Shown: positions 1 through 48,903 of the stretch, one piece after another
Layout of the letters: every line of letters starts with the position of its first letter
Numbering within the stretch: the first letter of the stretch is position 1
Translations under genes and position numbers: made by a program
Notes under the pieces: generated by a model
What the model saw: only the letters and a program-made list of their open reading frames with translations
The model's database searches: none
Told to the model about the DNA's origin: nothing
Origin: Candidatus Curtissbacteria bacterium RIFCSPLOWO2_02_41_11
Lineage (GTDB): Bacteria > Patescibacteriota > Microgenomatia > Curtissbacterales > GWA2-41-24
Length of the DNA: 48,903 bases
Assembly: GCA_001775055.1 (NCBI GenBank)
Contig: MFBU01000014.1
Coordinates: 1-48,903 of the forward strand
Reading direction: 5' to 3'

Positions 1-2
1 GA

Positions 3-302
3 ATCCAAGGGGTTGTAGAAAAGGGTACCGATAAAATAAACCTCAAAATAGATGGCGAAATATTAAATGTGAGTTCGCGAGCAGCTTTTGAATCGGGAAT
101 TACTGAATCAGAACCATATGAAATCCTCAGAAATGATGAAAAATTCTTAATGGCGGTAAATACTAATCAAGAAAAAACTTATATAGATACATTTGTGGTT
201 GAAAAATCAACAGGTTTATCCACTTGGACCAAAAATAGAACATATTTCTTTGATCCTGAAGGTCATCCGGAAAGTTGGGCTTTTTACTTTATTTGCAGAT
301 GA
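3..302 (+). CDS. C-terminal fragment of an unrecognised protein (5' end outside window)
   Basis: The frame is open from the first base of the window to a TGA at 300-302, so this is the 3' end of a longer gene. The visible part is about 99 residues, soluble and mixed alpha/beta in character, with no membrane segment. A GTG at 69 lies in frame but there is no reason to prefer it as a start. The stop overlaps the next start as ATGA (299-302), so the two genes are probably translationally coupled. The family is not recognised. A coding call is supported by the coupling and the uninterrupted frame only. Confidence 0.55.
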   Translation: MQGVVEKGTDKINLKIDGEILNVSSRAAFESGITESEPYEILRNDEKFLMAVNTNQEKTYIDTFVVEKSTGLSTWTKNRTYFFDPEGHPESWAFYFICR

Positions 303-553
303 TTACACAGAAGGAGTTTGCAAAAAATAAATGGTTTATTTTGGTTGTAACTTTAATTTTATTTTGGTTTGTTTGGTTCCAACTTAGACCATCACTTATC
401 AGACAAAATTGCCAGAAATATGCTCGCGAAATGGGGAATAACTATTTCAATCTTGAATTTATTCAAAATGAAACCGCTTTAAGAAAGTCACAGCTTCAGC
501 AGGAATATATGGATAAAGCCTATGATCGGTGCCTGCATGATAAAGGACTCTGA
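299..553 (+). CDS. Small single-pass membrane protein with two cysteines
   Basis: This 84-residue protein starts at the ATG at 299, chosen over an upstream TTG at 275 because of the ATGA overlap with the preceding stop. Residues about 10-30 form one strongly hydrophobic membrane segment, followed by RPSLIRQNC and, near the C-terminus, AYDRCLHDKGL. The same layout (one membrane helix, RPxxIRxxC, then YxxCLxxxGL) recurs in the gene at 43456-43671, so the two look like paralogues. The paired cysteines could form a disulfide outside the membrane. The function is unknown. Confidence 0.7.
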   Translation: MITQKEFAKNKWFILVVTLILFWFVWFQLRPSLIRQNCQKYAREMGNNYFNLEFIQNETALRKSQLQQEYMDKAYDRCLHDKGL

Positions 554-742
554 TCAGCTGTACCGTAACAATTGAATTTGCTGCTTAAGACTATTCAAAT
601 ACTGAACATTTGTTAAGAGTGAGCCTAAGTTATAATCCAGTTGTGAGCTGGGAGCTGAATTGAGCTAAGTCGAGTCAAAGTGTTGAAGTCTGACTCTTGG
701 AACACAAAAGTAGTTCCCTGATCAATTTTTCGCCTGAAACAG

Positions 743-766
743 TATAATACCAAGTAGGAAAGGAGG
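743..766 (+). promoter_or_regulatory. Promoter -10 box and Shine-Dalgarno of the cold-shock gene
   Basis: TATAAT at 743-748 is a consensus -10 box; the -35 region is weak. AGGAGG at 761-766 is a full Shine-Dalgarno sequence but lies 37 nt before the ATG at 804. The rest of the gap 554-742 shows no credible gene; a second TATAAT sits near 632-637. Confidence 0.55.
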
Positions 767-770
767 ACAA

Positions 771-793
771 GTAGATTTAGTAAATAAATCTAC
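771..793 (+). promoter_or_regulatory. Perfect 9-bp hairpin between Shine-Dalgarno and start codon
   Basis: GTAGATTTA (771-779) and TAAATCTAC (785-793) are perfect complements with a 5-nt loop. Folding would shorten the distance from AGGAGG (761-766) to the cold-shock ATG (804) from 37 nt to about 14 nt. A two-codon ORF (ATG TTA TGA, 799-807) overlaps the start. This may be a temperature-sensitive translation switch (inference). Confidence 0.5.
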
Positions 794-803
794 TAAAAAT
801 GTT

Positions 804-1004
804 ATGAATGGAACAATTAAAACAAAAACTGACAAAGGATATGGATTTATTTCTCGTGAAGGAGAAGCAAAAGATCTTTTCTTTCACTCTACAGATTTGA
901 GCGGTGTTACTTTTGATGAACTTCAAGAAGGAGCAGCCGTCACGTTTGATGTTGTGGAAGGCGAAAAAGGCCCAAGTGCAAAAAATGTAAAACTTGCGGC
1001 GTAA
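804..1004 (+). CDS. Cold-shock-domain protein
   Basis: A 66-residue single cold-shock domain that binds single-stranded RNA/DNA and melts secondary structure in the cytoplasm. The RNP1-type motif KGYGFIS is at residues 11-17 and the RNP2-type motif LFFHST is at 25-30; the length is normal for CspA-type proteins. The upstream TATAAT, distant AGGAGG and intervening hairpin suggest control through the 5' leader, as is known for other cold-shock genes. It stands alone between small unknown genes. Start at ATG 804; there is no upstream in-frame start. Confidence 0.95.
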   Translation: MNGTIKTKTDKGYGFISREGEAKDLFFHSTDLSGVTFDELQEGAAVTFDVVEGEKGPSAKNVKLAA

Positions 1005-1047
1005 CCTTTACAAAGGAATATAAAAAGCCTTGAGGTCAATATTTCCC

Positions 1048-1300
1048 ATGCATTACTTCTATATACTGTGCTGTTCTGACAGTAATCTTTATTGTGGCAT
1101 GACTAAAAATTTAGAAAATAGGCTGAAGGAGCATAATTCTAGTGATGCTAAGAGCGCGAAATATTTTAGAGGGAAAAAACCGGTAAGTATTGTTTATTCG
1201 GAAGAATAGTCCTGATATCAAGGATGCTACAGCTGCTGAACTAATGATTACTATTAGAATCTCATTTAACATGCGTGTGGATTATACTACTAAGCTGTAA
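1048..1300 (+). pseudogene. Truncated, probably frameshifted GIY-YIG nuclease-family gene
   Basis: From ATG 1048 the frame encodes 53 residues beginning MHYFYILCCSDSNLYCGMTK, followed by NRLKEHN, AKYFRG and KKPVSIVYSEE, then TAG at 1207-1209. This matches the N-terminal part of UPF0213/YhbQ-like GIY-YIG proteins, which usually run to about 80-95 residues. Moving by one base at the stop opens a second frame (1208-1300, about 30 residues, containing DATAAELMI) at the place where the family's C-terminal helix would be. This suggests a single-base frameshift. It could instead be a genuinely short protein ending at 1209. Confidence 0.6.
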
Positions 1301-1372
1301 TAGGTTCTAACTTCGTCCACGAGGCGGAGCCAAATTTCTTAGTCTTCAGTTGAACTGAATAGGATTCGAGTA

Positions 1373-1819
1373 CTACTTGAAGTTCTTAAACAAGTAAAGA
1401 CATTCTTTGAGGGAACTTATTGTAAAGTCAGGTTTCTGAAATTTATTTTGGGGCAGTTCATTTGCAAATTTTCCCTGTTTTAACCAAACTGTTCTTGCTC
1501 CTAGTTTCTTACCTACTTCTAACTCGGATCTAACTCTATCACCTACAAAAAAGACTTCCCTCTTTTTGTTTAAGGGGATAAACGGTTTATAAACTTCGAC
1601 ATTTTTTTCTGTATCGACGAAAACAATTTTTTTTAAAAAATTTCCAACTTGAAGCTTTTTTACTTCATTGGCCATGTCTTTTTTGCCTTTTCCTACTAAA
1701 ACAACCGGAATACTTTTAGCTTTGAGAAGTTTCAATAAACTTACTGCCCCTTTTATTAACTTTTTGGTATCAGGATCGTAGAGTGTTCGTTTCCAATCAA
1801 AAATGACTAATTTGGGCAT
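1373..1819 (-). CDS. HAD-superfamily protein with altered motif I
   Basis: A 148-residue protein starting at MPKLVIFDWKRT; I chose ATG 1819 because HAD proteins normally begin just before motif I. A longer frame to 1873 would overlap the upstream gene. Motif I has the nucleophile Asp8, but the usual acid/base Asp two residues on is Lys10. Motif II reads LVGKGKK, without the usual Ser/Thr. A candidate motif III lysine is K78 (YKP), and motif IV is VGDR at 92-95. A phosphotransferase fold is clear but ordinary phosphatase chemistry is doubtful. It lies 4 nt after the stop of the histidine-phosphatase/ATP-grasp gene and is probably in one transcript with it. Confidence 0.75.
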   Translation of the reverse strand: MPKLVIFDWKRTLYDPDTKKLIKGAVSLLKLLKAKSIPVVLVGKGKKDMANEVKKLQVGNFLKKIVFVDTEKNVEVYKPFIPLNKKREVFFVGDRVRSELEVGKKLGARTVWLKQGKFANELPQNKFQKPDFTISSLKECLYLFKNFK

Positions 1820-1823
1820 TTTT

Positions 1824-4103
1824 TTATATAGGATGTGCTGAAACCGCAGTGTTAATGCTACCTGTGGATGCATGAATATAGTTAGTGTTTTCGCATCCTG
1901 TAGCTTTTATAGCTAACATTTGTCCAGCTGATTCCCCAATCATGGCAAAGTAAGGTGTAATTCTTATCCTTGCCTCCATTGGTATTGGCTTTCTTGAGCC
2001 TTTTTCTTCATAAATCAGTGGTCTTTTTTGTCCTTCCATAAATTCCTGAATGATGTAGAGGGAAGAATTGTCACTACTTGCTGCTGACAACAACCTTGAG
2101 GCTTCAGCTTGGGACTTTTCATGCAAGAAATTAACTCCTTCTCCCCAAGAACTTCCATGGCCGAATCCCGATTTTTTGAGAACATAACGGCGCATCGATT
2201 TAGAAAGGTCAGCTAAGTCAATTGAACTAGTGACGCCATTTGGTAATTGTCCAGCGAAATATTCTTCCTGGCCTACTATCCAGGTTGGGGGAATGGTTTT
2301 CCTAAGACGATCAACAGTTGATGTTCCAAGTCTTTGGATGAAAAATGGTTCTAGTCTACTATCCCAAATCAAAGCAAGAAGTGCTTTTTCCTCCATGTAT
2401 GGGGTCAGGGAAGGGGTAACATTTAGATCATCGAGAACTCTGATTACTAGATCATGAATAAATAAATCGTTTAGTGCTTCATAAAGGTAGAATCCTCTAT
2501 ATAAATGGATCGGTGAAACACCTACTAAGGTGTCAATATGCGCTGCATTCCATTCTCTTTGAACTGATGACAGAATTTCTCTTGCTAGGAATTGTAGTTG
2601 TCCTGCGTATGATGCTGTATTTTGGCTATAAACAATCTGGCCTCTATTGGTAGTATGATCCCTTAAGAATTGGCCAAGGATACAACTCGGGACCAAGGTT
2701 TGGAAACCTACCTCCTCATAAGCACGGTTTAAGAGTTCTGCTAGTGGGAGACCAAAGGGTGATGTTTCAATTTCACAAATCGAGAAGCCATCTTTGGTTA
2801 TAATCAAGTCTGGTCTAATAAAGAGATAATTGGTCCTTCTTGCCTTTTGCAAATAATCAGGTTTGCCTCTATTAAGCAGGTTTGCCACGCGGTCGTCTAT
2901 ATTAAATAGTTCGTTGCAAGCATTCATAAATGCTACGATATCTTGTCCAATTGTCAAAATTTCAGATGCTTCTTCATTTGTGAGAATGAGGGGTTCTGGA
3001 GATACAAGAAAAGGAATTTTTTCTTCGGTTTCATATTCGCTTCTTCGAACTTTGTACCATTGATAACCCTCACCCAATTTTTCGAGTATTTTTCTCATGT
3101 CCTTTCTTTTGATGGGTTTTGGTTTTTCAGTTTCTCCCAGAACGCCTCTTTCGAGAATGAGGAAATTGTCGCAACCAATGGCGATCATACTCATCTCTGG
3201 AAGACGAGTTGATGGGTCAGCAAGTTCTTTTGCTTTGTTTAGAACTTCGGATAATTGTTGACTGTGTGTAAGTGCTATAAAGAGGCTATTACCAGTTGGA
3301 TCATCTTTTTGGTTATAGAGATAACTGATTGAATCTTCTATTGTTTTTGATGGTCTTTGACCATTTCGTGTTGGTTTACAGAGTTTGTCAATGAGTTTTG
3401 GTTCCCAAGGCATAAAGCCTGAAGGAACATCAGCTAAAATTTGTTCTACGGTTACACATGGATCATCGCCTTCATCTTTGTAAGTTATACAAGTTAATCC
3501 TTCGTCTATGACGATTGTAGAATTTGGTGCCATTTGTTTAATCACTCTTGCTATTTCAAAAGCGCGTGCATTTTCAGAAGAAAAGATTTTTATATCTTTT
3601 CCAGTTCTTGCACTGAGGTAACAAAGGATAAATCCGGTTGCAAATACTTCGGCCAAACTTTTATTAGTTATAAGATCCATTCTATTAAAAGGGTTTTGCA
3701 TCATCCTAATTTTTCTTAGATCAGCTCTGGGAATTGTAAAAACCCATTCTGGCGGGCTTTGCTCGGCATGTCGAATTACAATAAGCTTGTTACCTAGACT
3801 CTGAGTTGCAGAGGTGAGTTGTTCAATTTTCTCGGGTTTTACTTGATCTGGGGTTTGACCGTTTGGTTCTATTTTTAATGATTGGAAGATAGATATAGCA
3901 AGTTCGTTAGCAAGGCTTGCTGCTTTTGTAGCATCTAATTCGCCAAGGTGCAGTAAATCAAGAACATTTCTGTCCTTAAATTCCCTTAAGGCATTAAATG
4001 CACTATAAAGGCGCAGGTCTAGCAATTCGGTTTGAGGACTTTCCGATAAAGGAAGACCTACTACAGTGCGTTCTACCATGCTTGACAAGTCATTATTATA
4101 CAC
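1824..4103 (-). CDS. Histidine phosphatase / ATP-grasp fusion protein
   Basis: A 759-residue protein of two enzyme halves. Residues about 105-310 carry histidine-phosphatase signatures: RHAE at 111-114 (catalytic His112), SSENAR at 175-180 with the second Arg180, and the second His280 in LTHSQQ. Residues about 365-750 resemble ATP-grasp ligases of the glutathionylspermidine-synthase-like type: RPDLII and CEIETSPFG (430-451), the nucleotide-binding stretch VLKKSGFGHGSSW (641-653), IIQEF (684-688) and ARIRITPYF (711-719). The GTG at 4103 gives the longest frame; ATG 4079 (residue 9) is an alternative, and neither has a clear Shine-Dalgarno. The substrate is unknown. It lies directly upstream of a HAD protein and is divergent from an unknown gene at 4326. 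Confidence 0.75.
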   Translation of the reverse strand: MYNNDLSSMVERTVVGLPLSESPQTELLDLRLYSAFNALREFKDRNVLDLLHLGELDATKAASLANELAISIFQSLKIEPNGQTPDQVKPEKIEQLTSATQSLGNKLIVIRHAEQSPPEWVFTIPRADLRKIRMMQNPFNRMDLITNKSLAEVFATGFILCYLSARTGKDIKIFSSENARAFEIARVIKQMAPNSTIVIDEGLTCITYKDEGDDPCVTVEQILADVPSGFMPWEPKLIDKLCKPTRNGQRPSKTIEDSISYLYNQKDDPTGNSLFIALTHSQQLSEVLNKAKELADPSTRLPEMSMIAIGCDNFLILERGVLGETEKPKPIKRKDMRKILEKLGEGYQWYKVRRSEYETEEKIPFLVSPEPLILTNEEASEILTIGQDIVAFMNACNELFNIDDRVANLLNRGKPDYLQKARRTNYLFIRPDLIITKDGFSICEIETSPFGLPLAELLNRAYEEVGFQTLVPSCILGQFLRDHTTNRGQIVYSQNTASYAGQLQFLAREILSSVQREWNAAHIDTLVGVSPIHLYRGFYLYEALNDLFIHDLVIRVLDDLNVTPSLTPYMEEKALLALIWDSRLEPFFIQRLGTSTVDRLRKTIPPTWIVGQEEYFAGQLPNGVTSSIDLADLSKSMRRYVLKKSGFGHGSSWGEGVNFLHEKSQAEASRLLSAASSDNSSLYIIQEFMEGQKRPLIYEEKGSRKPIPMEARIRITPYFAMIGESAGQMLAIKATGCENTNYIHASTGSINTAVSAHPI

Positions 4104-4108
4104 CTGAG

Positions 4109-4147
4109 TCTAGAAACAGCAAAAAATAGTTCTCCTCTGTTTCTAGA
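4109..4147. promoter_or_regulatory. 11-bp perfect inverted repeat in divergent promoter region
   Basis: TCTAGAAACAG (4109-4119) and CTGTTTCTAGA (4137-4147) are perfect inverted copies separated by 17 nt. The element lies between the divergent genes 1824-4103 (minus) and 4326-5384 (plus), just upstream of the minus-strand start. It could be an operator or a leader hairpin. A possible plus-strand promoter follows (TTGCGA 4236, TATAAT 4262, spacing 20). The remainder of this 222-nt gap is featureless. Confidence 0.5.
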
Positions 4148-4325
4148 AAATATGTCCTAAGTGCGCTAACATTGGGGAGCACTAATAAATATCGACTCAA
4201 ACTCCTCTTCAGTCGCAAGAAAATAAGCAAGTAGCTTGCGATCTTCAACTTTATTTGGGTGTATAATTGATCGCTCTAAATTAAAAATCACCCAAACTTA
4301 TTCTTAAGTTCGAGGGCTAAAAAAT

Positions 4326-5384
4326 ATGTCACTGGCTGAAAGAGTTGAAGTCGGAGTTAGAGATAGAGATTACAATGTCTATTTTTACCCGTTAGGACAA
4401 GAAGGGTTAGTACGATATTTAGAAGAAAAGTGCCGTCCTCTTTTCGGGTCTGATGTCTATTATGATGCCGAGGGTACTATCTTTTATAGAACATGGCGCG
4501 ATCTTCCAAGAAAAGGATTTCAGCCAGATAAACATGTTTTAGTCTCCCGACTTCCTCCGCGAGCTGATATTTCTGCCCCGTATACACGCTATCAAGATCT
4601 TAAAGTGATGAGGATTCACCAGGTAAGAAAAGACGATGGCAGTGTTGAAGCAGCTATCCGGTCTATTGACCATACTCTTGAGGGAGAAAGAGGTAAAGAG
4701 AGAGATCAAGCAGCGGCTGTCAAATACAGAGCAACTGAATTACTTGATCTTTTTGGCGGAAAGAGTTTTACAGAAATTAGCCAGGATGAATTTAAGACAG
4801 AGAGAGACAAAACCTATGCCCTTCTTGCCAGAGTTGGTCTTGATCCTGAGGCCGTGGTTAACCAACTAAAGCAAAGGATGAGTAAATGGTTAACCAAAGG
4901 CAGTTTTGGTAGAGATTCCACAGGAAGACTAAACCGATTAATTACTACCCAGGCATTAAGCGCTGCACACAGAAGAGCCATAATGAGAGAAAGAGGCATC
5001 GGAGGACCGATTGTAGGGAAATTCGTCAGAATGCGAGAGGCGCTTACCTTTGAAAGGGAATTTTGTCGCACAATTTTTCAAGATGTGACCGCTCACCTGC
5101 GTCCAGAGGCAATGCCGTCCCACATGCTGTTTAAGTATCCCACCAGGCGTCCTGGCAACGTAGGGATTGTACGAGGAATGATTCATACTATGTGTTTTCA
5201 ACTGGGACTACCACATGTCAAAACCTATCGGACTATAGGAAGGCAGGTGGAGGTAATATTGGCAGAGGTGGAAGAATTACTCAGACAAGGTAAACGGGCA
5301 GAGATAGTACAACGTGGCTTGTTCCCACAGGCTTATCAGCTTTTAGTAGATGAGTTGGGAAAGCGCCAAGATATTTATCCTTAA
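4326..5384 (+). CDS. Unrecognised 352-residue basic soluble protein
   Basis: I do not recognise this protein. It is soluble, rich in Arg and Glu, has no membrane segment and no obvious nucleotide-binding loop. The C-terminal half (residues about 190-300) is especially basic, with many Arg in the stretch running through LNRLIT, HRRAIMRERG and FKYPTRRPG, which would suit nucleic-acid binding. The start is ATG 4326, preceded by an AT-rich leader without a good Shine-Dalgarno. It is divergent from the histidine-phosphatase/ATP-grasp gene and shares the intergenic inverted repeat, so co-regulation is possible but unproven. Base composition resembles its neighbours. Confidence 0.65.
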   Translation: MSLAERVEVGVRDRDYNVYFYPLGQEGLVRYLEEKCRPLFGSDVYYDAEGTIFYRTWRDLPRKGFQPDKHVLVSRLPPRADISAPYTRYQDLKVMRIHQVRKDDGSVEAAIRSIDHTLEGERGKERDQAAAVKYRATELLDLFGGKSFTEISQDEFKTERDKTYALLARVGLDPEAVVNQLKQRMSKWLTKGSFGRDSTGRLNRLITTQALSAAHRRAIMRERGIGGPIVGKFVRMREALTFEREFCRTIFQDVTAHLRPEAMPSHMLFKYPTRRPGNVGIVRGMIHTMCFQLGLPHVKTYRTIGRQVEVILAEVEELLRQGKRAEIVQRGLFPQAYQLLVDELGKRQDIYP

Positions 5385-5403
5385 TTCATTTTAAAAAATA
5401 ATA

Positions 5404-5409
5404 TATAAT
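5404..5409 (+). promoter_or_regulatory. -10 box placed for a leaderless start
   Basis: TATAAT at 5404-5409 ends 8 nt before the ATG at 5418. No Shine-Dalgarno is present in the AT-only stretch between. Transcription would begin at or within a base or two of the start codon. Confidence 0.5.
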
Positions 5410-5417
5410 CTAAATTG

Positions 5418-6956
5418 ATGGTGCAAAAATACTGCCCCAATTGCGGTCATAAACTTCAGGCGAAAGCCAAGTTCTGCGACAACTGTGGTCAAGAAACCGG
5501 TACAGATGCGCCGGCTGAAAAGCCCAAGAGAAGGACAAATTGGGGCGTATTATTTTTTGTTTTGGCCATTGTTTTTTCAGGTTTGGGGACGATTGCTTCA
5601 TCATCGCCTAACAAGAGTGGCCAACAGGCAGCCTCAGTATTTTTTGTAGTAGGCGGTTTTTTGTATTTGGGTGCGGTTTTGGCGTTTTTGCGTTGGCTTT
5701 TTAGGAAAAATAAGAAGTTAACCATTGCCCTTCTGGTCGCTTTGATAATTCTGTCGAGCTTCACTGTCGTCTATTACCAGACAAAACAGGCCTATTTATC
5801 GCAAATTTCGGCAATTGAAGATATTGGAGCAGAAATTGCCTACGCCAAATCTGTTGGTGATGATCTTGTCGCCGGCAGAAAGGTCGCGAATGCGGGAATC
5901 GTCTTAGAAGACAACGGTTTTGGTGATGTCTTGGCACAAGAGAAGATTACAACCACGCTGCAAGTTCGCAGCAAATTAGAAAGAGAGTCCAACAAGATTA
6001 AGACAAAAAGGGTAAAGTCTGAAATTGAGCCCTATCGAAACTCCGTTGCCACATGGTCATCGGCACTTCTTGATGCCTCAAACTTTAAAAACCCCCAGTC
6101 ACTCACACGTGAGGAAAGAGCGACATGGCAAAAATTGCCCGAAACCCCTGCGGTAGTTTCAATGAATCTGAGGGACGATCAGCAAACAGGTGCACTTGAC
6201 TCAGTATCTTCGCGCATAAAACAACTCCAAAGTTCAGGCGATCTGGCGATAGCCGGTAAAGATCAATCGTCCATGCGCCTTGTTGCCTCTCGCGCCTTGA
6301 TGCAGTCTAATTTTGTGGAAAGCCTGACTGTTGCCAATCCAAATATTTGCTCCAAGCGAGGGTGTGCACCGGAGGTTAAGAGTTTTGTCGGCGGGGTATA
6401 TCGAAGCGCCCACAATTATGTTGTCGGCAATCAAAGTGCGGCAGCGGCGGAGTGGGACAAAACTTGGGATACACCGCCGGAAATCATCGCAGGAGCAGGA
6501 ACACCACTTGGAGGTTTGGGTATCACCCAAGGATCGCCAGATCCGACTCCTCCTCCCAACAAACCGACAAGAACAGCATCGGTTAGCCCTGATTATAAAC
6601 CGCGGCAGGGAGGAGGAGCCTCGTGGGATGGTACTTATTCGTCTACTGCCAATGTAAGTTGCGATACTGCCTCCAGTGACTTTGCCGATACCTTCGCCAA
6701 CTCGTCATTCGGCAACTTTGAGGTGCGGGGAAATAAGATCCTTGGCGGCGCGTTGGAAATTGCGATCGATTCGAGCGGCCATGCAAGTTACAACGCCAAT
6801 ATCGCTGGGTTTAATGTTACTTCTGATTACTACTTTGTCCAGACTGGAGGCGGAGGAGGAGTCGCAGTATCCGGAAACTTTTCGCTATATGGGGGGGCAG
6901 AAGGAGTAAGTGTGTCCTGTAGCGGCGATTTCTCAGGAAGCCGAATCTCTTTGTAA
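5418..6956 (+). CDS. Zinc-ribbon membrane protein with large extracytoplasmic region
   Basis: The protein opens with a zinc ribbon of two CxxC pairs (YCPNCG and FCDNCG) in the first 25 residues. Three hydrophobic segments follow at roughly 43-60, 72-95 and 102-122. A long polar region (about residues 130-370) then contains helical stretches and two cysteines (NICSKRGC). A Pro/Gly-rich linker precedes a C-terminal beta-rich domain of about 110 residues with two further cysteines. Starting at ATG 5418 rather than TTG 5415 fits the -10 box spacing. This is probably a surface protein with a cytoplasmic zinc ribbon; the function is unknown. Confidence 0.8.
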   Translation: MVQKYCPNCGHKLQAKAKFCDNCGQETGTDAPAEKPKRRTNWGVLFFVLAIVFSGLGTIASSSPNKSGQQAASVFFVVGGFLYLGAVLAFLRWLFRKNKKLTIALLVALIILSSFTVVYYQTKQAYLSQISAIEDIGAEIAYAKSVGDDLVAGRKVANAGIVLEDNGFGDVLAQEKITTTLQVRSKLERESNKIKTKRVKSEIEPYRNSVATWSSALLDASNFKNPQSLTREERATWQKLPETPAVVSMNLRDDQQTGALDSVSSRIKQLQSSGDLAIAGKDQSSMRLVASRALMQSNFVESLTVANPNICSKRGCAPEVKSFVGGVYRSAHNYVVGNQSAAAAEWDKTWDTPPEIIAGAGTPLGGLGITQGSPDPTPPPNKPTRTASVSPDYKPRQGGGASWDGTYSSTANVSCDTASSDFADTFANSSFGNFEVRGNKILGGALEIAIDSSGHASYNANIAGFNVTSDYYFVQTGGGGGVAVSGNFSLYGGAEGVSVSCSGDFSGSRISL

Positions 6957-6972
6957 AGTTTTGTGCCACAGC

Positions 6973-6987
6973 TCGAAAATTGTCCCC
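6973..6987 (+). repeat. Copy 1 of the CGAAAATYGYCCC word
   Basis: TCGAAAATTGTCCCC begins 16 nt after the stop of the zinc-ribbon membrane protein. Related words on the same strand occur at 8655, 9083, 43941 and 44410. Confidence 0.6.
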
Positions 6988-7024
6988 TGACATACTCAGC
7001 ATAAACTCGCAAGTGGTCCCATAG

Positions 7025-7052
7025 TTGATTTAAAATCCGTTTGTGTTATAAT
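7025..7052 (+). promoter_or_regulatory. Promoter of the RRM gene (extended -10)
   Basis: TTGATT (7025-7030), a 16-nt spacer, then TATAAT (7047-7052) preceded by TGT, giving an extended -10. The predicted start site near 7059 leaves a leader of about 118 nt before ATG 7178, long for this genome. Confidence 0.65.
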
Positions 7053-7177
7053 GAAGCCTAACTTAAGTTGAGTGATTAAAAGCTTTTTGATACTTCAGTA
7101 AAAATTACTTCGTATCCATAGACTCTTAATTCCATTCTCATTTAAGGTTAATTTTTAAAAAGAAAGGGGGTAAAAAA

Positions 7178-7486
7178 ATGGCAAAAAGATTATTTGTGGG
7201 AGGTCTTCCATACAGCGCAACTTCTGCACAGCTTGAAGAATTATTTTCTCAAGTTGGTAAGATAGCAAGCCTTAATCTAATAACAGATAGGTTTTCAGGT
7301 CAAAGCAAAGGTTTTGCGTTTGTGGAGATGTCAACCGACGAGGAATCAGACGCGGCAATTAAGAAATTCAATAACTACGAACTTGATGGTAGGAAAATTG
7401 TGGTTAATGTAGCGCGTCCTCAGGAAGATAAAAATCGATTCAACCAAAACAGAGGTAACTGGCAAAGATCCGGCAATCGCTGGTAA
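7178..7486 (+). CDS. RRM-type RNA-binding protein
   Basis: A 102-residue protein made of one RNA-recognition motif and a short Asn/Arg/Gly-rich tail. RNP2 is LFVGGL (residues 5-10) and RNP1 is KGFAFVEM, the two strands that stack on RNA bases. This matches the small bacterial RRM proteins of cyanobacteria and CPR. A strong AGGGGG-type Shine-Dalgarno lies at about 7162-7170, ahead of ATG 7178. A zinc-ribbon gene follows 17 nt downstream and is probably in the same transcript. It probably acts as an RNA chaperone or cold-inducible RNA binder (inference). Confidence 0.93.
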   Translation: MAKRLFVGGLPYSATSAQLEELFSQVGKIASLNLITDRFSGQSKGFAFVEMSTDEESDAAIKKFNNYELDGRKIVVNVARPQEDKNRFNQNRGNWQRSGNRW

Positions 7487-7503
7487 TTTAAAGGGAGGTT
7501 TCT

Positions 7504-7755
7504 ATTAAGAAACAAGCAGAAACGGTTTGTATTCGTTGCGGTAAGTTACGGGTATTTTACCGCCGATGGGAAGACAGAGCAGAAGGCAGGGGTACTCTAA
7601 TTACTCATATGGAGAGCGTCTGTCCGGATTCCGAGTGCCAAAAAATAGTCGATGCCCAGTTTACCGCGATGAGGGAGAAAAGGCTCCTATCGCAAGATAA
7701 AAGAAAGAATATTATTCTTGCAAGAAGAACAAAATCAATTTCATCAATTTCTTAG
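7504..7755 (+). CDS. Small zinc-ribbon protein, apparent ATT start
   Basis: The frame from 7492 to TAG 7753-7755 has no ATG, GTG or TTG before the first cysteine pair. GGGAGG (7493-7498) sits 5 nt before ATT at 7504, which I take as the start codon. The 83-residue product has CIRCGK (Cys9, Cys12) and CPDSEC (Cys40, Cys45), a probable four-cysteine zinc ribbon, followed by a basic helical tail. An internal ATG at 7609 would lose half the zinc site. It follows the RRM gene and overlaps the msrB stop by 4 nt on the other strand. The function is unknown; nucleic-acid binding is plausible. Confidence 0.75.
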   Translation: MKKQAETVCIRCGKLRVFYRRWEDRAEGRGTLITHMESVCPDSECQKIVDAQFTAMREKRLLSQDKRKNIILARRTKSISSIS

Positions 7756-8129
7756 AATTTAAGTTGGTTACTCTTTGGCAAAAACTTAATTGAAATCGAA
7801 TTTATGCAGTGTCTGGTGTTTTTGGGAGTGTAACCTTCGCCTTCAAAAACATGGCCTAAATGTCCGCCGCATTTGGCACAAACTATTTCGGTTCGCACAC
7901 CGTCTGCATCCGGCAGTCTTTTGACTGAATCAGGGAAATGATCGTCAAAGCTTGGCCAGCCGCAGCCGGATTTAAACTTTGCCTTGGAAGTAAAAAGAGG
8001 ATTGTCGCATTGTTTACAGACGTAAATGCCATTTTTGTAAAAATTGTCATATTTCCCGCTAAAAGGCGGCTCTGTGCTTTTATCGATAATCACCCGTTTT
8101 TCTTCAGAGGTCAGTTTGTTAAGTTTCAT
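7752..8129 (-). CDS. msrB: Peptide-methionine (R)-S-oxide reductase
   Basis: Repairs the R form of oxidised methionine in proteins. The 125-residue protein has the two zinc-binding CxxC pairs (Cys38/41, Cys84/87), the substrate motif GCGWPSF (55-61), GHLGHVF (88-94), and the catalytic Cys108 in RHCINS. The length matches stand-alone MsrB. The start is ATG 8129. No separate resolving cysteine is obvious. It is convergent with the small zinc-ribbon gene, the stops overlapping by 4 nt, and no msrA is present in the window. Confidence 0.96.
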   Translation of the reverse strand: MKLNKLTSEEKRVIIDKSTEPPFSGKYDNFYKNGIYVCKQCDNPLFTSKAKFKSGCGWPSFDDHFPDSVKRLPDADGVRTEIVCAKCGGHLGHVFEGEGYTPKNTRHCINSISIKFLPKSNQLKF

Positions 8130-8281
8130 AATTTGACACTGGAAGAAATTATTTTACCTAGTTAAGCAATAAAAGTTCAAGCCTGCTTCATGGTCAAGGC
8201 AAACACTGATTTTTAGCCACTGGTTGACTTTTCCAAGGCAAAGAACTTGATTTTATCTCCTCAATCTGCAAGGCTGAAATT

Positions 8282-8629
8282 GTGAGGGCCATCAAAGAAT
8301 TTCTAAAACCAAATGGTTGGAAAATAGGAACTGCATTATTTTGTGGTTTTGTAGTTGTTTTGGGGATAGTGGGCGGCGAGATTTACAGACAACTACAAAT
8401 TCTTGTCGGTATCGTCTGGGTACCCACTTTCCCCTTGGTACTTATTATAAGTCCATTAATTTCATCAGGGGTTTTCTACTGGGAAGGACATAAAGCAACC
8501 TCGTGGGAGTTGTTGCGTTGGTTCGTAGCCGCGTCCATTTACTGGTACCTCCTCTCCTGCCTCATTTATTTAATCTTAAGGAAAATCAAAGGAGTATTCC
8601 AAAAGAAGAGTCCACAAACCACTCTCTAA
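8282..8629 (+). CDS. Small membrane protein, unrecognised
   Basis: A 115-residue protein from GTG 8282, with about three hydrophobic segments (roughly 15-37, 43-65 and 80-100) and a basic C-terminal tail. No family is recognised. The upstream gap 8166-8281 holds no strong promoter. A copy of the CGAAAATYGYCCC-like word follows its stop by 25 nt, a placement shared with other small orphan genes in this window. Confidence 0.55.
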   Translation: MRAIKEFLKPNGWKIGTALFCGFVVVLGIVGGEIYRQLQILVGIVWVPTFPLVLIISPLISSGVFYWEGHKATSWELLRWFVAASIYWYLLSCLIYLILRKIKGVFQKKSPQTTL

Positions 8630-8654
8630 CATCCTCAACAACTTTATTTAAAAC

Positions 8655-8671
8655 ATTCGAAGTTCGTCCCG
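8655..8671 (+). repeat. Copy 2 (divergent) of the CGAAAATYGYCCC word
   Basis: ATTCGAAGTTCGTCCCG begins 25 nt after the stop of the preceding small membrane protein. It matches the 9083 copy at 13 of 17 positions. Confidence 0.4.
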
Positions 8672-8756
8672 TCAAACGCAACTGACCAGTCTGACCCAGT
8701 TGTAAACTCCGGGGAGCAGGGTTTGGGTTTATAATGGTCACAAGATAGTTAGCATT

Positions 8757-9068
8757 ATGCCCAAAACTCGTCTTGGCAAATGGTCTGTGTGGCTGATTGT
8801 AGTTTTCTTTTTATTGTTTATTCTAGCGCAAATCATAACGGCGGTTGGGCGCAGTCAAGGCGCATTTGACAGCGATTCGTTTAATTTTTATCAAATACTG
8901 ATTCCAGTAACTATAATTCCCGCGGGGATTTCTGGTTTATGCGCCTTTTTTTGCGGAATTTGGGCCATTATAAAATATAAGGAACGATCTATTCTTGTTT
9001 TTATTTCTACCGCAGTAGGTTTTTTAGCTCTGGATTTTGTGCTTGGAGAAATTCTATTCCCGCATTAA
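8757..9068 (+). CDS. Small three-helix membrane protein, unrecognised
   Basis: A 103-residue protein with three clear membrane segments (about 9-30, 45-70 and 77-98) and short loops. The start is ATG 8757; TATAAT at 8730-8735 would give a leader of about 14 nt, without a Shine-Dalgarno. No family is recognised. It is followed 15 nt later by a copy of the CGAAAATYGYCCC word and then by a hairpin between convergent genes. Confidence 0.6.
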   Translation: MPKTRLGKWSVWLIVVFFLLFILAQIITAVGRSQGAFDSDSFNFYQILIPVTIIPAGISGLCAFFCGIWAIIKYKERSILVFISTAVGFLALDFVLGEILFPH

Positions 9069-9082
9069 AAAATCTTTGACAA

Positions 9083-9097
9083 TCCGAAAATCGTCCC
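9083..9097 (+). repeat. Copy 3 of the CGAAAATYGYCCC word
   Basis: TCCGAAAATCGTCCC begins 15 nt after the stop at 9068, on the same strand as the gene. Confidence 0.6.
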
Positions 9098-9111
9098 GAG
9101 TTCTAAACCTT

Positions 9112-9172
9112 CTCTGTCACCCGTATTTGCTTGCGTAGCAAGAAATTTTTTCGAGCGAAGCAAGGAACAGAG
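9112..9172. terminator. Nested hairpin between convergent genes
   Basis: CTCTGT (9112-9117) pairs with ACAGAG (9167-9172), and inside it TTGCTT (9127-9132) pairs with AAGCAA (9158-9163). The element lies between the convergent genes ending at 9068 (+) and 9189 (-) and may stop transcription in both directions. It also resembles the GC-rich dispersed repeat words of this window. Confidence 0.4.
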
Positions 9173-9188
9173 TGACTCCCTTAAAATT

Positions 9189-10679
9189 TTATACTTTTTC
9201 AGTCACTCTATATTCCAGATATTTGCCAAGCATCAGTCTTGTGTGGGCGTCAATTCCCGGCAGGGCGGTGAAGATAAAAGTAACCACCGGCATCAACACG
9301 AATTCAAATGGCATCATCAATTTATTGAAAAGTCCTACGTTGCTTTCCCTTTTTGGCCTTTGTCTAAAGTCGATAATTAAAATAACCGCTAAAAATATCC
9401 AACAAGCCGAAAGCACTCCAAAAGAGAATCTGGGTAAGTTTTGGCCCATGACAGTACTGGCAAAAGCCGGATTTAAAAGAATCGGAATCATCGTTCCAAT
9501 GGTAATAGCAAACCAATTGACTGGCCATAAGAAATGATCCTCGAGAACTTTAAAGACTCTAACTGTTCTTTGCCAAAAAGGAATGTGCGTATGGGTTAGC
9601 CATTTTTTAATAATGTAGGCATCATCAGAAACGCCCCAAGCCCACCTTTTTTCCTGTTCGTAAAAATTGGCCAAAGATTTAATATAGGAAGTTGATTCGG
9701 CTGCATCGGCAAAAATTGGCAGGAAAATCGGCTCGACTTCAATCTTGCCGTCTTTGGCAAAAAAGCTCTTGAAAAAAATTCGGAAATCCTCCGGAATAAC
9801 ATCAACATCCCAATAGCCCACTTCATCGAGAAGTTTTAGAGAAAGTGAATACATTGAGAAATTAATTAGCCTGTCGGTTCGCGAATTAAGAGCCATTTGC
9901 CAGACCGAGCCGAGAGAATTCATTACTCTAATCGGCGCCGGCACTCGCCAGATATTTGTGTAATAGAGAATAACCGGTTGCCAAAAAGTAAGATAAGGTG
10001 ATTTGCTGGTTAAGAATTCATAAGTTAAAGCGGATAAATACTTCTTAGAAAAAACGCCGTCAGCATCTTTGGAGGAAACAGTCATAAAGTTAATATCGTA
10101 TTTTTTTTCATCAACTAAAACCCTTTTGGCGATTTTTCCGGCATAGGCCTCGTTTGAAGATTTACCCTTAACTTCTGCGGGAATATCCGGATGAAAGGTA
10201 ACCAAAAAATTAGCGAATTTACTTTTATATTTTTGGGTAAGAACCTTGGCTTTATCACGGACCAATTTCCCTTCCCTTTGCTCAAATGCCATAACTACCG
10301 ATATTTGGTTTTTGGGAAAATCTTGATTGACGAGTGAGTTAAGGCCTCTTTCCAAAATATGGATGGGTTCCAAATAAGTCGGCACAATAATTAAATGATG
10401 AACTTTTTTGAAATTGGGAAGTTTTTTGGCATCCGTAAGCCAATCATATTTTTGGGAGGCGTTGAGTTTAAGATGAGAAATGACAGCGGTGGCAGCCAGC
10501 ATAGCCGATTTGTAAAACCAAAAAATCACAAAAAGAATGATGTAATAAGCGACATAATGGGGAATCCAAAATGAACCCCAGATTGGGAATAAAATCAGAG
10601 TCCAGGAAAAAGTCCCCGGCAATATCTCCAAAAACCGGTGAACCTGTTTATCGTAGCGCTCGACAAAACGTTTAATCAT
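9189..10679 (-). CDS. Membrane family-2 glycosyltransferase
   Basis: A 496-residue processive-type glycosyltransferase that would use a nucleotide sugar to build a surface polysaccharide. N-terminal membrane segments lie at about 25-68. The GT-A domain begins at HHLIIVPTY (94-102); the DxD-type metal site is Asp205-Ala-Asp207, Glu297-Asp298 is the probable acidic pair, and QEKRW (342-346) is the QxxRW motif. Several membrane segments follow at the C-terminus. This is the cellulose-synthase-like arrangement, but the sugar is unknown. The start is ATG 10679. It lies next to tatD, with a 30-nt AT-rich gap between. Confidence 0.88.
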   Translation of the reverse strand: MIKRFVERYDKQVHRFLEILPGTFSWTLILFPIWGSFWIPHYVAYYIILFVIFWFYKSAMLAATAVISHLKLNASQKYDWLTDAKKLPNFKKVHHLIIVPTYLEPIHILERGLNSLVNQDFPKNQISVVMAFEQREGKLVRDKAKVLTQKYKSKFANFLVTFHPDIPAEVKGKSSNEAYAGKIAKRVLVDEKKYDINFMTVSSKDADGVFSKKYLSALTYEFLTSKSPYLTFWQPVILYYTNIWRVPAPIRVMNSLGSVWQMALNSRTDRLINFSMYSLSLKLLDEVGYWDVDVIPEDFRIFFKSFFAKDGKIEVEPIFLPIFADAAESTSYIKSLANFYEQEKRWAWGVSDDAYIIKKWLTHTHIPFWQRTVRVFKVLEDHFLWPVNWFAITIGTMIPILLNPAFASTVMGQNLPRFSFGVLSACWIFLAVILIIDFRQRPKRESNVGLFNKLMMPFEFVLMPVVTFIFTALPGIDAHTRLMLGKYLEYRVTEKV

Positions 10680-10709
10680 ACTCGTTAATTTTCAATTAAA
10701 AATTTCAAA

Positions 10710-11531
10710 TTATAAATTCTCAAACCCAAAAAGCCTCTCCGCATTCTCAGACGTTACTTGAGCAATTTGGTCTAGGGAAAGACTGCGTAGTATCGTAATA
10801 AACTCGGCTACAATTTTAACATTTTTCGGCTCGTTTATCTTTCCGCGCCAAGGTTCTGGAGAAAGATATGGCGAGTCAGTCTCAACAAGCATCTTCTCAA
10901 CAGGCATTTTTTTGGCTACTTCCTGAATTTCTTTGGCATTTTTAAAAGTAACAATCCCCGAAAAGGAAATATAAAAACCTAGATCTAGCACGCGCTTGGC
11001 TGTTTGCCAATCCCCAGTCCAGGAGTGAAAAACACCCCCGATTTTAGTCCGTAGTCTGTAGTTGGTAGTTAGTAGACTAAAGATCTCATTCCAAGCATTT
11101 CGGCAATGGATAACAAGAGGCAATTTTAACTGCGCTGCTAACTTTATCTGTTCTTTAAATAATTCTCGTTGAAAGTCTTTTTCCTTGTCAGTTGTCAATT
11201 GTAAATTGTCATTTGTTACTCTATAGTCCAACCCGCATTCCCCGATCCCAACAACTTTTTTCGACGATCTTACTATTTGCTTCAATGTATCGATACATCG
11301 GGCCAAGCCCAGTTTTTCAACCTCGCCCTTGCCGTCTTTTGGATGAATGCCAACTGTTGCGTATATCTGCGTGCCCGTTCTGCGCTGTTCTGCGATCTGC
11401 ACGCATTTTTTACTGGCCTTGATTGAAGTTCCAATAGTAATTATTTTGGAAACTCCAGCATCTTTTGCGTTCTCGAGTACACCTTCCAGATCATCAACCG
11501 TTTCCAAATGGGCATGGGTATCAACTAGCAT
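10710..11531 (-). CDS. tatD: TatD-family metal-dependent DNase
   Basis: A 273-residue TIM-barrel nuclease. Metal ligands visible are THAHLE (His6, His8), GECGLDY (Glu98), IHCRNA (His142), FHSW (His169) and ETDSPYL (Asp219), all in the standard order. Two short stretches look foreign to the family: residues 104-115 (a low-complexity Asn/Thr-rich loop replacing the usual short link) and 153-163 (LLTTNYRLRTK). Both are encoded by repetitive DNA words. The start ATG 11531 overlaps the end of the upstream HAD gene by one base, so metG-HAD-tatD form one minus-strand operon. Confidence 0.93.
   Translation of the reverse strand: MLVDTHAHLETVDDLEGVLENAKDAGVSKIITIGTSIKASKKCVQIAEQRRTGTQIYATVGIHPKDGKGEVEKLGLARCIDTLKQIVRSSKKVVGIGECGLDYRVTNDNLQLTTDKEKDFQRELFKEQIKLAAQLKLPLVIHCRNAWNEIFSLLTTNYRLRTKIGGVFHSWTGDWQTAKRVLDLGFYISFSGIVTFKNAKEIQEVAKKMPVEKMLVETDSPYLSPEPWRGKINEPKNVKIVAEFITILRSLSLDQIAQVTSENAERLFGFENL
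11043..11075. repeat. Repeat word inside tatD (AGTTGGTAGTTAG type)
   Basis: The plus strand contains GTAGTCTGTAGTTGGTAG and similar units; on the coding strand this encodes LLTTNYRLRTK (residues 153-163). The same word type occurs inside the helicase gene at 22153 and upstream of nusA at 44534-44596. Confidence 0.7.
11187..11222. repeat. Repeat word inside tatD (GTCAATTGTAAATTGTC type)
   Basis: Overlapping TTGTCA, TTGTAA and TTGTCA units encode residues 104-115 of TatD, between Glu98 and the conserved KEQIKLA helix. Confidence 0.65.
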
Positions 11532-12196
11532 TAGATTTCCTTCAAAAGTTCCATAAAATCAGTTATTTGAAAGTGAGCATGGGTTTTAACCGGTGGAAAA
11601 TCTGGCCTTTTGTATTGATAAGTAATCGCACCTATAGATAGACCGGCTTGAATATCATCTGGTTTGTCACCAATGACAATAATTTTTTCAATTTTGTGCT
11701 TCTGGGCATAATTTTTAATTGATTTTGCTTTTTCATAAACCACATCGATCTTTCGGTCAGTGTAATGTCTATCAACAGCAAAAATTTCATCAATTAGTGA
11801 CTCCATTCGTACAAGCTTAACAAGTGGCCAAATATGCTCTGGGTGTGAGTTTGAGACCACAATATTTTTATGGCCGGCCTTTTTAATTTTTGATAAAATC
11901 TCAATTGCTCCTGGTGCAGCAGTTACATATATTTTTAAGTGATTTTGATTTTGGACTTGGGCAACTCTTACCATCATCGCCTTTATTTGTTTATGAGAGC
12001 TTTTCGGGAAAAAATGATGCAGATAATCGAAGACGCTGACGCCATAAAGTCGGCGTACTTCCTCTAGTTTAAAATCCTCTTTAATCTGCCACTTTTTTGC
12101 TAATTGTTTGAGAATATGCCAAAAACCAATCTCTACACCTCTTTCCAAGGTTCCATGAAAATCCCAAGCAAAAAGTTTAGGTTTATCTTTGGTCAT
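11531..12196 (-). CDS. HAD-superfamily hydrolase
   Basis: A 221-residue HAD protein with a helical cap (about residues 22-85). Motif I is AWDFHGTLE: nucleophile Asp12, with His14 in place of the usual acid/base Asp. Motif II is VVSNSH, and motif IV is IGDKPDDIQAG with the acidic pair present. The missing D+2 acid recalls phosphonatase-like members, so the substrate cannot be assigned. The start ATG 12196 overlaps the metG stop by one base (TAATG), and its own stop overlaps the tatD start. Confidence 0.85.
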   Translation of the reverse strand: MTKDKPKLFAWDFHGTLERGVEIGFWHILKQLAKKWQIKEDFKLEEVRRLYGVSVFDYLHHFFPKSSHKQIKAMMVRVAQVQNQNHLKIYVTAAPGAIEILSKIKKAGHKNIVVSNSHPEHIWPLVKLVRMESLIDEIFAVDRHYTDRKIDVVYEKAKSIKNYAQKHKIEKIIVIGDKPDDIQAGLSIGAITYQYKRPDFPPVKTHAHFQITDFMELLKEI

Positions 12197-13644
12197 TATA
12201 TGCGGGGAAATAACGGTTCACTTTGGCGAATTTTTCCGGTAAATTGATCCAAAATTTTCTGGGCAGTCTCCGGCAAAAATGGACTCAAATTAAAGGCAAG
12301 CTCGCGAATTTCTTGGGCGATAGGAGTTATCGATTTTTTAAGTTTTTGACCCTCAAGTTCCCAGGGTTTTTCATCATTAATTCGCCTGTCAAGCGCCGAT
12401 ATTTCGTCCCAAAGAGAAAATATTGCCCGATCAAACCAAAAGTTTTTAAGATTTTCGGCAACCGTTTTCTTGAACTTAAAGTTCTTTTTTGGCGGCAAAC
12501 TTAAGTTCGTATCGCTAGCCAATCGCGCTACTCTGGCCACAAGATTCCCAAGTCCATTAGCAAGCTCTCCATTATAAAGTTCCTTGAGTCTTTGAATTGA
12601 AAAATCGCCATCGCCCCAGGCCGGAATCTCACGCAGCAGATAAAATCTGATGACATCTCGGCCGAACTTTGCAACAAGGTCGAAAGGGTCGATTGCGTTA
12701 TCGAGTGATTTTGATATTTTTTGCCCCTCCACCGTTACATAACCATGGACAAACTCAACCTTAGGCAATGGCAGTCCAGCCGAAGCAAGCATTGCCGGCC
12801 AATAAACTGCATGAAAGCGAATGATCCCCTTGCCGATTACATGCAACCTATTGGGATTATCAACCCAATATTTTTTATAAAGTGACTCATCAGTTCCGAA
12901 CCCCAATGCCGTCAAATAATTGGTTAGAGCATCAAACCAAACATACATTACCTGCTTGTCCCTCGTAGTTTCAGCGGAGTGGGAAGAATCATCACCCGGC
13001 ACCGGCACCCCCCAGCCGCGAGCTCGCTCTTTTGATCTGGAAATACTAAAATCTTCAAGTCCTTGGCGGATAAATGAAAGCACTTCATTCTTGCGACTAA
13101 TCGGCGTAATCTGTAATTTATCCGTGTCAATCAGCGTCTCTAAGTACTTTTGATACCGACAGAGGGCAAAAAAATAATTTTCCTCCTCAACTTCGTCTGG
13201 AACAGTTTGGTGTTCCGGACATTTGCCCTCAACAAGCTCGCCTTTTGTATAAAAAAGTTCGCAGCCAACACAATAAAGCCCACGATATTTTTTCTTGTAA
13301 ATATCCTCTTTTTTGCAAAGAAGCCACAATTTTTGAGCGCCTTTAAAATGGTCTTTGGTGCTTGTTCTAATAAACTTATCCCAAGAAAGATTAAGAGCTT
13401 GTTTTAAATCCTCAAACTGCTTGGCATATCGATCAACCAGTTTTTGAACGGTAATGCCTTCCGCCTCCGCCGCCTGTACATTTTTCAGAGAGTTTTCGTC
13501 AGTTCCTGTTGCGAAGAACACGTCATACCCAAGCGCTCTATAAAACCGCGCCAGACAATCCGCCTGCACCGCTTCAAGCGCAAAGCCAATATGCGGCGCG
13601 GCATTAACATATGGGATAGCAGTGGTTAGATAAATTCTCTTCAC
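12196..13644 (-). CDS. metG: Methionyl-tRNA synthetase
   Basis: Charges tRNA-Met with methionine. The 482-residue protein carries PHIG at 17-20 (HIGH motif), a zinc knuckle CVGC...CPEH (125-145), the VMYVWFDAL core (232-240) and KISKS at 309-313 (KMSKS motif). It is a short form without a C-terminal tRNA-binding appendix. Residues 218-230 are an unusual insertion between GVPVPG and the VMYVWFD core, where the family normally has only a few residues. The GTG start at 13644 has an extended -10 (TGCTAGAAT) 9 nt upstream and no Shine-Dalgarno. It is the first gene of a metG-HAD-tatD operon. Confidence 0.97.
   Translation of the reverse strand: MKRIYLTTAIPYVNAAPHIGFALEAVQADCLARFYRALGYDVFFATGTDENSLKNVQAAEAEGITVQKLVDRYAKQFEDLKQALNLSWDKFIRTSTKDHFKGAQKLWLLCKKEDIYKKKYRGLYCVGCELFYTKGELVEGKCPEHQTVPDEVEEENYFFALCRYQKYLETLIDTDKLQITPISRKNEVLSFIRQGLEDFSISRSKERARGWGVPVPGDDSSHSAETTRDKQVMYVWFDALTNYLTALGFGTDESLYKKYWVDNPNRLHVIGKGIIRFHAVYWPAMLASAGLPLPKVEFVHGYVTVEGQKISKSLDNAIDPFDLVAKFGRDVIRFYLLREIPAWGDGDFSIQRLKELYNGELANGLGNLVARVARLASDTNLSLPPKKNFKFKKTVAENLKNFWFDRAIFSLWDEISALDRRINDEKPWELEGQKLKKSITPIAQEIRELAFNLSPFLPETAQKILDQFTGKIRQSEPLFPRI
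12955..12993. repeat. Low-complexity insertion inside metG
   Basis: These 39 nt encode DDSSHSAETTRDK (residues 218-230) between two conserved blocks of the synthetase. The DNA does not obviously copy another word in this window, so the repeat origin is inferred from position and composition. Confidence 0.45.
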
Positions 13645-13653
13645 GTTGGGAAA

Positions 13654-13662
13654 ATTCTAGCA
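13654..13662 (-). promoter_or_regulatory. Extended -10 promoter of metG, leaderless
   Basis: On the minus strand TGCTAGAAT (13662 to 13654) ends 9 nt before the GTG start codon at 13644. No Shine-Dalgarno is present. Confidence 0.55.
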
Positions 13663-13684
13663 TAAAAGAGAGTATTTTTGACTT

Positions 13685-13915
13685 CACCAAGTCCTTTTGT
13701 TCATTCTTTTACTTGTCCAAAAGAACGAATCAAGAAAAAGACAGCCAGGCTTCGCTCACTACGCATCTGATTCAGTCTTGCAGTTGGGAGCCCTCTGGAA
13801 TTCTTCTACTTCGTAGTGTCAGTTCCAGCCCTTCGGTCTGAGCTCAGGGTCGAAGACTTTCTTTAACTGCTCGTCTGGGATGCGTTACGTTCCTCGCAAT
13901 GGCGTTTTTTAAAGC
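13685..13915. repeat. Gene-free mosaic of palindromic repeat words
   Basis: The gap 13645-13986 has no credible gene. It strings together palindromic words: TTCATTCTTTT (13700-13710) pairs with AAAAGAACGAA (13719-13729) with one mismatch; 13831-13855 is a near-perfect 25-bp palindrome centred on GAGCTC; and 13879-13910 has a GATGCGTTACGTTCCTCGC word. A TTTGAAATTTGAAATTGG stretch follows near 13958. I see no RNA gene here. Confidence 0.6.
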
Positions 13916-13986
13916 ACAATTTGTATCAATTGGCAAAAGTTTTTCTATCCGGCCATTTGAAATTTGAAATTGGAAATTCTGTAGGT

Positions 13987-16329
13987 TTATCCCGGCGCAG
14001 GTGTCGGAGAAGGTTGGGGTCTTGGACATGTTACACAGAAATCTTTCTTGGAATATGGATCTTGCAGGACAACTTCTTCTCTTTCCTCTGCATTTGGTGA
14101 TCCCGGTTCAACAACCTGGCCGGTGGTTACATCAATCCAAACTTTAGCGCGGGCAAAGGTGTCTTTTTTAGGTTCGGTTCCGGCTATAAAATATTCAAAA
14201 CGGCCCGGACACTTTTCGTTTTTGGCACCACCGGTTACCGAACAAATTTCCATACCGGTTACCCCGGAAGGAACCTTAAAAGATTCATTAACCTTGTCTT
14301 TTAGAACCTCTGTCATGATCTGACTCCAGATAGGTGTAGCACCGGTAATGCCGGAGGCAATAACAGGATTCATTGGGGTATTGTCATTATTGCCGACCCA
14401 ACTGGCTACAAAATAACTTGGCGTGTAGCCGATTGTCCAGTTATCGCGTTTGTCATCAGTCGTTCCGGTTTTGACGGCTACTGTTTTACCTTTGATTACC
14501 AGTAAGCTACTTGGACCAAAGGCGGCGGTTCTGGCGCTGTTGTCTGAAAGAATCGAAGAGATCAAAAAAGAAGTTTGAGACGAAAGAACCCTTTTGCCCG
14601 TCTTGGGCTTAAATTCCTCAAGAACCCTTCCTTTGGCGTCTTCAATTTTAAGAATCGGCACAAGGTCAATTCTGATACCCTCATTGGCAAAAACCCCAAA
14701 AGCTTGTGCCATTTCGGTCATTTTTATCTCTCCACCACCGAGTGTTAAAGAAAGTCCGTAGCGCGATTCATCGGTGAAAGTAGTTATACCCATCTCTCTG
14801 GCCATCTTAATCATTTCGCCAACGCCATTTAGGGCCAAAACTTTGACTGCCGGAATATTGTATGAATTGCCAAGAGCAAAACGGACTTGGACCGGCCCAT
14901 GGAATTTACCGTCGTAATTGACTGGCCGGTAGGGAATAGGTCCGCCGGAAAAAGTAGTCGCTACATCCATGATAATTGTTGCCGGAGTAATCAATCGGTG
15001 CTCCAGTGCTGTTGCATAGTTAACCGGTTTGATAGATGATCCTGGCTGTCTTGACGCCACTGTCACATTGACATTGCCGTCAATTGAAGTGTCAAAGAAA
15101 TCGCGCGATCCGACCATTGCTAAAATTTCACCGGTTTTGGGTTTAGTTACTAGCGCCGCGCCATTTGATACCCGATATCCTTTAAGCTTGTCGATATTAT
15201 CCTTAACAATTTTTTGGGTACTTTCCTGGACATCTAAATCTAAAGTGGTGGTTACTTTAAGCCCACCTTGGGCGGCTACCGCTTCGCCGTATTTTTCGGC
15301 CAAATATTCCCGAACGTACATCACAAAATGAGGAGCGCGAATATCAATAGCTGCCGGTTGAAATTGAAGATCTTCACTGGCTGCTCTGTCAGCTTGTTCG
15401 CGGCTGATATAGCCTTCTTCAACCATTCTTCTTAAAACCTGTTTTTGTCTTTCTTTGGCGCGTTTGGGGTCTTGTCCATAAGGTGAGTAATAAGTTGGTG
15501 CAGCCGGCAAGCCCGCCAAAAGTGCCGACTGACCCAGTGTTAAATCTTTGACATCTTTGCCAAAGTACTGTTCGGCTGCCGCCGCTACTCCCCAGGATGT
15601 TCCTCCGTAGGGCACCTGGTTTAAGTACATTTCCAAAATTTTATCTTTTGAAAAAGCCATTTCAACCCGAAAAGCTAAATAAAGCTCCTTAAGTTTTCGA
15701 TTGAGTGTGCGCTCGGGCGAAAGAAAGGCACTTTTAACCAGCTGCTGGGTAATTGTGGAACCCCCCTGAAGACTGCCTTCAAAAACCGTTTTTCTGGTGG
15801 CCCGGGCAATACCGTAAATATCAAAACCCCGGTGTTTGTAGAAATCTTTATCCTCAATAGCAATAGTGGCATGCTTTAAGCTGTCTGGAATTTCCGAAAG
15901 AGGCACAACTGTGCGGTTTTGGTCGTTAAAAATGTTGTAAAGTAGCTTGCCGTTTCGGTCATAAATTTTGGTAGTTTGAGGCAGTTGTCTTGTTTCGAGC
16001 TGTTTGGGACTTGGCAGATCACGAGTTGCAAACCAAGCTGCAAAAATCAGAAAAAAAATGGTTATCAAGCCTACTTTAAAACTGCGGTCTTGGCCAACTA
16101 GCGGATGATGGATAATTTTATCAAGCGCATGAAATACTACCGGTGCTTTTCTCCGTAAATCTAGGTTCAGTTTTTTAAGAAGCCTGCCGATACCCAACAG
16201 AATTTTTTTAACCAGCCAAATTGTGACATCGCCAATAAAGATATCCAGCTTAATAAACCATGTTAAAAAAACAATGACGGCAGAAAGAGCCTTAAATAGC
16301 AATTTTCTTGGCCAGGGAGATTTGATCAT
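13987..16329 (-). CDS. Class A penicillin-binding protein (PBP1A type)
   Basis: A bifunctional peptidoglycan synthase of 780 residues. Hydrophobic N-terminal segments lie at about 10-50 and 86-101. The GT51 glycosyltransferase domain contains IAIEDKDFYKHRG with catalytic Glu159, GGSTITQQ (189-196), and then LNRKLKELYLA. The transpeptidase domain has SSIK (Ser431, Lys434), SYN (489-491) and KTG (620-622). The C-terminal tail is Pro-rich with a CVTC pair. The start ATG 16329 has TAGAAT about 12 nt upstream on the minus strand. It is divergent from the membrane-anchored Ig-like gene, the two promoters overlapping. Confidence 0.96.
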   Translation of the reverse strand: MIKSPWPRKLLFKALSAVIVFLTWFIKLDIFIGDVTIWLVKKILLGIGRLLKKLNLDLRRKAPVVFHALDKIIHHPLVGQDRSFKVGLITIFFLIFAAWFATRDLPSPKQLETRQLPQTTKIYDRNGKLLYNIFNDQNRTVVPLSEIPDSLKHATIAIEDKDFYKHRGFDIYGIARATRKTVFEGSLQGGSTITQQLVKSAFLSPERTLNRKLKELYLAFRVEMAFSKDKILEMYLNQVPYGGTSWGVAAAAEQYFGKDVKDLTLGQSALLAGLPAAPTYYSPYGQDPKRAKERQKQVLRRMVEEGYISREQADRAASEDLQFQPAAIDIRAPHFVMYVREYLAEKYGEAVAAQGGLKVTTTLDLDVQESTQKIVKDNIDKLKGYRVSNGAALVTKPKTGEILAMVGSRDFFDTSIDGNVNVTVASRQPGSSIKPVNYATALEHRLITPATIIMDVATTFSGGPIPYRPVNYDGKFHGPVQVRFALGNSYNIPAVKVLALNGVGEMIKMAREMGITTFTDESRYGLSLTLGGGEIKMTEMAQAFGVFANEGIRIDLVPILKIEDAKGRVLEEFKPKTGKRVLSSQTSFLISSILSDNSARTAAFGPSSLLVIKGKTVAVKTGTTDDKRDNWTIGYTPSYFVASWVGNNDNTPMNPVIASGITGATPIWSQIMTEVLKDKVNESFKVPSGVTGMEICSVTGGAKNEKCPGRFEYFIAGTEPKKDTFARAKVWIDVTTGQVVEPGSPNAEEREEVVLQDPYSKKDFCVTCPRPQPSPTPAPG

Positions 16330-16364
16330 AACCGCGAAAGTATTCTATCTCAAAAACTTTTAAT

Positions 16365-16392
16365 TTGACAGTGGGTCAAAAGAGGATACAAT
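16365..16392 (+). promoter_or_regulatory. Consensus promoter, leaderless, overlapping a false TTG start
   Basis: TTGACA (16365-16370), a 16-nt spacer, TACAAT (16387-16392), then 8 nt to ATG 16401. The longest open frame would begin at the TTG of the -35 box, which cannot be transcribed from this promoter. Confidence 0.75.
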
Positions 16393-16400
16393 TAGAGGAA

Positions 16401-16880
16401 ATGGCGGAGCTGGAGAAACGCGGACCGATTGAAAAAGGGAAAAAAGGCTGGCCAATTAATCCATTTGGTGTTGTGGCTCTAGTTATTTTTGCTTTAATTG
16501 TTGTCTTTTTGATTATCCGGCCACTATTAAGTAGACCGACAACTGTTATTCAACAAAATCAGCAGGAAAATGCAACTGGCGGTATCCTTTTCAGTCCAAA
16601 AGCCGGCGATGTCGTAAGAAGTGACAAACTCCAAATTGAACTGTCAGTCGATGAACCCCGAAAAGTCGAAAAAGTCCAGTTTTGGGTTAAAACTTATGCT
16701 GATGGTAAATGGCAAATGGTTGGAGAGGTAACCTCAGCCCCCTACAAACTCGACTGGCAGATCCTGGATTCATATCGTAATAAAGCAGTAGCCATCACAT
16801 CCCACATTTATCAAAAAGATGGTACTCTCATCAAAGACCCCGGCGGCTGGCGGGAAGGGATAATTATTCTCTCCCCTTAG
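16401..16880 (+). CDS. Membrane-anchored protein with Ig-like extracytoplasmic domain
   Basis: A 159-residue protein starting at ATG 16401 (MAELEKRG), selected because a consensus promoter occupies the longer frame. A polar cytoplasmic stretch precedes one membrane helix (about 23-45). After a Gln/Asn linker comes a beta-rich domain of about 95 residues typical of bacterial Ig-like folds (ILFSPKAGDVV, KVQFWVK, YKLDW). It would lie outside the membrane next to the cell wall. It is divergent from the PBP gene, which may be functionally meaningful. The stop overlaps the following minus-strand gene by 4 nt. Confidence 0.75.
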   Translation: MAELEKRGPIEKGKKGWPINPFGVVALVIFALIVVFLIIRPLLSRPTTVIQQNQQENATGGILFSPKAGDVVRSDKLQIELSVDEPRKVEKVQFWVKTYADGKWQMVGEVTSAPYKLDWQILDSYRNKAVAITSHIYQKDGTLIKDPGGWREGIIILSP

Positions 16881-17248
16881 CTTTTTTTCCCTAAAAAACT
16901 CCAAACGGCAAAAAGCACAACCGCCAAAATTGCCAAGAGCACATTAAAAAGCGTAACCAGTTGCAAAATCGCCAAAGTTGCCGCGAGTGCCAAAAAAAGC
17001 GCTACGAAAAATGCCATTTTAAAAGATGTTTTGACATACCAATTGGCGCTATAGCGTTTGTAAAGCCTCGTTCTTAGAAAATAGAGAATCAAGCCCAAAA
17101 GACAAAATGTCGAAGTAAAAATTAGAATTACTAGAAGCACAAAAACATACCAAGGCGCCGATTTTGGATCAACCTCGACAATAATCCAACTCAAACCAAA
17201 AAGCGAAGCCACTGCTATTAAAAATGCAAACGGCAAAAAGCGAACCAT
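16877..17248 (-). CDS. Four-helix membrane protein, unrecognised
   Basis: A 123-residue protein almost entirely composed of four hydrophobic helices (about 3-24, 33-58, 73-95 and 97-118), with a basic cytoplasmic loop RTRLYKRYSANWYVK in the middle. No family is recognised. The start is ATG 17248, with no clear Shine-Dalgarno. Its stop overlaps that of the convergent Ig-like gene by 4 nt. Confidence 0.65.
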   Translation of the reverse strand: MVRFLPFAFLIAVASLFGLSWIIVEVDPKSAPWYVFVLLVILIFTSTFCLLGLILYFLRTRLYKRYSANWYVKTSFKMAFFVALFLALAATLAILQLVTLFNVLLAILAVVLFAVWSFLGKKS

Positions 17249-17254
17249 AAGTCC

Positions 17255-17400
17255 ATTTTAGAATTTTTAATTTCTAATTTTCAATTTTTATTGAATTTTC
17301 AATGATTTAATTTTTAAAATTGATAAGAAAATATTTTAGAAAAATATTTTGAAAACATTTAGATTTGATTAAAAATTTCGAATTTAAAATTAAAAATTAC
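17255..17400. repeat. AT-rich degenerate tandem words (AATTTTCAATTTTT type)
   Basis: This gap consists of overlapping AATTTCTAATTTTCAATTTT, TTGAATTTTCAAT and TTTAAAATTAAAAATT units on both strands. The same word type recurs at 10680-10720 and, inside a coding region, at 26273-26305. Confidence 0.6.
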
Positions 17401-17420
17401 GCTGGCTTTGATACATTTGG

Positions 17421-17426
17421 TACAAT
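17421..17426 (+). promoter_or_regulatory. -10 box of rmuC, leaderless
   Basis: TACAAT at 17421-17426 ends 7 nt before the rmuC ATG (17434); no Shine-Dalgarno lies between. The -35 is not convincing. Confidence 0.45.
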
Positions 17427-17433
17427 CTAGCGG

Positions 17434-18426
17434 ATGGATCCTCAAACATTAGTCCTGATTGTTAGTGTCTTGGTAGTTGTTGCTTTAGCCATTATTTACT
17501 TCCAAATCAAAAAGCTACTTGATTCCAAATCGAGCGATGAAACCACCAAACTTCTCACTCAACTGGTTTCGGACATGCGCGGTTCAATGGATAAAACCAC
17601 CGATTCAATGGTTCGCCAAACTAAAGCAATCAATGAGAGATTAGATCGGGCAGCCCAAGTCATCTCCGGTGTCTCCAAATCCGTCGGCGAAATGACGGAG
17701 TTGGGAAGGTCTATGCGCGATTTACAGGAGTTTTTGCGCTCACCAAAACTTCGCGGTCAAATTGGTGAAGCAGTTCTAAAAGATTTGCTTGGTCAAATTT
17801 TGCCAAAACAGAATTTTCATCTGCAGTATGCCTTTAAAGGAGGCGAAGTCGTCGATGCCGCACTAAAGCTTGAACAGGGAATTATCCCCATTGACGCCAA
17901 GTTTCCGATGGAAAATTTCCGCAAGATGGCCAAAGCGAATGATGAAAAAGAAAAAAATGAGCACCGCAAAGCATTTATTGCCGATGTTAAAAAGCACATT
18001 GATGCCATCGCCAATAAATATATCAGGCCGGCCGAGGGGACTTTAGATTTTGCCCTAATGTACATTCCGGCCGAACCTGTTTATTACGAAATCTTAACTA
18101 ATAATCCGGAAATTGATGATTATGCGTATCGAAAGAGAGTTCGACCTGTATCACCGAATACTCTTTATGCCTATCTTCGGGCCATTATTATGTCTCTTGA
18201 GGGTTCCAAAATCGAAAAACAAGCTGGCCAAATTCTGGCCGCGCTTCGCGAAATCGGTGACGAGACCAACAAGTTCGGTGATTCTCTTTCAACACTTACT
18301 CGCCACGTCAAAAACGCCGCGGCCTCCTCCGACGAAGTTAACTCCCGTTTCATGCGTTTATCTTCAAAGATATCTACAGTACAATCAATCGAGGGGAAAG
18401 TCACAAAATCCCTTAAGGAAAAGTGA
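17434..18426 (+). CDS. rmuC: DNA recombination protein RmuC
   Basis: A 330-residue protein with an N-terminal membrane helix (about 5-24), a helical region, and the RmuC nuclease-like core. Core motifs include RGQIGEAVLKDLL, DAALKL, PIDAKFPMENF and ALMYIPAEPVYYEI, which match the PD-(D/E)XK-related RmuC family. Family members limit DNA rearrangements such as inversions at repeats, which is notable in a genome so full of repeat words. The start is ATG 17434, with a -10 box directly upstream. Its stop overlaps the next start (GTGA). Confidence 0.93.
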   Translation: MDPQTLVLIVSVLVVVALAIIYFQIKKLLDSKSSDETTKLLTQLVSDMRGSMDKTTDSMVRQTKAINERLDRAAQVISGVSKSVGEMTELGRSMRDLQEFLRSPKLRGQIGEAVLKDLLGQILPKQNFHLQYAFKGGEVVDAALKLEQGIIPIDAKFPMENFRKMAKANDEKEKNEHRKAFIADVKKHIDAIANKYIRPAEGTLDFALMYIPAEPVYYEILTNNPEIDDYAYRKRVRPVSPNTLYAYLRAIIMSLEGSKIEKQAGQILAALREIGDETNKFGDSLSTLTRHVKNAAASSDEVNSRFMRLSSKISTVQSIEGKVTKSLKEK

Positions 18427-19022
18427 AAAATAAAAAAGAAATAAGAATAAGTCTCCCTGATCTTTCAGTGCTAAAAAAGAAGTATCAATTAAAGGGATTA
18501 TTTATAATAATTTTCTTAAGTCTTTTTATAGCTTCCTTGGGGGCAGGAACCTTCGTTGGCTTTAAGCAAAAGAATGAGATTAAGAGTTTAAAAAATCAAT
18601 TAGACACCCTAAGAAGTATAGCTAAAGAAAAAGATGAACAAGTTAAACAACAAAATGAAAAATTAAAACAGCAAGGCCAAGTTATTGTAAATATTGCTAC
18701 GTTCTCTGTTTTACAGGATGATTTGCAAAATACGTTAAGCCAAGTAACTTATGATATTACGCAATACACTACCGAACAAGAAAATGCTGCTTCTGCGGCA
18801 AGACAAGCAGTAACAGAAATTGCCCAGGCTCTTTCTTGCCTGGATACAAGCTGTTTGACTCTCTACTTTCAAAGAGTTAGAGATCAACTCGATATTTATG
18901 ATAAATCAAAAGCTAATGGGGAAATAATACTGGTATCTATAGAAAAATCTGTTAGTGATTTTAGCAAAGCCAAAGAGGCATTAGAGAATTTCTTATTACA
19001 AACTCAAAGTCAAAGAAATTAA
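18423..19022 (+). CDS. Coiled-coil membrane-anchored protein, unrecognised
   Basis: A 199-residue protein starting at GTG 18423, overlapping the rmuC stop as GTGA, with AAGGA upstream acting as a Shine-Dalgarno. A short basic cytoplasmic segment leads to one membrane helix (about 24-46). A coiled coil follows (about 50-90, rich in Lys, Gln and Glu), then further helices; two cysteines occur in ALSCLDTSCL. No family is recognised. Translational coupling to rmuC suggests a shared membrane-associated role (inference). Confidence 0.7.
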   Translation: MKNKKEIRISLPDLSVLKKKYQLKGLFIIIFLSLFIASLGAGTFVGFKQKNEIKSLKNQLDTLRSIAKEKDEQVKQQNEKLKQQGQVIVNIATFSVLQDDLQNTLSQVTYDITQYTTEQENAASAARQAVTEIAQALSCLDTSCLTLYFQRVRDQLDIYDKSKANGEIILVSIEKSVSDFSKAKEALENFLLQTQSQRN

Positions 19023-19067
19023 AAAGGCAGGTGCTAAAATAGCCGTGTGTCAGATATCCTTGCGGAT

Positions 19068-20963
19068 TTAGCCTGCGCCGCCACCACCGCCACCACCTCC
19101 ACCTCCGCCTCCACCGCCCCCACCGGAGAACCCTCCGCCGGTGCCGGCAGAAAAACTGGAGGAAACGCCTGTCGAAAAACTGTTAATCGAAGAAGAAAAA
19201 TCACTAAATGAGCCAGTTCCATACCCCCCACGGGCAACGTACCAGTTAGGCAGCTGTTCGCCCAAATAAATGGGCATTAACTTTAGAATCTTTGAGGAAA
19301 GACCAAAAAGGGTAGCATAGACAAGGTATCTTTCCCAAAGCACCAAGTCGTGAGGCAATCTCTCCTTGAAATGGCCAATATCATCCAAAAAGTTCTCAAA
19401 TGACTCCCACTTTCTTGCTTCCTCACCCCAAACTTTACTCCAGCGTTTCATAAAGTAAAAAAGATGAGAATGTGAAACTTTTCTGGAAAATAAAAGCCTG
19501 AATACTAAAAAAATCCTCAGGATTACAAAAAGGTAAAAAATAAAGAAAAAAACAGGTAAAAATACCAATAATATTCCGCCCATCGAGCTGATTCCCAAAA
19601 AGAAAGCGAGCAAGTAAATTGCAATAAGGCCGGCCAAAGATATCCAAAAGTGAAGTTGCCGTCTTTCGCTACCCTGTTCCAAAAATCCTCTCTTCTCGGC
19701 CTCTTTTTTTATGGACTTTTCCCATGACTTCCAGAATTCGCCAAAAAGCAATGTTTTTGTATGTGTCTTTAACTTTTCCAAAGTAAAAGCCTTGTCTGTT
19801 CCCTTCAATCCAAATCCCACGATTTGCTCACTGTCTAATTTAGAATTTAAATCAATAATCTCTCTTAAAAACTGCTTTTCAAAATTAAGAAGGTGTTTAT
19901 CTTTTGAAACATCCGCAAGATCAATTTTAGGAACAATTGCATATTCGTATTTTGAATGGGTCAAAAATAGATTTTTTTGTAAATATCTGCGGGAGACAAT
20001 TTGTAAATATTTTCTCTGCGCTAAATCAAAAAGTGTAGCAACGAAAGATTTAGGACTTATTTTGTTCTTTTGATTTAGAAGAATTTCCACTAGTGCCGGC
20101 GGCAATTTGGAGGGAGGCTCGTGAATATATTCGGGGACCTCCACTTTAAATTCTTTTCCGAACTTAACCCATGCCCAAATCCAATAACCTGCCCAAACAA
20201 GGGTAACCACTAAAACCACATAAACAAATAGTTTCTTTAGCCTTGCTTTCCACTGCTCTTTTGCTAAAAAACTTTTTTCCTCATCCAAAACTTGTTGTAA
20301 ATTCTTGTTTAAGTTAAAGTTTGTTGCTAAATATCGTTTTGGGAAAACTATCCGAACTTCAACAAACTGTTTTGGGGAAATGTTAGAAACAGTGAATTTA
20401 ACGGAGTTTTCATCCACAAAGTCGTAGTGGCCGTTTGTTGTTCCATGAGCAAAAGCATAAACTTGATTTTTGGGAATATTTGTGGGGAAATTAACTAAAA
20501 ATTCGGCACGTTCTGTCCTTTTATCCCATTTATCGCCAATAACCTGCCAATAGAATTCATCAAAATCCTGCCCGCCCGAAAGAGCATTAAACAGTCTATA
20601 TGAGATATCAAAAGTTCTTGTTTCACTGTAGGCTGAATAAGTCCAGCGGGCATAGAATTTGCCATTTTGATCAATACTACTTGAGAAAGTAACCGGCTTC
20701 CCATTTTCCGAAATCCTAAAGTCTGCAATCTGGGCATCATAAGAGTAGCCCTTTCTGGTTATCTTAAGTGGAATGTAAATATCAGCCCAACTGAAGCTGC
20801 CGTCAAATGAATAAGTCCGATGCTCTAAAACTTCCACCGACCCATCGCTTTGGATTTGATACCGGCCTTCAACTTTTGGGAAATGGTAGTCTTTTGCCCA
20901 AATCGTGTCCGGGAAAATTAGAAAGATAAAAATTGGCAAAGTCGCCAACAAAAATTTCTTCAT
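19068..20963 (-). CDS. DUF2207-type membrane protein with glycine-rich tail
   Basis: A protein of about 631 residues beginning MKKFLLATLPIFIFL, a signal peptide ending near TIWA. The extracytoplasmic N-terminal domain (about 25-230) has the DUF2207 pattern with YSFDGSFSWADIYIPL. A membrane helix at about 245-265, a cytoplasmic winged-helix-like region and two more helices near 440-490 follow. The C-terminus is a run of about 20 nearly pure glycines, encoded by triplet repeats at 19075-19130. Such proteins often end in GGGxGG tails. I prefer ATG 20963 over ATG 20978 because the -10 box lies only 2 nt from the latter. Confidence 0.85.
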   Translation of the reverse strand: MKKFLLATLPIFIFLIFPDTIWAKDYHFPKVEGRYQIQSDGSVEVLEHRTYSFDGSFSWADIYIPLKITRKGYSYDAQIADFRISENGKPVTFSSSIDQNGKFYARWTYSAYSETRTFDISYRLFNALSGGQDFDEFYWQVIGDKWDKRTERAEFLVNFPTNIPKNQVYAFAHGTTNGHYDFVDENSVKFTVSNISPKQFVEVRIVFPKRYLATNFNLNKNLQQVLDEEKSFLAKEQWKARLKKLFVYVVLVVTLVWAGYWIWAWVKFGKEFKVEVPEYIHEPPSKLPPALVEILLNQKNKISPKSFVATLFDLAQRKYLQIVSRRYLQKNLFLTHSKYEYAIVPKIDLADVSKDKHLLNFEKQFLREIIDLNSKLDSEQIVGFGLKGTDKAFTLEKLKTHTKTLLFGEFWKSWEKSIKKEAEKRGFLEQGSERRQLHFWISLAGLIAIYLLAFFLGISSMGGILLVFLPVFFFIFYLFVILRIFLVFRLLFSRKVSHSHLFYFMKRWSKVWGEEARKWESFENFLDDIGHFKERLPHDLVLWERYLVYATLFGLSSKILKLMPIYLGEQLPNWYVARGGYGTGSFSDFSSSINSFSTGVSSSFSAGTGGGFSGGGGGGGGGGGGGGGGAG

Positions 20964-20980
20964 GATCTCATTATGCATCA

Positions 20981-21000
20981 ATTATATGCCATGCTAAAAT
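20981..21000. promoter_or_regulatory. Back-to-back divergent -10 boxes
   Basis: Minus-strand TATAAT (20986 to 20981) serves the DUF2207 gene. Plus-strand TGCTAAAAT (20992-21000), an extended -10, ends 6 nt before the helicase GTG at 21007. The boxes are only 8 bp apart, so the two promoters must occlude each other. Confidence 0.5.
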
Positions 21001-21006
21001 GGCTGC

Positions 21007-24003
21007 GTGAGTGATATCCTTAAAGACCTCAATTCTGAGCAGCGTCAAACTGTTACAACCACCAAAGGTCCGCTTTTAATTATTGCCGGTGCTGGTACCG
21101 GCAAGACCGCCGTCATTGCCAGAAGAATTGCCTACATCATTGAAAAAAAACTGGCTAAACCTTCCGAAATTTTGGCGCTAACCTTTACCGACAAAGCCGC
21201 CGGCGAAATGGAGGAGAGGGTGGACATCTTGGTTCCTTATGGTTTTATCGATACCTGGATTTCCACCTTCCATGCCTTCGGTGACAGGATACTTCGGGAA
21301 AATGCTTTCGAAATAGGTCTTTCGCCGGATTTTAAAATTTTTTCCCGACCACAACAGGTAATGTTTTTTCAACAGAATCTTTTCCACATACCCTTAGACT
21401 ACTGGCGTCCGCTATCCAACCCCACCAAGTTTATCTCGGCCATTCTTTCTTTCTTTTCTCGTCTTAAAGATGAAAACATTACACCAAAGGAATTCTTAAG
21501 GTATGTCAAAAGTCAAAAGTCCCGCCAGAGTCGAGGCTCGCCAAAGGCGGCAAAAGTCAAAAGTAAAGAGGAAAGAATTGAATTTCAGAAGTATCAAGAG
21601 TTGGCAGGCGCATTTGAATCTTATGAAAGATTCAAAGATGAAGCCGGGTTTTTAGATTTTGGGGATCAGGTTGTTAAAACCATAGAACTTTTCCAAAAAC
21701 GACCCAAAATCCTCAAAAAATATCAAGATCAATTCAAATATATTTTAGTAGACGAATATCAAGACACTAACTTTGCCCAAAACGAACTGGCAAATATCTT
21801 AGCAGCAAAGCATAAAAACATTTGTGTTTGTGGGGACGACGACCAGAGCATTTATCGTTTCAGGGGAGCTGCAATTGCCAATATCTTAGAGTTCAAACAG
21901 AAATATCCTCGCGCCAAGCAAGTTGTCTTAACCCAAAATTACCGATCATTTCAGGCGATTCTTGATAACGCTTATCGTTTAATTCGCCATAATGATCCGG
22001 ACAGACTTGAAGTCAGAAACAATATCGTCAAAAAATTAAAGTCAATAAAAAAAGAATACGGTAAACCACCTGGGGAAATTTTTGCAGATACCATCTCAGA
22101 GGAAGCCGATTTGGTAGCAGAAGAAATCGAAAAACTAATGGCGAAAAAACTAAAACCTGCTACTAACTACCAACTACCTACTACCAACTATTCTTATCGC
22201 GATTTTGCCATACTTGTCCGTACTAATGCCGCCGCTGACCATTTTTTGCGCGCTTTAAACATGAAAGGTATTCCCCACAAATTCGTCGGCTCCTCCGGCC
22301 TTTACCAGCAAGAAGAGGTTAGCCTTTTAATTTCTTTTTTAACAGCAATTTTCAATTTTGAAGATAGCCTTAATCTTTACAATTTATTAACTTCCGATAT
22401 TTATCAGATGACTCCACCCGACGCCATCAAACTGACATCCTTTGCTCGTCGCAAAACTCGTTCTCTTTACTACATCCTGAAAAACCTTGACTCACTCAAA
22501 AATGATGACCTTGAGATCTCGAGTGAATCTCGTGCTGTTGTTGATAAACTCCTTTCGGATTTAGATGAGGCTATCAAACTGTCCCGTCGCGAAAATGTGG
22601 GCAAAGTTACTTACGATTTCTTAAAAAGAACCGGCTATCTTAAAAAGCTTGAAAGGCAAGGCGGCGTTGAGGAGCAAATAAAAATTCAGAATATCGCCAA
22701 ATTTTTTGAAAAAATTAAAGAGTTTAGCGATGTTTCCCGTGTTGAAACGGTTAATCAGTTTGTTGATTATCTTGAGACGATCCGTTCGGCCGGCGACGAT
22801 CCGGCAACTATTGAGTTTGATCCTGATCTGGATGCCGTTAATATAATGACTGTCCATGGTGCCAAGGGTTTGGAATTCTCGGTTGTTTTTATGGTTAATC
22901 TGGTTTCCGATCATTTTCCGACCAGATTTCGCCACGATGCTATTGAGATACCAGATCAGCTAATCCGGGAAACTCTGCCAACAGGTGATTGGCACATGCA
23001 GGAAGAAAGACGCTTATTTTATGTCGGCGCAACTCGTGCCAAAGATCTTCTTTATTTTTGTTGGTCGCGCGATGTGGGCGGCAGGCGAATTAAAAAAGTT
23101 TCTCCATTTGTTTTGGAAGCTTTGGATAAACCTAAAGCCGACACGTCCTTAACCAGACTTTCGCCCCTTGAAAAAATTGAAAAATTTGCTCCGGCACCAC
23201 TACGGACTCGCCAGTCAATATTGTTTGATGTTGATGTTTTAAAGCTCACTCAGGGTTCACTTGATGATTATTTAACATGTGCCTACAAATATCGCTATAT
23301 CCATATCCTTAAGGTGCCAATTCTTCGCCATCACGCCATCATTTACGGTAGCGCTCTTCACAGCGCAGTGGCTGCTCTCCTGCGCTCTAAAAAAAATGGC
23401 AAGATTTTAACCTTGCCTCAGCTTTTAGAAGTTTTTGAAAATGCCTGGGACACTGAGGGCTTTTTATCAGTTGAACATGAGGAGAAAAGAAAGGCCCAAG
23501 GCAAACTTGCCCTTGAAAACTTTTGGCGGCGGGAGGCAAAAGTTAAAGATGTCCCAAGTTTAATTGAAGCCAAATTTAATTTTTCTTTAAAAGAGGTACT
23601 TGTCAGTGGCCGATTCGACAGAGTTGATATAAAAACTGGCTCCAGAGTTAAAATTATCGATTACAAGTCCTCGGAAAATATCGATCAGGATCGCGCTAAT
23701 GCCCAAACGCGCGAATCGGTTCAATTGGCCATTTATGCCTTGTATTATTATAAACGCCATAAAATTATCCCCGAAAAAGTGGCACTTCACTTTTTAGAAA
23801 CGGGCATTGAGGGTTCATATAGTCCGACTAAAGGGGATTTAAAAAAAATAGAAGATTTAATCTTGGAAACCGCTGGCAAAATCCGCCGCGATCTCAAAAA
23901 CAACAAGTTTACCGCCAACCCAAAGTATTTCGGCCGCAAACCTGCCTGTGTCTACTGTGCCTATAACTCAATTTGTCCCTTCTCACTTTCTAAGATAACT
24001 TAA
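21007..24003 (+). CDS. UvrD-type helicase fused to Fe-S RecB-like nuclease
   Basis: A 998-residue fusion. The helicase part has a Q motif (LNSEQRQTV), Walker A GAGTGKT (28-34), motif II DEYQD (249-253), DDDQSIYRFRG (277-287), TVHGAKGLEF and the VGATRAKD motif. The C-terminal nuclease has GRFDRVD with Asp871, IIDYKSS with Asp885 and Lys887, and four cysteines spaced as in AddB Fe-S nucleases (Cys758, then CVYCAYNSIC with Cys981, 984, 990). It probably processes DNA ends in recombinational repair in place of AddAB or RecBCD. Two repeat-encoded insertions lie at residues 167-186 and 383-396. The GTG start has an extended -10 6 nt upstream. Confidence 0.93.
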   Translation: MSDILKDLNSEQRQTVTTTKGPLLIIAGAGTGKTAVIARRIAYIIEKKLAKPSEILALTFTDKAAGEMEERVDILVPYGFIDTWISTFHAFGDRILRENAFEIGLSPDFKIFSRPQQVMFFQQNLFHIPLDYWRPLSNPTKFISAILSFFSRLKDENITPKEFLRYVKSQKSRQSRGSPKAAKVKSKEERIEFQKYQELAGAFESYERFKDEAGFLDFGDQVVKTIELFQKRPKILKKYQDQFKYILVDEYQDTNFAQNELANILAAKHKNICVCGDDDQSIYRFRGAAIANILEFKQKYPRAKQVVLTQNYRSFQAILDNAYRLIRHNDPDRLEVRNNIVKKLKSIKKEYGKPPGEIFADTISEEADLVAEEIEKLMAKKLKPATNYQLPTTNYSYRDFAILVRTNAAADHFLRALNMKGIPHKFVGSSGLYQQEEVSLLISFLTAIFNFEDSLNLYNLLTSDIYQMTPPDAIKLTSFARRKTRSLYYILKNLDSLKNDDLEISSESRAVVDKLLSDLDEAIKLSRRENVGKVTYDFLKRTGYLKKLERQGGVEEQIKIQNIAKFFEKIKEFSDVSRVETVNQFVDYLETIRSAGDDPATIEFDPDLDAVNIMTVHGAKGLEFSVVFMVNLVSDHFPTRFRHDAIEIPDQLIRETLPTGDWHMQEERRLFYVGATRAKDLLYFCWSRDVGGRRIKKVSPFVLEALDKPKADTSLTRLSPLEKIEKFAPAPLRTRQSILFDVDVLKLTQGSLDDYLTCAYKYRYIHILKVPILRHHAIIYGSALHSAVAALLRSKKNGKILTLPQLLEVFENAWDTEGFLSVEHEEKRKAQGKLALENFWRREAKVKDVPSLIEAKFNFSLKEVLVSGRFDRVDIKTGSRVKIIDYKSSENIDQDRANAQTRESVQLAIYALYYYKRHKIIPEKVALHFLETGIEGSYSPTKGDLKKIEDLILETAGKIRRDLKNNKFTANPKYFGRKPACVYCAYNSICPFSLSKIT
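21505..21564. repeat. Repeat word inside helicase-nuclease gene (GTCAAAAGTCAAAAGTC type)
   Basis: CAAAAGTCAAAAGTC, then a CGCCagagtcgaggctcgccaaaGGCG palindromic block, then CAAAAGTCAAAAGT again. The insert encodes residues 167-186, a Lys/Ser/Gln-rich stretch beginning VKSQKSRQSRG, in a variable helical region of domain 1B. Confidence 0.75.
22153..22194. repeat. Repeat word inside helicase-nuclease gene (ACTACCAACTACC type)
   Basis: Overlapping CTACTAACTACCAACTACC units encode KPATNYQLPTTNYS (residues 383-396), just before the conserved YRDFAILVRTNA block. The word is the reverse complement of the type inside tatD at 11043. Confidence 0.8.
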
Positions 24004-24014
24004 AAATTGAGTTA

Positions 24015-24150
24015 CATCAGGCGAGCGAAGCGAGAGCTGATATAACGCAATCTGTCCGTTTAGTCTAACTAAGATAAGTTGAGATTGCGGCTATATCAGA
24101 GGAGCGTCATTGGCATGACCGGAGGGTGCCAAGGCGACCTGCTGATATAA
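24015..24150. repeat. Three consecutive stem-loops in the helicase-methyltransferase gap
   Basis: Stem 1: ATCAG (24016-24020) with CTGAT (24037-24041). Stem 2: CGCAATCT (24046-24053) with AGATTGCG (24082-24089). Stem 3: TATATCAG (24092-24099) with CTGATATA (24142-24149), enclosing TTGGCA (24110-24115) with TGCCAA (24127-24132). The flanks of stems 1 and 3 are alike (CTGATATAA followed by ATCTGTCC), so this looks like two copies of one element. No gene is present. Confidence 0.6.
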
Positions 24151-24174
24151 TTCGATCTGTCCCTTCAGTTTAGC

Positions 24175-24180
24175 TATAAT
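24175..24180 (+). promoter_or_regulatory. -10 box of methyltransferase-like gene, leaderless
   Basis: TATAAT at 24175-24180 ends 6 nt before ATG 24187. There is no Shine-Dalgarno. Confidence 0.55.
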
Positions 24181-24186
24181 TCAATA

Positions 24187-24735
24187 ATGTCTGTTTTTAT
24201 AATCACTCCAATTTTAGTAATAATCATTATTCTCTTACTTACTATTATTCTATTAGGTATTTTCTTTACAATTGATACCTTTTTAGATCTTCCATATGTT
24301 GCTACTAAAAGAGATAAGATCGAAACAATAATCAAACTTGCTCAAATAAAGCCTAAAGAAACAGTTGTTGATTTAGGTTCCGGCGATGGTCGGCTTATAT
24401 TTGCAGCCGCTCGTGCTGGAGCACACGCAATAGGTTACGAAATCAATCCGTTTTTGATTTTGTTGACGCAAATCAAAGCCATTCTCTTCCACCCCCGAGG
24501 TGAAAGTTCCTCACACCTCGGGGGTGTGTTTGTCAAACGCCAAAATCTCTGGAAAGCCGATCTTTCTATCGCCGATGTTATTTTTGTCTACGGCCGTAAA
24601 AAAACCATGCAAAAATTCGAAGACTTTGCTTACAAAAAAGCCAAAAAGGGGACTAGAATTGTTGTAAATACAAACCGTTTTCCCAACAAAAAACCCTTAA
24701 AATCAAACAACGGAATTTTTCTTTATCGAGCTTGA
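24187..24735 (+). CDS. Membrane-anchored SAM-dependent methyltransferase-like protein
   Basis: A 182-residue protein with an N-terminal membrane helix (about 5-28) and a small Rossmann methyltransferase core. Motif I is VDLGSGDGR (61-69), which binds S-adenosylmethionine, followed by IGYEINPF. The later strands ADVIFVYG and GTRIVVNTNRFP are typical of the class; the substrate is unknown. Residues 102-114 are a foreign-looking insertion encoded by a perfect 13-bp inverted repeat. The start ATG 24187 follows a -10 box with no Shine-Dalgarno. Confidence 0.82.
   Translation: MSVFIITPILVIIIILLLTIILLGIFFTIDTFLDLPYVATKRDKIETIIKLAQIKPKETVVDLGSGDGRLIFAAARAGAHAIGYEINPFLILLTQIKAILFHPRGESSSHLGGVFVKRQNLWKADLSIADVIFVYGRKKTMQKFEDFAYKKAKKGTRIVVNTNRFPNKKPLKSNNGIFLYRA
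24490..24526. repeat. Perfect 13-bp GC-rich inverted repeat inside a gene
   Basis: CACCCCCGAGGTG (24490-24502) and CACCTCGGGGGTG (24514-24526) are exact complements with an 11-nt loop. In frame they encode HPRGESSSHLGGV within the methyltransferase-like protein. Confidence 0.85.
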
Positions 24736-25074
24736 TCTATAGGTTTCATCAAAATCAGTTACAAATTTCAACTCCTAAATCAAATTTTAATTAAAATCTT
24801 GACAAGAATCAGCTTGAAAAATTAAGGATTTTAAGTAAGTCAAAAGCCAAAAAGTAACGGAAACTGGCTAATTTTGACAAAAAATCAAAGATTTTGGGAA
24901 AAAAATGGTCAAAAATGAATAATTTAAAATAATTTTGAGGAAAATCGGACTTTTTTATGAGGATTTATTAAAAAGGGTATAAAAGAATTATACTAAATTT
25001 TCACAATTTCCTCAAGAGACTAAAAAAACTATGGGTGTTATGATTAAATTTTCACTGCCGCAATCCTGGTAAAT
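24736..25074. other. Gene-free AT-rich gap
   Basis: These 339 nt between convergent genes are very AT-rich. I see short runs such as AATTTTAATTAAAATC and repeated AAAAATGG / AAAATCGG words, and a lone TTGACA (24799-24804) without a matching -10. I found no gene, RNA or convincing terminator. Confidence 0.6.
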
Positions 25075-25608
25075 TCATAATCCTTGATAAAGATTTCCCA
25101 AAGACCCATTGATCACCGAATTTACCCATGTAAGTTCGCGCAAGCTTATCCAAAATTGGAATACCAAAATCACCACTAACAATAGAATCATTAATGTCGA
25201 AAGCCTATCTTCTCTTTTGGCTTTATTTCGTGTATACAAACCGCCGATTATTCCCACAACCGTCAAAAGTATAGCCAAAATAGTAATTAAAAAATTGTGG
25301 CCTTGGGGTAAAATCGCTGAATTTTCAATCTTGCCGGCAAAAACCGCAGTAAATGCCTTTGGAGAAGAAAGCGTCAAATAACTGTAAAGACCAAACAGTA
25401 CTGAATAAAGAATAGTCATGGCGGGCAAAAGTAGATGCAAAGTATTATTTTTCCATACCTGATATAACACCCAGAGCGTAGAAAAAGGAGGCAAAATTAG
25501 ACTGATGATTAAATTACCCCAAATGGAGTGGCCTTGCTTTTGCTTTTCTTTACTAATTAGCTTATCCAAACCATCTATTGAATTTGATTGTTCTAAATTA
25601 TTGTTCAT
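25075..25608 (-). CDS. Multi-pass membrane protein, unrecognised
   Basis: A 177-residue protein with a polar N-terminus of about 25 residues, then four membrane helices (about 29-50, 55-80, 105-125 and 137-158). The TRNKAKRED loop before the last helix is strongly basic, hence cytoplasmic. No family is recognised. It lies 4 nt after the stop of the FemAB-like gene on the same strand and is probably cotranscribed with it, so a cell-envelope role is plausible. The start is ATG 25608. Confidence 0.65.
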   Translation of the reverse strand: MNNNLEQSNSIDGLDKLISKEKQKQGHSIWGNLIISLILPPFSTLWVLYQVWKNNTLHLLLPAMTILYSVLFGLYSYLTLSSPKAFTAVFAGKIENSAILPQGHNFLITILAILLTVVGIIGGLYTRNKAKREDRLSTLMILLLVVILVFQFWISLRELTWVNSVINGSLGNLYQGL

Positions 25609-25612
25609 TTTT

Positions 25613-26614
25613 TCACCCTCTCATTCTTAAAAACATCCACCTCATTTTGTCAGCAATATTTAAGGTATTATAAAGTGAAGGTTTTAGAATAAGATCATAT
25701 GTTCCAACATACTCAACATGGATTGGACCATAGCCCGCTTTAAAACGGTGAAAACCGTACCAAGGATCAGATTCCCTGGCATCTGGCGCCAAAGCTCCCC
25801 ACATATCAAAGATCTTAAATCCATTTTTTTTGCCAAGCCTGATAGCTTCCCAGGCGATTAAATTTGAAGCCATTACTTCTTTATGCTCTTTTGACGACCC
25901 ACCATATGGGTAGTAAATAGTCTGGCCAAAGTTTAAAAGCATCCAGGCGACTAATGGTTTGCCCTGATACTTTGCAATCAGAAGCCTGGCCATTTTAGCC
26001 TGCATTAAAGTTTGCCAAACAAGTTTATGATAGGTGGATGTATGGCCAAAATATTTCTGGCGTTTGGTTGTTTCAAAATAAAGCTTGAGATATATTTCAA
26101 AGTCCTCATCACTGGTTGAATCGTAGACCGTGACCCCCTTTTTTTGGGCAATATTGATGTTATAGCGTGTTTTTGGATGCATCGCCGCCAAAAGTTGATC
26201 TTCCGTCTTTGTTAAGTCAATTAAAAAATTGTACTTAGTAAATAATGATTTTTTAGATGGGACGAGTCCTAAATTTTCCATTTTCAATTTTCCATTTTCA
26301 ATTTTCAAAACATTAGGCTCAATTTTTATAAAAGCCGCATTTTTGCGTTCGCCCAAGGTCTTGAGCGCCTCGACCATCTTCTCATCAGGCATTGGGCCTT
26401 TTGGTAAGTAACCGACAGTATATTTAAAAAAAGGTACAGGATGAAAAGTCAGTTGATAAGCCGAAATAAGTTTGTTACCTTCAAAATGACCCAAGCGTAC
26501 CAAATCCAACCCCATTTTTTTACGAAAGTCACCCCACTGCCATGATTGAATAACATGGGTAACGACCTGGTTGTACAAATCTTTCTCGCTGTCTTTAACT
26601 TCGCGGACAATCAT
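25613..26614 (-). CDS. FemAB/FemX-type aminoacyl transferase
   Basis: A 333-residue protein of the FemABX / lipid II glycyltransferase family, which adds amino acids to the peptidoglycan stem peptide using aminoacyl-tRNA. Diagnostic stretches are SWQWGDFRKKMG, KTRYNINIAQKKGV, RLLIAKYQGKPLVAWMLL, YYPYGGSS, ASNLIAWEAIRLGKKNG and FHRFKAGYG. It contains two GNAT-like halves. Residues 104-114 (KIENGKLKMEN) are a repeat-encoded insertion. The start ATG 26614 is preceded by GATAAT 6 nt upstream, without a clear Shine-Dalgarno. Confidence 0.92.
   Translation of the reverse strand: MIVREVKDSEKDLYNQVVTHVIQSWQWGDFRKKMGLDLVRLGHFEGNKLISAYQLTFHPVPFFKYTVGYLPKGPMPDEKMVEALKTLGERKNAAFIKIEPNVLKIENGKLKMENLGLVPSKKSLFTKYNFLIDLTKTEDQLLAAMHPKTRYNINIAQKKGVTVYDSTSDEDFEIYLKLYFETTKRQKYFGHTSTYHKLVWQTLMQAKMARLLIAKYQGKPLVAWMLLNFGQTIYYPYGGSSKEHKEVMASNLIAWEAIRLGKKNGFKIFDMWGALAPDARESDPWYGFHRFKAGYGPIHVEYVGTYDLILKPSLYNTLNIADKMRWMFLRMRG
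26273..26305. repeat. Repeat word inside femAB-like gene (TTTTCAATTTTCCA type)
   Basis: Tandem CATTTTCAATTTTC units encode KIENGKLKMEN (residues 104-114). The same AT-rich word type fills the intergenic gap at 17255-17400. Confidence 0.8.
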
Positions 26615-26685
26615 TCTTCCATTATCCTACCATCCTCTATTCTGACAATCTAGCAATTTGACAATTTATTAATTATGATGGAATT

Positions 26686-27192
26686 ATGCCGTCTGTCCGG
26701 TTGGTACTTACCTTTATCCTGATTTTTACTTTCTTTTCACTAATTTCTAATCTCTTAACCCTAAACCCTGTCCTTGCCGGTTCTGGCCTAGTTTCTTCTA
26801 TCGGTGGCGCCACTTTTATTCAGGGAGCCAAACAATTTTGGGTAAGCTCTCCAAGGCCAGCTTTTTCCGGTGTGACCGATCCTGGGGGGAATATTGATAT
26901 TACGATTGGTGCAGAAAAAAATGGAGTAGTGGCAGATAGTTCTGGCAACTGGTCGTTCACACCTGCAGCCGACCTTTCTGGTGATAATCAAGTAACTGTA
27001 GCCACAGCAACATCATCAGTGACTTTTACTTTGACAATCGGTGCCTTACCGGAAAATATTGCCTCAGCTTCAGGTTCAACTCTTGCTCCAGCCGGAAGCC
27101 TTACTCCTACGCTTGCAATTTTGGGCTTTGGAGTTTTACTGACTACTTTTGGCCTCTGGGGCTTGAGTCGAAGTTTTGCTAAATCTCAGTAA
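26686..27192 (+). CDS. Secreted Ig-like protein with C-terminal membrane anchor
   Basis: A 168-residue protein with a signal peptide (about 1-30, ending PVLAGS), one Ig-like domain (about 45-118) with the typical SGVTDPGGNIDITIG and DSSGNWSFTP pattern, and a Ser/Ala-rich linker. The C-terminal helix (about 138-160) is followed by a positive tail. LAPAGS before the helix loosely recalls a sorting signal but is not a standard LPxTG. It is probably displayed on the cell surface. The last 57 bp overlap the convergent RnfD-like gene. Confidence 0.78.
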   Translation: MPSVRLVLTFILIFTFFSLISNLLTLNPVLAGSGLVSSIGGATFIQGAKQFWVSSPRPAFSGVTDPGGNIDITIGAEKNGVVADSSGNWSFTPAADLSGDNQVTVATATSSVTFTLTIGALPENIASASGSTLAPAGSLTPTLAILGFGVLLTTFGLWGLSRSFAKSQ

Positions 27193-27942
27193 CAAAAAAC
27201 CTGCCAGATTCCCCAAAAGAAGTGCTGGCAAAAAAGCCTCCTCCAAAAAGTTTAAACTTGAGAATAAAATAGCCAGAATTGCTACCAAAATTCCAAATCC
27301 GTATTTAAAGCTTCCTTGAATTGGTGAAGTCATTGGTTCTGGCAACATCACCAAAGCAAAAAGCATGACTGTCCCATCGACGATGATACTTAAAGCTTTT
27401 CCGGATCCAGATTGAATTGTTAAATAGATAAAGTAAATGGCCAGAAATGTAATCGGCAATGTTAGTCTTCCCATACGCCCCAAAACCCTTGTCATTAATG
27501 GAATCAGAATAATCAAAGACCAACCGCTTGCAGTCACTCCCCACCAAGCAACCGGTATGTCGAAGATCAAAGGAGTTGCCATAATCCCAAAAGCTGCTGG
27601 ATTAAAAATATGTTGGCGAAGTCCGGTCTTGATGAATTGTTTAGAAAGCGAAGCCAAAAGAGAAGTTACACCAATCGTCCAAATCGGTGTTGATGGGTCA
27701 ATAATCAGTCCGATTAACAATCCAGTAACCAATGCTGCCGAGGGAAAGTAAATTTTGTGATCACGAATCCAAGTTGTACTCAAGTCAAAAATTACCATGA
27801 AAACAATAGCTAAAAGAGGAAAAAGGAAAGCGTTAACAGTCTGAACACGCCAAAGAGCGAGAAGCCAGACCAAAACAAGCGTAAAGGCGACATGCAGCCG
27901 AAAGTCGTGGTAAATAAACTTTAAAATCGTCCTTAAATCCAC
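27136..27942 (-). CDS. RnfD/NqrB-like integral membrane protein
   Basis: A 268-residue protein with about eight membrane helices. Conserved blocks HIFNPAAFG and LPEPMTSPIQG match the NQR2/RnfD/RnfE family, whose core subunits carry covalent FMN on a Ser/Thr. Here a TSP sequence is present at the equivalent site, so flavinylation is possible. No other Rnf or Nqr subunits are in the window, so it may be a stand-alone homologue. The GTG start at 27942 has TAAAAT 5 nt upstream. The C-terminal tail overlaps the convergent Ig-like gene by 57 bp. Confidence 0.8.
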   Translation of the reverse strand: MDLRTILKFIYHDFRLHVAFTLVLVWLLALWRVQTVNAFLFPLLAIVFMVIFDLSTTWIRDHKIYFPSAALVTGLLIGLIIDPSTPIWTIGVTSLLASLSKQFIKTGLRQHIFNPAAFGIMATPLIFDIPVAWWGVTASGWSLIILIPLMTRVLGRMGRLTLPITFLAIYFIYLTIQSGSGKALSIIVDGTVMLFALVMLPEPMTSPIQGSFKYGFGILVAILAILFSSLNFLEEAFLPALLLGNLAGFLLLRFSKTSTQAPEAKSSQ

Positions 27943-27960
27943 ATCTTATTTTAACAGAGA

Positions 27961-29793
27961 CTATATCGAGTTAATCAGCTCCTCCGGTATATCCACCACA
28001 AAGCGTGAAACTAAATTGGCGGAATGTAGACCAAAGTAGAGTCGGTTTGTCGCATACGTTAGATAAAGTTTTTGTTTGGCACGCGTCATGGCTACATAAG
28101 CAAGTCTTCTTTCTTCCTCAAGTTGAGCGCTATCTAACATGCTTCGAGAGTGGGGAAATAGACCTTCCTCCATACCGATTACAAAAATAACCTCGAACTC
28201 CAAACCTTTAGCAGCATGAACCGTCATTAGAGTAACCATTGGTGTTCTTGTCTTCTCATAATTTTTTTCAGGAGTGACTTTATCTTCCATTAGAGCTACA
28301 CTTTCCAAAAAAGTAGTTAAATTTTCAAAATCGGTTGCGACAGATTTAAGTTCTTTGACATTTTCCACCCGCATCAAGCCTTCTTCGGTGCCGTCATCAA
28401 TAAGTGCTAAATAGTCGGTCGCCTCAAGAACTTTATCGATCGCCTCAATTGGTTTGGGTAGCCCTTTTTTTGATCTTTGCTTTTCCAAAAATTCCTCAAA
28501 TTTTTCGTATCGCCTCTTACCTAATTTTTCGACTCTTGCCTTGGCAATTTTATCTTTTGGGTTTGCGACAAGCCTCAAATACGCCAGAACATCTTTGACT
28601 TCGCGTCTGTCATAAAAACGGACACCACCGTAGAGTCGATAAGGGATAGCATCACGAAGAAATGCTTCCTCCACCGTTCTTGATTGGGCATTGGTTCTAT
28701 AAAGCACGGCGTATGAGGAAAATGATAGCTCCAAAGAAACTATGCGCTCGACAATAAAGTTAGCCTCATCAATTTCATTTTGGGCGCTGTATATAATAAT
28801 TTTTTCACCGGTTTTATTTTTTGTCCAAAGCTTTAAAACCGGATGAGAATTATTGTGGGCAATAATAGCATTGGCCGCCGAAAGAATATTTTGGGTCGAG
28901 CGGTAATTTTGTTCAAGGTTAAATACGCGTGCATCTGGGAAATCTCGTTCAAAGTTTAAAATATTGCGAAAATCGGCACCGCGAAAGGAATAAATTGCCT
29001 GGGAAGCATCACCAACTACTGTTAAATTACCGTGGATGCTGGAGAGAAGTTTGGTCAGTACATATTGAGAAGTATTCACATCCTGATATTCATCAACCAG
29101 CACATACTTAAATCTACGAGCCCATTTTTGCAAAACAATAGGATTCATTTTGAAAAGTGAAACAGTCAGCATTAAAAGATCATCAAAATCACAGGCGTTT
29201 TGTGCTTTTAGCTCTTTTTGATAAATCGTGTAGACTTGAGAAACAGTTTCTGCAAAAAAACCATGGGCAAATTGGGCATAGTCATTGGGTGATAATAACT
29301 CACTTTTAGCCGAAGAAATGGCCGAAAGAATTGAACTGGGACGAAAGTTTTTTGTCGAAATATCATTATCCTTCATGATGCGTTTGACTAAGCTTAGGCT
29401 GTCATCATCATCGTAAATCAAATAACCATTCGGAATGCCGATATACTTGCCGTCAATTCGCAAAAGTCTCGCACAAAAAGCATGGAAAGTACCAACAAAG
29501 GGTAAATCGTGTATCGACGATCGTTTATCGTTAGAACTTTTTTTTGCAATAGACGATGAATGACGAACAAGTAGCTTCGTAATTCGTTCCTTCATCTCAT
29601 TTGCCGCTTTATTGGTAAACGTCACCGCCAAAATATTTTCAGGCTTTTCACCTTGAGAAATTAGGTAAGCGACTTTATAAGTCAATACCCGCGTTTTGCC
29701 ACTGCCGGCCCCAGCCAAAATTAAAACCGGCCCATCAGTCTGCTTAACAGCTTCAATCTGCGCCGAATCTAAATCTTTTAGAAGATTTTTCAT
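27961..29793 (-). CDS. UvrD/PcrA-like DNA helicase
   Basis: A 610-residue SF1A 3'-5' helicase for repair and replication-fork maintenance. It has a Q motif (LDSAQIEAV), Walker A GAGSGKT (28-34), VDEYQDVN, GDASQAIYSFRGA, QNYRST, TVHAAKGLEF and VAMTRAK. It is shorter than usual (about 700 or more); the 2B region after NPKD is trimmed to a short basic segment (KARVEKLGKRRYEKF), and the C-terminal tail is absent. Residues 77-96 are a repeat-encoded Ser-rich insertion between motif Ia and the GTFHAF block. The start is ATG 29793; repeat words fill the upstream region. Confidence 0.93.
   Translation of the reverse strand: MKNLLKDLDSAQIEAVKQTDGPVLILAGAGSGKTRVLTYKVAYLISQGEKPENILAVTFTNKAANEMKERITKLLVRHSSSIAKKSSNDKRSSIHDLPFVGTFHAFCARLLRIDGKYIGIPNGYLIYDDDDSLSLVKRIMKDNDISTKNFRPSSILSAISSAKSELLSPNDYAQFAHGFFAETVSQVYTIYQKELKAQNACDFDDLLMLTVSLFKMNPIVLQKWARRFKYVLVDEYQDVNTSQYVLTKLLSSIHGNLTVVGDASQAIYSFRGADFRNILNFERDFPDARVFNLEQNYRSTQNILSAANAIIAHNNSHPVLKLWTKNKTGEKIIIYSAQNEIDEANFIVERIVSLELSFSSYAVLYRTNAQSRTVEEAFLRDAIPYRLYGGVRFYDRREVKDVLAYLRLVANPKDKIAKARVEKLGKRRYEKFEEFLEKQRSKKGLPKPIEAIDKVLEATDYLALIDDGTEEGLMRVENVKELKSVATDFENLTTFLESVALMEDKVTPEKNYEKTRTPMVTLMTVHAAKGLEFEVIFVIGMEEGLFPHSRSMLDSAQLEEERRLAYVAMTRAKQKLYLTYATNRLYFGLHSANLVSRFVVDIPEELINSI
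29506..29565. repeat. Repeat word inside pcrA-like gene (TATCGACGATCGTTTATCG type)
   Basis: GTGTATCGACGATCG, GTTTATCGTTAG and ATAGACGATGAATGACG units encode residues 77-96, beginning RHSSSIAKKSSNDKR. The block replaces a normally short loop between helicase motifs. Confidence 0.7.
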
Positions 29794-29795
29794 TT

Positions 29796-29950
29796 TCAGT
29801 GATTCAGTGTATCAGTATACCAGTGTATCAATGAGCTGGTGAACCAGTAAGTCAGTAAAACAATGGGAAAATCAAGTTATTTATATGCACTGGATGCACT
29901 GGAATACTGAATCACCGACTGACTGATTTACTGAATCACCGACTCACTGA
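29796..29950. repeat. Degenerate CACTGAATCA / GTATCAGTG words between pcrA and trx
   Basis: The gap is made of variants of CAGTGATTCAGTGTATCAGT and CTGAATCACCGACTGACTGA. They also create -10-like sequences: TACACT 12 nt before the pcrA ATG on the minus strand, and TATAAT at 29951-29956 before the thioredoxin gene. A related sequence (CAGTGATTCAGTGAATCAGG) lies inside the nusA tail at about 45831. Confidence 0.75.
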
Positions 29951-29956
29951 TATAAT
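29951..29956 (+). promoter_or_regulatory. -10 box of the thioredoxin operon, leaderless
   Basis: TATAAT ends 7 nt before ATG 29964. TTACTG (29928-29933) lies 17 nt upstream as a weak -35. Confidence 0.5.
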
Positions 29957-29963
29957 TTGGAGT

Positions 29964-30227
29964 ATGGTTAAGGTTTTAGACTTCTGGGCCGAGTGGTGCG
30001 GTCCCTGTAAATTTATGGAGCCGATTATTGAGCAGCTTGAAAAAGAGCTGGCCGGCCGCGTGGAAATTGAGAAGATCAATGTCGACGAAAACCAAGACAA
30101 GGCTGCTGTCTACCAGGTCATGTCAATTCCCACCTATGTAATCTTGAAGGAAAATAAGGAACAAGAACGCATTATTGGAGCCACATCCAAGGATAATTTT
30201 CTAAAAACCATCTCCAAATATGAATGA
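29964..30227 (+). CDS. trxA: Thioredoxin
   Basis: A disulfide reductase of 87 residues with the canonical WCGPC active site (Cys12, Cys15) and the cis-proline Pro56 in SIPTY. It is shorter than the usual 105 residues, mainly at the N-terminus, where the first strand is nearly missing. It is cytoplasmic (no signal peptide). Its end overlaps the tpiA start by 8 nt. The operon is trxA-tpiA-LCP. A role as electron donor to MsrB is likely from known biology. Confidence 0.95.
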   Translation: MVKVLDFWAEWCGPCKFMEPIIEQLEKELAGRVEIEKINVDENQDKAAVYQVMSIPTYVILKENKEQERIIGATSKDNFLKTISKYE

Positions 30228-30933
30228 TCCTCTACCATTGGTTGTCGCCAATCTCAAGGCGAATAAAACTTGGGACGAAGTCGCATCATGGATCGATGAT
30301 GTCGCTAAGACTGCTACCAGTTTTACTGGTACCATTATTTTTTGCCCTTCGCACTCCTTTTTAGCTTCGGCTTTTGCCAAAATTGCTCAAAACAGTATCA
30401 ACCTAAAATTAGGCAGCCAGGATATCTCACGCTTCGAACAAGGGGCCTATACCGGAGAGGTCGCTGCCAGCCAAATTGCCGATCTTTGTCAATATGCTAT
30501 TGTTGGTCACTCCGAAAGAAGAAAATATTTTGCTGAAACCGATGACGATGTGATGGAAAAAGTCAAAATGCTCTTGGTTGCCAAAATTACCCCAATTCTT
30601 TGCATTAGTGATTTCAAACAGCTTGATACCTATATTGCCAAAGGCCAAGTAATTGTCAAAAATAAAGATAAAATTATTTTTGTTTATGAACCACCAAGCG
30701 CAATCTCAGGTGGTGGGGAATTTAGACCGGATTCTCCCCAAAATGCCAATGAGCAAGCAGCAAAAATTAAAGAAAGAATCGGCCGCGGGGCAGTTGTGAT
30801 TTATGGCGGAAGTATTAATCCCCAAAACGCCCAGTCTTTTTTTCGACAGGAAAATATTGATGGCGGGCTTGTCGGTCAAGCAAGTTTAGATTCTCAACAA
30901 TTTATCCAAATACTGATGGCCGCTAGGAACTAA
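30220..30933 (+). CDS. tpiA: Triosephosphate isomerase
   Basis: Interconverts dihydroxyacetone phosphate and glyceraldehyde 3-phosphate in glycolysis. The 237-residue TIM barrel retains Asn11 and Lys13, catalytic His97 in IVGHSERR and catalytic Glu157 in VYEPPSAIS. The flexible loop reads SAISGG rather than the textbook WAIGTG form. YGGSINPQN and GGLVGQASL form the phosphate-binding end. It is slightly short and divergent but complete at the active site. The start ATG 30220 overlaps trxA by 8 nt. Confidence 0.95.
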   Translation: MNDPLPLVVANLKANKTWDEVASWIDDVAKTATSFTGTIIFCPSHSFLASAFAKIAQNSINLKLGSQDISRFEQGAYTGEVAASQIADLCQYAIVGHSERRKYFAETDDDVMEKVKMLLVAKITPILCISDFKQLDTYIAKGQVIVKNKDKIIFVYEPPSAISGGGEFRPDSPQNANEQAAKIKERIGRGAVVIYGGSINPQNAQSFFRQENIDGGLVGQASLDSQQFIQILMAARN

Positions 30934-30934
30934 A

Positions 30935-32077
30935 ATGCGCAATCTTAGCAAAGGACCGCAAAAATCTCCAAATATTCTAAAGATCTTAACTTTTACCATA
31001 TTGTTTGCCGTATTCACATTTGCACTAATCAGACTGGTTGGTATAGATAAGCTTGTTTTTAAAGGTCCAAAAGCTGTTGTTCAATTAATTACCGATACTG
31101 GTCTTAATAGTAATAATGGAAGAGTCAATGTTCTTCTTCTGGGAATAGGGGGTCAGGGACATGAAGGTCCTAATCTTTCGGACACCATGATCTTAGCCTC
31201 AATAGCCGAAGATGGTCATGATGTTGTTCTGGTTTCGATTCCTCGAGACCTATGGGATCCCAGCCTCTCAACTAAGGTCAATTCTGTCTATGCTTATGGT
31301 CAAGAAAAAGATAATGATGGCCTAAACGTCACTAAAAAAACAATAGGAACCCTTTTTGGTTTACCGATTCACTATACCCTGCGAGTGGATTTTAATGGTT
31401 TTATTAAAGCTGTAGACTTGGTTGATGGTATAGATGTTAATGTGGAAAATGCTTTTGTTGATTCCAAATATCCAGTAGTCGGCAAAGAAGATGATCTCTG
31501 TGGATTAACCATCGAAACAGAAGAAATTGATGGTGTACCTCAACAAGTCGTTAAAGATGCCACCGGCTCTGCTATTCTCTTGGATAAAATAACCGAGGAA
31601 AATGACCCATTCGAGTGTCGCTATGAAACCATTTCTTTTAAACAGGAGCTTACGCAAATGGACGGTACTCTCGCCCTTAAGTTTGTAAGAAGCAGACACG
31701 GTACCAATGGTCAGGGCTCAGATTTTGCAAGAAGCGCCCGTCAACAAAAAGTGATTTTAGCCTTTCGTCAAAAAGTTCTATCAAAAGAAACTCTTTTAAA
31801 TCCCAAGACAATTCTTGAACTTGCCAAAACCTTTGGTCAGTCAATCGATACCGATATCACAGATGAAGAAGTGCCATATTTTCTCAAACTTGGTCAAAAA
31901 ATCGACCCTTCGACAATTAAAAGAGTCGTTCTGGACTCGGATAGAGACAACAGCGTTTTAGAAGTTGGCGATTTGGCAACTCATAATGGTCAATTCGTAC
32001 TGGTACCTAAAAATAACCGCTGGACGGATTTGGCAGAATATGTTCAAAGTGAAATTTTCAAACTTCAGGAGAAGTAA
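30935..32077 (+). CDS. LytR-CpsA-Psr (LCP) family cell-wall ligase
   Basis: A 380-residue membrane-anchored enzyme that transfers polyprenyl-linked glycopolymers to peptidoglycan or proteins. The N-terminal membrane helix is at about 15-33. LCP motifs are NVLLLGIGGQGH, LSDTMILAS, SIPRDLW, and the Arg-rich RSRHGT followed by GSDFARSARQQ. Two cysteines (DLCGL and FECRY) in the middle insert could pair. The start at 30935 follows the tpiA stop almost directly, so it is the third gene of the operon. Confidence 0.92.
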   Translation: MRNLSKGPQKSPNILKILTFTILFAVFTFALIRLVGIDKLVFKGPKAVVQLITDTGLNSNNGRVNVLLLGIGGQGHEGPNLSDTMILASIAEDGHDVVLVSIPRDLWDPSLSTKVNSVYAYGQEKDNDGLNVTKKTIGTLFGLPIHYTLRVDFNGFIKAVDLVDGIDVNVENAFVDSKYPVVGKEDDLCGLTIETEEIDGVPQQVVKDATGSAILLDKITEENDPFECRYETISFKQELTQMDGTLALKFVRSRHGTNGQGSDFARSARQQKVILAFRQKVLSKETLLNPKTILELAKTFGQSIDTDITDEEVPYFLKLGQKIDPSTIKRVVLDSDRDNSVLEVGDLATHNGQFVLVPKNNRWTDLAEYVQSEIFKLQEK

Positions 32078-32079
32078 AA

Positions 32080-32304
32080 TTACTTGCTGTAGCTTAAGAT
32101 TAGCTTAATTGTTCCAAAAACAAACAAGACTACGCCACCTACAAATATTAAATAAGTTAGTCCGGTTGTTCCTGCATTAGGAAGGGCACCATCTGTGCCG
32201 CCCTTACCGGCAGATTGCGTAGCTGTTTGGGCAAAAACATTGCCTACAAGGGCAAGCCAAGCAAAAACCGAAGAAGAAAAACCAATATAACGGGCAAGCT
32301 TCAT
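32080..32304 (-). CDS. Tiny sortase-type surface protein (LPNAG signal)
   Basis: A 74-residue protein: signal peptide of about 25 residues ending NVFAQ, a 19-residue Thr/Gly/Ser linker, LPNAG, a membrane helix (TYLIFVGGVVLFVFGTIKL) and a short basic tail. This is the layout of a sortase substrate, though the motif is LPxAG rather than LPxTG. The processed peptide would have only about 18 residues. No sortase gene is in the window. It is convergent with the LCP gene. The start is ATG 32304. Confidence 0.7.
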   Translation of the reverse strand: MKLARYIGFSSSVFAWLALVGNVFAQTATQSAGKGGTDGALPNAGTTGLTYLIFVGGVVLFVFGTIKLILSYSK

Positions 32305-32393
32305 ATCTACTATTTAAGAGTAATATTAACACATAGTAATGTCAACGACTAGCCTTTGTAATAGTTTTAGCTTTGGTAAGTTTTGTGGAGGTT

Positions 32394-32660
32394 TTAAGCA
32401 GTTTGAGTCTTTGAGACATGTTTTACTGGCTTTAGTAATTTTGACAGCCGAGATTTGATCCGTGCTGCCTTATTTTTATGAATCACATTGGTTTTAGCTG
32501 CTTTGTCCACTAGTTTGTAAACTGTTTTTAGACTAGCCTCCGTTGGTTTTTTGCGAAAGATCAAAACGGCTTGCCTGTAAGCTCGTTTAACTTTAAGATT
32601 GATAATTGTTTTGCGCCTATCTTGCCTTACTTTTTTGATTGCTTGTTTTGTTACTGGCAT
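32394..32660 (-). CDS. rpsT: 30S ribosomal protein S20
   Basis: An 88-residue basic helical protein that binds 16S rRNA. It has the family pattern: KQAIKKVRQDRRKTIINLKVK at the N-terminus, VDKAAKTNVIHKNKAARIKSRL in the middle, and a Lys/Ser tail. The length is typical. It starts at ATG 32660, without a Shine-Dalgarno, and is divergent from murJ. The gap holds the tandem TTAGGTCAA repeats. Confidence 0.95.
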   Translation of the reverse strand: MPVTKQAIKKVRQDRRKTIINLKVKRAYRQAVLIFRKKPTEASLKTVYKLVDKAAKTNVIHKNKAARIKSRLSKLLKPVKHVSKTQTA

Positions 32661-32721
32661 ATCTTTAAAATTTCTAAGTACTCTAATTTCTAATTTATCT
32701 AAATTTACTAGTTGGGTTATT

Positions 32722-32748
32722 TTAGGTCAATTAGGTCAATTAGGTCAA
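32722..32748 (+). repeat. Three exact tandem copies of TTAGGTCAA
   Basis: Copies at 32722-32730, 32731-32739 and 32740-32748 sit 5 nt before the murJ ATG at 32754. Translated from an upstream TTG (32712) they would read SIRSIRSI, which I take as spurious. Confidence 0.85.
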
Positions 32749-32753
32749 TTTTT

Positions 32754-34421
32754 ATGTTCTACTTTCTCAAAAATGGTGCCAATTTTCTAAAGAGAAGACA
32801 AGAAGATGTACTTTCAGCGGCCTTTGTTATTGCCTTTTCCGTTGCTCTTTCCAGGATTTTAGGCCTAGTGCGCTATCGGCTTCTTGCTTCGTATTTCGGT
32901 GATAACATTCAACTCTTGGACAGTTTTATTGCGGCATCTATACTTCCGGAGGCAATTTTTGAAGTCTTAATTTTTGGCACGATCGCTCTTGCCTTTATCC
33001 CGGTTTTTTCCCAGTATTTGTCGCGCGAAAAACTTGAAAAGGCTTGGCGTCTTTCATCAACAATGATTACCCTAGGCCTTTTTGCCTTTGCAGTTCTGGC
33101 GATATTAATTCTTGCTCTTGCCAATTTTATTGCTCCGATTATTGCTCCCGGTCTTATTTCTAAGGACCCCTTGGCTTTACCCTTAATTGCCAGATTGCTT
33201 CGAATTATGATTCTGGCGCAGTTTTTCTTTGTAATTTCAATATTTTTAACCGGTGTCCTGCAGTCATTTCAACGCTTTCTAGTACCTGCCTTAGCCTCGG
33301 TTTTTTACAATATTGGCATTATTCTTTCCATAATTTTTTTGGTTCCGGTTTTCGGTATTTACGCTCCGGCTATTGGCATGATACTAGGAGCACTTCTTCA
33401 TTTAGTAATTCAATTACCCCTGGCGCTTTCTTTGGGCTTTAAGTTTAGGCCTAATTTGGATATTGGCAATAAAGATGTTCGTCAAACCATTGCCTTAATG
33501 TGGCCGCGCTCAATTGCCCTCGGTTTAATAAGAATTTCTGATATGATCAACATTGCTTTGGCTTCAATTGCCACCGTCGGTTCAATTGTTGCTTTTAACT
33601 TCGCTCAAGTTTTACAGTATGTACCGGCTGCTCTTTTTGCAGCCTCAATCGCCCAGGCTGCCTTACCGTCTCTTTCAATTGAGTTTAATGCCAAAAGATA
33701 TGAGCAATTTAAAAAGATTTTTATGCAGTCACTTCATCAAATTCTTTTTCTAATTTTGCCAGCAGCGGCTATTTTGGCTATTTTGAGAATTCCTGCAGTT
33801 AGACTGGTTTTCGGCGCCAGAGAGTTTCCTTGGGAAACGACAGTTTTAACAGGTAGGGTTTTAATTGCTTTTTCAATTGGTATTGCCGCCCAAGCAACCA
33901 GCCTGCTTCTAACTCGAGGATTTTATGCTGTAAAGGATAGCATTACACCTGTTAAAATTAATGTTTTAACTGTCGTTTTCAATATTGCCTTAAGCTTGAT
34001 ATTTATTCTAATTCTTAAGCTTTCAATTATTTATCTTGCCATTGCCTATTCAACCGCCAATATTATCAATGCCATTTTACTTTTGTATTTATTGGATCGA
34101 AAAGTTTCTTTTAATAAAACAGAGCTATTTTTACCTGTCTTTAAGATGTTGGTAATCAGTCTTATTACTGCAGTTTTTCTTTACATCCCCATGAAGCTTT
34201 TGGATCAGTTGGTTTTTGACACAACGCGCACAATCGGTTTACTTCTTCTTACAGGAATTGCTACACTGGTTGGTCTTTTAGTTTATATTTTTCTTTCTTG
34301 GCTTTTGAAAGTAGAGCAAGTTTTTATCTTTTACAATTTTGCCAAAAGAGTAATTTTATTGCCTTCAAAACTGGTCAGTCCTGCACCAACTTCAATCGAT
34401 GCCCAACAACCAAATCCGTAA
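32754..34421 (+). CDS. murJ: Lipid II flippase MurJ
   Basis: A 555-residue MOP-superfamily membrane protein with about 14 helices that flips lipid II for peptidoglycan synthesis. Typical regions are SRILGLVRYRLLASYFG near the N-terminus, LPEAIFEVLIFGTIALAFIPVFSQY, and the paired PRSIALGLIRISDMINIALAS. ATG 32754 is used because the longer frame runs through tandem DNA repeats. It overlaps lepA by 23 nt. With the PBP and FemAB-like genes it supports an active peptidoglycan pathway. Confidence 0.95.
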   Translation: MFYFLKNGANFLKRRQEDVLSAAFVIAFSVALSRILGLVRYRLLASYFGDNIQLLDSFIAASILPEAIFEVLIFGTIALAFIPVFSQYLSREKLEKAWRLSSTMITLGLFAFAVLAILILALANFIAPIIAPGLISKDPLALPLIARLLRIMILAQFFFVISIFLTGVLQSFQRFLVPALASVFYNIGIILSIIFLVPVFGIYAPAIGMILGALLHLVIQLPLALSLGFKFRPNLDIGNKDVRQTIALMWPRSIALGLIRISDMINIALASIATVGSIVAFNFAQVLQYVPAALFAASIAQAALPSLSIEFNAKRYEQFKKIFMQSLHQILFLILPAAAILAILRIPAVRLVFGAREFPWETTVLTGRVLIAFSIGIAAQATSLLLTRGFYAVKDSITPVKINVLTVVFNIALSLIFILILKLSIIYLAIAYSTANIINAILLLYLLDRKVSFNKTELFLPVFKMLVISLITAVFLYIPMKLLDQLVFDTTRTIGLLLLTGIATLVGLLVYIFLSWLLKVEQVFIFYNFAKRVILLPSKLVSPAPTSIDAQQPNP

Positions 34422-36168
34422 CTTCGCCATCATTGCCCACATTGACCACGGCAAGTCGACGCTCGCTGATCGCATTATGGAAATTTGCGGCGCCGTTGAC
34501 AAAAATCATCCGGCTCAGATGTTAGACAATTTGGAGCTTGAGCGCGAACATGGCATTACCATAAAACTTAAAGCCATTCGTCTTGACTACACTTTGCACT
34601 CTACACTTTACACTTTGAACTTACTTGACACCCCCGGCCATGTCGATTTTTCCTATGAAGTCTCCAGGTCTTTGGCATCAGTCGAAGGCGCCATCCTTTT
34701 GGTCGACGCCACCCAAGGCGTTCAAGCCCAAACTCTGGCCAACTACAATCTGGCTATCCAAGCAAACCTCGTCCTTATTCCGGTTATTAATAAGATTGAC
34801 TTGCCCCAAGCCGAAATCGAAAAAACCGAACAAGAATTGGTCTCTTGCGGTTTCAAAAAAGAAGAGATCATCAAAATCTCAGCCAAAACCGGTGCAGGTG
34901 TTGAACAACTTCTTTCAGAGATTATCAAAAAGATACCTGCACCCTCCGAAGCCTTGGCGAAGGAGGGCGATAAACTCTCAGCTCTAATATTCGATTCGGC
35001 TCTTGATCCTTATAAGGGTGTTATTACCACTGTCCGTCTATTTGGCGGTCAACTTAAAGTAGGTGATCAGATTAAGTTTTTAAAAACGGGTGCAGCGGCT
35101 GAAGTTTTACAAATCGGCTATCTTTCCCCAAAATCTGTTTATGAAAATCAAATTGAATCAGGCCAAGTGGGCTTTATCGTTACCAATCTCAAAGATTTAT
35201 CAAAAGTTAAAGTCGGCGATACCATTACTAGCTTCTCCAACCCCAACTCCTCACCTTTACCTGGTTACCAAGAAGCTAAACCGGTCGTCTTTTTGTCCTT
35301 TTATCCCACTGACCCTCATCAATTACCCAAACTCAAAGACGCTTTCGAAAAATTAAGGCTCAACGACTCATCACTCAGTTTTTCACCAGAGTCTTCAACT
35401 TCCTTGGGTATGGGTTTTCGCGTCGGCTTCTTAGGCCTTCTGCATGCCCAAATCACCCAAGAAAGGCTCGAGAGGGAATATAATCTGGATATAATTGCAA
35501 TTTCTCCGTCCGTTAATTTCCAAATCGATGGCAAAACAGTCAACAAACCTTCGGAATTTGATCCGGCATCCAAGGATATTAAAGAGCCTTATGCCAAAGT
35601 CACCATTTTTACGCCCCAAAAATATTACGGGCAGGTCTCTAATTTGGTTCATGAAAAAAGGGGAGAGATTATAAATTCCGAAAGTTTGGGAAATTTGTTA
35701 CAAATCGAAGCCGATATTCCACTTCTTGATTTACTGATCGGTTTTTACGATCAGCTCAAAAGCATAAGTTCAGGTTTTGCGTCCTTTGATTTTGAAGTCA
35801 TTGATTATCGCCCGGCCAACTTAGTTAAGCTAGATATTTTGGTCAACCACCAGCTAGTCGAGGGTTTGGTTCAAATCGTCCCCAAGGAAAAAGCAGAAAA
35901 TATAGGGCGCAAATTTACCGAAAAGTTAAAGGAGGCAATTCCCAGACAACAAATTCCCATTCCGATTCAAGCTGCCATTGGCGCAAAAATCATCGCCCGC
36001 GAAACCGTTCCGGCCTATCGCAAAGATGTCACCCAAAAACTCTACGGCGGCGATGTCACCCGCAAAATGAAGCTTTTGGAAAAGCAAAAGAAAGGCAAAA
36101 AACGCATGCGCAAGTTTGGTAGTATAGACATACCTCAAGAAGCCTTTTTGGCAGTTTTAAAGATATGA
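34399..36168 (+). CDS. lepA: Elongation factor 4 (LepA)
   Basis: A 589-residue translational GTPase that acts on stalled or back-translocated ribosomes. The G1 motif is AHIDHGKST (13-21), G3 is DTPGHVDF (77-84), G4 is NKID (131-134), and the C-terminal LepA-specific domain ends with GGDVTRKMKLLEKQKKGKK. Residues 65-74 (TLHSTLYTLN) replace the usual loop before G3 and are encoded by a repeat word. A second palindromic word lies at residues 182-190. The start ATG 34399 is inside the end of murJ. Confidence 0.97.
   Translation: MPNNQIRNFAIIAHIDHGKSTLADRIMEICGAVDKNHPAQMLDNLELEREHGITIKLKAIRLDYTLHSTLYTLNLLDTPGHVDFSYEVSRSLASVEGAILLVDATQGVQAQTLANYNLAIQANLVLIPVINKIDLPQAEIEKTEQELVSCGFKKEEIIKISAKTGAGVEQLLSEIIKKIPAPSEALAKEGDKLSALIFDSALDPYKGVITTVRLFGGQLKVGDQIKFLKTGAAAEVLQIGYLSPKSVYENQIESGQVGFIVTNLKDLSKVKVGDTITSFSNPNSSPLPGYQEAKPVVFLSFYPTDPHQLPKLKDAFEKLRLNDSSLSFSPESSTSLGMGFRVGFLGLLHAQITQERLEREYNLDIIAISPSVNFQIDGKTVNKPSEFDPASKDIKEPYAKVTIFTPQKYYGQVSNLVHEKRGEIINSESLGNLLQIEADIPLLDLLIGFYDQLKSISSGFASFDFEVIDYRPANLVKLDILVNHQLVEGLVQIVPKEKAENIGRKFTEKLKEAIPRQQIPIPIQAAIGAKIIARETVPAYRKDVTQKLYGGDVTRKMKLLEKQKKGKKRMRKFGSIDIPQEAFLAVLKI
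34591..34620. repeat. Repeat word inside lepA (CTACACTTTACACTTTG type)
   Basis: ACACTTTGCACTCTACACTT and following TACACTTTG units encode TLHSTLYTLN between the conserved IRLDY and LLDTPGHVDF. Confidence 0.75.
34942..34967. repeat. Palindromic word inside lepA
   Basis: CCCTCC (34942-34947) and GGAGGG (34962-34967) flank GAAGCCTTGGCGAA, making a near-palindrome of 26 bp. It encodes part of APSEALAKEGD in a loop between the G domain and domain II. Confidence 0.65.
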
Positions 36169-36581
36169 AATACGATTATTTTATTTCTTCAAGATGGCGA
36201 AACCGAGATCAAGTTTTGGATCTCGTTTCAAAATTACGCAGAAAGGGCAAGAAGGTTTTCTGTTTTATGGAAGGCAAGCAAGGATTCGATCCGAATGAGG
36301 ATCCAGAAAAAGTGATGAAAAGCTTCGAATCAATTCCCGATTGGAGAAACAACAAAACCATCAAAAGAATTTTCAAAATAGATCTGCAGGGCTTAAAAGA
36401 TTCCATGGCAGTAATAGTTCTTCTGCCAGGGGGCAAATCGACTCACTTAGAAGCAGGGATAGCTTATGGTCTCAATAAAAAACTCATTTTGATAGGTGAA
36501 CAAAAGGAAACAGAAAGTCTTTACCTTATTTTCAAGGAAGTCTTTCCAAGTGTTCCATCTTTTCTGAAAACTGTAAGATGA
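36165..36581 (+). CDS. Nucleoside 2-deoxyribosyltransferase-like protein
   Basis: A 138-residue small Rossmann-like protein. The N-terminal YDYFISSRWRNR, and the late block IVLLPGGKSTHLEAGIAYGLNKKLILIG with a likely catalytic Glu96, resemble nucleoside 2-deoxyribosyltransferases and related nucleotide N-hydrolases. A TIR-like reading is less likely, because the Glu lies in the STHLEAG signature. ATGA overlaps link it both to lepA (36165) and to the following ITPase-type gene (36578), suggesting a nucleotide-cleaning role. Confidence 0.7.
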   Translation: MKYDYFISSRWRNRDQVLDLVSKLRRKGKKVFCFMEGKQGFDPNEDPEKVMKSFESIPDWRNNKTIKRIFKIDLQGLKDSMAVIVLLPGGKSTHLEAGIAYGLNKKLILIGEQKETESLYLIFKEVFPSVPSFLKTVR

Positions 36582-37108
36582 AAATCGCAGTTGGTTCGAC
36601 AAATCCGGTTAAAATCGAAGCAGCAAAAAGGGCTTTTGGAAAAGTCTGGCCAAAGAAAAAATTGGAGATTGTTGGGATCGAAGTTCCATCCGGTGTTTCC
36701 CAACAGCCGATGACGGACAAAGAAGCAGTCAAAGGTGCCAGAAACAGAGCAAAAGTAGCAATCAAATCAGCCCGTGCCGATTTTGGGGTAGGACTGGAAG
36801 GTGGTTTGCAGAAATTTGAGGGAATTTGGTTTGATACAGGTTGGATTGTGATTGTCGATAAAAACGGAAAAGAAGGGATCGGTTCGACAATCCGAATGCA
36901 AAATGCACCAAAGACAATAAGAATGGTTAAGGCTGGTATGGAGCTTGGGCACGTTGACGATGTAGTTTTTAAGGTCAAAAACAGCAAACAGGGCGACGGC
37001 CATTTTGGTTTAATGAGCAAAAATGCGGTTAACAGAGCCGAAGCTTACACAGAAGGTGTAATTTCCGCCCTCGTTCGCTTTATCCGCCCCGAACTTTTTT
37101 ATGAATGA
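36578..37108 (+). CDS. yjjX: Inosine/xanthosine triphosphatase (YjjX/DUF84 type)
   Basis: A 176-residue house-cleaning NTPase that removes ITP/XTP. It begins MKIAVGSTNPVKIEA, the typical substrate loop, followed by VPSGVSQQPMTDKEAVKGARNRA. GVGLEGGL and DTGWIVIVDKNG follow, and GHFGLMSKNAVNRAEAYTEGV forms the C-terminal signature. The length is normal. It overlaps the deoxyribosyltransferase-like gene by ATGA. The gene ends just before the hrcA promoter. Confidence 0.9.
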   Translation: MKIAVGSTNPVKIEAAKRAFGKVWPKKKLEIVGIEVPSGVSQQPMTDKEAVKGARNRAKVAIKSARADFGVGLEGGLQKFEGIWFDTGWIVIVDKNGKEGIGSTIRMQNAPKTIRMVKAGMELGHVDDVVFKVKNSKQGDGHFGLMSKNAVNRAEAYTEGVISALVRFIRPELFYE

Positions 37109-37112
37109 GCTC

Positions 37113-37150
37113 TTGACAATAATTAGCACTCGTGGTACATTGTCTGCTAA
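37113..37150 (+). promoter_or_regulatory. hrcA promoter with CIRCE-like HrcA operator
   Basis: TTGACA (37113-37118), a 17-nt spacer, TACATT (37136-37141). Overlapping it, TTAGCACTC (37123-37131) matches the left CIRCE arm exactly. GTCTGCTAA (37142-37150) matches the right arm at 7 of 9 positions, with a spacer of 10 instead of 9. A further leader hairpin follows (GGCGAG 37152-37157 with CTCGCC 37174-37179). Confidence 0.75.
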
Positions 37151-37187
37151 CGGCGAGGTGCTCTAGCTGCCCACTCGCCTACACTAT

Positions 37188-37907
37188 ATGGATTTAACAG
37201 ACAGACAAAAAAATCTGCTTCGAGTAGTTATCGAAAAATATATCGAAACTGCCGAGGCGGTCGGTTCGGAGACTATTGAAAAAGAAGGTGGTCTTGGCGT
37301 TTCGCCGGCAACCATCAGAAACGAGATGGTTAAATTAACCTCACTTGGCTATCTTCGCCAACCGCACACTTCTGCAGGCAGAACTCCGACATCACTGGGT
37401 ATGAAATTCTATGTCGATCAGTTAATGGAAGAAAAATCCCTGTCACTCAAGGATGAAGTCGCTATTAAAGAGGAACTCGGTGAACAGAAAGAGCACTTCA
37501 ATAAACTACTCCGTCACACCGCAAAAGTTTTGGCAGATCAAACTCATTATCTGGCTCTGGCAACTGACGAGGAAAACGATGTTTATGCAGCTGGTATGGC
37601 CAATATTTTGGATATGCCCGAATTTTATGACATTGATATTACTAAAACCGTTCTTTCAATGCTTGATAAAGTTGAGATGCTCTCCCAAATATTTGGTCAA
37701 CTGGCAGCCGAGGATCAGATTAAAATACTTTTTGGTGAAGAACTGGGTATGCCTTATCTTGAGCCCTGCGGATTTGTGATTTCCCGCTATCAAATGCCCC
37801 ATCATCAAGGCATGTTGGCAATAGTCGGTCCGTCACGACTTAATTATCCGGTGATTATTCCGACACTGAGATATTTTTCGCAACTATTATCAAGCCTTGG
37901 AGTTTAA
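37188..37907 (+). CDS. hrcA: Heat-inducible transcription repressor HrcA
   Basis: A 239-residue repressor that binds CIRCE and controls chaperone genes. The N-terminal winged helix reads LTDRQKNLLRVVIEKYIET and VSPATIRNEMVKLTSLGYLRQPHTSAGRTPT. The C-terminal part ends GMLAIVGPSRLNYPVIIPTLRYFSQLL. It is about 100 residues shorter than usual; the inserted central domain is mostly missing. The start ATG 37188 has a hairpin leader and no Shine-Dalgarno. It autoregulates through the operator upstream and leads the hrcA-grpE-dnaK block. Confidence 0.95.
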   Translation: MDLTDRQKNLLRVVIEKYIETAEAVGSETIEKEGGLGVSPATIRNEMVKLTSLGYLRQPHTSAGRTPTSLGMKFYVDQLMEEKSLSLKDEVAIKEELGEQKEHFNKLLRHTAKVLADQTHYLALATDEENDVYAAGMANILDMPEFYDIDITKTVLSMLDKVEMLSQIFGQLAAEDQIKILFGEELGMPYLEPCGFVISRYQMPHHQGMLAIVGPSRLNYPVIIPTLRYFSQLLSSLGV

Positions 37908-37913
37908 TTTCAG

Positions 37914-38468
37914 ATGACAGACGATAAAAAAACTGCTCAAAATCAAGATGTCAAGAAAAGGCAAATAGCAAAAGGTGAGAGCAAAAGCAAGCAACTTGAG
38001 GAGCAACTTAAAAGAGCCTTGGCAGATTATCAGAATTTGGAAAGACGGGTCGAGGAAGAAAGAAGACTGTTGGGTCAGCTCTCTTCGGCAATTTTAATAG
38101 AGAAATTTTTGCCGGTTCTTGATAATCTTGAAAATGCCAAAAAACATATCGATGATCAGGGTTTGGAAATGGTTATTAATCAGTTTAAAGACGTTTTAAA
38201 AACAGAAGGAGTTGAAGAAATAGTTGCCGAGGGAACTAAATTTGACCCAAATTTACACGAGGCAACGGAAGTTGCTGAGGGTCAAAACGACGGAATAATT
38301 GCCAGAGTTATCAGAAAGGGTTATAAAATAAATAATAAGGTTATTCGGCCGGCTCAAGTTATCGTTGAGAGGTCACAGGTTAATCAAAACACTGCCGCCA
38401 AAGGCGAGCCTCGCTCAGATGATGAGCGGGAGGAGAAAGCTGAAGAGCATACGAATGTATACGAATGA
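37914..38468 (+). CDS. grpE: Nucleotide-exchange factor GrpE
   Basis: A 184-residue co-chaperone that releases ADP from DnaK. The N-terminal coiled coil (about 22-55) leads to FLPVLDNLENAKKH and the C-terminal beta region (FDPNLHEATEV, VIRKGYKINNKVIRPAQVIV). The last 24 residues (from about 161) are not GrpE-like. They are encoded by repeat words, including a GCCAAAGGCGAGCCTCGC block and the ACGAATGTATACGAATGAA word in which the stop codon lies. The start ATG 37914 is 6 nt after the hrcA stop. Confidence 0.95.
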   Translation: MTDDKKTAQNQDVKKRQIAKGESKSKQLEEQLKRALADYQNLERRVEEERRLLGQLSSAILIEKFLPVLDNLENAKKHIDDQGLEMVINQFKDVLKTEGVEEIVAEGTKFDPNLHEATEVAEGQNDGIIARVIRKGYKINNKVIRPAQVIVERSQVNQNTAAKGEPRSDDEREEKAEEHTNVYE

Positions 38469-38500
38469 ATCCGAATACCAAGTTTTCAAAATTAAAATGC
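38447..38500. repeat. ACGAATGTATACGAATGAATCCGAAT-type word at the grpE end
   Basis: CATACGAATGTATACGAATG and ATCCGAATACC units run through the last six grpE codons, the stop, and into the gap before dnaK. Related words occur after dnaK at 40488-40584. Confidence 0.65.
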
Positions 38501-38563
38501 GAAATCAATTCAAAGCATTTGGATCAATTCGGAGTAATAAAATTTTGATAAATTAGGATAAAT

Positions 38564-40480
38564 ATGTCTAAGATAATTGGTATTGATTTAGGAACAACTA
38601 ATTCGGCAGTCGCCGTTGTTGAGGCTGGCAAGCCGAAAGTTATCCATTCGTCAGAGGGCAGAAATATTATTCCTTCAGTAGTGGATGTGTCCAAACACAT
38701 CGTCGGTGATGTCGCCAAGCGCCAAATGGTTGTTAACCCAAAGACCACCGTCTTCTCAATCAAAAGGCTGATGGGCCGCAAATATAAAGATCCGGAGGTC
38801 CAGAAGGATATCAAGTGGCTTCCTTATGATATTAAGGAAGGCCGCGACGGTATGGCCGTTGTCAATGTCGAAGGCAAAGATTACACGCCTCAGGAAATTT
38901 CGGCAATGATTTTAGGCAAAATTAAAACCGATGCTGAGGCCTACCTTGGAGGTAAAGTTGAACAAGCGGTAATTACTGTGCCGGCTTACTTTGATGATTC
39001 CCAGCGCCAGGCGACCAAACAAGCGGGCGAAATTGCCGGCTTTAAAGTAGAGCGAATAATCAACGAGCCAACGGCTGCGGCACTCGCCTACGGACTCGAT
39101 AAAGCGCATGCCCATACCATTGCCGTTTATGATCTTGGCGGCGGCACTTTTGATATCTCGATTTTGGAACTTGGTGATGGTGTTTTTGAGGTTAAAGCCA
39201 CTAACGGTGATACGCATTTGGGCGGTGACGATTTTGACGCTAAAATTATTGAATTTTTGTCAGATGAGTTTAAAAAAGAATCCGGCGTAGATATTTCTAA
39301 GGATAGATCGGCGCTGCAAAGGCTTCGAGATGGAGCCGAAAAGGCCAAAATCGAACTTTCGACAACTTCTGAAACTGAAGTTTCAATTCCCTATTTAACA
39401 GCCGATCAAACCGGCCCCAAGCATCTGCAATTTAAGCTTTCACGGGCCAAGTTGGAATCGATTATTGGTGATTTGGTTGAAAAAACTTTTGGGCCAGTTA
39501 AAGACTGTCTCAAAGACGCCAAGCTTGATGCTAAAAAAATTGATGAAGTTATTCTGGTTGGCGGAATGACCAGAATGCCGCTGGTGACTAAAAGAGTTCA
39601 GGAATTTTTCGGCAAAGAACCGCATAAAGGCTTAAATCCTGATGAAGTTGTGGCTATCGGTGCGGCTGTCCAAGGAGCGGTCCTAGGCGGGGAAATGAAA
39701 GAGATGGTGCTTTTGGATGTAACTCCTTTAACTTTGGGAATTGAAACTTTAGGTGCTGTTTCCACTGCTCTTATTCCTAGAAACACCACTATTCCTACAT
39801 CAAAATCCGAAATTTTCTCAACTGCTTCTGACAATCAAACCTCGGTTGAAATTAATGTGCTGCAAGGAGAAAGACCAATGGCTGCTGACAACAAGTCTCT
39901 AGGCCGGTTTATTCTGGATGGAATTCCGCCGGCTCCTCGTGGTATTCCGCAGGTCGAGGTTATTTTTGATCTTGACGCCAACGGTATTTTAAACGTGACT
40001 GCTAAGGATAAGGCGACTAGCAAGGAACAATCAATCAAAATTACCGGCTCAACCGGCCTAACGCCTGATGAGATTGAAAGGATGACTAAAGAGGCGGAAG
40101 AGCACGCCAAAGAAGATGAGACCCGTAAAGAAGAAATCGAAACCAGAAACCGAGCCGACGCTCTTGTTTATCAGGCAGAGAAAGCACTTAAAGATGCCGG
40201 TGATAAAGTCCCTACAGAGGTTAAGACTGAAGTTGAAGAAAAAATCAAAGCCCTCAAAGAAATCGAGTCATCCGCTCCTATTGAAGAGGTTAAGGCCAAA
40301 ACTGAAGAGTTATCAAATATTCTCTCCAAAATAGGTCAATCAATGTACGGCCAGCCAGGTGGCGAAACGGGTCAGCCAGATGCCCAAGCATCACCAGGTT
40401 CAGACAGCGAAACTAAAGAGGAACCGAAAGCATCAGGCGACACCGGTGAAGTTCAAGAGGGAGAGGTTGTCAAAGAATAA
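38564..40480 (+). CDS. dnaK: Chaperone DnaK (Hsp70)
   Basis: A full-length 638-residue Hsp70. Signatures: [14 protein letters not shown] at the N-terminus, [17 protein letters not shown], the [12 protein letters not shown] phosphate loop, [11 protein letters not shown], then the substrate-binding domain ([19 protein letters not shown]) and the helical lid. The tail is acidic and Gln/Gly/Ser-rich. AGGA (38554-38557) serves as a Shine-Dalgarno before ATG 38564. It works with GrpE and DnaJ encoded on either side. Confidence 0.99.
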
Positions 40481-40487
40481 TATTTAA

Positions 40488-40584
40488 CGATGCTAATATA
40501 CGAATTCATACTAATCATACTAATTTAACTCCGAGCTGAACGGATATATTCGTATAATTAGTATCCATAAGTATATTTGCATCG
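40488..40584. repeat. Long imperfect inverted repeat downstream of dnaK
   Basis: Arms 40488-40524 and 40548-40584 (37 nt each) match in about 29-30 positions when one is reverse-complemented, including CGATGC, AATATAC and ATACTAAT blocks. The loop is 23 nt. It begins 8 nt after the dnaK stop and could form a hairpin that ends or protects the transcript. The right arm contains TATAAT (40553-40558), possibly the promoter of the next gene. Confidence 0.7.
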
Positions 40585-40597
40585 ACAGGTACTTTAG

Positions 40598-41026
40598 ATG
40601 AATCTTAAGACAGAAATATTTGTACTTTGCGATCATGCTACCGTTTCCCAAGATCAAAAACTTTCCATCATTGGCATTTTTGATCAGTTTTTCGTTGCCA
40701 ATTTGCCTACCAATTGGCCAAAGATGTATTTGGTGGCGGTAGTCAAGGGAGAAGCGGGCAAAGAATATTCTTTAACACTAAAGCTAACTCCTCCTCAAAA
40801 AGTTGAATCCACCTTTCCAGACAAAGAATTTAAAATAACTTTAGGCCAAAATGGTAAGGCTAATGTAATGACGGAACTGGTCAATTTTCCGCTTGCTATT
40901 GTCGGGGTTCACAAAATCCAAATTTTAAATGAAAAAGATTTGGTCGGGGAGCTGGAATTTAAAGTCAATAAGACAACAGCGACATATGGCGGACAAGATC
41001 TTGCTGGCAAAAAAGTTGCCAACTAA
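40598..41026 (+). CDS. DUF6941-like protein of unknown function
   Basis: A 142-residue soluble beta-rich protein beginning MNLKTEIFVLCDHATVSQDQ and continuing KLSIIGIFDQFFVANLPTNW. This resembles a widespread uncharacterised family (DUF6941, assigned from memory). It looks like a compact beta-sandwich. No catalytic motif is apparent. It sits between dnaK and dnaJ, behind the long inverted repeat, so it may not be part of the heat-shock transcript. The start is ATG 40598. Confidence 0.7.
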   Translation: MNLKTEIFVLCDHATVSQDQKLSIIGIFDQFFVANLPTNWPKMYLVAVVKGEAGKEYSLTLKLTPPQKVESTFPDKEFKITLGQNGKANVMTELVNFPLAIVGVHKIQILNEKDLVGELEFKVNKTTATYGGQDLAGKKVAN

Positions 41027-41110
41027 TCAAATCCTAAGCACTAAATTCTAAACCCTAAATAAATCCCAAATTCTAAATTCAAATGTTTAAAACATTCTGA
41101 TTTTGAATTT
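41027..41110. repeat. CTAAATTCTAAACCCTAAAT-type degenerate words
   Basis: Variants of TAAATTCTAAA, CCCTAAATAAATCC and AAATTCAAATGTTTAAAAC fill the gap after 41026. The end of the block (GAATTTAGATATAAT) supplies a -10 box at 41114-41119. Confidence 0.7.
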
Positions 41111-41125
41111 AGATATAATACAACC

Positions 41126-41227
41126 ATGGCTACCAACAGCGATTTAGCCCCGCAGTTCCTAAAATTTTGTCATAATAAACAAAATAAAATTTTAGGAACG
41201 AGGAGCGCAGACTTTTTGAATTTATGA
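41126..41227 (+). CDS. Possible 33-residue leader ORF coupled to dnaJ
   Basis: ATG 41126 lies 6 nt after TATAAT (41114-41119) and opens a 33-codon frame beginning MATNSDLAPQFLKFC. It ends with TGA 41225-41227, overlapping the dnaJ start as ATGA. The frame runs straight through a 14-bp inverted repeat. It resembles no known protein and may be a translational-coupling leader or a coincidence. Confidence 0.4.
   Translation: MATNSDLAPQFLKFCHNKQNKILGTRSADFLNL
41155..41199. promoter_or_regulatory. Perfect 14-bp inverted repeat upstream of dnaJ
   Basis: GTTCCTAAAATTTT (41155-41168) and AAAATTTTAGGAAC (41186-41199) are exact complements around a 17-nt loop. The right arm ends 24 nt before the dnaJ ATG, so folding in mRNA could affect dnaJ expression. 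Confidence 0.7.
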
Positions 41228-42084
41228 AAAAAGACTACTACGAGATTCTCGGTGTCGGCAAAAATACCAGCCCTGACGAAATAAAGAAGGCTTATCGTAA
41301 CCTAGCCAGAAAACATCACCCGGATGTTGATAAATCCGCCGGCGCCGAAACCAAATTCAAAGAAATAAACGAGGCTTACCAGGTCCTTTCCGATTCCCAG
41401 AAAAAGGCGGCATACGACCAATTTGGCCATGCGGCATTTGCGCCGGGAGGCGGATTCGGTGCTGGGGCAGCTCCCGGCGGATTTCGAACCTATACTTGGT
41501 CAAGCGGCGACATGGGTGGTTTCGACTTTGGCGGATTCGCCGATCCGTTTGATATTTTTGAGATGGTTTTTGGTGAAAGATCGCCATTTGGCCGGCAAGC
41601 CCGACTTCCCCGCTACATTATTCATTTGGATTTTATGGAAGCGGTTCATGGGGTCCAAAAAGAAGTTGAAATTGAAAGCTCGCCTCGCTTCGCGGGCGAA
41701 GCGGGTAGAAAACAAAAAATCAAAATTCCGCCAGGAGTTGACGACGGTTCGGAAATCCGTTTTTCCAACTTTGTTCTTGTTTGCCAAGTTTCTCCTCACC
41801 GGAAGTTTCGAAGAAGGGGTTATGATGTAGTATCCGAGGAGGAGATTTCTTTTTCGCAGGCAGCACTTGGAATTGTTAAGGAAATTGAGACAGTGGATGG
41901 CCCGGTTAAAATCCGCATACCTTCGGGCACTCAGCCCGGTACTCAGATCCGTCTTCGGGGCAAGGGCATCCGCCGTGTCTCCGGCCACGGCCAAGGCGAC
42001 CATTACGTGATAATCAGAATTCATGTCCCGTCCAAACTTTCCAGAGAGCAAAAAAGGCTCCTCGAAGAATTCGAAAAATTATAG
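41224..42084 (+). CDS. dnaJ: DnaJ-family co-chaperone without zinc finger
   Basis: A 286-residue Hsp40. The J domain (1-70) has the HPD motif at 32-34, followed by a Gly/Phe-rich region (75-110) and two beta-sandwich substrate-binding domains. No CxxCxGxG repeats are present, so it is of the CbpA (type II) kind although it lies in the dnaK region. Residues 152-162 (SSPRFAGEAGR) are a repeat-encoded loop near where the zinc finger would sit. The start ATG 41224 overlaps a possible leader ORF stop. Confidence 0.95.
   Translation: MKKDYYEILGVGKNTSPDEIKKAYRNLARKHHPDVDKSAGAETKFKEINEAYQVLSDSQKKAAYDQFGHAAFAPGGGFGAGAAPGGFRTYTWSSGDMGGFDFGGFADPFDIFEMVFGERSPFGRQARLPRYIIHLDFMEAVHGVQKEVEIESSPRFAGEAGRKQKIKIPPGVDDGSEIRFSNFVLVCQVSPHRKFRRRGYDVVSEEEISFSQAALGIVKEIETVDGPVKIRIPSGTQPGTQIRLRGKGIRRVSGHGQGDHYVIIRIHVPSKLSREQKRLLEEFEKL
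41677..41709. repeat. GC-rich word inside dnaJ (CGCCTCGCTTCGCGGGCGAAGCG type)
   Basis: CGCTTCGCGGGCGAAGCG is a near-palindrome encoding most of SSPRFAGEAGR. Similar GCGAGCGAAGCGAG words occur at 24021-24034 and 9152-9163. Confidence 0.7.
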
Positions 42085-42113
42085 TTCAAGAATAGTTTTT
42101 TTAAATCTTTTTA

Positions 42114-42452
42114 ATGTACAAAGTTAGCCTTTATACCCCTCAGGATAAAATTTCACCTATAAAAGAATTTCTAAATTCTTGTCAACCGAGCTTAAGAACA
42201 AAGATTCTCCGTCAGCTTAAGTATGTGGAAGAATATGGTTTAAATCCGGCAATTCCCAACATAAAGAAAATAATAAACACTTCTCTGTGGGAACTACGGG
42301 TACTTGGAAAAGATAACATTCGAATTATTTGCGTGTCGCAACCAGGAAAAGGGGTCAAAGTTTTACATATCTTTAGAAAAAAGAAACAAAAGACTCCGAC
42401 TAATGAGTTAAATGTAGCTCTAAAAAGGGGAAAGGAAGTACTTGACTTATGA
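42114..42452 (+). CDS. higB: HigB/Gp49-type toxin of a toxin-antitoxin pair
   Basis: A 112-residue RelE-superfamily toxin, a probable ribosome-dependent mRNA interferase. The family pattern is visible in YTPQDKISPIKEFLNS, then LWELRVLGKDNIRIICV and KVLHIFRKKKQKTPTNEL near the C-terminus. It precedes its antitoxin, the order typical of hig systems. The start is ATG 42114. Its stop lies inside the operator of the antitoxin promoter. Confidence 0.88.
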   Translation: MYKVSLYTPQDKISPIKEFLNSCQPSLRTKILRQLKYVEEYGLNPAIPNIKKIINTSLWELRVLGKDNIRIICVSQPGKGVKVLHIFRKKKQKTPTNELNVALKRGKEVLDL

Positions 42453-42470
42453 TACCTAATAAGATATCAT
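42442..42470 (+). promoter_or_regulatory. Internal higA promoter with embedded palindrome
   Basis: TTGACT (42442-42447), a 17-nt spacer and TATCAT (42465-42470). Within it, TGATACCT (42450-42457) and AGATATCA (42462-42469) form an 8-bp inverted repeat with one mismatch, a good place for HigA to bind and repress itself. Confidence 0.65.
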
Positions 42471-42507
42471 GTATTGTCAAGTGTATGCATATGTTATCAG
42501 TCTTACC

Positions 42508-42786
42508 ATGAGAGACTTAACTTTAAACGAATACCTTAAAGAACAACTGAAAGACCCTGAATTCAAGAAGGAATGGGAGAAAAGTGAGGTTGCCTACCAA
42601 GTTACTAGAGAGCTCATTAGGGCTAGGATTAAAGGAAGGATTTCTCAAAGGCGACTTGCCCAAAAAGCCGGTACTACCCAAGCTGTTATATCAAGAATTG
42701 AAAATATGAGTGTAAGTCCTTCTATGGATTTAGTCCAGCGTATTGCCAAGTCCCTAGGGAAAAAACTGGAAATCAAATTTACCTAG
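42508..42786 (+). CDS. higA: HigA-type XRE antitoxin
   Basis: A 92-residue antitoxin starting MRDLTLNEYLKEQLKDPEF. I chose ATG 42508 because the longer frame begins at 42469, inside the -10 box of its own promoter. The helix-turn-helix is QRRLAQKAGTTQAVISRIE, followed by SMDLVQRIAKSLGKKLEI. It neutralises HigB and probably represses the operon. Confidence 0.9.
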   Translation: MRDLTLNEYLKEQLKDPEFKKEWEKSEVAYQVTRELIRARIKGRISQRRLAQKAGTTQAVISRIENMSVSPSMDLVQRIAKSLGKKLEIKFT

Positions 42787-42847
42787 AAAGCTTAGGTCTT
42801 ACCAACACATTCAAGTTTTAACTTTAATTTCTACCGTTTTTTCGTTT

Positions 42848-42876
42848 TTGACTTCTAAATTCCATAAGCATATATT
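42848..42876 (+). promoter_or_regulatory. Promoter of the three-gene orphan operon
   Basis: TTGACT (42848-42853), a 17-nt spacer, TATATT (42871-42876). The predicted leader of about 42 nt contains GGGAG (42906-42910), rather far from ATG 42925. Confidence 0.65.
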
Positions 42877-42924
42877 TTACTCGGGCTAAAAATGATAAAA
42901 AGAATGGGAGTTTAATACGGATGT

Positions 42925-43449
42925 ATGAAAAAGAAGGTTATTAATAAACTTTTTAAAGATAGGGTATTAATTCTATCTATTATTGTGAATATGCTTCTGT
43001 TTGCAGGAGTTGGCACAGTTTATGTTGATAGTCAAAAAACTAAGAAGTTAATATCGGATCAACAGACTAAGATAGCAGAATTAAGTGTTTCGCCAAGTCC
43101 TAGCCCCGTGCCAACAACTACTCCCTTGCCTACTCCTATCATGTATTCTGGTCCATCTGAAAAGGCTTTGGGGATTGCTGCTGGTTTAGTTGTCAGAGAC
43201 CCTGAAGATGATCTTAAAAATACCAAGAAATCCTTCGGTGACGAAAATATGACCAATGCACAGCTTATTAATAAAATGGCTTTGGCATTTGATAAGGACC
43301 CGGCAAAAATGGCCCAAGGCGAAGCTATGCTAAATCAGTGGATCGCAGAAGATTCTCGACCCAATATCAAGGTTCAACCTGCACCTAATACTTCTCAGAG
43401 CTGTAGGTCTTATTTTATCGGCGATACTATGTATACGCATTGTTATTAG
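42925..43449 (+). CDS. Membrane-anchored protein with Pro-rich linker, unrecognised
   Basis: A 174-residue protein: basic N-terminus, one membrane helix (about 13-34), a short helical stretch, a Pro/Ser/Thr linker (about 55-71), a helical domain (75-145) and a C-terminal SCRSYFIGDTMYTHCY motif with two cysteines. It is probably extracytoplasmic with a disulfide. No family is assigned. It is the first of three tightly spaced genes (gaps of 6 and 8 nt). Confidence 0.7.
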   Translation: MKKKVINKLFKDRVLILSIIVNMLLFAGVGTVYVDSQKTKKLISDQQTKIAELSVSPSPSPVPTTTPLPTPIMYSGPSEKALGIAAGLVVRDPEDDLKNTKKSFGDENMTNAQLINKMALAFDKDPAKMAQGEAMLNQWIAEDSRPNIKVQPAPNTSQSCRSYFIGDTMYTHCY

Positions 43450-43455
43450 AAATAA

Positions 43456-43671
43456 ATGAAAATACGCTTATCAACTGCAATCTTTTTACTAATAGCAATT
43501 ATTCTAGGACTTTTCTATTGGTTCTTCTACAGACCTGCAGAAATCAGGAAAAAATGTATTGGGAGTGGATACTTGGACACAGAAGTACCACACTCGATTT
43601 TCAGTGGAGGAATGACAAAGGACAGGTACAATTCCTGCTTGATAAGAAATGGATTAAAACCTGAATTGTAG
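43456..43671 (+). CDS. Small single-pass protein, paralogue of the 299-553 gene
   Basis: A 71-residue protein with a membrane helix at about 7-25, then YRPAEIRKKC, and near the end RYNSCLIRNGL. The RPxxIRxxC and YxxCLxxxGL motifs match the small protein at 299-553. The start ATG 43456 lies 6 nt after the previous stop. The function is unknown. Confidence 0.72.
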   Translation: MKIRLSTAIFLLIAIILGLFYWFFYRPAEIRKKCIGSGYLDTEVPHSIFSGGMTKDRYNSCLIRNGLKPEL

Positions 43672-43679
43672 ATCAATCT

Positions 43680-43892
43680 ATGAACCCGATACCGTGGTTT
43701 TTGCTTACATTGCCTAAGAAGTACAGAAAATATGCTTACGCTATTTTAGCAGTAATTACGCTGTACCTCGGCTTTTTGCTTGTAGTAAATCCAATAAAGC
43801 AAGGGAATATAGGACAGGTTCTAATAGTTGTGGCAATAATTGGAATTTTTGTTATTTCTTACTGGTATGGCTGGAAAAAAGCAAGCAAATAA
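43680..43892 (+). CDS. Small two-helix membrane protein, unrecognised
   Basis: A 70-residue protein with two hydrophobic helices (about 18-36 and 45-64) and positively charged ends (PKKYRK and GWKKASK). The start ATG 43680 lies 8 nt after the preceding stop, in one operon with the two upstream genes. A copy of the CGAAAATYGYCCC word follows 48 nt after its stop. Confidence 0.62.
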   Translation: MNPIPWFLLTLPKKYRKYAYAILAVITLYLGFLLVVNPIKQGNIGQVLIVVAIIGIFVISYWYGWKKASK

Positions 43893-43940
43893 TACGATAA
43901 CTCTCTTATAAATGAAAAATTGCTTAAAAAGGAATAATAG

Positions 43941-43955
43941 TCCGAAAATCGCCCC
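43941..43955 (+). repeat. Copy 4 of the CGAAAATYGYCCC word
   Basis: TCCGAAAATCGCCCC lies 48 nt after the stop at 43892. With copy 5 it brackets a single gene (44056-44400) as direct repeats about 470 bp apart. Confidence 0.65.
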
Positions 43956-44016
43956 ATCATCTTTTCGTAGTCTTTTAGCGCAATAGATCAATCTAGCGAG
44001 TTCGTCACCCCATAGT

Positions 44017-44045
44017 TTGACTATTCTTTACAAATTTAGTATTAT
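44017..44045 (+). promoter_or_regulatory. Consensus promoter, near-leaderless, overlapping a false TTG start
   Basis: TTGACT (44017-44022), a 17-nt spacer, TATTAT (44040-44045), then 10 nt to ATG 44056. The longest frame would start at the TTG of the -35 box. Confidence 0.7.
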
Positions 44046-44055
44046 TACCCACCTA

Positions 44056-44400
44056 ATGGAAAGAAGAGTTGAGTATCTAAAAGATCTACCTTCGGAGGAG
44101 ATGATAATTGGTTTTACCACATCCAAAGATGGTCGTCCTTGTATTGGAATGGTTTTTAATAATACTGAGTGGGTTTTCTTAACTACTAAATCAGCTATTC
44201 TGGCAGATCAATTAAGAAAAACATTCGCGAAGATGCAAGTTGAAACAATAACTGGTCCGGCTTTTGATTGGCGGACTTCCATCGAAAAGCAAAGGTTGAT
44301 TTTAGTTCAAGAAAACGGGAGAAAAGTAAATAAACCTGTTGGGATTTTTGTCCCAGCAGATAAATTTGATTGGTTGGCAACTACTTATACACTTTTATAA
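44056..44400 (+). CDS. Small soluble protein of unknown function
   Basis: A 114-residue soluble alpha/beta protein beginning MERRVEYLKDLPSEE. No membrane segment or catalytic motif is visible; a WVFLTTKSAILADQLRKTFAKM block suggests a strand-helix unit. ATG 44056 is chosen because the promoter covers the upstream TTG. It has its own promoter and lies between two direct copies of the CGAAAATYGYCCC word, like a self-contained cassette. Confidence 0.62.
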   Translation: MERRVEYLKDLPSEEMIIGFTTSKDGRPCIGMVFNNTEWVFLTTKSAILADQLRKTFAKMQVETITGPAFDWRTSIEKQRLILVQENGRKVNKPVGIFVPADKFDWLATTYTLL

Positions 44401-44409
44401 GCAAATTTA

Positions 44410-44424
44410 TTCGAAAATCGCCCC
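44410..44424 (+). repeat. Copy 5 of the CGAAAATYGYCCC word
   Basis: TTCGAAAATCGCCCC begins 9 nt after the stop at 44400. CGAAAATCGCCCCATC is shared exactly with copy 4. Confidence 0.65.
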
Positions 44425-44445
44425 ATCGGGGGAAACCCTTTTCTG

Positions 44446-44474
44446 TTGACTCACCACCTTTATTTTGTTAGAAT
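44446..44474 (+). promoter_or_regulatory. Strong promoter upstream of nusA
   Basis: TTGACT (44446-44451), a 17-nt spacer, TAGAAT (44469-44474), with an extended TGT before the -10 (44466-44468). Transcription should start near 44481. Confidence 0.75.
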
Positions 44475-44504
44475 TCTTTCTGCTTTAAGATAGGTAAGAG
44501 TCTG

Positions 44505-44526
44505 AGGCGCGGTAGCGCCTTTTTTT
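44505..44526 (+). terminator. Intrinsic terminator in the nusA leader (attenuator)
   Basis: AGGCGC (44505-44510), loop GGTA, GCGCCT (44515-44520), then a T run to 44526. It lies only about 25 nt after the predicted transcript start and before nusA, so most transcripts should stop unless termination is overcome. Confidence 0.75.
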
Positions 44527-44533
44527 GAATAGA

Positions 44534-44596
44534 GGGTAGTAGGTAGCAGGTAGTGGATAGATTTTTCTACCAACTATAAACTACAAACTACCAACT
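44534..44596. repeat. GGTAGTAGGTAGCAGG / CTACCAACTA words before nusA
   Basis: A GGTAG-rich block (44534-44556) faces a CTACC/ACTAC-rich block (44567-44595), so the two can pair. The word type is also found inside tatD and the helicase-nuclease gene. Confidence 0.7.
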
Positions 44597-44613
44597 AAAA
44601 TCCGAAGGATTTT
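44597..44613 (+). promoter_or_regulatory. Hairpin sequestering the nusA Shine-Dalgarno
   Basis: AAAATCC (44597-44603), loop GAA, GGATTTT (44607-44613) is a perfect 7-bp hairpin. The AAGGA Shine-Dalgarno (44605-44609) is partly in the loop and partly in the right arm. ATG follows at 44617. Confidence 0.6.
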
Positions 44614-44616
44614 AAT

Positions 44617-45981
44617 ATGGCCATACAAGCACGAACCGAATTTGCATCAGCGCTAAATCAGGTCTGTTCCGAACGGGGAATTGAGCCTGAAGTCGTTCTT
44701 GATTCAATCAAGCAAGCCATTCTGGCTGCTTATCGCAAAGACTTTGGTGATCCGGAAGGCATTGTCATTGATCTTGATGCTAATTCCGGAGAAGTTAAAC
44801 TTGCCAAAGGTAAAAAAAATGTTACTCCACCGGGATTTGGCCGCATCGCCGCCCAAACCGCCAAACAAGTAATTTTACAAAGAATCAGGGAAGCCGAGAA
44901 AAATGCGATTTTAGGCGAATATTCCTCAAAAGTCGGAACCGTTATTTCGGGTATTATCCAACGAATCTCCGGTCCGGTGATTACCGTTAATTTGGGTAAA
45001 GCCGAAGGCATTATGCCGCCACAAGAGCAAGCACACAACGAACATTATCACCAAAATCAGCGCCTTAAATTTTATGTTGTCGGTATTAAAGAAGGACTGC
45101 GCGGCGAGGAAATTATAGTTTCGCGTTCTGCCACAGGCCTTTTAGAAGGTTTATTTAAACAGGAAGTTCCGGAAATTGCCTCAAACAGTGTTCAGATTAA
45201 AGTGATTGCTAGGGAAGCCGGATCACGTTCTAAAATTGCCGTTTCCTCAAGTCAGCTTGGAGTTGATCCGGTTGGTTCATGCGTTGGCCAAAAAGGTGTC
45301 AGAGTCCAGGCGGTCATTAACGAACTTGGTGATGAACGAATAGATGTGATTGCTTATCAGGATGAGCCGGTTGAATTTATCAAAGCGGCGCTTTCACCGG
45401 CCAAAGATTTACAGGTTAAGATCAACGCAAAAGAGAAGAGTGCCGAAGTTATGGCACCGGACGATCAGCTTTCACTGGCTATTGGCAAAGAGGGCCAAAA
45501 TGTCAGACTGGCTGCCAAACTTACCGGCTATAAAATCGATATCCGCGGTAAAAGCGGCTTGCCAAAAGAAGTGGAGGCTAAGGAGCAAAAGGCCAAAGAA
45601 GAGGCTAAAAAGGCGCTCGGAGTGATTAAAGAAGAAACAAAAGTACCAAAGGCAAAAAAAGTATCAAAGGTTAAGGGGAAGGGAACGACAGAAAAATCAA
45701 GTGCTAAAAGCGATCAGCAAGCACTTGTTGCATCGGGTGGTCAAGCAGTTCAAAATCAACCGCCGGTAAGCGATCAAGCTGCCTCATCCACAAATGATCA
45801 GAAAACCAGCGAGCCGGCAAGTCAGCCAGTCAGTGATTCAGTGAATCAGGTCACCAGTGGGTTAGTGAACCAGAATATCAGCGGGTCGAAAACGTCAGAA
45901 AAATCTGAATTGACTGATACACAGACATCTGATACATCTCAAAATGATGCATCAAAGCCAGACAGTGGCGAAAAAGCTTAA
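44617..45981 (+). CDS. nusA: Transcription factor NusA
   Basis: A 454-residue elongation/termination factor. The N-terminal RNA-polymerase-binding domain (1-100), S1 domain (about 105-175), and KH1 and KH2 domains (CVGQKGVR and IGKEGQNVRLAAK) are all present. After about residue 310 the tail is Lys- then Ser/Gln-rich low complexity; part of it (PVSDSVNQVTSGLVNQ) is encoded by CAGTGATTCAGTGAATCAGG-type repeat words. The leader holds an intrinsic terminator and a hairpin at the Shine-Dalgarno. It heads the nusA-infB-DHH-rpsO-pnp cluster. Confidence 0.98.
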   Translation: MAIQARTEFASALNQVCSERGIEPEVVLDSIKQAILAAYRKDFGDPEGIVIDLDANSGEVKLAKGKKNVTPPGFGRIAAQTAKQVILQRIREAEKNAILGEYSSKVGTVISGIIQRISGPVITVNLGKAEGIMPPQEQAHNEHYHQNQRLKFYVVGIKEGLRGEEIIVSRSATGLLEGLFKQEVPEIASNSVQIKVIAREAGSRSKIAVSSSQLGVDPVGSCVGQKGVRVQAVINELGDERIDVIAYQDEPVEFIKAALSPAKDLQVKINAKEKSAEVMAPDDQLSLAIGKEGQNVRLAAKLTGYKIDIRGKSGLPKEVEAKEQKAKEEAKKALGVIKEETKVPKAKKVSKVKGKGTTEKSSAKSDQQALVASGGQAVQNQPPVSDQAASSTNDQKTSEPASQPVSDSVNQVTSGLVNQNISGSKTSEKSELTDTQTSDTSQNDASKPDSGEKA

Positions 45982-46009
45982 ATGAAAGCCGACTCGCCCA
46001 AAGCATATT

Positions 46010-47440
46010 ATGGACAAAAAAAATGCAAATTTCAGGCCGCCAATCGTGACCTTGATGGGTCATGTCGATCATGGCAAAACGACCCTTCTTGATGCTATTC
46101 GCAAAACCAATGTCGTTGCCGCTGAACATGGCGGCATCACTCAGCATATTGGTGCTTATCAAATAACTTTCCAGAATCACCCAATAACTTTTGTCGATAC
46201 CCCTGGCCATGCCGCTTTCGAGAAAATGCGGTCTCGTGGTGCCGAAGTTGCTGATATTGCTATTTTAGTGGTTGCTGCCAATGATGGCGTTAAGCCGCAG
46301 ACAATTGAGGCAATTAAACATATCAGGGCAGCCGGCAAATCGACAATTGTTGCCATTACTAAAGTTGATCTTCCCAATATTAACCTTGAAAAAGTCAAAA
46401 AAGAGCTTCAGAAAGAAGGAGTGATTGTTGAAAGTTTCGGCGGCGAAGTTCCTTTGGTCGAGGTTGCCGCGCCAAAAGGCAAAGGCATTGAAGATCTACT
46501 CGAAGTTATTCTGCTTGTTTGGCAGCTTTCACCGCAGCCTTCATTGTCGCAAGATCCGTTGGAAGCCGTTGTGGTTGAGTCATTTTTGGACAAAAACCGA
46601 GGTTTAATTGTTACGGTCATTGTCAAGAAAGGAACATTGAGTGTTGGTCAAAAGATTGTAGTTGATGATGAAACAATAGCAGTAAAAGCGTTAATTGATG
46701 ATCTTGGGAAAAATGTTCAAGAGGTAAAGCCAGGCAAACCGGTTGAAATTTTGGGGTTTAAGGAGGTACTAGAAGTCGGCAGTGTAGTTTGCGATCAGAC
46801 ATTTACTAAGTCTCGCGTCAAACAGCAAATTGTATCGTTTGCCGATATTATCTCCAAATCACAAGAGGCACGCGATAAGTTTAAAGTTCTTATTAAGGCC
46901 GATGTTGTTGGTTCGCTGGAGGCAATTTTAGCTAACTTGCCAGTAAAAATACTGGTAGTTTGCTCAGGTGTTGGTGAAATTACTCAAAGGGATATTTCTT
47001 TTGCCAAAGTCGCTAGTGCTCCGATTCTGACATTTAATGTTAAAGTCGGTGCTGGTGTTAAATCGCAGGCAGAACGAGAGGGAGTTGTTATTAAAAGTTA
47101 TAACGTTATTTATGAACTTCTTTCTGATATAGAAGATGTAGTATCTCAATTCGAGATTGCCAAACAGGAATCAAAAATTGCCGGAAGAGCCAAAATCGTC
47201 GCCAGTTTTGATATCGATGACAAAAAAATAGCAGGTAGTATGGTTACTCACGGAAAATTAAAAATTGGCGACAAAATAATAATCAGACACGCTGATGGTT
47301 CACAAAGCGAAACAAGAATTATTTCTTTGAAGAAATTCAAAAAAAATGTTGAAACTGTTGCCAGCGGTCAGGAATGCGGGATTGGCATGAGTCCTGCTCT
47401 TGACTTTAAAGAAGGTGATATTATAGAATCTTTGGGTTAA
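46010..47440 (+). CDS. infB: Translation initiation factor IF-2, short form
   Basis: A 476-residue GTPase that brings initiator tRNA to the 30S subunit. The G1 motif is GHVDHGKT (17-24), the switch I region GGITQHIG (41-48), G3 DTPGHAAF and G4 TKVDL, followed by domains II, III and the tRNA-binding C2 domain ([14 protein letters not shown]). The N-terminal IF2N region is absent; the protein begins only 16 residues before G1. The start is ATG 46010. Confidence 0.97.
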
Positions 47441-47470
47441 AAATTTACTCTGCCCCAAACAATTAGATCT

Positions 47471-48415
47471 ATGGACCAGAACTTGAAAGAAAAAGCCCTT
47501 GAAAAACTGACAAAAGCGGAAAGCGTTTATGTAGTTGTTTCCAAAGCATCGGGACTGGATGGTTTAGCTTCAGGGCTTGCCTTATACCTTTCTTTGGTAA
47601 AACTTGGTAAAAATGCCTCAATTATTTCCACAACCCCATCAGTTGGCGATGCCAATAAGATTTACGGAGTTGACAAAATCGGCAAACTGATCGGCAAACG
47701 AAACTTAACGGTTGTTGTTGATAATGCAGTTGAGAGTGTAGATAAAGTTACCTATTTCCTTGATGGCAATCGGCTAAAAGTGGTTATCCATTCACTTGCA
47801 GGTTCAAACGGCGTTAGTAAAGATCAGGTTTCACTTGAGGAGACAGTATCCGCTGCTGAGTTAATTTTTGCGATTGGTTGTGATTCACAAGAGAGTTTGC
47901 ATAGTGAAATTACTCATGAACAAAATATTAGTTCGGAAACTTTAGTGATCAACATTAATAATCAAAAATCGCATCAAAAATTTGCTCAAATTGAAGTTGT
48001 TAACGATCAGGCAGCTACAATTAGTGAAGTGATGTCCAAGATGATTCAAGATTTAGCCTTACCAGTTGACGAGGACATTGCTTATAATCTTTATATAGGT
48101 ATAAGCGAGGCTACTGACAATTTTTCTCCAGCCGTGGCAAGTCCTTTAAGTCTGGAGATGGCTGCTTGGCTTTTAAAATTCGGAGCTTCAAGAGCCAGCT
48201 TTGCTGGTATGCCGCAACGACCGGATCTTACAGCGTCAGTCCTTCCTAAAACAGTTCAAGCAATACCTCCAATCGGCGTCGATTATATGGATAAAACTCC
48301 CACTTTGGAAGAACTTGAGGGCAAACAAGAACTTAAAGATCAATCCGCATCACGCGACTGGCTTAAACCACCGAAAATTTATAAAGGGTCCAAATCTTTT
48401 GACAGGGAGAATTAA
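47471..48415 (+). CDS. Degenerate DHH-family (NrnA-like) protein
   Basis: A 314-residue protein at the place where nrnA (a bifunctional oligoribonuclease/pAp phosphatase) usually sits in nusA-infB clusters. The fold pattern is kept (VYVVVSKASGLDGLASGLALYLSLVKLGKNASII), but the metal-binding HxNPDxD-type motif is replaced by SKASGLDGLA (24-33), and no DHH triplet is seen in the later part (VVIHSLAG). It is probably catalytically dead and perhaps structural or regulatory. The C-terminal tail is basic. The start is ATG 47471. Confidence 0.7.
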   Translation: MDQNLKEKALEKLTKAESVYVVVSKASGLDGLASGLALYLSLVKLGKNASIISTTPSVGDANKIYGVDKIGKLIGKRNLTVVVDNAVESVDKVTYFLDGNRLKVVIHSLAGSNGVSKDQVSLEETVSAAELIFAIGCDSQESLHSEITHEQNISSETLVININNQKSHQKFAQIEVVNDQAATISEVMSKMIQDLALPVDEDIAYNLYIGISEATDNFSPAVASPLSLEMAAWLLKFGASRASFAGMPQRPDLTASVLPKTVQAIPPIGVDYMDKTPTLEELEGKQELKDQSASRDWLKPPKIYKGSKSFDREN

Positions 48416-48428
48416 TTTATAGTATCAT
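48399..48428 (+). promoter_or_regulatory. rpsO promoter within the end of the DHH-like gene
   Basis: TTGACA (48399-48404), an 18-nt spacer, TATCAT (48423-48428), 15 nt before the rpsO ATG. The resulting leader of about 8 nt has no Shine-Dalgarno. Confidence 0.55.
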
Positions 48429-48443
48429 CAATGTTACAAAATC

Positions 48444-48707
48444 ATGGCTAAAACGTCTAAAAAGCAGGTAATTGATAAATTTAAGACTCACGCAGGGGAC
48501 ACCGGATCTCCGGAAGTTCAAGTTGCTCTTCTTACTCAACGGATTCAAAACGTCGGTGACCATTTGAAATCCCATGGCCATGATGATCATTCAAGAAGAG
48601 GACTATTATCGATGATTAATAAAAGAAGAAGATTACTTCATTATTTGACGAGAAAAGCCCCCGAAAGGTATCAGGACATTATCGGTAAACTTGGTTTGCC
48701 AAAATAG
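48444..48707 (+). CDS. rpsO: 30S ribosomal protein S15
   Basis: An 87-residue primary 16S rRNA-binding protein. Signatures: [48 protein letters not shown] and the C-terminal [12 protein letters not shown]. The length is normal. It precedes pnp, the conserved rpsO-pnp order. The start is ATG 48444. Confidence 0.98.
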
Positions 48708-48861
48708 TCTTTCTTGCCTTTTTTGAAAAAAAGTTTATAATTGTATTTAAGATATCGGGATACTTGGGTTGTTGGAAGTTGAGTAGTAAGAACCAAAAGT
48801 TTTGTTTCTTGCTCCCCGATTTCTAACTCCCCAAAATCCTCATTTGAATTATTTATATTTG

Positions 48862-48903
48862 ATGCCAAAAATTATTCGTAAAGAAATAGAATTAGCTGGT
48901 AGA
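48862..48903 (+). CDS. pnp: Start of polynucleotide phosphorylase (partial)
   Basis: ATG 48862 begins MPKIIRKEIELAGR and runs off the window. This matches the N-terminal strand of PNPase, and rpsO-pnp is a strongly conserved order. The gap 48708-48861 contains an imperfect hairpin (AAGAACCAAAA 48788-48798 with TTTTGTTTCTT 48800-48810), which could be an RNase target or terminator. Identity rests on 14 residues plus context. Confidence 0.75.
   Translation, partial: MPKIIRKEIELAGR

Follow-up and report, generated by a model that had tools for sequence, protein, structure and literature searches.

Among described enzymes, a precedent for a chain with both an ATP-grasp domain and a histidine phosphatase is PPIP5K, whose ATP-grasp kinase is opposed in activity by its phosphatase (PMC11836120); PPIP5K, Vip1 and Asp1 are the inositol pyrophosphate kinase-phosphatases (PMC11836120; PMC9765450). 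PPIP5K is eukaryotic, and has an N-terminal unpermuted ATP-grasp kinase followed by a C-terminal phytase-like phosphatase. A joined ligase and hydrolase is also found, by annotation, in Escherichia coli Gss, which combines the synthetase GspS with an amidase. The ATP-grasp fold of Gss, YgiC and YjfC is circularly permuted, as it is in eukaryotic glutathione synthetase, and the characterised relatives of this permuted ligase fold form an amide bond via an acyl phosphate.

The protein described here resembles PPIP5K, Vip1 and Asp1 in that a single chain carries an ATP-grasp domain together with a histidine phosphatase. It combines the phosphatase partner of PPIP5K with the ATP-grasp type of Gss, and in domain order and sequence it is like neither. 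Its domain order is the reverse of that in PPIP5K, the ligase has the permuted, glutathione synthetase-type fold and the phosphatase is of branch 1, which places it outside the PPIP5K family, while the partner of the Gss ligase is an amidase and not a phosphatase. An open literature search returned no described bacterial fusion of an ATP-grasp enzyme with a histidine phosphatase. The preliminary description knew of no described pathway with this architecture; no characterised enzyme with the fusion turned up here either, but for the domain pair PPIP5K/Vip1 is a described precedent.

The window, i.e., the whole stretch of 48,903 nucleotides that was analysed, comprises positions 1-48,903 of contig C14, in an assembly of 1.08 Mb. 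By open-frame reading, the minus strand at 1824-4103 is one unbroken frame of 759 aa, which starts at a GTG or, eight codons on, at an ATG at residue 9 (751 aa). The features are listed in window coordinates, with the members of each family in which a residue is kept:

1373..1819, minus strand: HAD-fold protein, 148 aa, with FDWKRT in motif I (the longer ORF matches Pfam Hydrolase_like at 6.5e-8)
1824..4103, minus strand: fusion gene, N-terminal histidine phosphatase and C-terminal circularly permuted ATP-grasp ligase (open frame; second full-length copy in genome G698)
3144..4016, minus strand: histidine-phosphatase half, residues about 30-320 (AlphaFold2, and Foldseek against the PDB)
3768..3773, minus strand: Arg111-His112, RHG-type catalytic motif (LIVIRHAEQ); Arg in 6/6 members, His in 5/6 (Asp in G706)
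3564..3566, minus strand: Arg180 (SSENARA motif), invariant in 6/6 members
3264..3266, minus strand: His280 (ALTHSQQ motif), invariant in 6/6 members
1827..3101, minus strand: permuted ATP-grasp half, residues 335-759 (AlphaFold2 and Foldseek)
2766..2816, minus strand: R430-P-D432...E444-x-E446, predicted metal/acyl-phosphate site, matching R-x-D...E-x-N of GspS and YgiC
2385..2387, minus strand: Lys573 (MEEKALLALIW), predicted ATP-binding Lys, in 8/8 members, matching NKAxLPxLW of GspS/YgiC
2175..2177, minus strand: Lys643, predicted ATP-binding, ahead of a Gly/Ser-rich loop (VLKKSGFGHGSSW), in 7/8 members
1962..1964, minus strand: Arg714 (ARIRITPYF), in 7/8 members
4326..5384, plus strand: basic protein, 352 aa, of no known family (no Pfam match; NCBIfam none better than 0.085)

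The 759-aa protein and its separate halves gave no usable match to Pfam, NCBIfam or the PDB sequences, and both folds were recognised via predicted structures, not via sequence libraries. Relatives were gathered from whole genomes of the host's class (sizes about 0.3-2 Mb), and a small alignment of them was used for each half in AlphaFold2. The genome sizes, that of the window's assembly included, would be consistent with the candidate phyla radiation. That phosphatase and ATP-grasp domains lie on one polypeptide, as had been proposed for 1824-4103, is borne out by the single frame and by the AlphaFold2/Foldseek results for both halves. No relative of the fusion was detectable in phage records, plasmid records or viral contigs. 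A match in Chitinophagaceae (L002) was discarded as a chance match, its gene reading as a signal-peptide-peptidase (S49-type).

The model of the N-terminal half (pLDDT 80, pTM 0.80) has its top Foldseek matches in the PDB with RosC, a riboflavin-pathway histidine family phosphatase and mycobacterial GpgP (E 5e-7 to 6e-6), and also matches phosphoserine phosphatase and PGAM5 (E up to 5e-5). At E <= 0.001 there are 113 PDB chains, and the best 50 of the 113 are mainly phosphatases and mutases of the superfamily. His112, Arg180 and His280, named in the preliminary description as a complete active site, sit precisely at the positions given there, with Arg111 preceding His112, and the set of four residues is complete in five of the six members (both fusions, G767, G751 and G132). 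The fold and the R-H...R...H set are common to the branch-1 histidine phosphatases (RosC, GpgP Rv2419c, novel-type PSP, PGAM5), from which the half differs by a helical N-terminal extension, by the family-specific residues C205, Y208, W233 and D239, and by the failure of Pfam His_Phos_1 (PF00300) to match any of the six members, even at E 10. A profile containing the half does find a genuine PF00300 domain in the distant genome G324 (E 1.6e-4), which lends independent support, at the level of sequence, to its predicted identity as a histidine phosphatase. Since one failed library model weighs less than fold and catalytic residues, we still place the half in branch 1, where model and sequence support a distant histidine phosphatase. 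One stand-alone relative, in G706 (L030:4752-5681), has RDG for RHG and is probably inactive or altered.

The C-terminal half, previously called ATP-grasp-like, does fold as an ATP-grasp in its model (pLDDT 80, pTM 0.86), and the label can be refined to the circularly permuted glutathione synthetase/GspS type. Over its entire length it matches glutathione synthetases, GspS/Gss, YgiC and YjfC (Foldseek E 4.5e-11 to 3e-5), and every one of the 45 PDB chains at E <= 0.001 is of the glutathione synthetase, GspS, YgiC or YjfC type. With eukaryotic glutathione synthetase (PDB 1m0w, 2hgs, 3kal) it has the permuted fold in common over the whole half (E about 1e-10, TM about 0.6), although the identity is about 11% and E-x-E stands here for E-x-N; that enzyme also has no phosphatase partner, and the fusion was seen in no glutathione pathway context. 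The motif order R-x-D...E-x-[E/N], Lys, Lys, Gln, Arg is that of E. coli Gss and YgiC, and its R-x-D...E-x-[N/E] and K part is shared with YjfC as well. D432, E444, K573 and Q686 are invariant across all eight aligned ligase members, the D and E of the predicted metal site among them (8/8), while position 446 is E in six, D in one and N in one, the usual Asn of E-x-N being Glu in the close ligase family. As the profile-profile link to GspS/YgiC is weak (hhalign E 0.0028, probability 11%; CP_ATPgrasp_2 profile, E 0.05 in one member), the half was filed with the GspS family on fold and motifs. Its permuted type points to a C-N ligase and not to a kinase. Distant relatives of the ligase half also occur in long proteins of G081 (L031:3001-4911) and G780 (L041:2667-5063). 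A methyltransferase and a peptidase-like gene come after one of the two; after the other come genes of ornithine cyclodeaminase-like and peptidase-like type.

Among the 374 genomes of the class, the ligase occurs in five, the phosphatase in seven and both in three, and two of the 374 carry fusions. The second full-length fusion, in G698 from another family, has 752 aa, is 51% identical and has the linker in common. In G767 the halves are separate but linked, as divergent neighbour genes read from adjacent starts (417 and 300 aa). The ligase is found without the phosphatase in G754 and G008, and the phosphatase without the ligase in G132, G751 and G706; G716 has a broken phosphatase copy. The stand-alone forms indicate that the halves can act, or be lost, independently. 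The hypergeometric P for co-occurrence of the halves in the 374 genomes is 4e-5, but the fusions themselves account for two of the three co-occurrences, so that the counts are not independent. An assembly or gene-calling artefact that merged two adjacent genes might be suspected from G767, where the halves are neighbours, but it is refuted by the fusion in G698: two fusions from different families have the linker in common and neither is interrupted by a stop codon, and the G767 genes, being divergent, make fusion by read-through impossible. We give this explanation practically no weight; the fusion is real and conserved, yet rare.

In the phosphatase tree, both fusions group with the G751 protein (support 98/97), which ends within the linker; from these two features, it may be a former fusion that has since lost its ligase. 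This grouping may point to a single origin of the fusion, but the ligase tree shows no resolved branching. The genes around the fused and split loci vary between genomes and none indicates a substrate or pathway: a PfkB-type kinase adjoins the phosphatase in G132 and an M20 peptidase in G751, while cell-wall and sugar genes lie near the ligase of G008.

A more recurrent neighbour is the HAD-fold protein, reported in the preliminary description as following directly on the fusion. Its gene most likely does begin at ATG 1819, four bases past the fusion stop codon (less likely at the upstream ATG 1873). A HAD gene lies 2-4 bases after the ligase in three genomes (that of the window, G000, and G698 and G754), with products of 146-152 aa, the G698 and G754 copies being 49-51% identical to that of the window. 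More distant HAD members adjoin more distant ligase-like genes in G081, whose protein matches the ligase half at hhalign E 2.4e-5, and in G692, whose protein has motifs in common with it at a profile match that is not significant. The ligase gene of G008 overlaps with that of a different HAD, of ordinary type (FDFDGT).

The window HAD has the profile match (TIGR02253-like/Hydrolase_like), the nucleophile Asp8 and the GDRxRSE motif in common with the HAD superfamily, but it has Lys for the second Asp of DxD, and GKG for Ser/Thr in motif II. FDWKRT, with this same Lys and so without the DxD pair, is present in the window, G698, G754, G717, G627 and G059; in the wider subfamily, this position is taken by Phe, Gly or Asn. 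Because the second catalytic Asp is replaced, the protein is probably no ordinary phosphatase, and classical phosphatase chemistry appears unlikely for it. Two simpler schemes were ruled out: an operon of three catalytic phosphatase/ligase genes, by the missing second Asp, and a HAD strictly tied to the ligase, by the FDWKRT proteins of G627, G717 and G059, which have no adjoining ligase. Genes for EF-P, galU, a small membrane protein, the HAD, lgt and dksA (names read from translations) follow one another in both G627 and G698, and G698 additionally has the fusion gene, placed between those for the HAD and lgt. L025:4379-8380 and L060:2973-4760, in two genomes of one genus, have a common gene order with and without the fusion gene at this place and form a clean presence/absence site. 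In G686 (L068:40-3498), an Asp-less HAD relative is immediately preceded by a ribonucleotide reductase gene that contains a LAGLIDADG intein.

We put at about even chances that the 759-aa protein is bifunctional, with the permuted ATP-grasp ligase and the histidine phosphatase serving one undescribed pathway. The C-terminal half would most likely use ATP and Mg2+ to activate a carboxylate as an acyl phosphate, to which an amine would then be joined, and the N-terminal half would most likely dephosphorylate a substrate or product of the ligase's pathway via a phospho-His112 intermediate. Since relatives of the ligase make an amide via an acyl phosphate, in our model the substrate or product of the ligase bears a phosphate that the N-terminal half would remove. 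We infer catalysis by both halves, ligase over kinase chemistry, and the order of the two steps. The HAD-like protein is probably a third component; with its acid/base Asp missing, it may serve in binding and not in hydrolysis. It is a tentative step further, and one we hold less probable, to see phosphatase, permuted ligase and Asp-less HAD as a three-part module of small-genome bacteria that would make and then dephosphorylate an amide-linked metabolite or cell-surface precursor. A bacterium with a genome of roughly 1 Mb retains few dispensable genes, and a two-domain enzyme of dedicated function, linked to a HAD, suggests an unlooked-for metabolite. As the fusion links the phosphatase to a ligase family without a library match, and both activities are expected to belong to one pathway, the fused and split proteins give a direct handle on the substrate.

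Other functions can be weighed against this bifunctional ligase-phosphatase. Two ideas of the preliminary description, a phosphorylated product that is formed and then dephosphorylated and a proofreading cycle, are conjectural. If a small molecule were phosphorylated by the ATP-grasp half and dephosphorylated by the phosphatase half, the protein would set the level of a messenger as a PPIP5K/Vip1-like switch, with two opposed activities held in balance by the fusion, and the same superfamily pair does occur in one PPIP5K chain (PMC11836120). This we judge unlikely: no PPIP5K or other kinase is among the significant solved matches of the C-terminal half, which is of the permuted GspS type, the domains stand in the opposite order, and the N-terminal half matches branch-1 enzymes whereas the PPIP5K phosphatase is phytase-like. 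A similarly low probability attaches to a phosphatase half whose role is chiefly one of binding or regulation, the ligase being the sole working enzyme; the replacement of the catalytic His by Asp in G706 and the partner HAD, also without one catalytic Asp, would agree with it, but Arg111, His112, Arg180 and His280 are intact in the five other members, both fusions included. Less probable again is proofreading, by which the phosphatase half would break down wrong or stalled acyl-phosphate intermediates of the ligase. The physical fusion of the halves and the joining of a ligase with a breakdown enzyme in E. coli Gss (synthetase plus amidase, by annotation) speak for it, but phosphatases without an adjoining ligase exist in G132, G751 and G706, and the PfkB-type kinase next to that of G132 is a poor fit to a dedicated proofreader.

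The divergent gene on the other side of the fusion, put forward as coding for a basic protein of no recognised family, is present at 4326-5384, and nothing in Pfam or NCBIfam matches its product. It was not seen beside any related locus read and was therefore dropped as a partner; it probably lies outside the module. Within 4326-6956 of the window, the GC content is 0.40-0.50 over the genes for the basic protein and a zinc-ribbon membrane protein, vs about 0.37-0.40 over the fusion gene.

A separate observation concerns a class I tRNA synthetase (IleRS-like, 1269 aa) of G324 (contig C8, L074:4444-8253), which has a complete branch-1 histidine phosphatase inserted mid-protein (PF00300, E 2.9e-37). 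A literature search found no description of a phosphatase insert in an IleRS-like synthetase, and the insert is possibly more striking than the fusion. With its flanks, it is present in 55 of the 57 genomes of the family of G324, and in G822 and G824 a second, weaker phosphatase match lies beside it.
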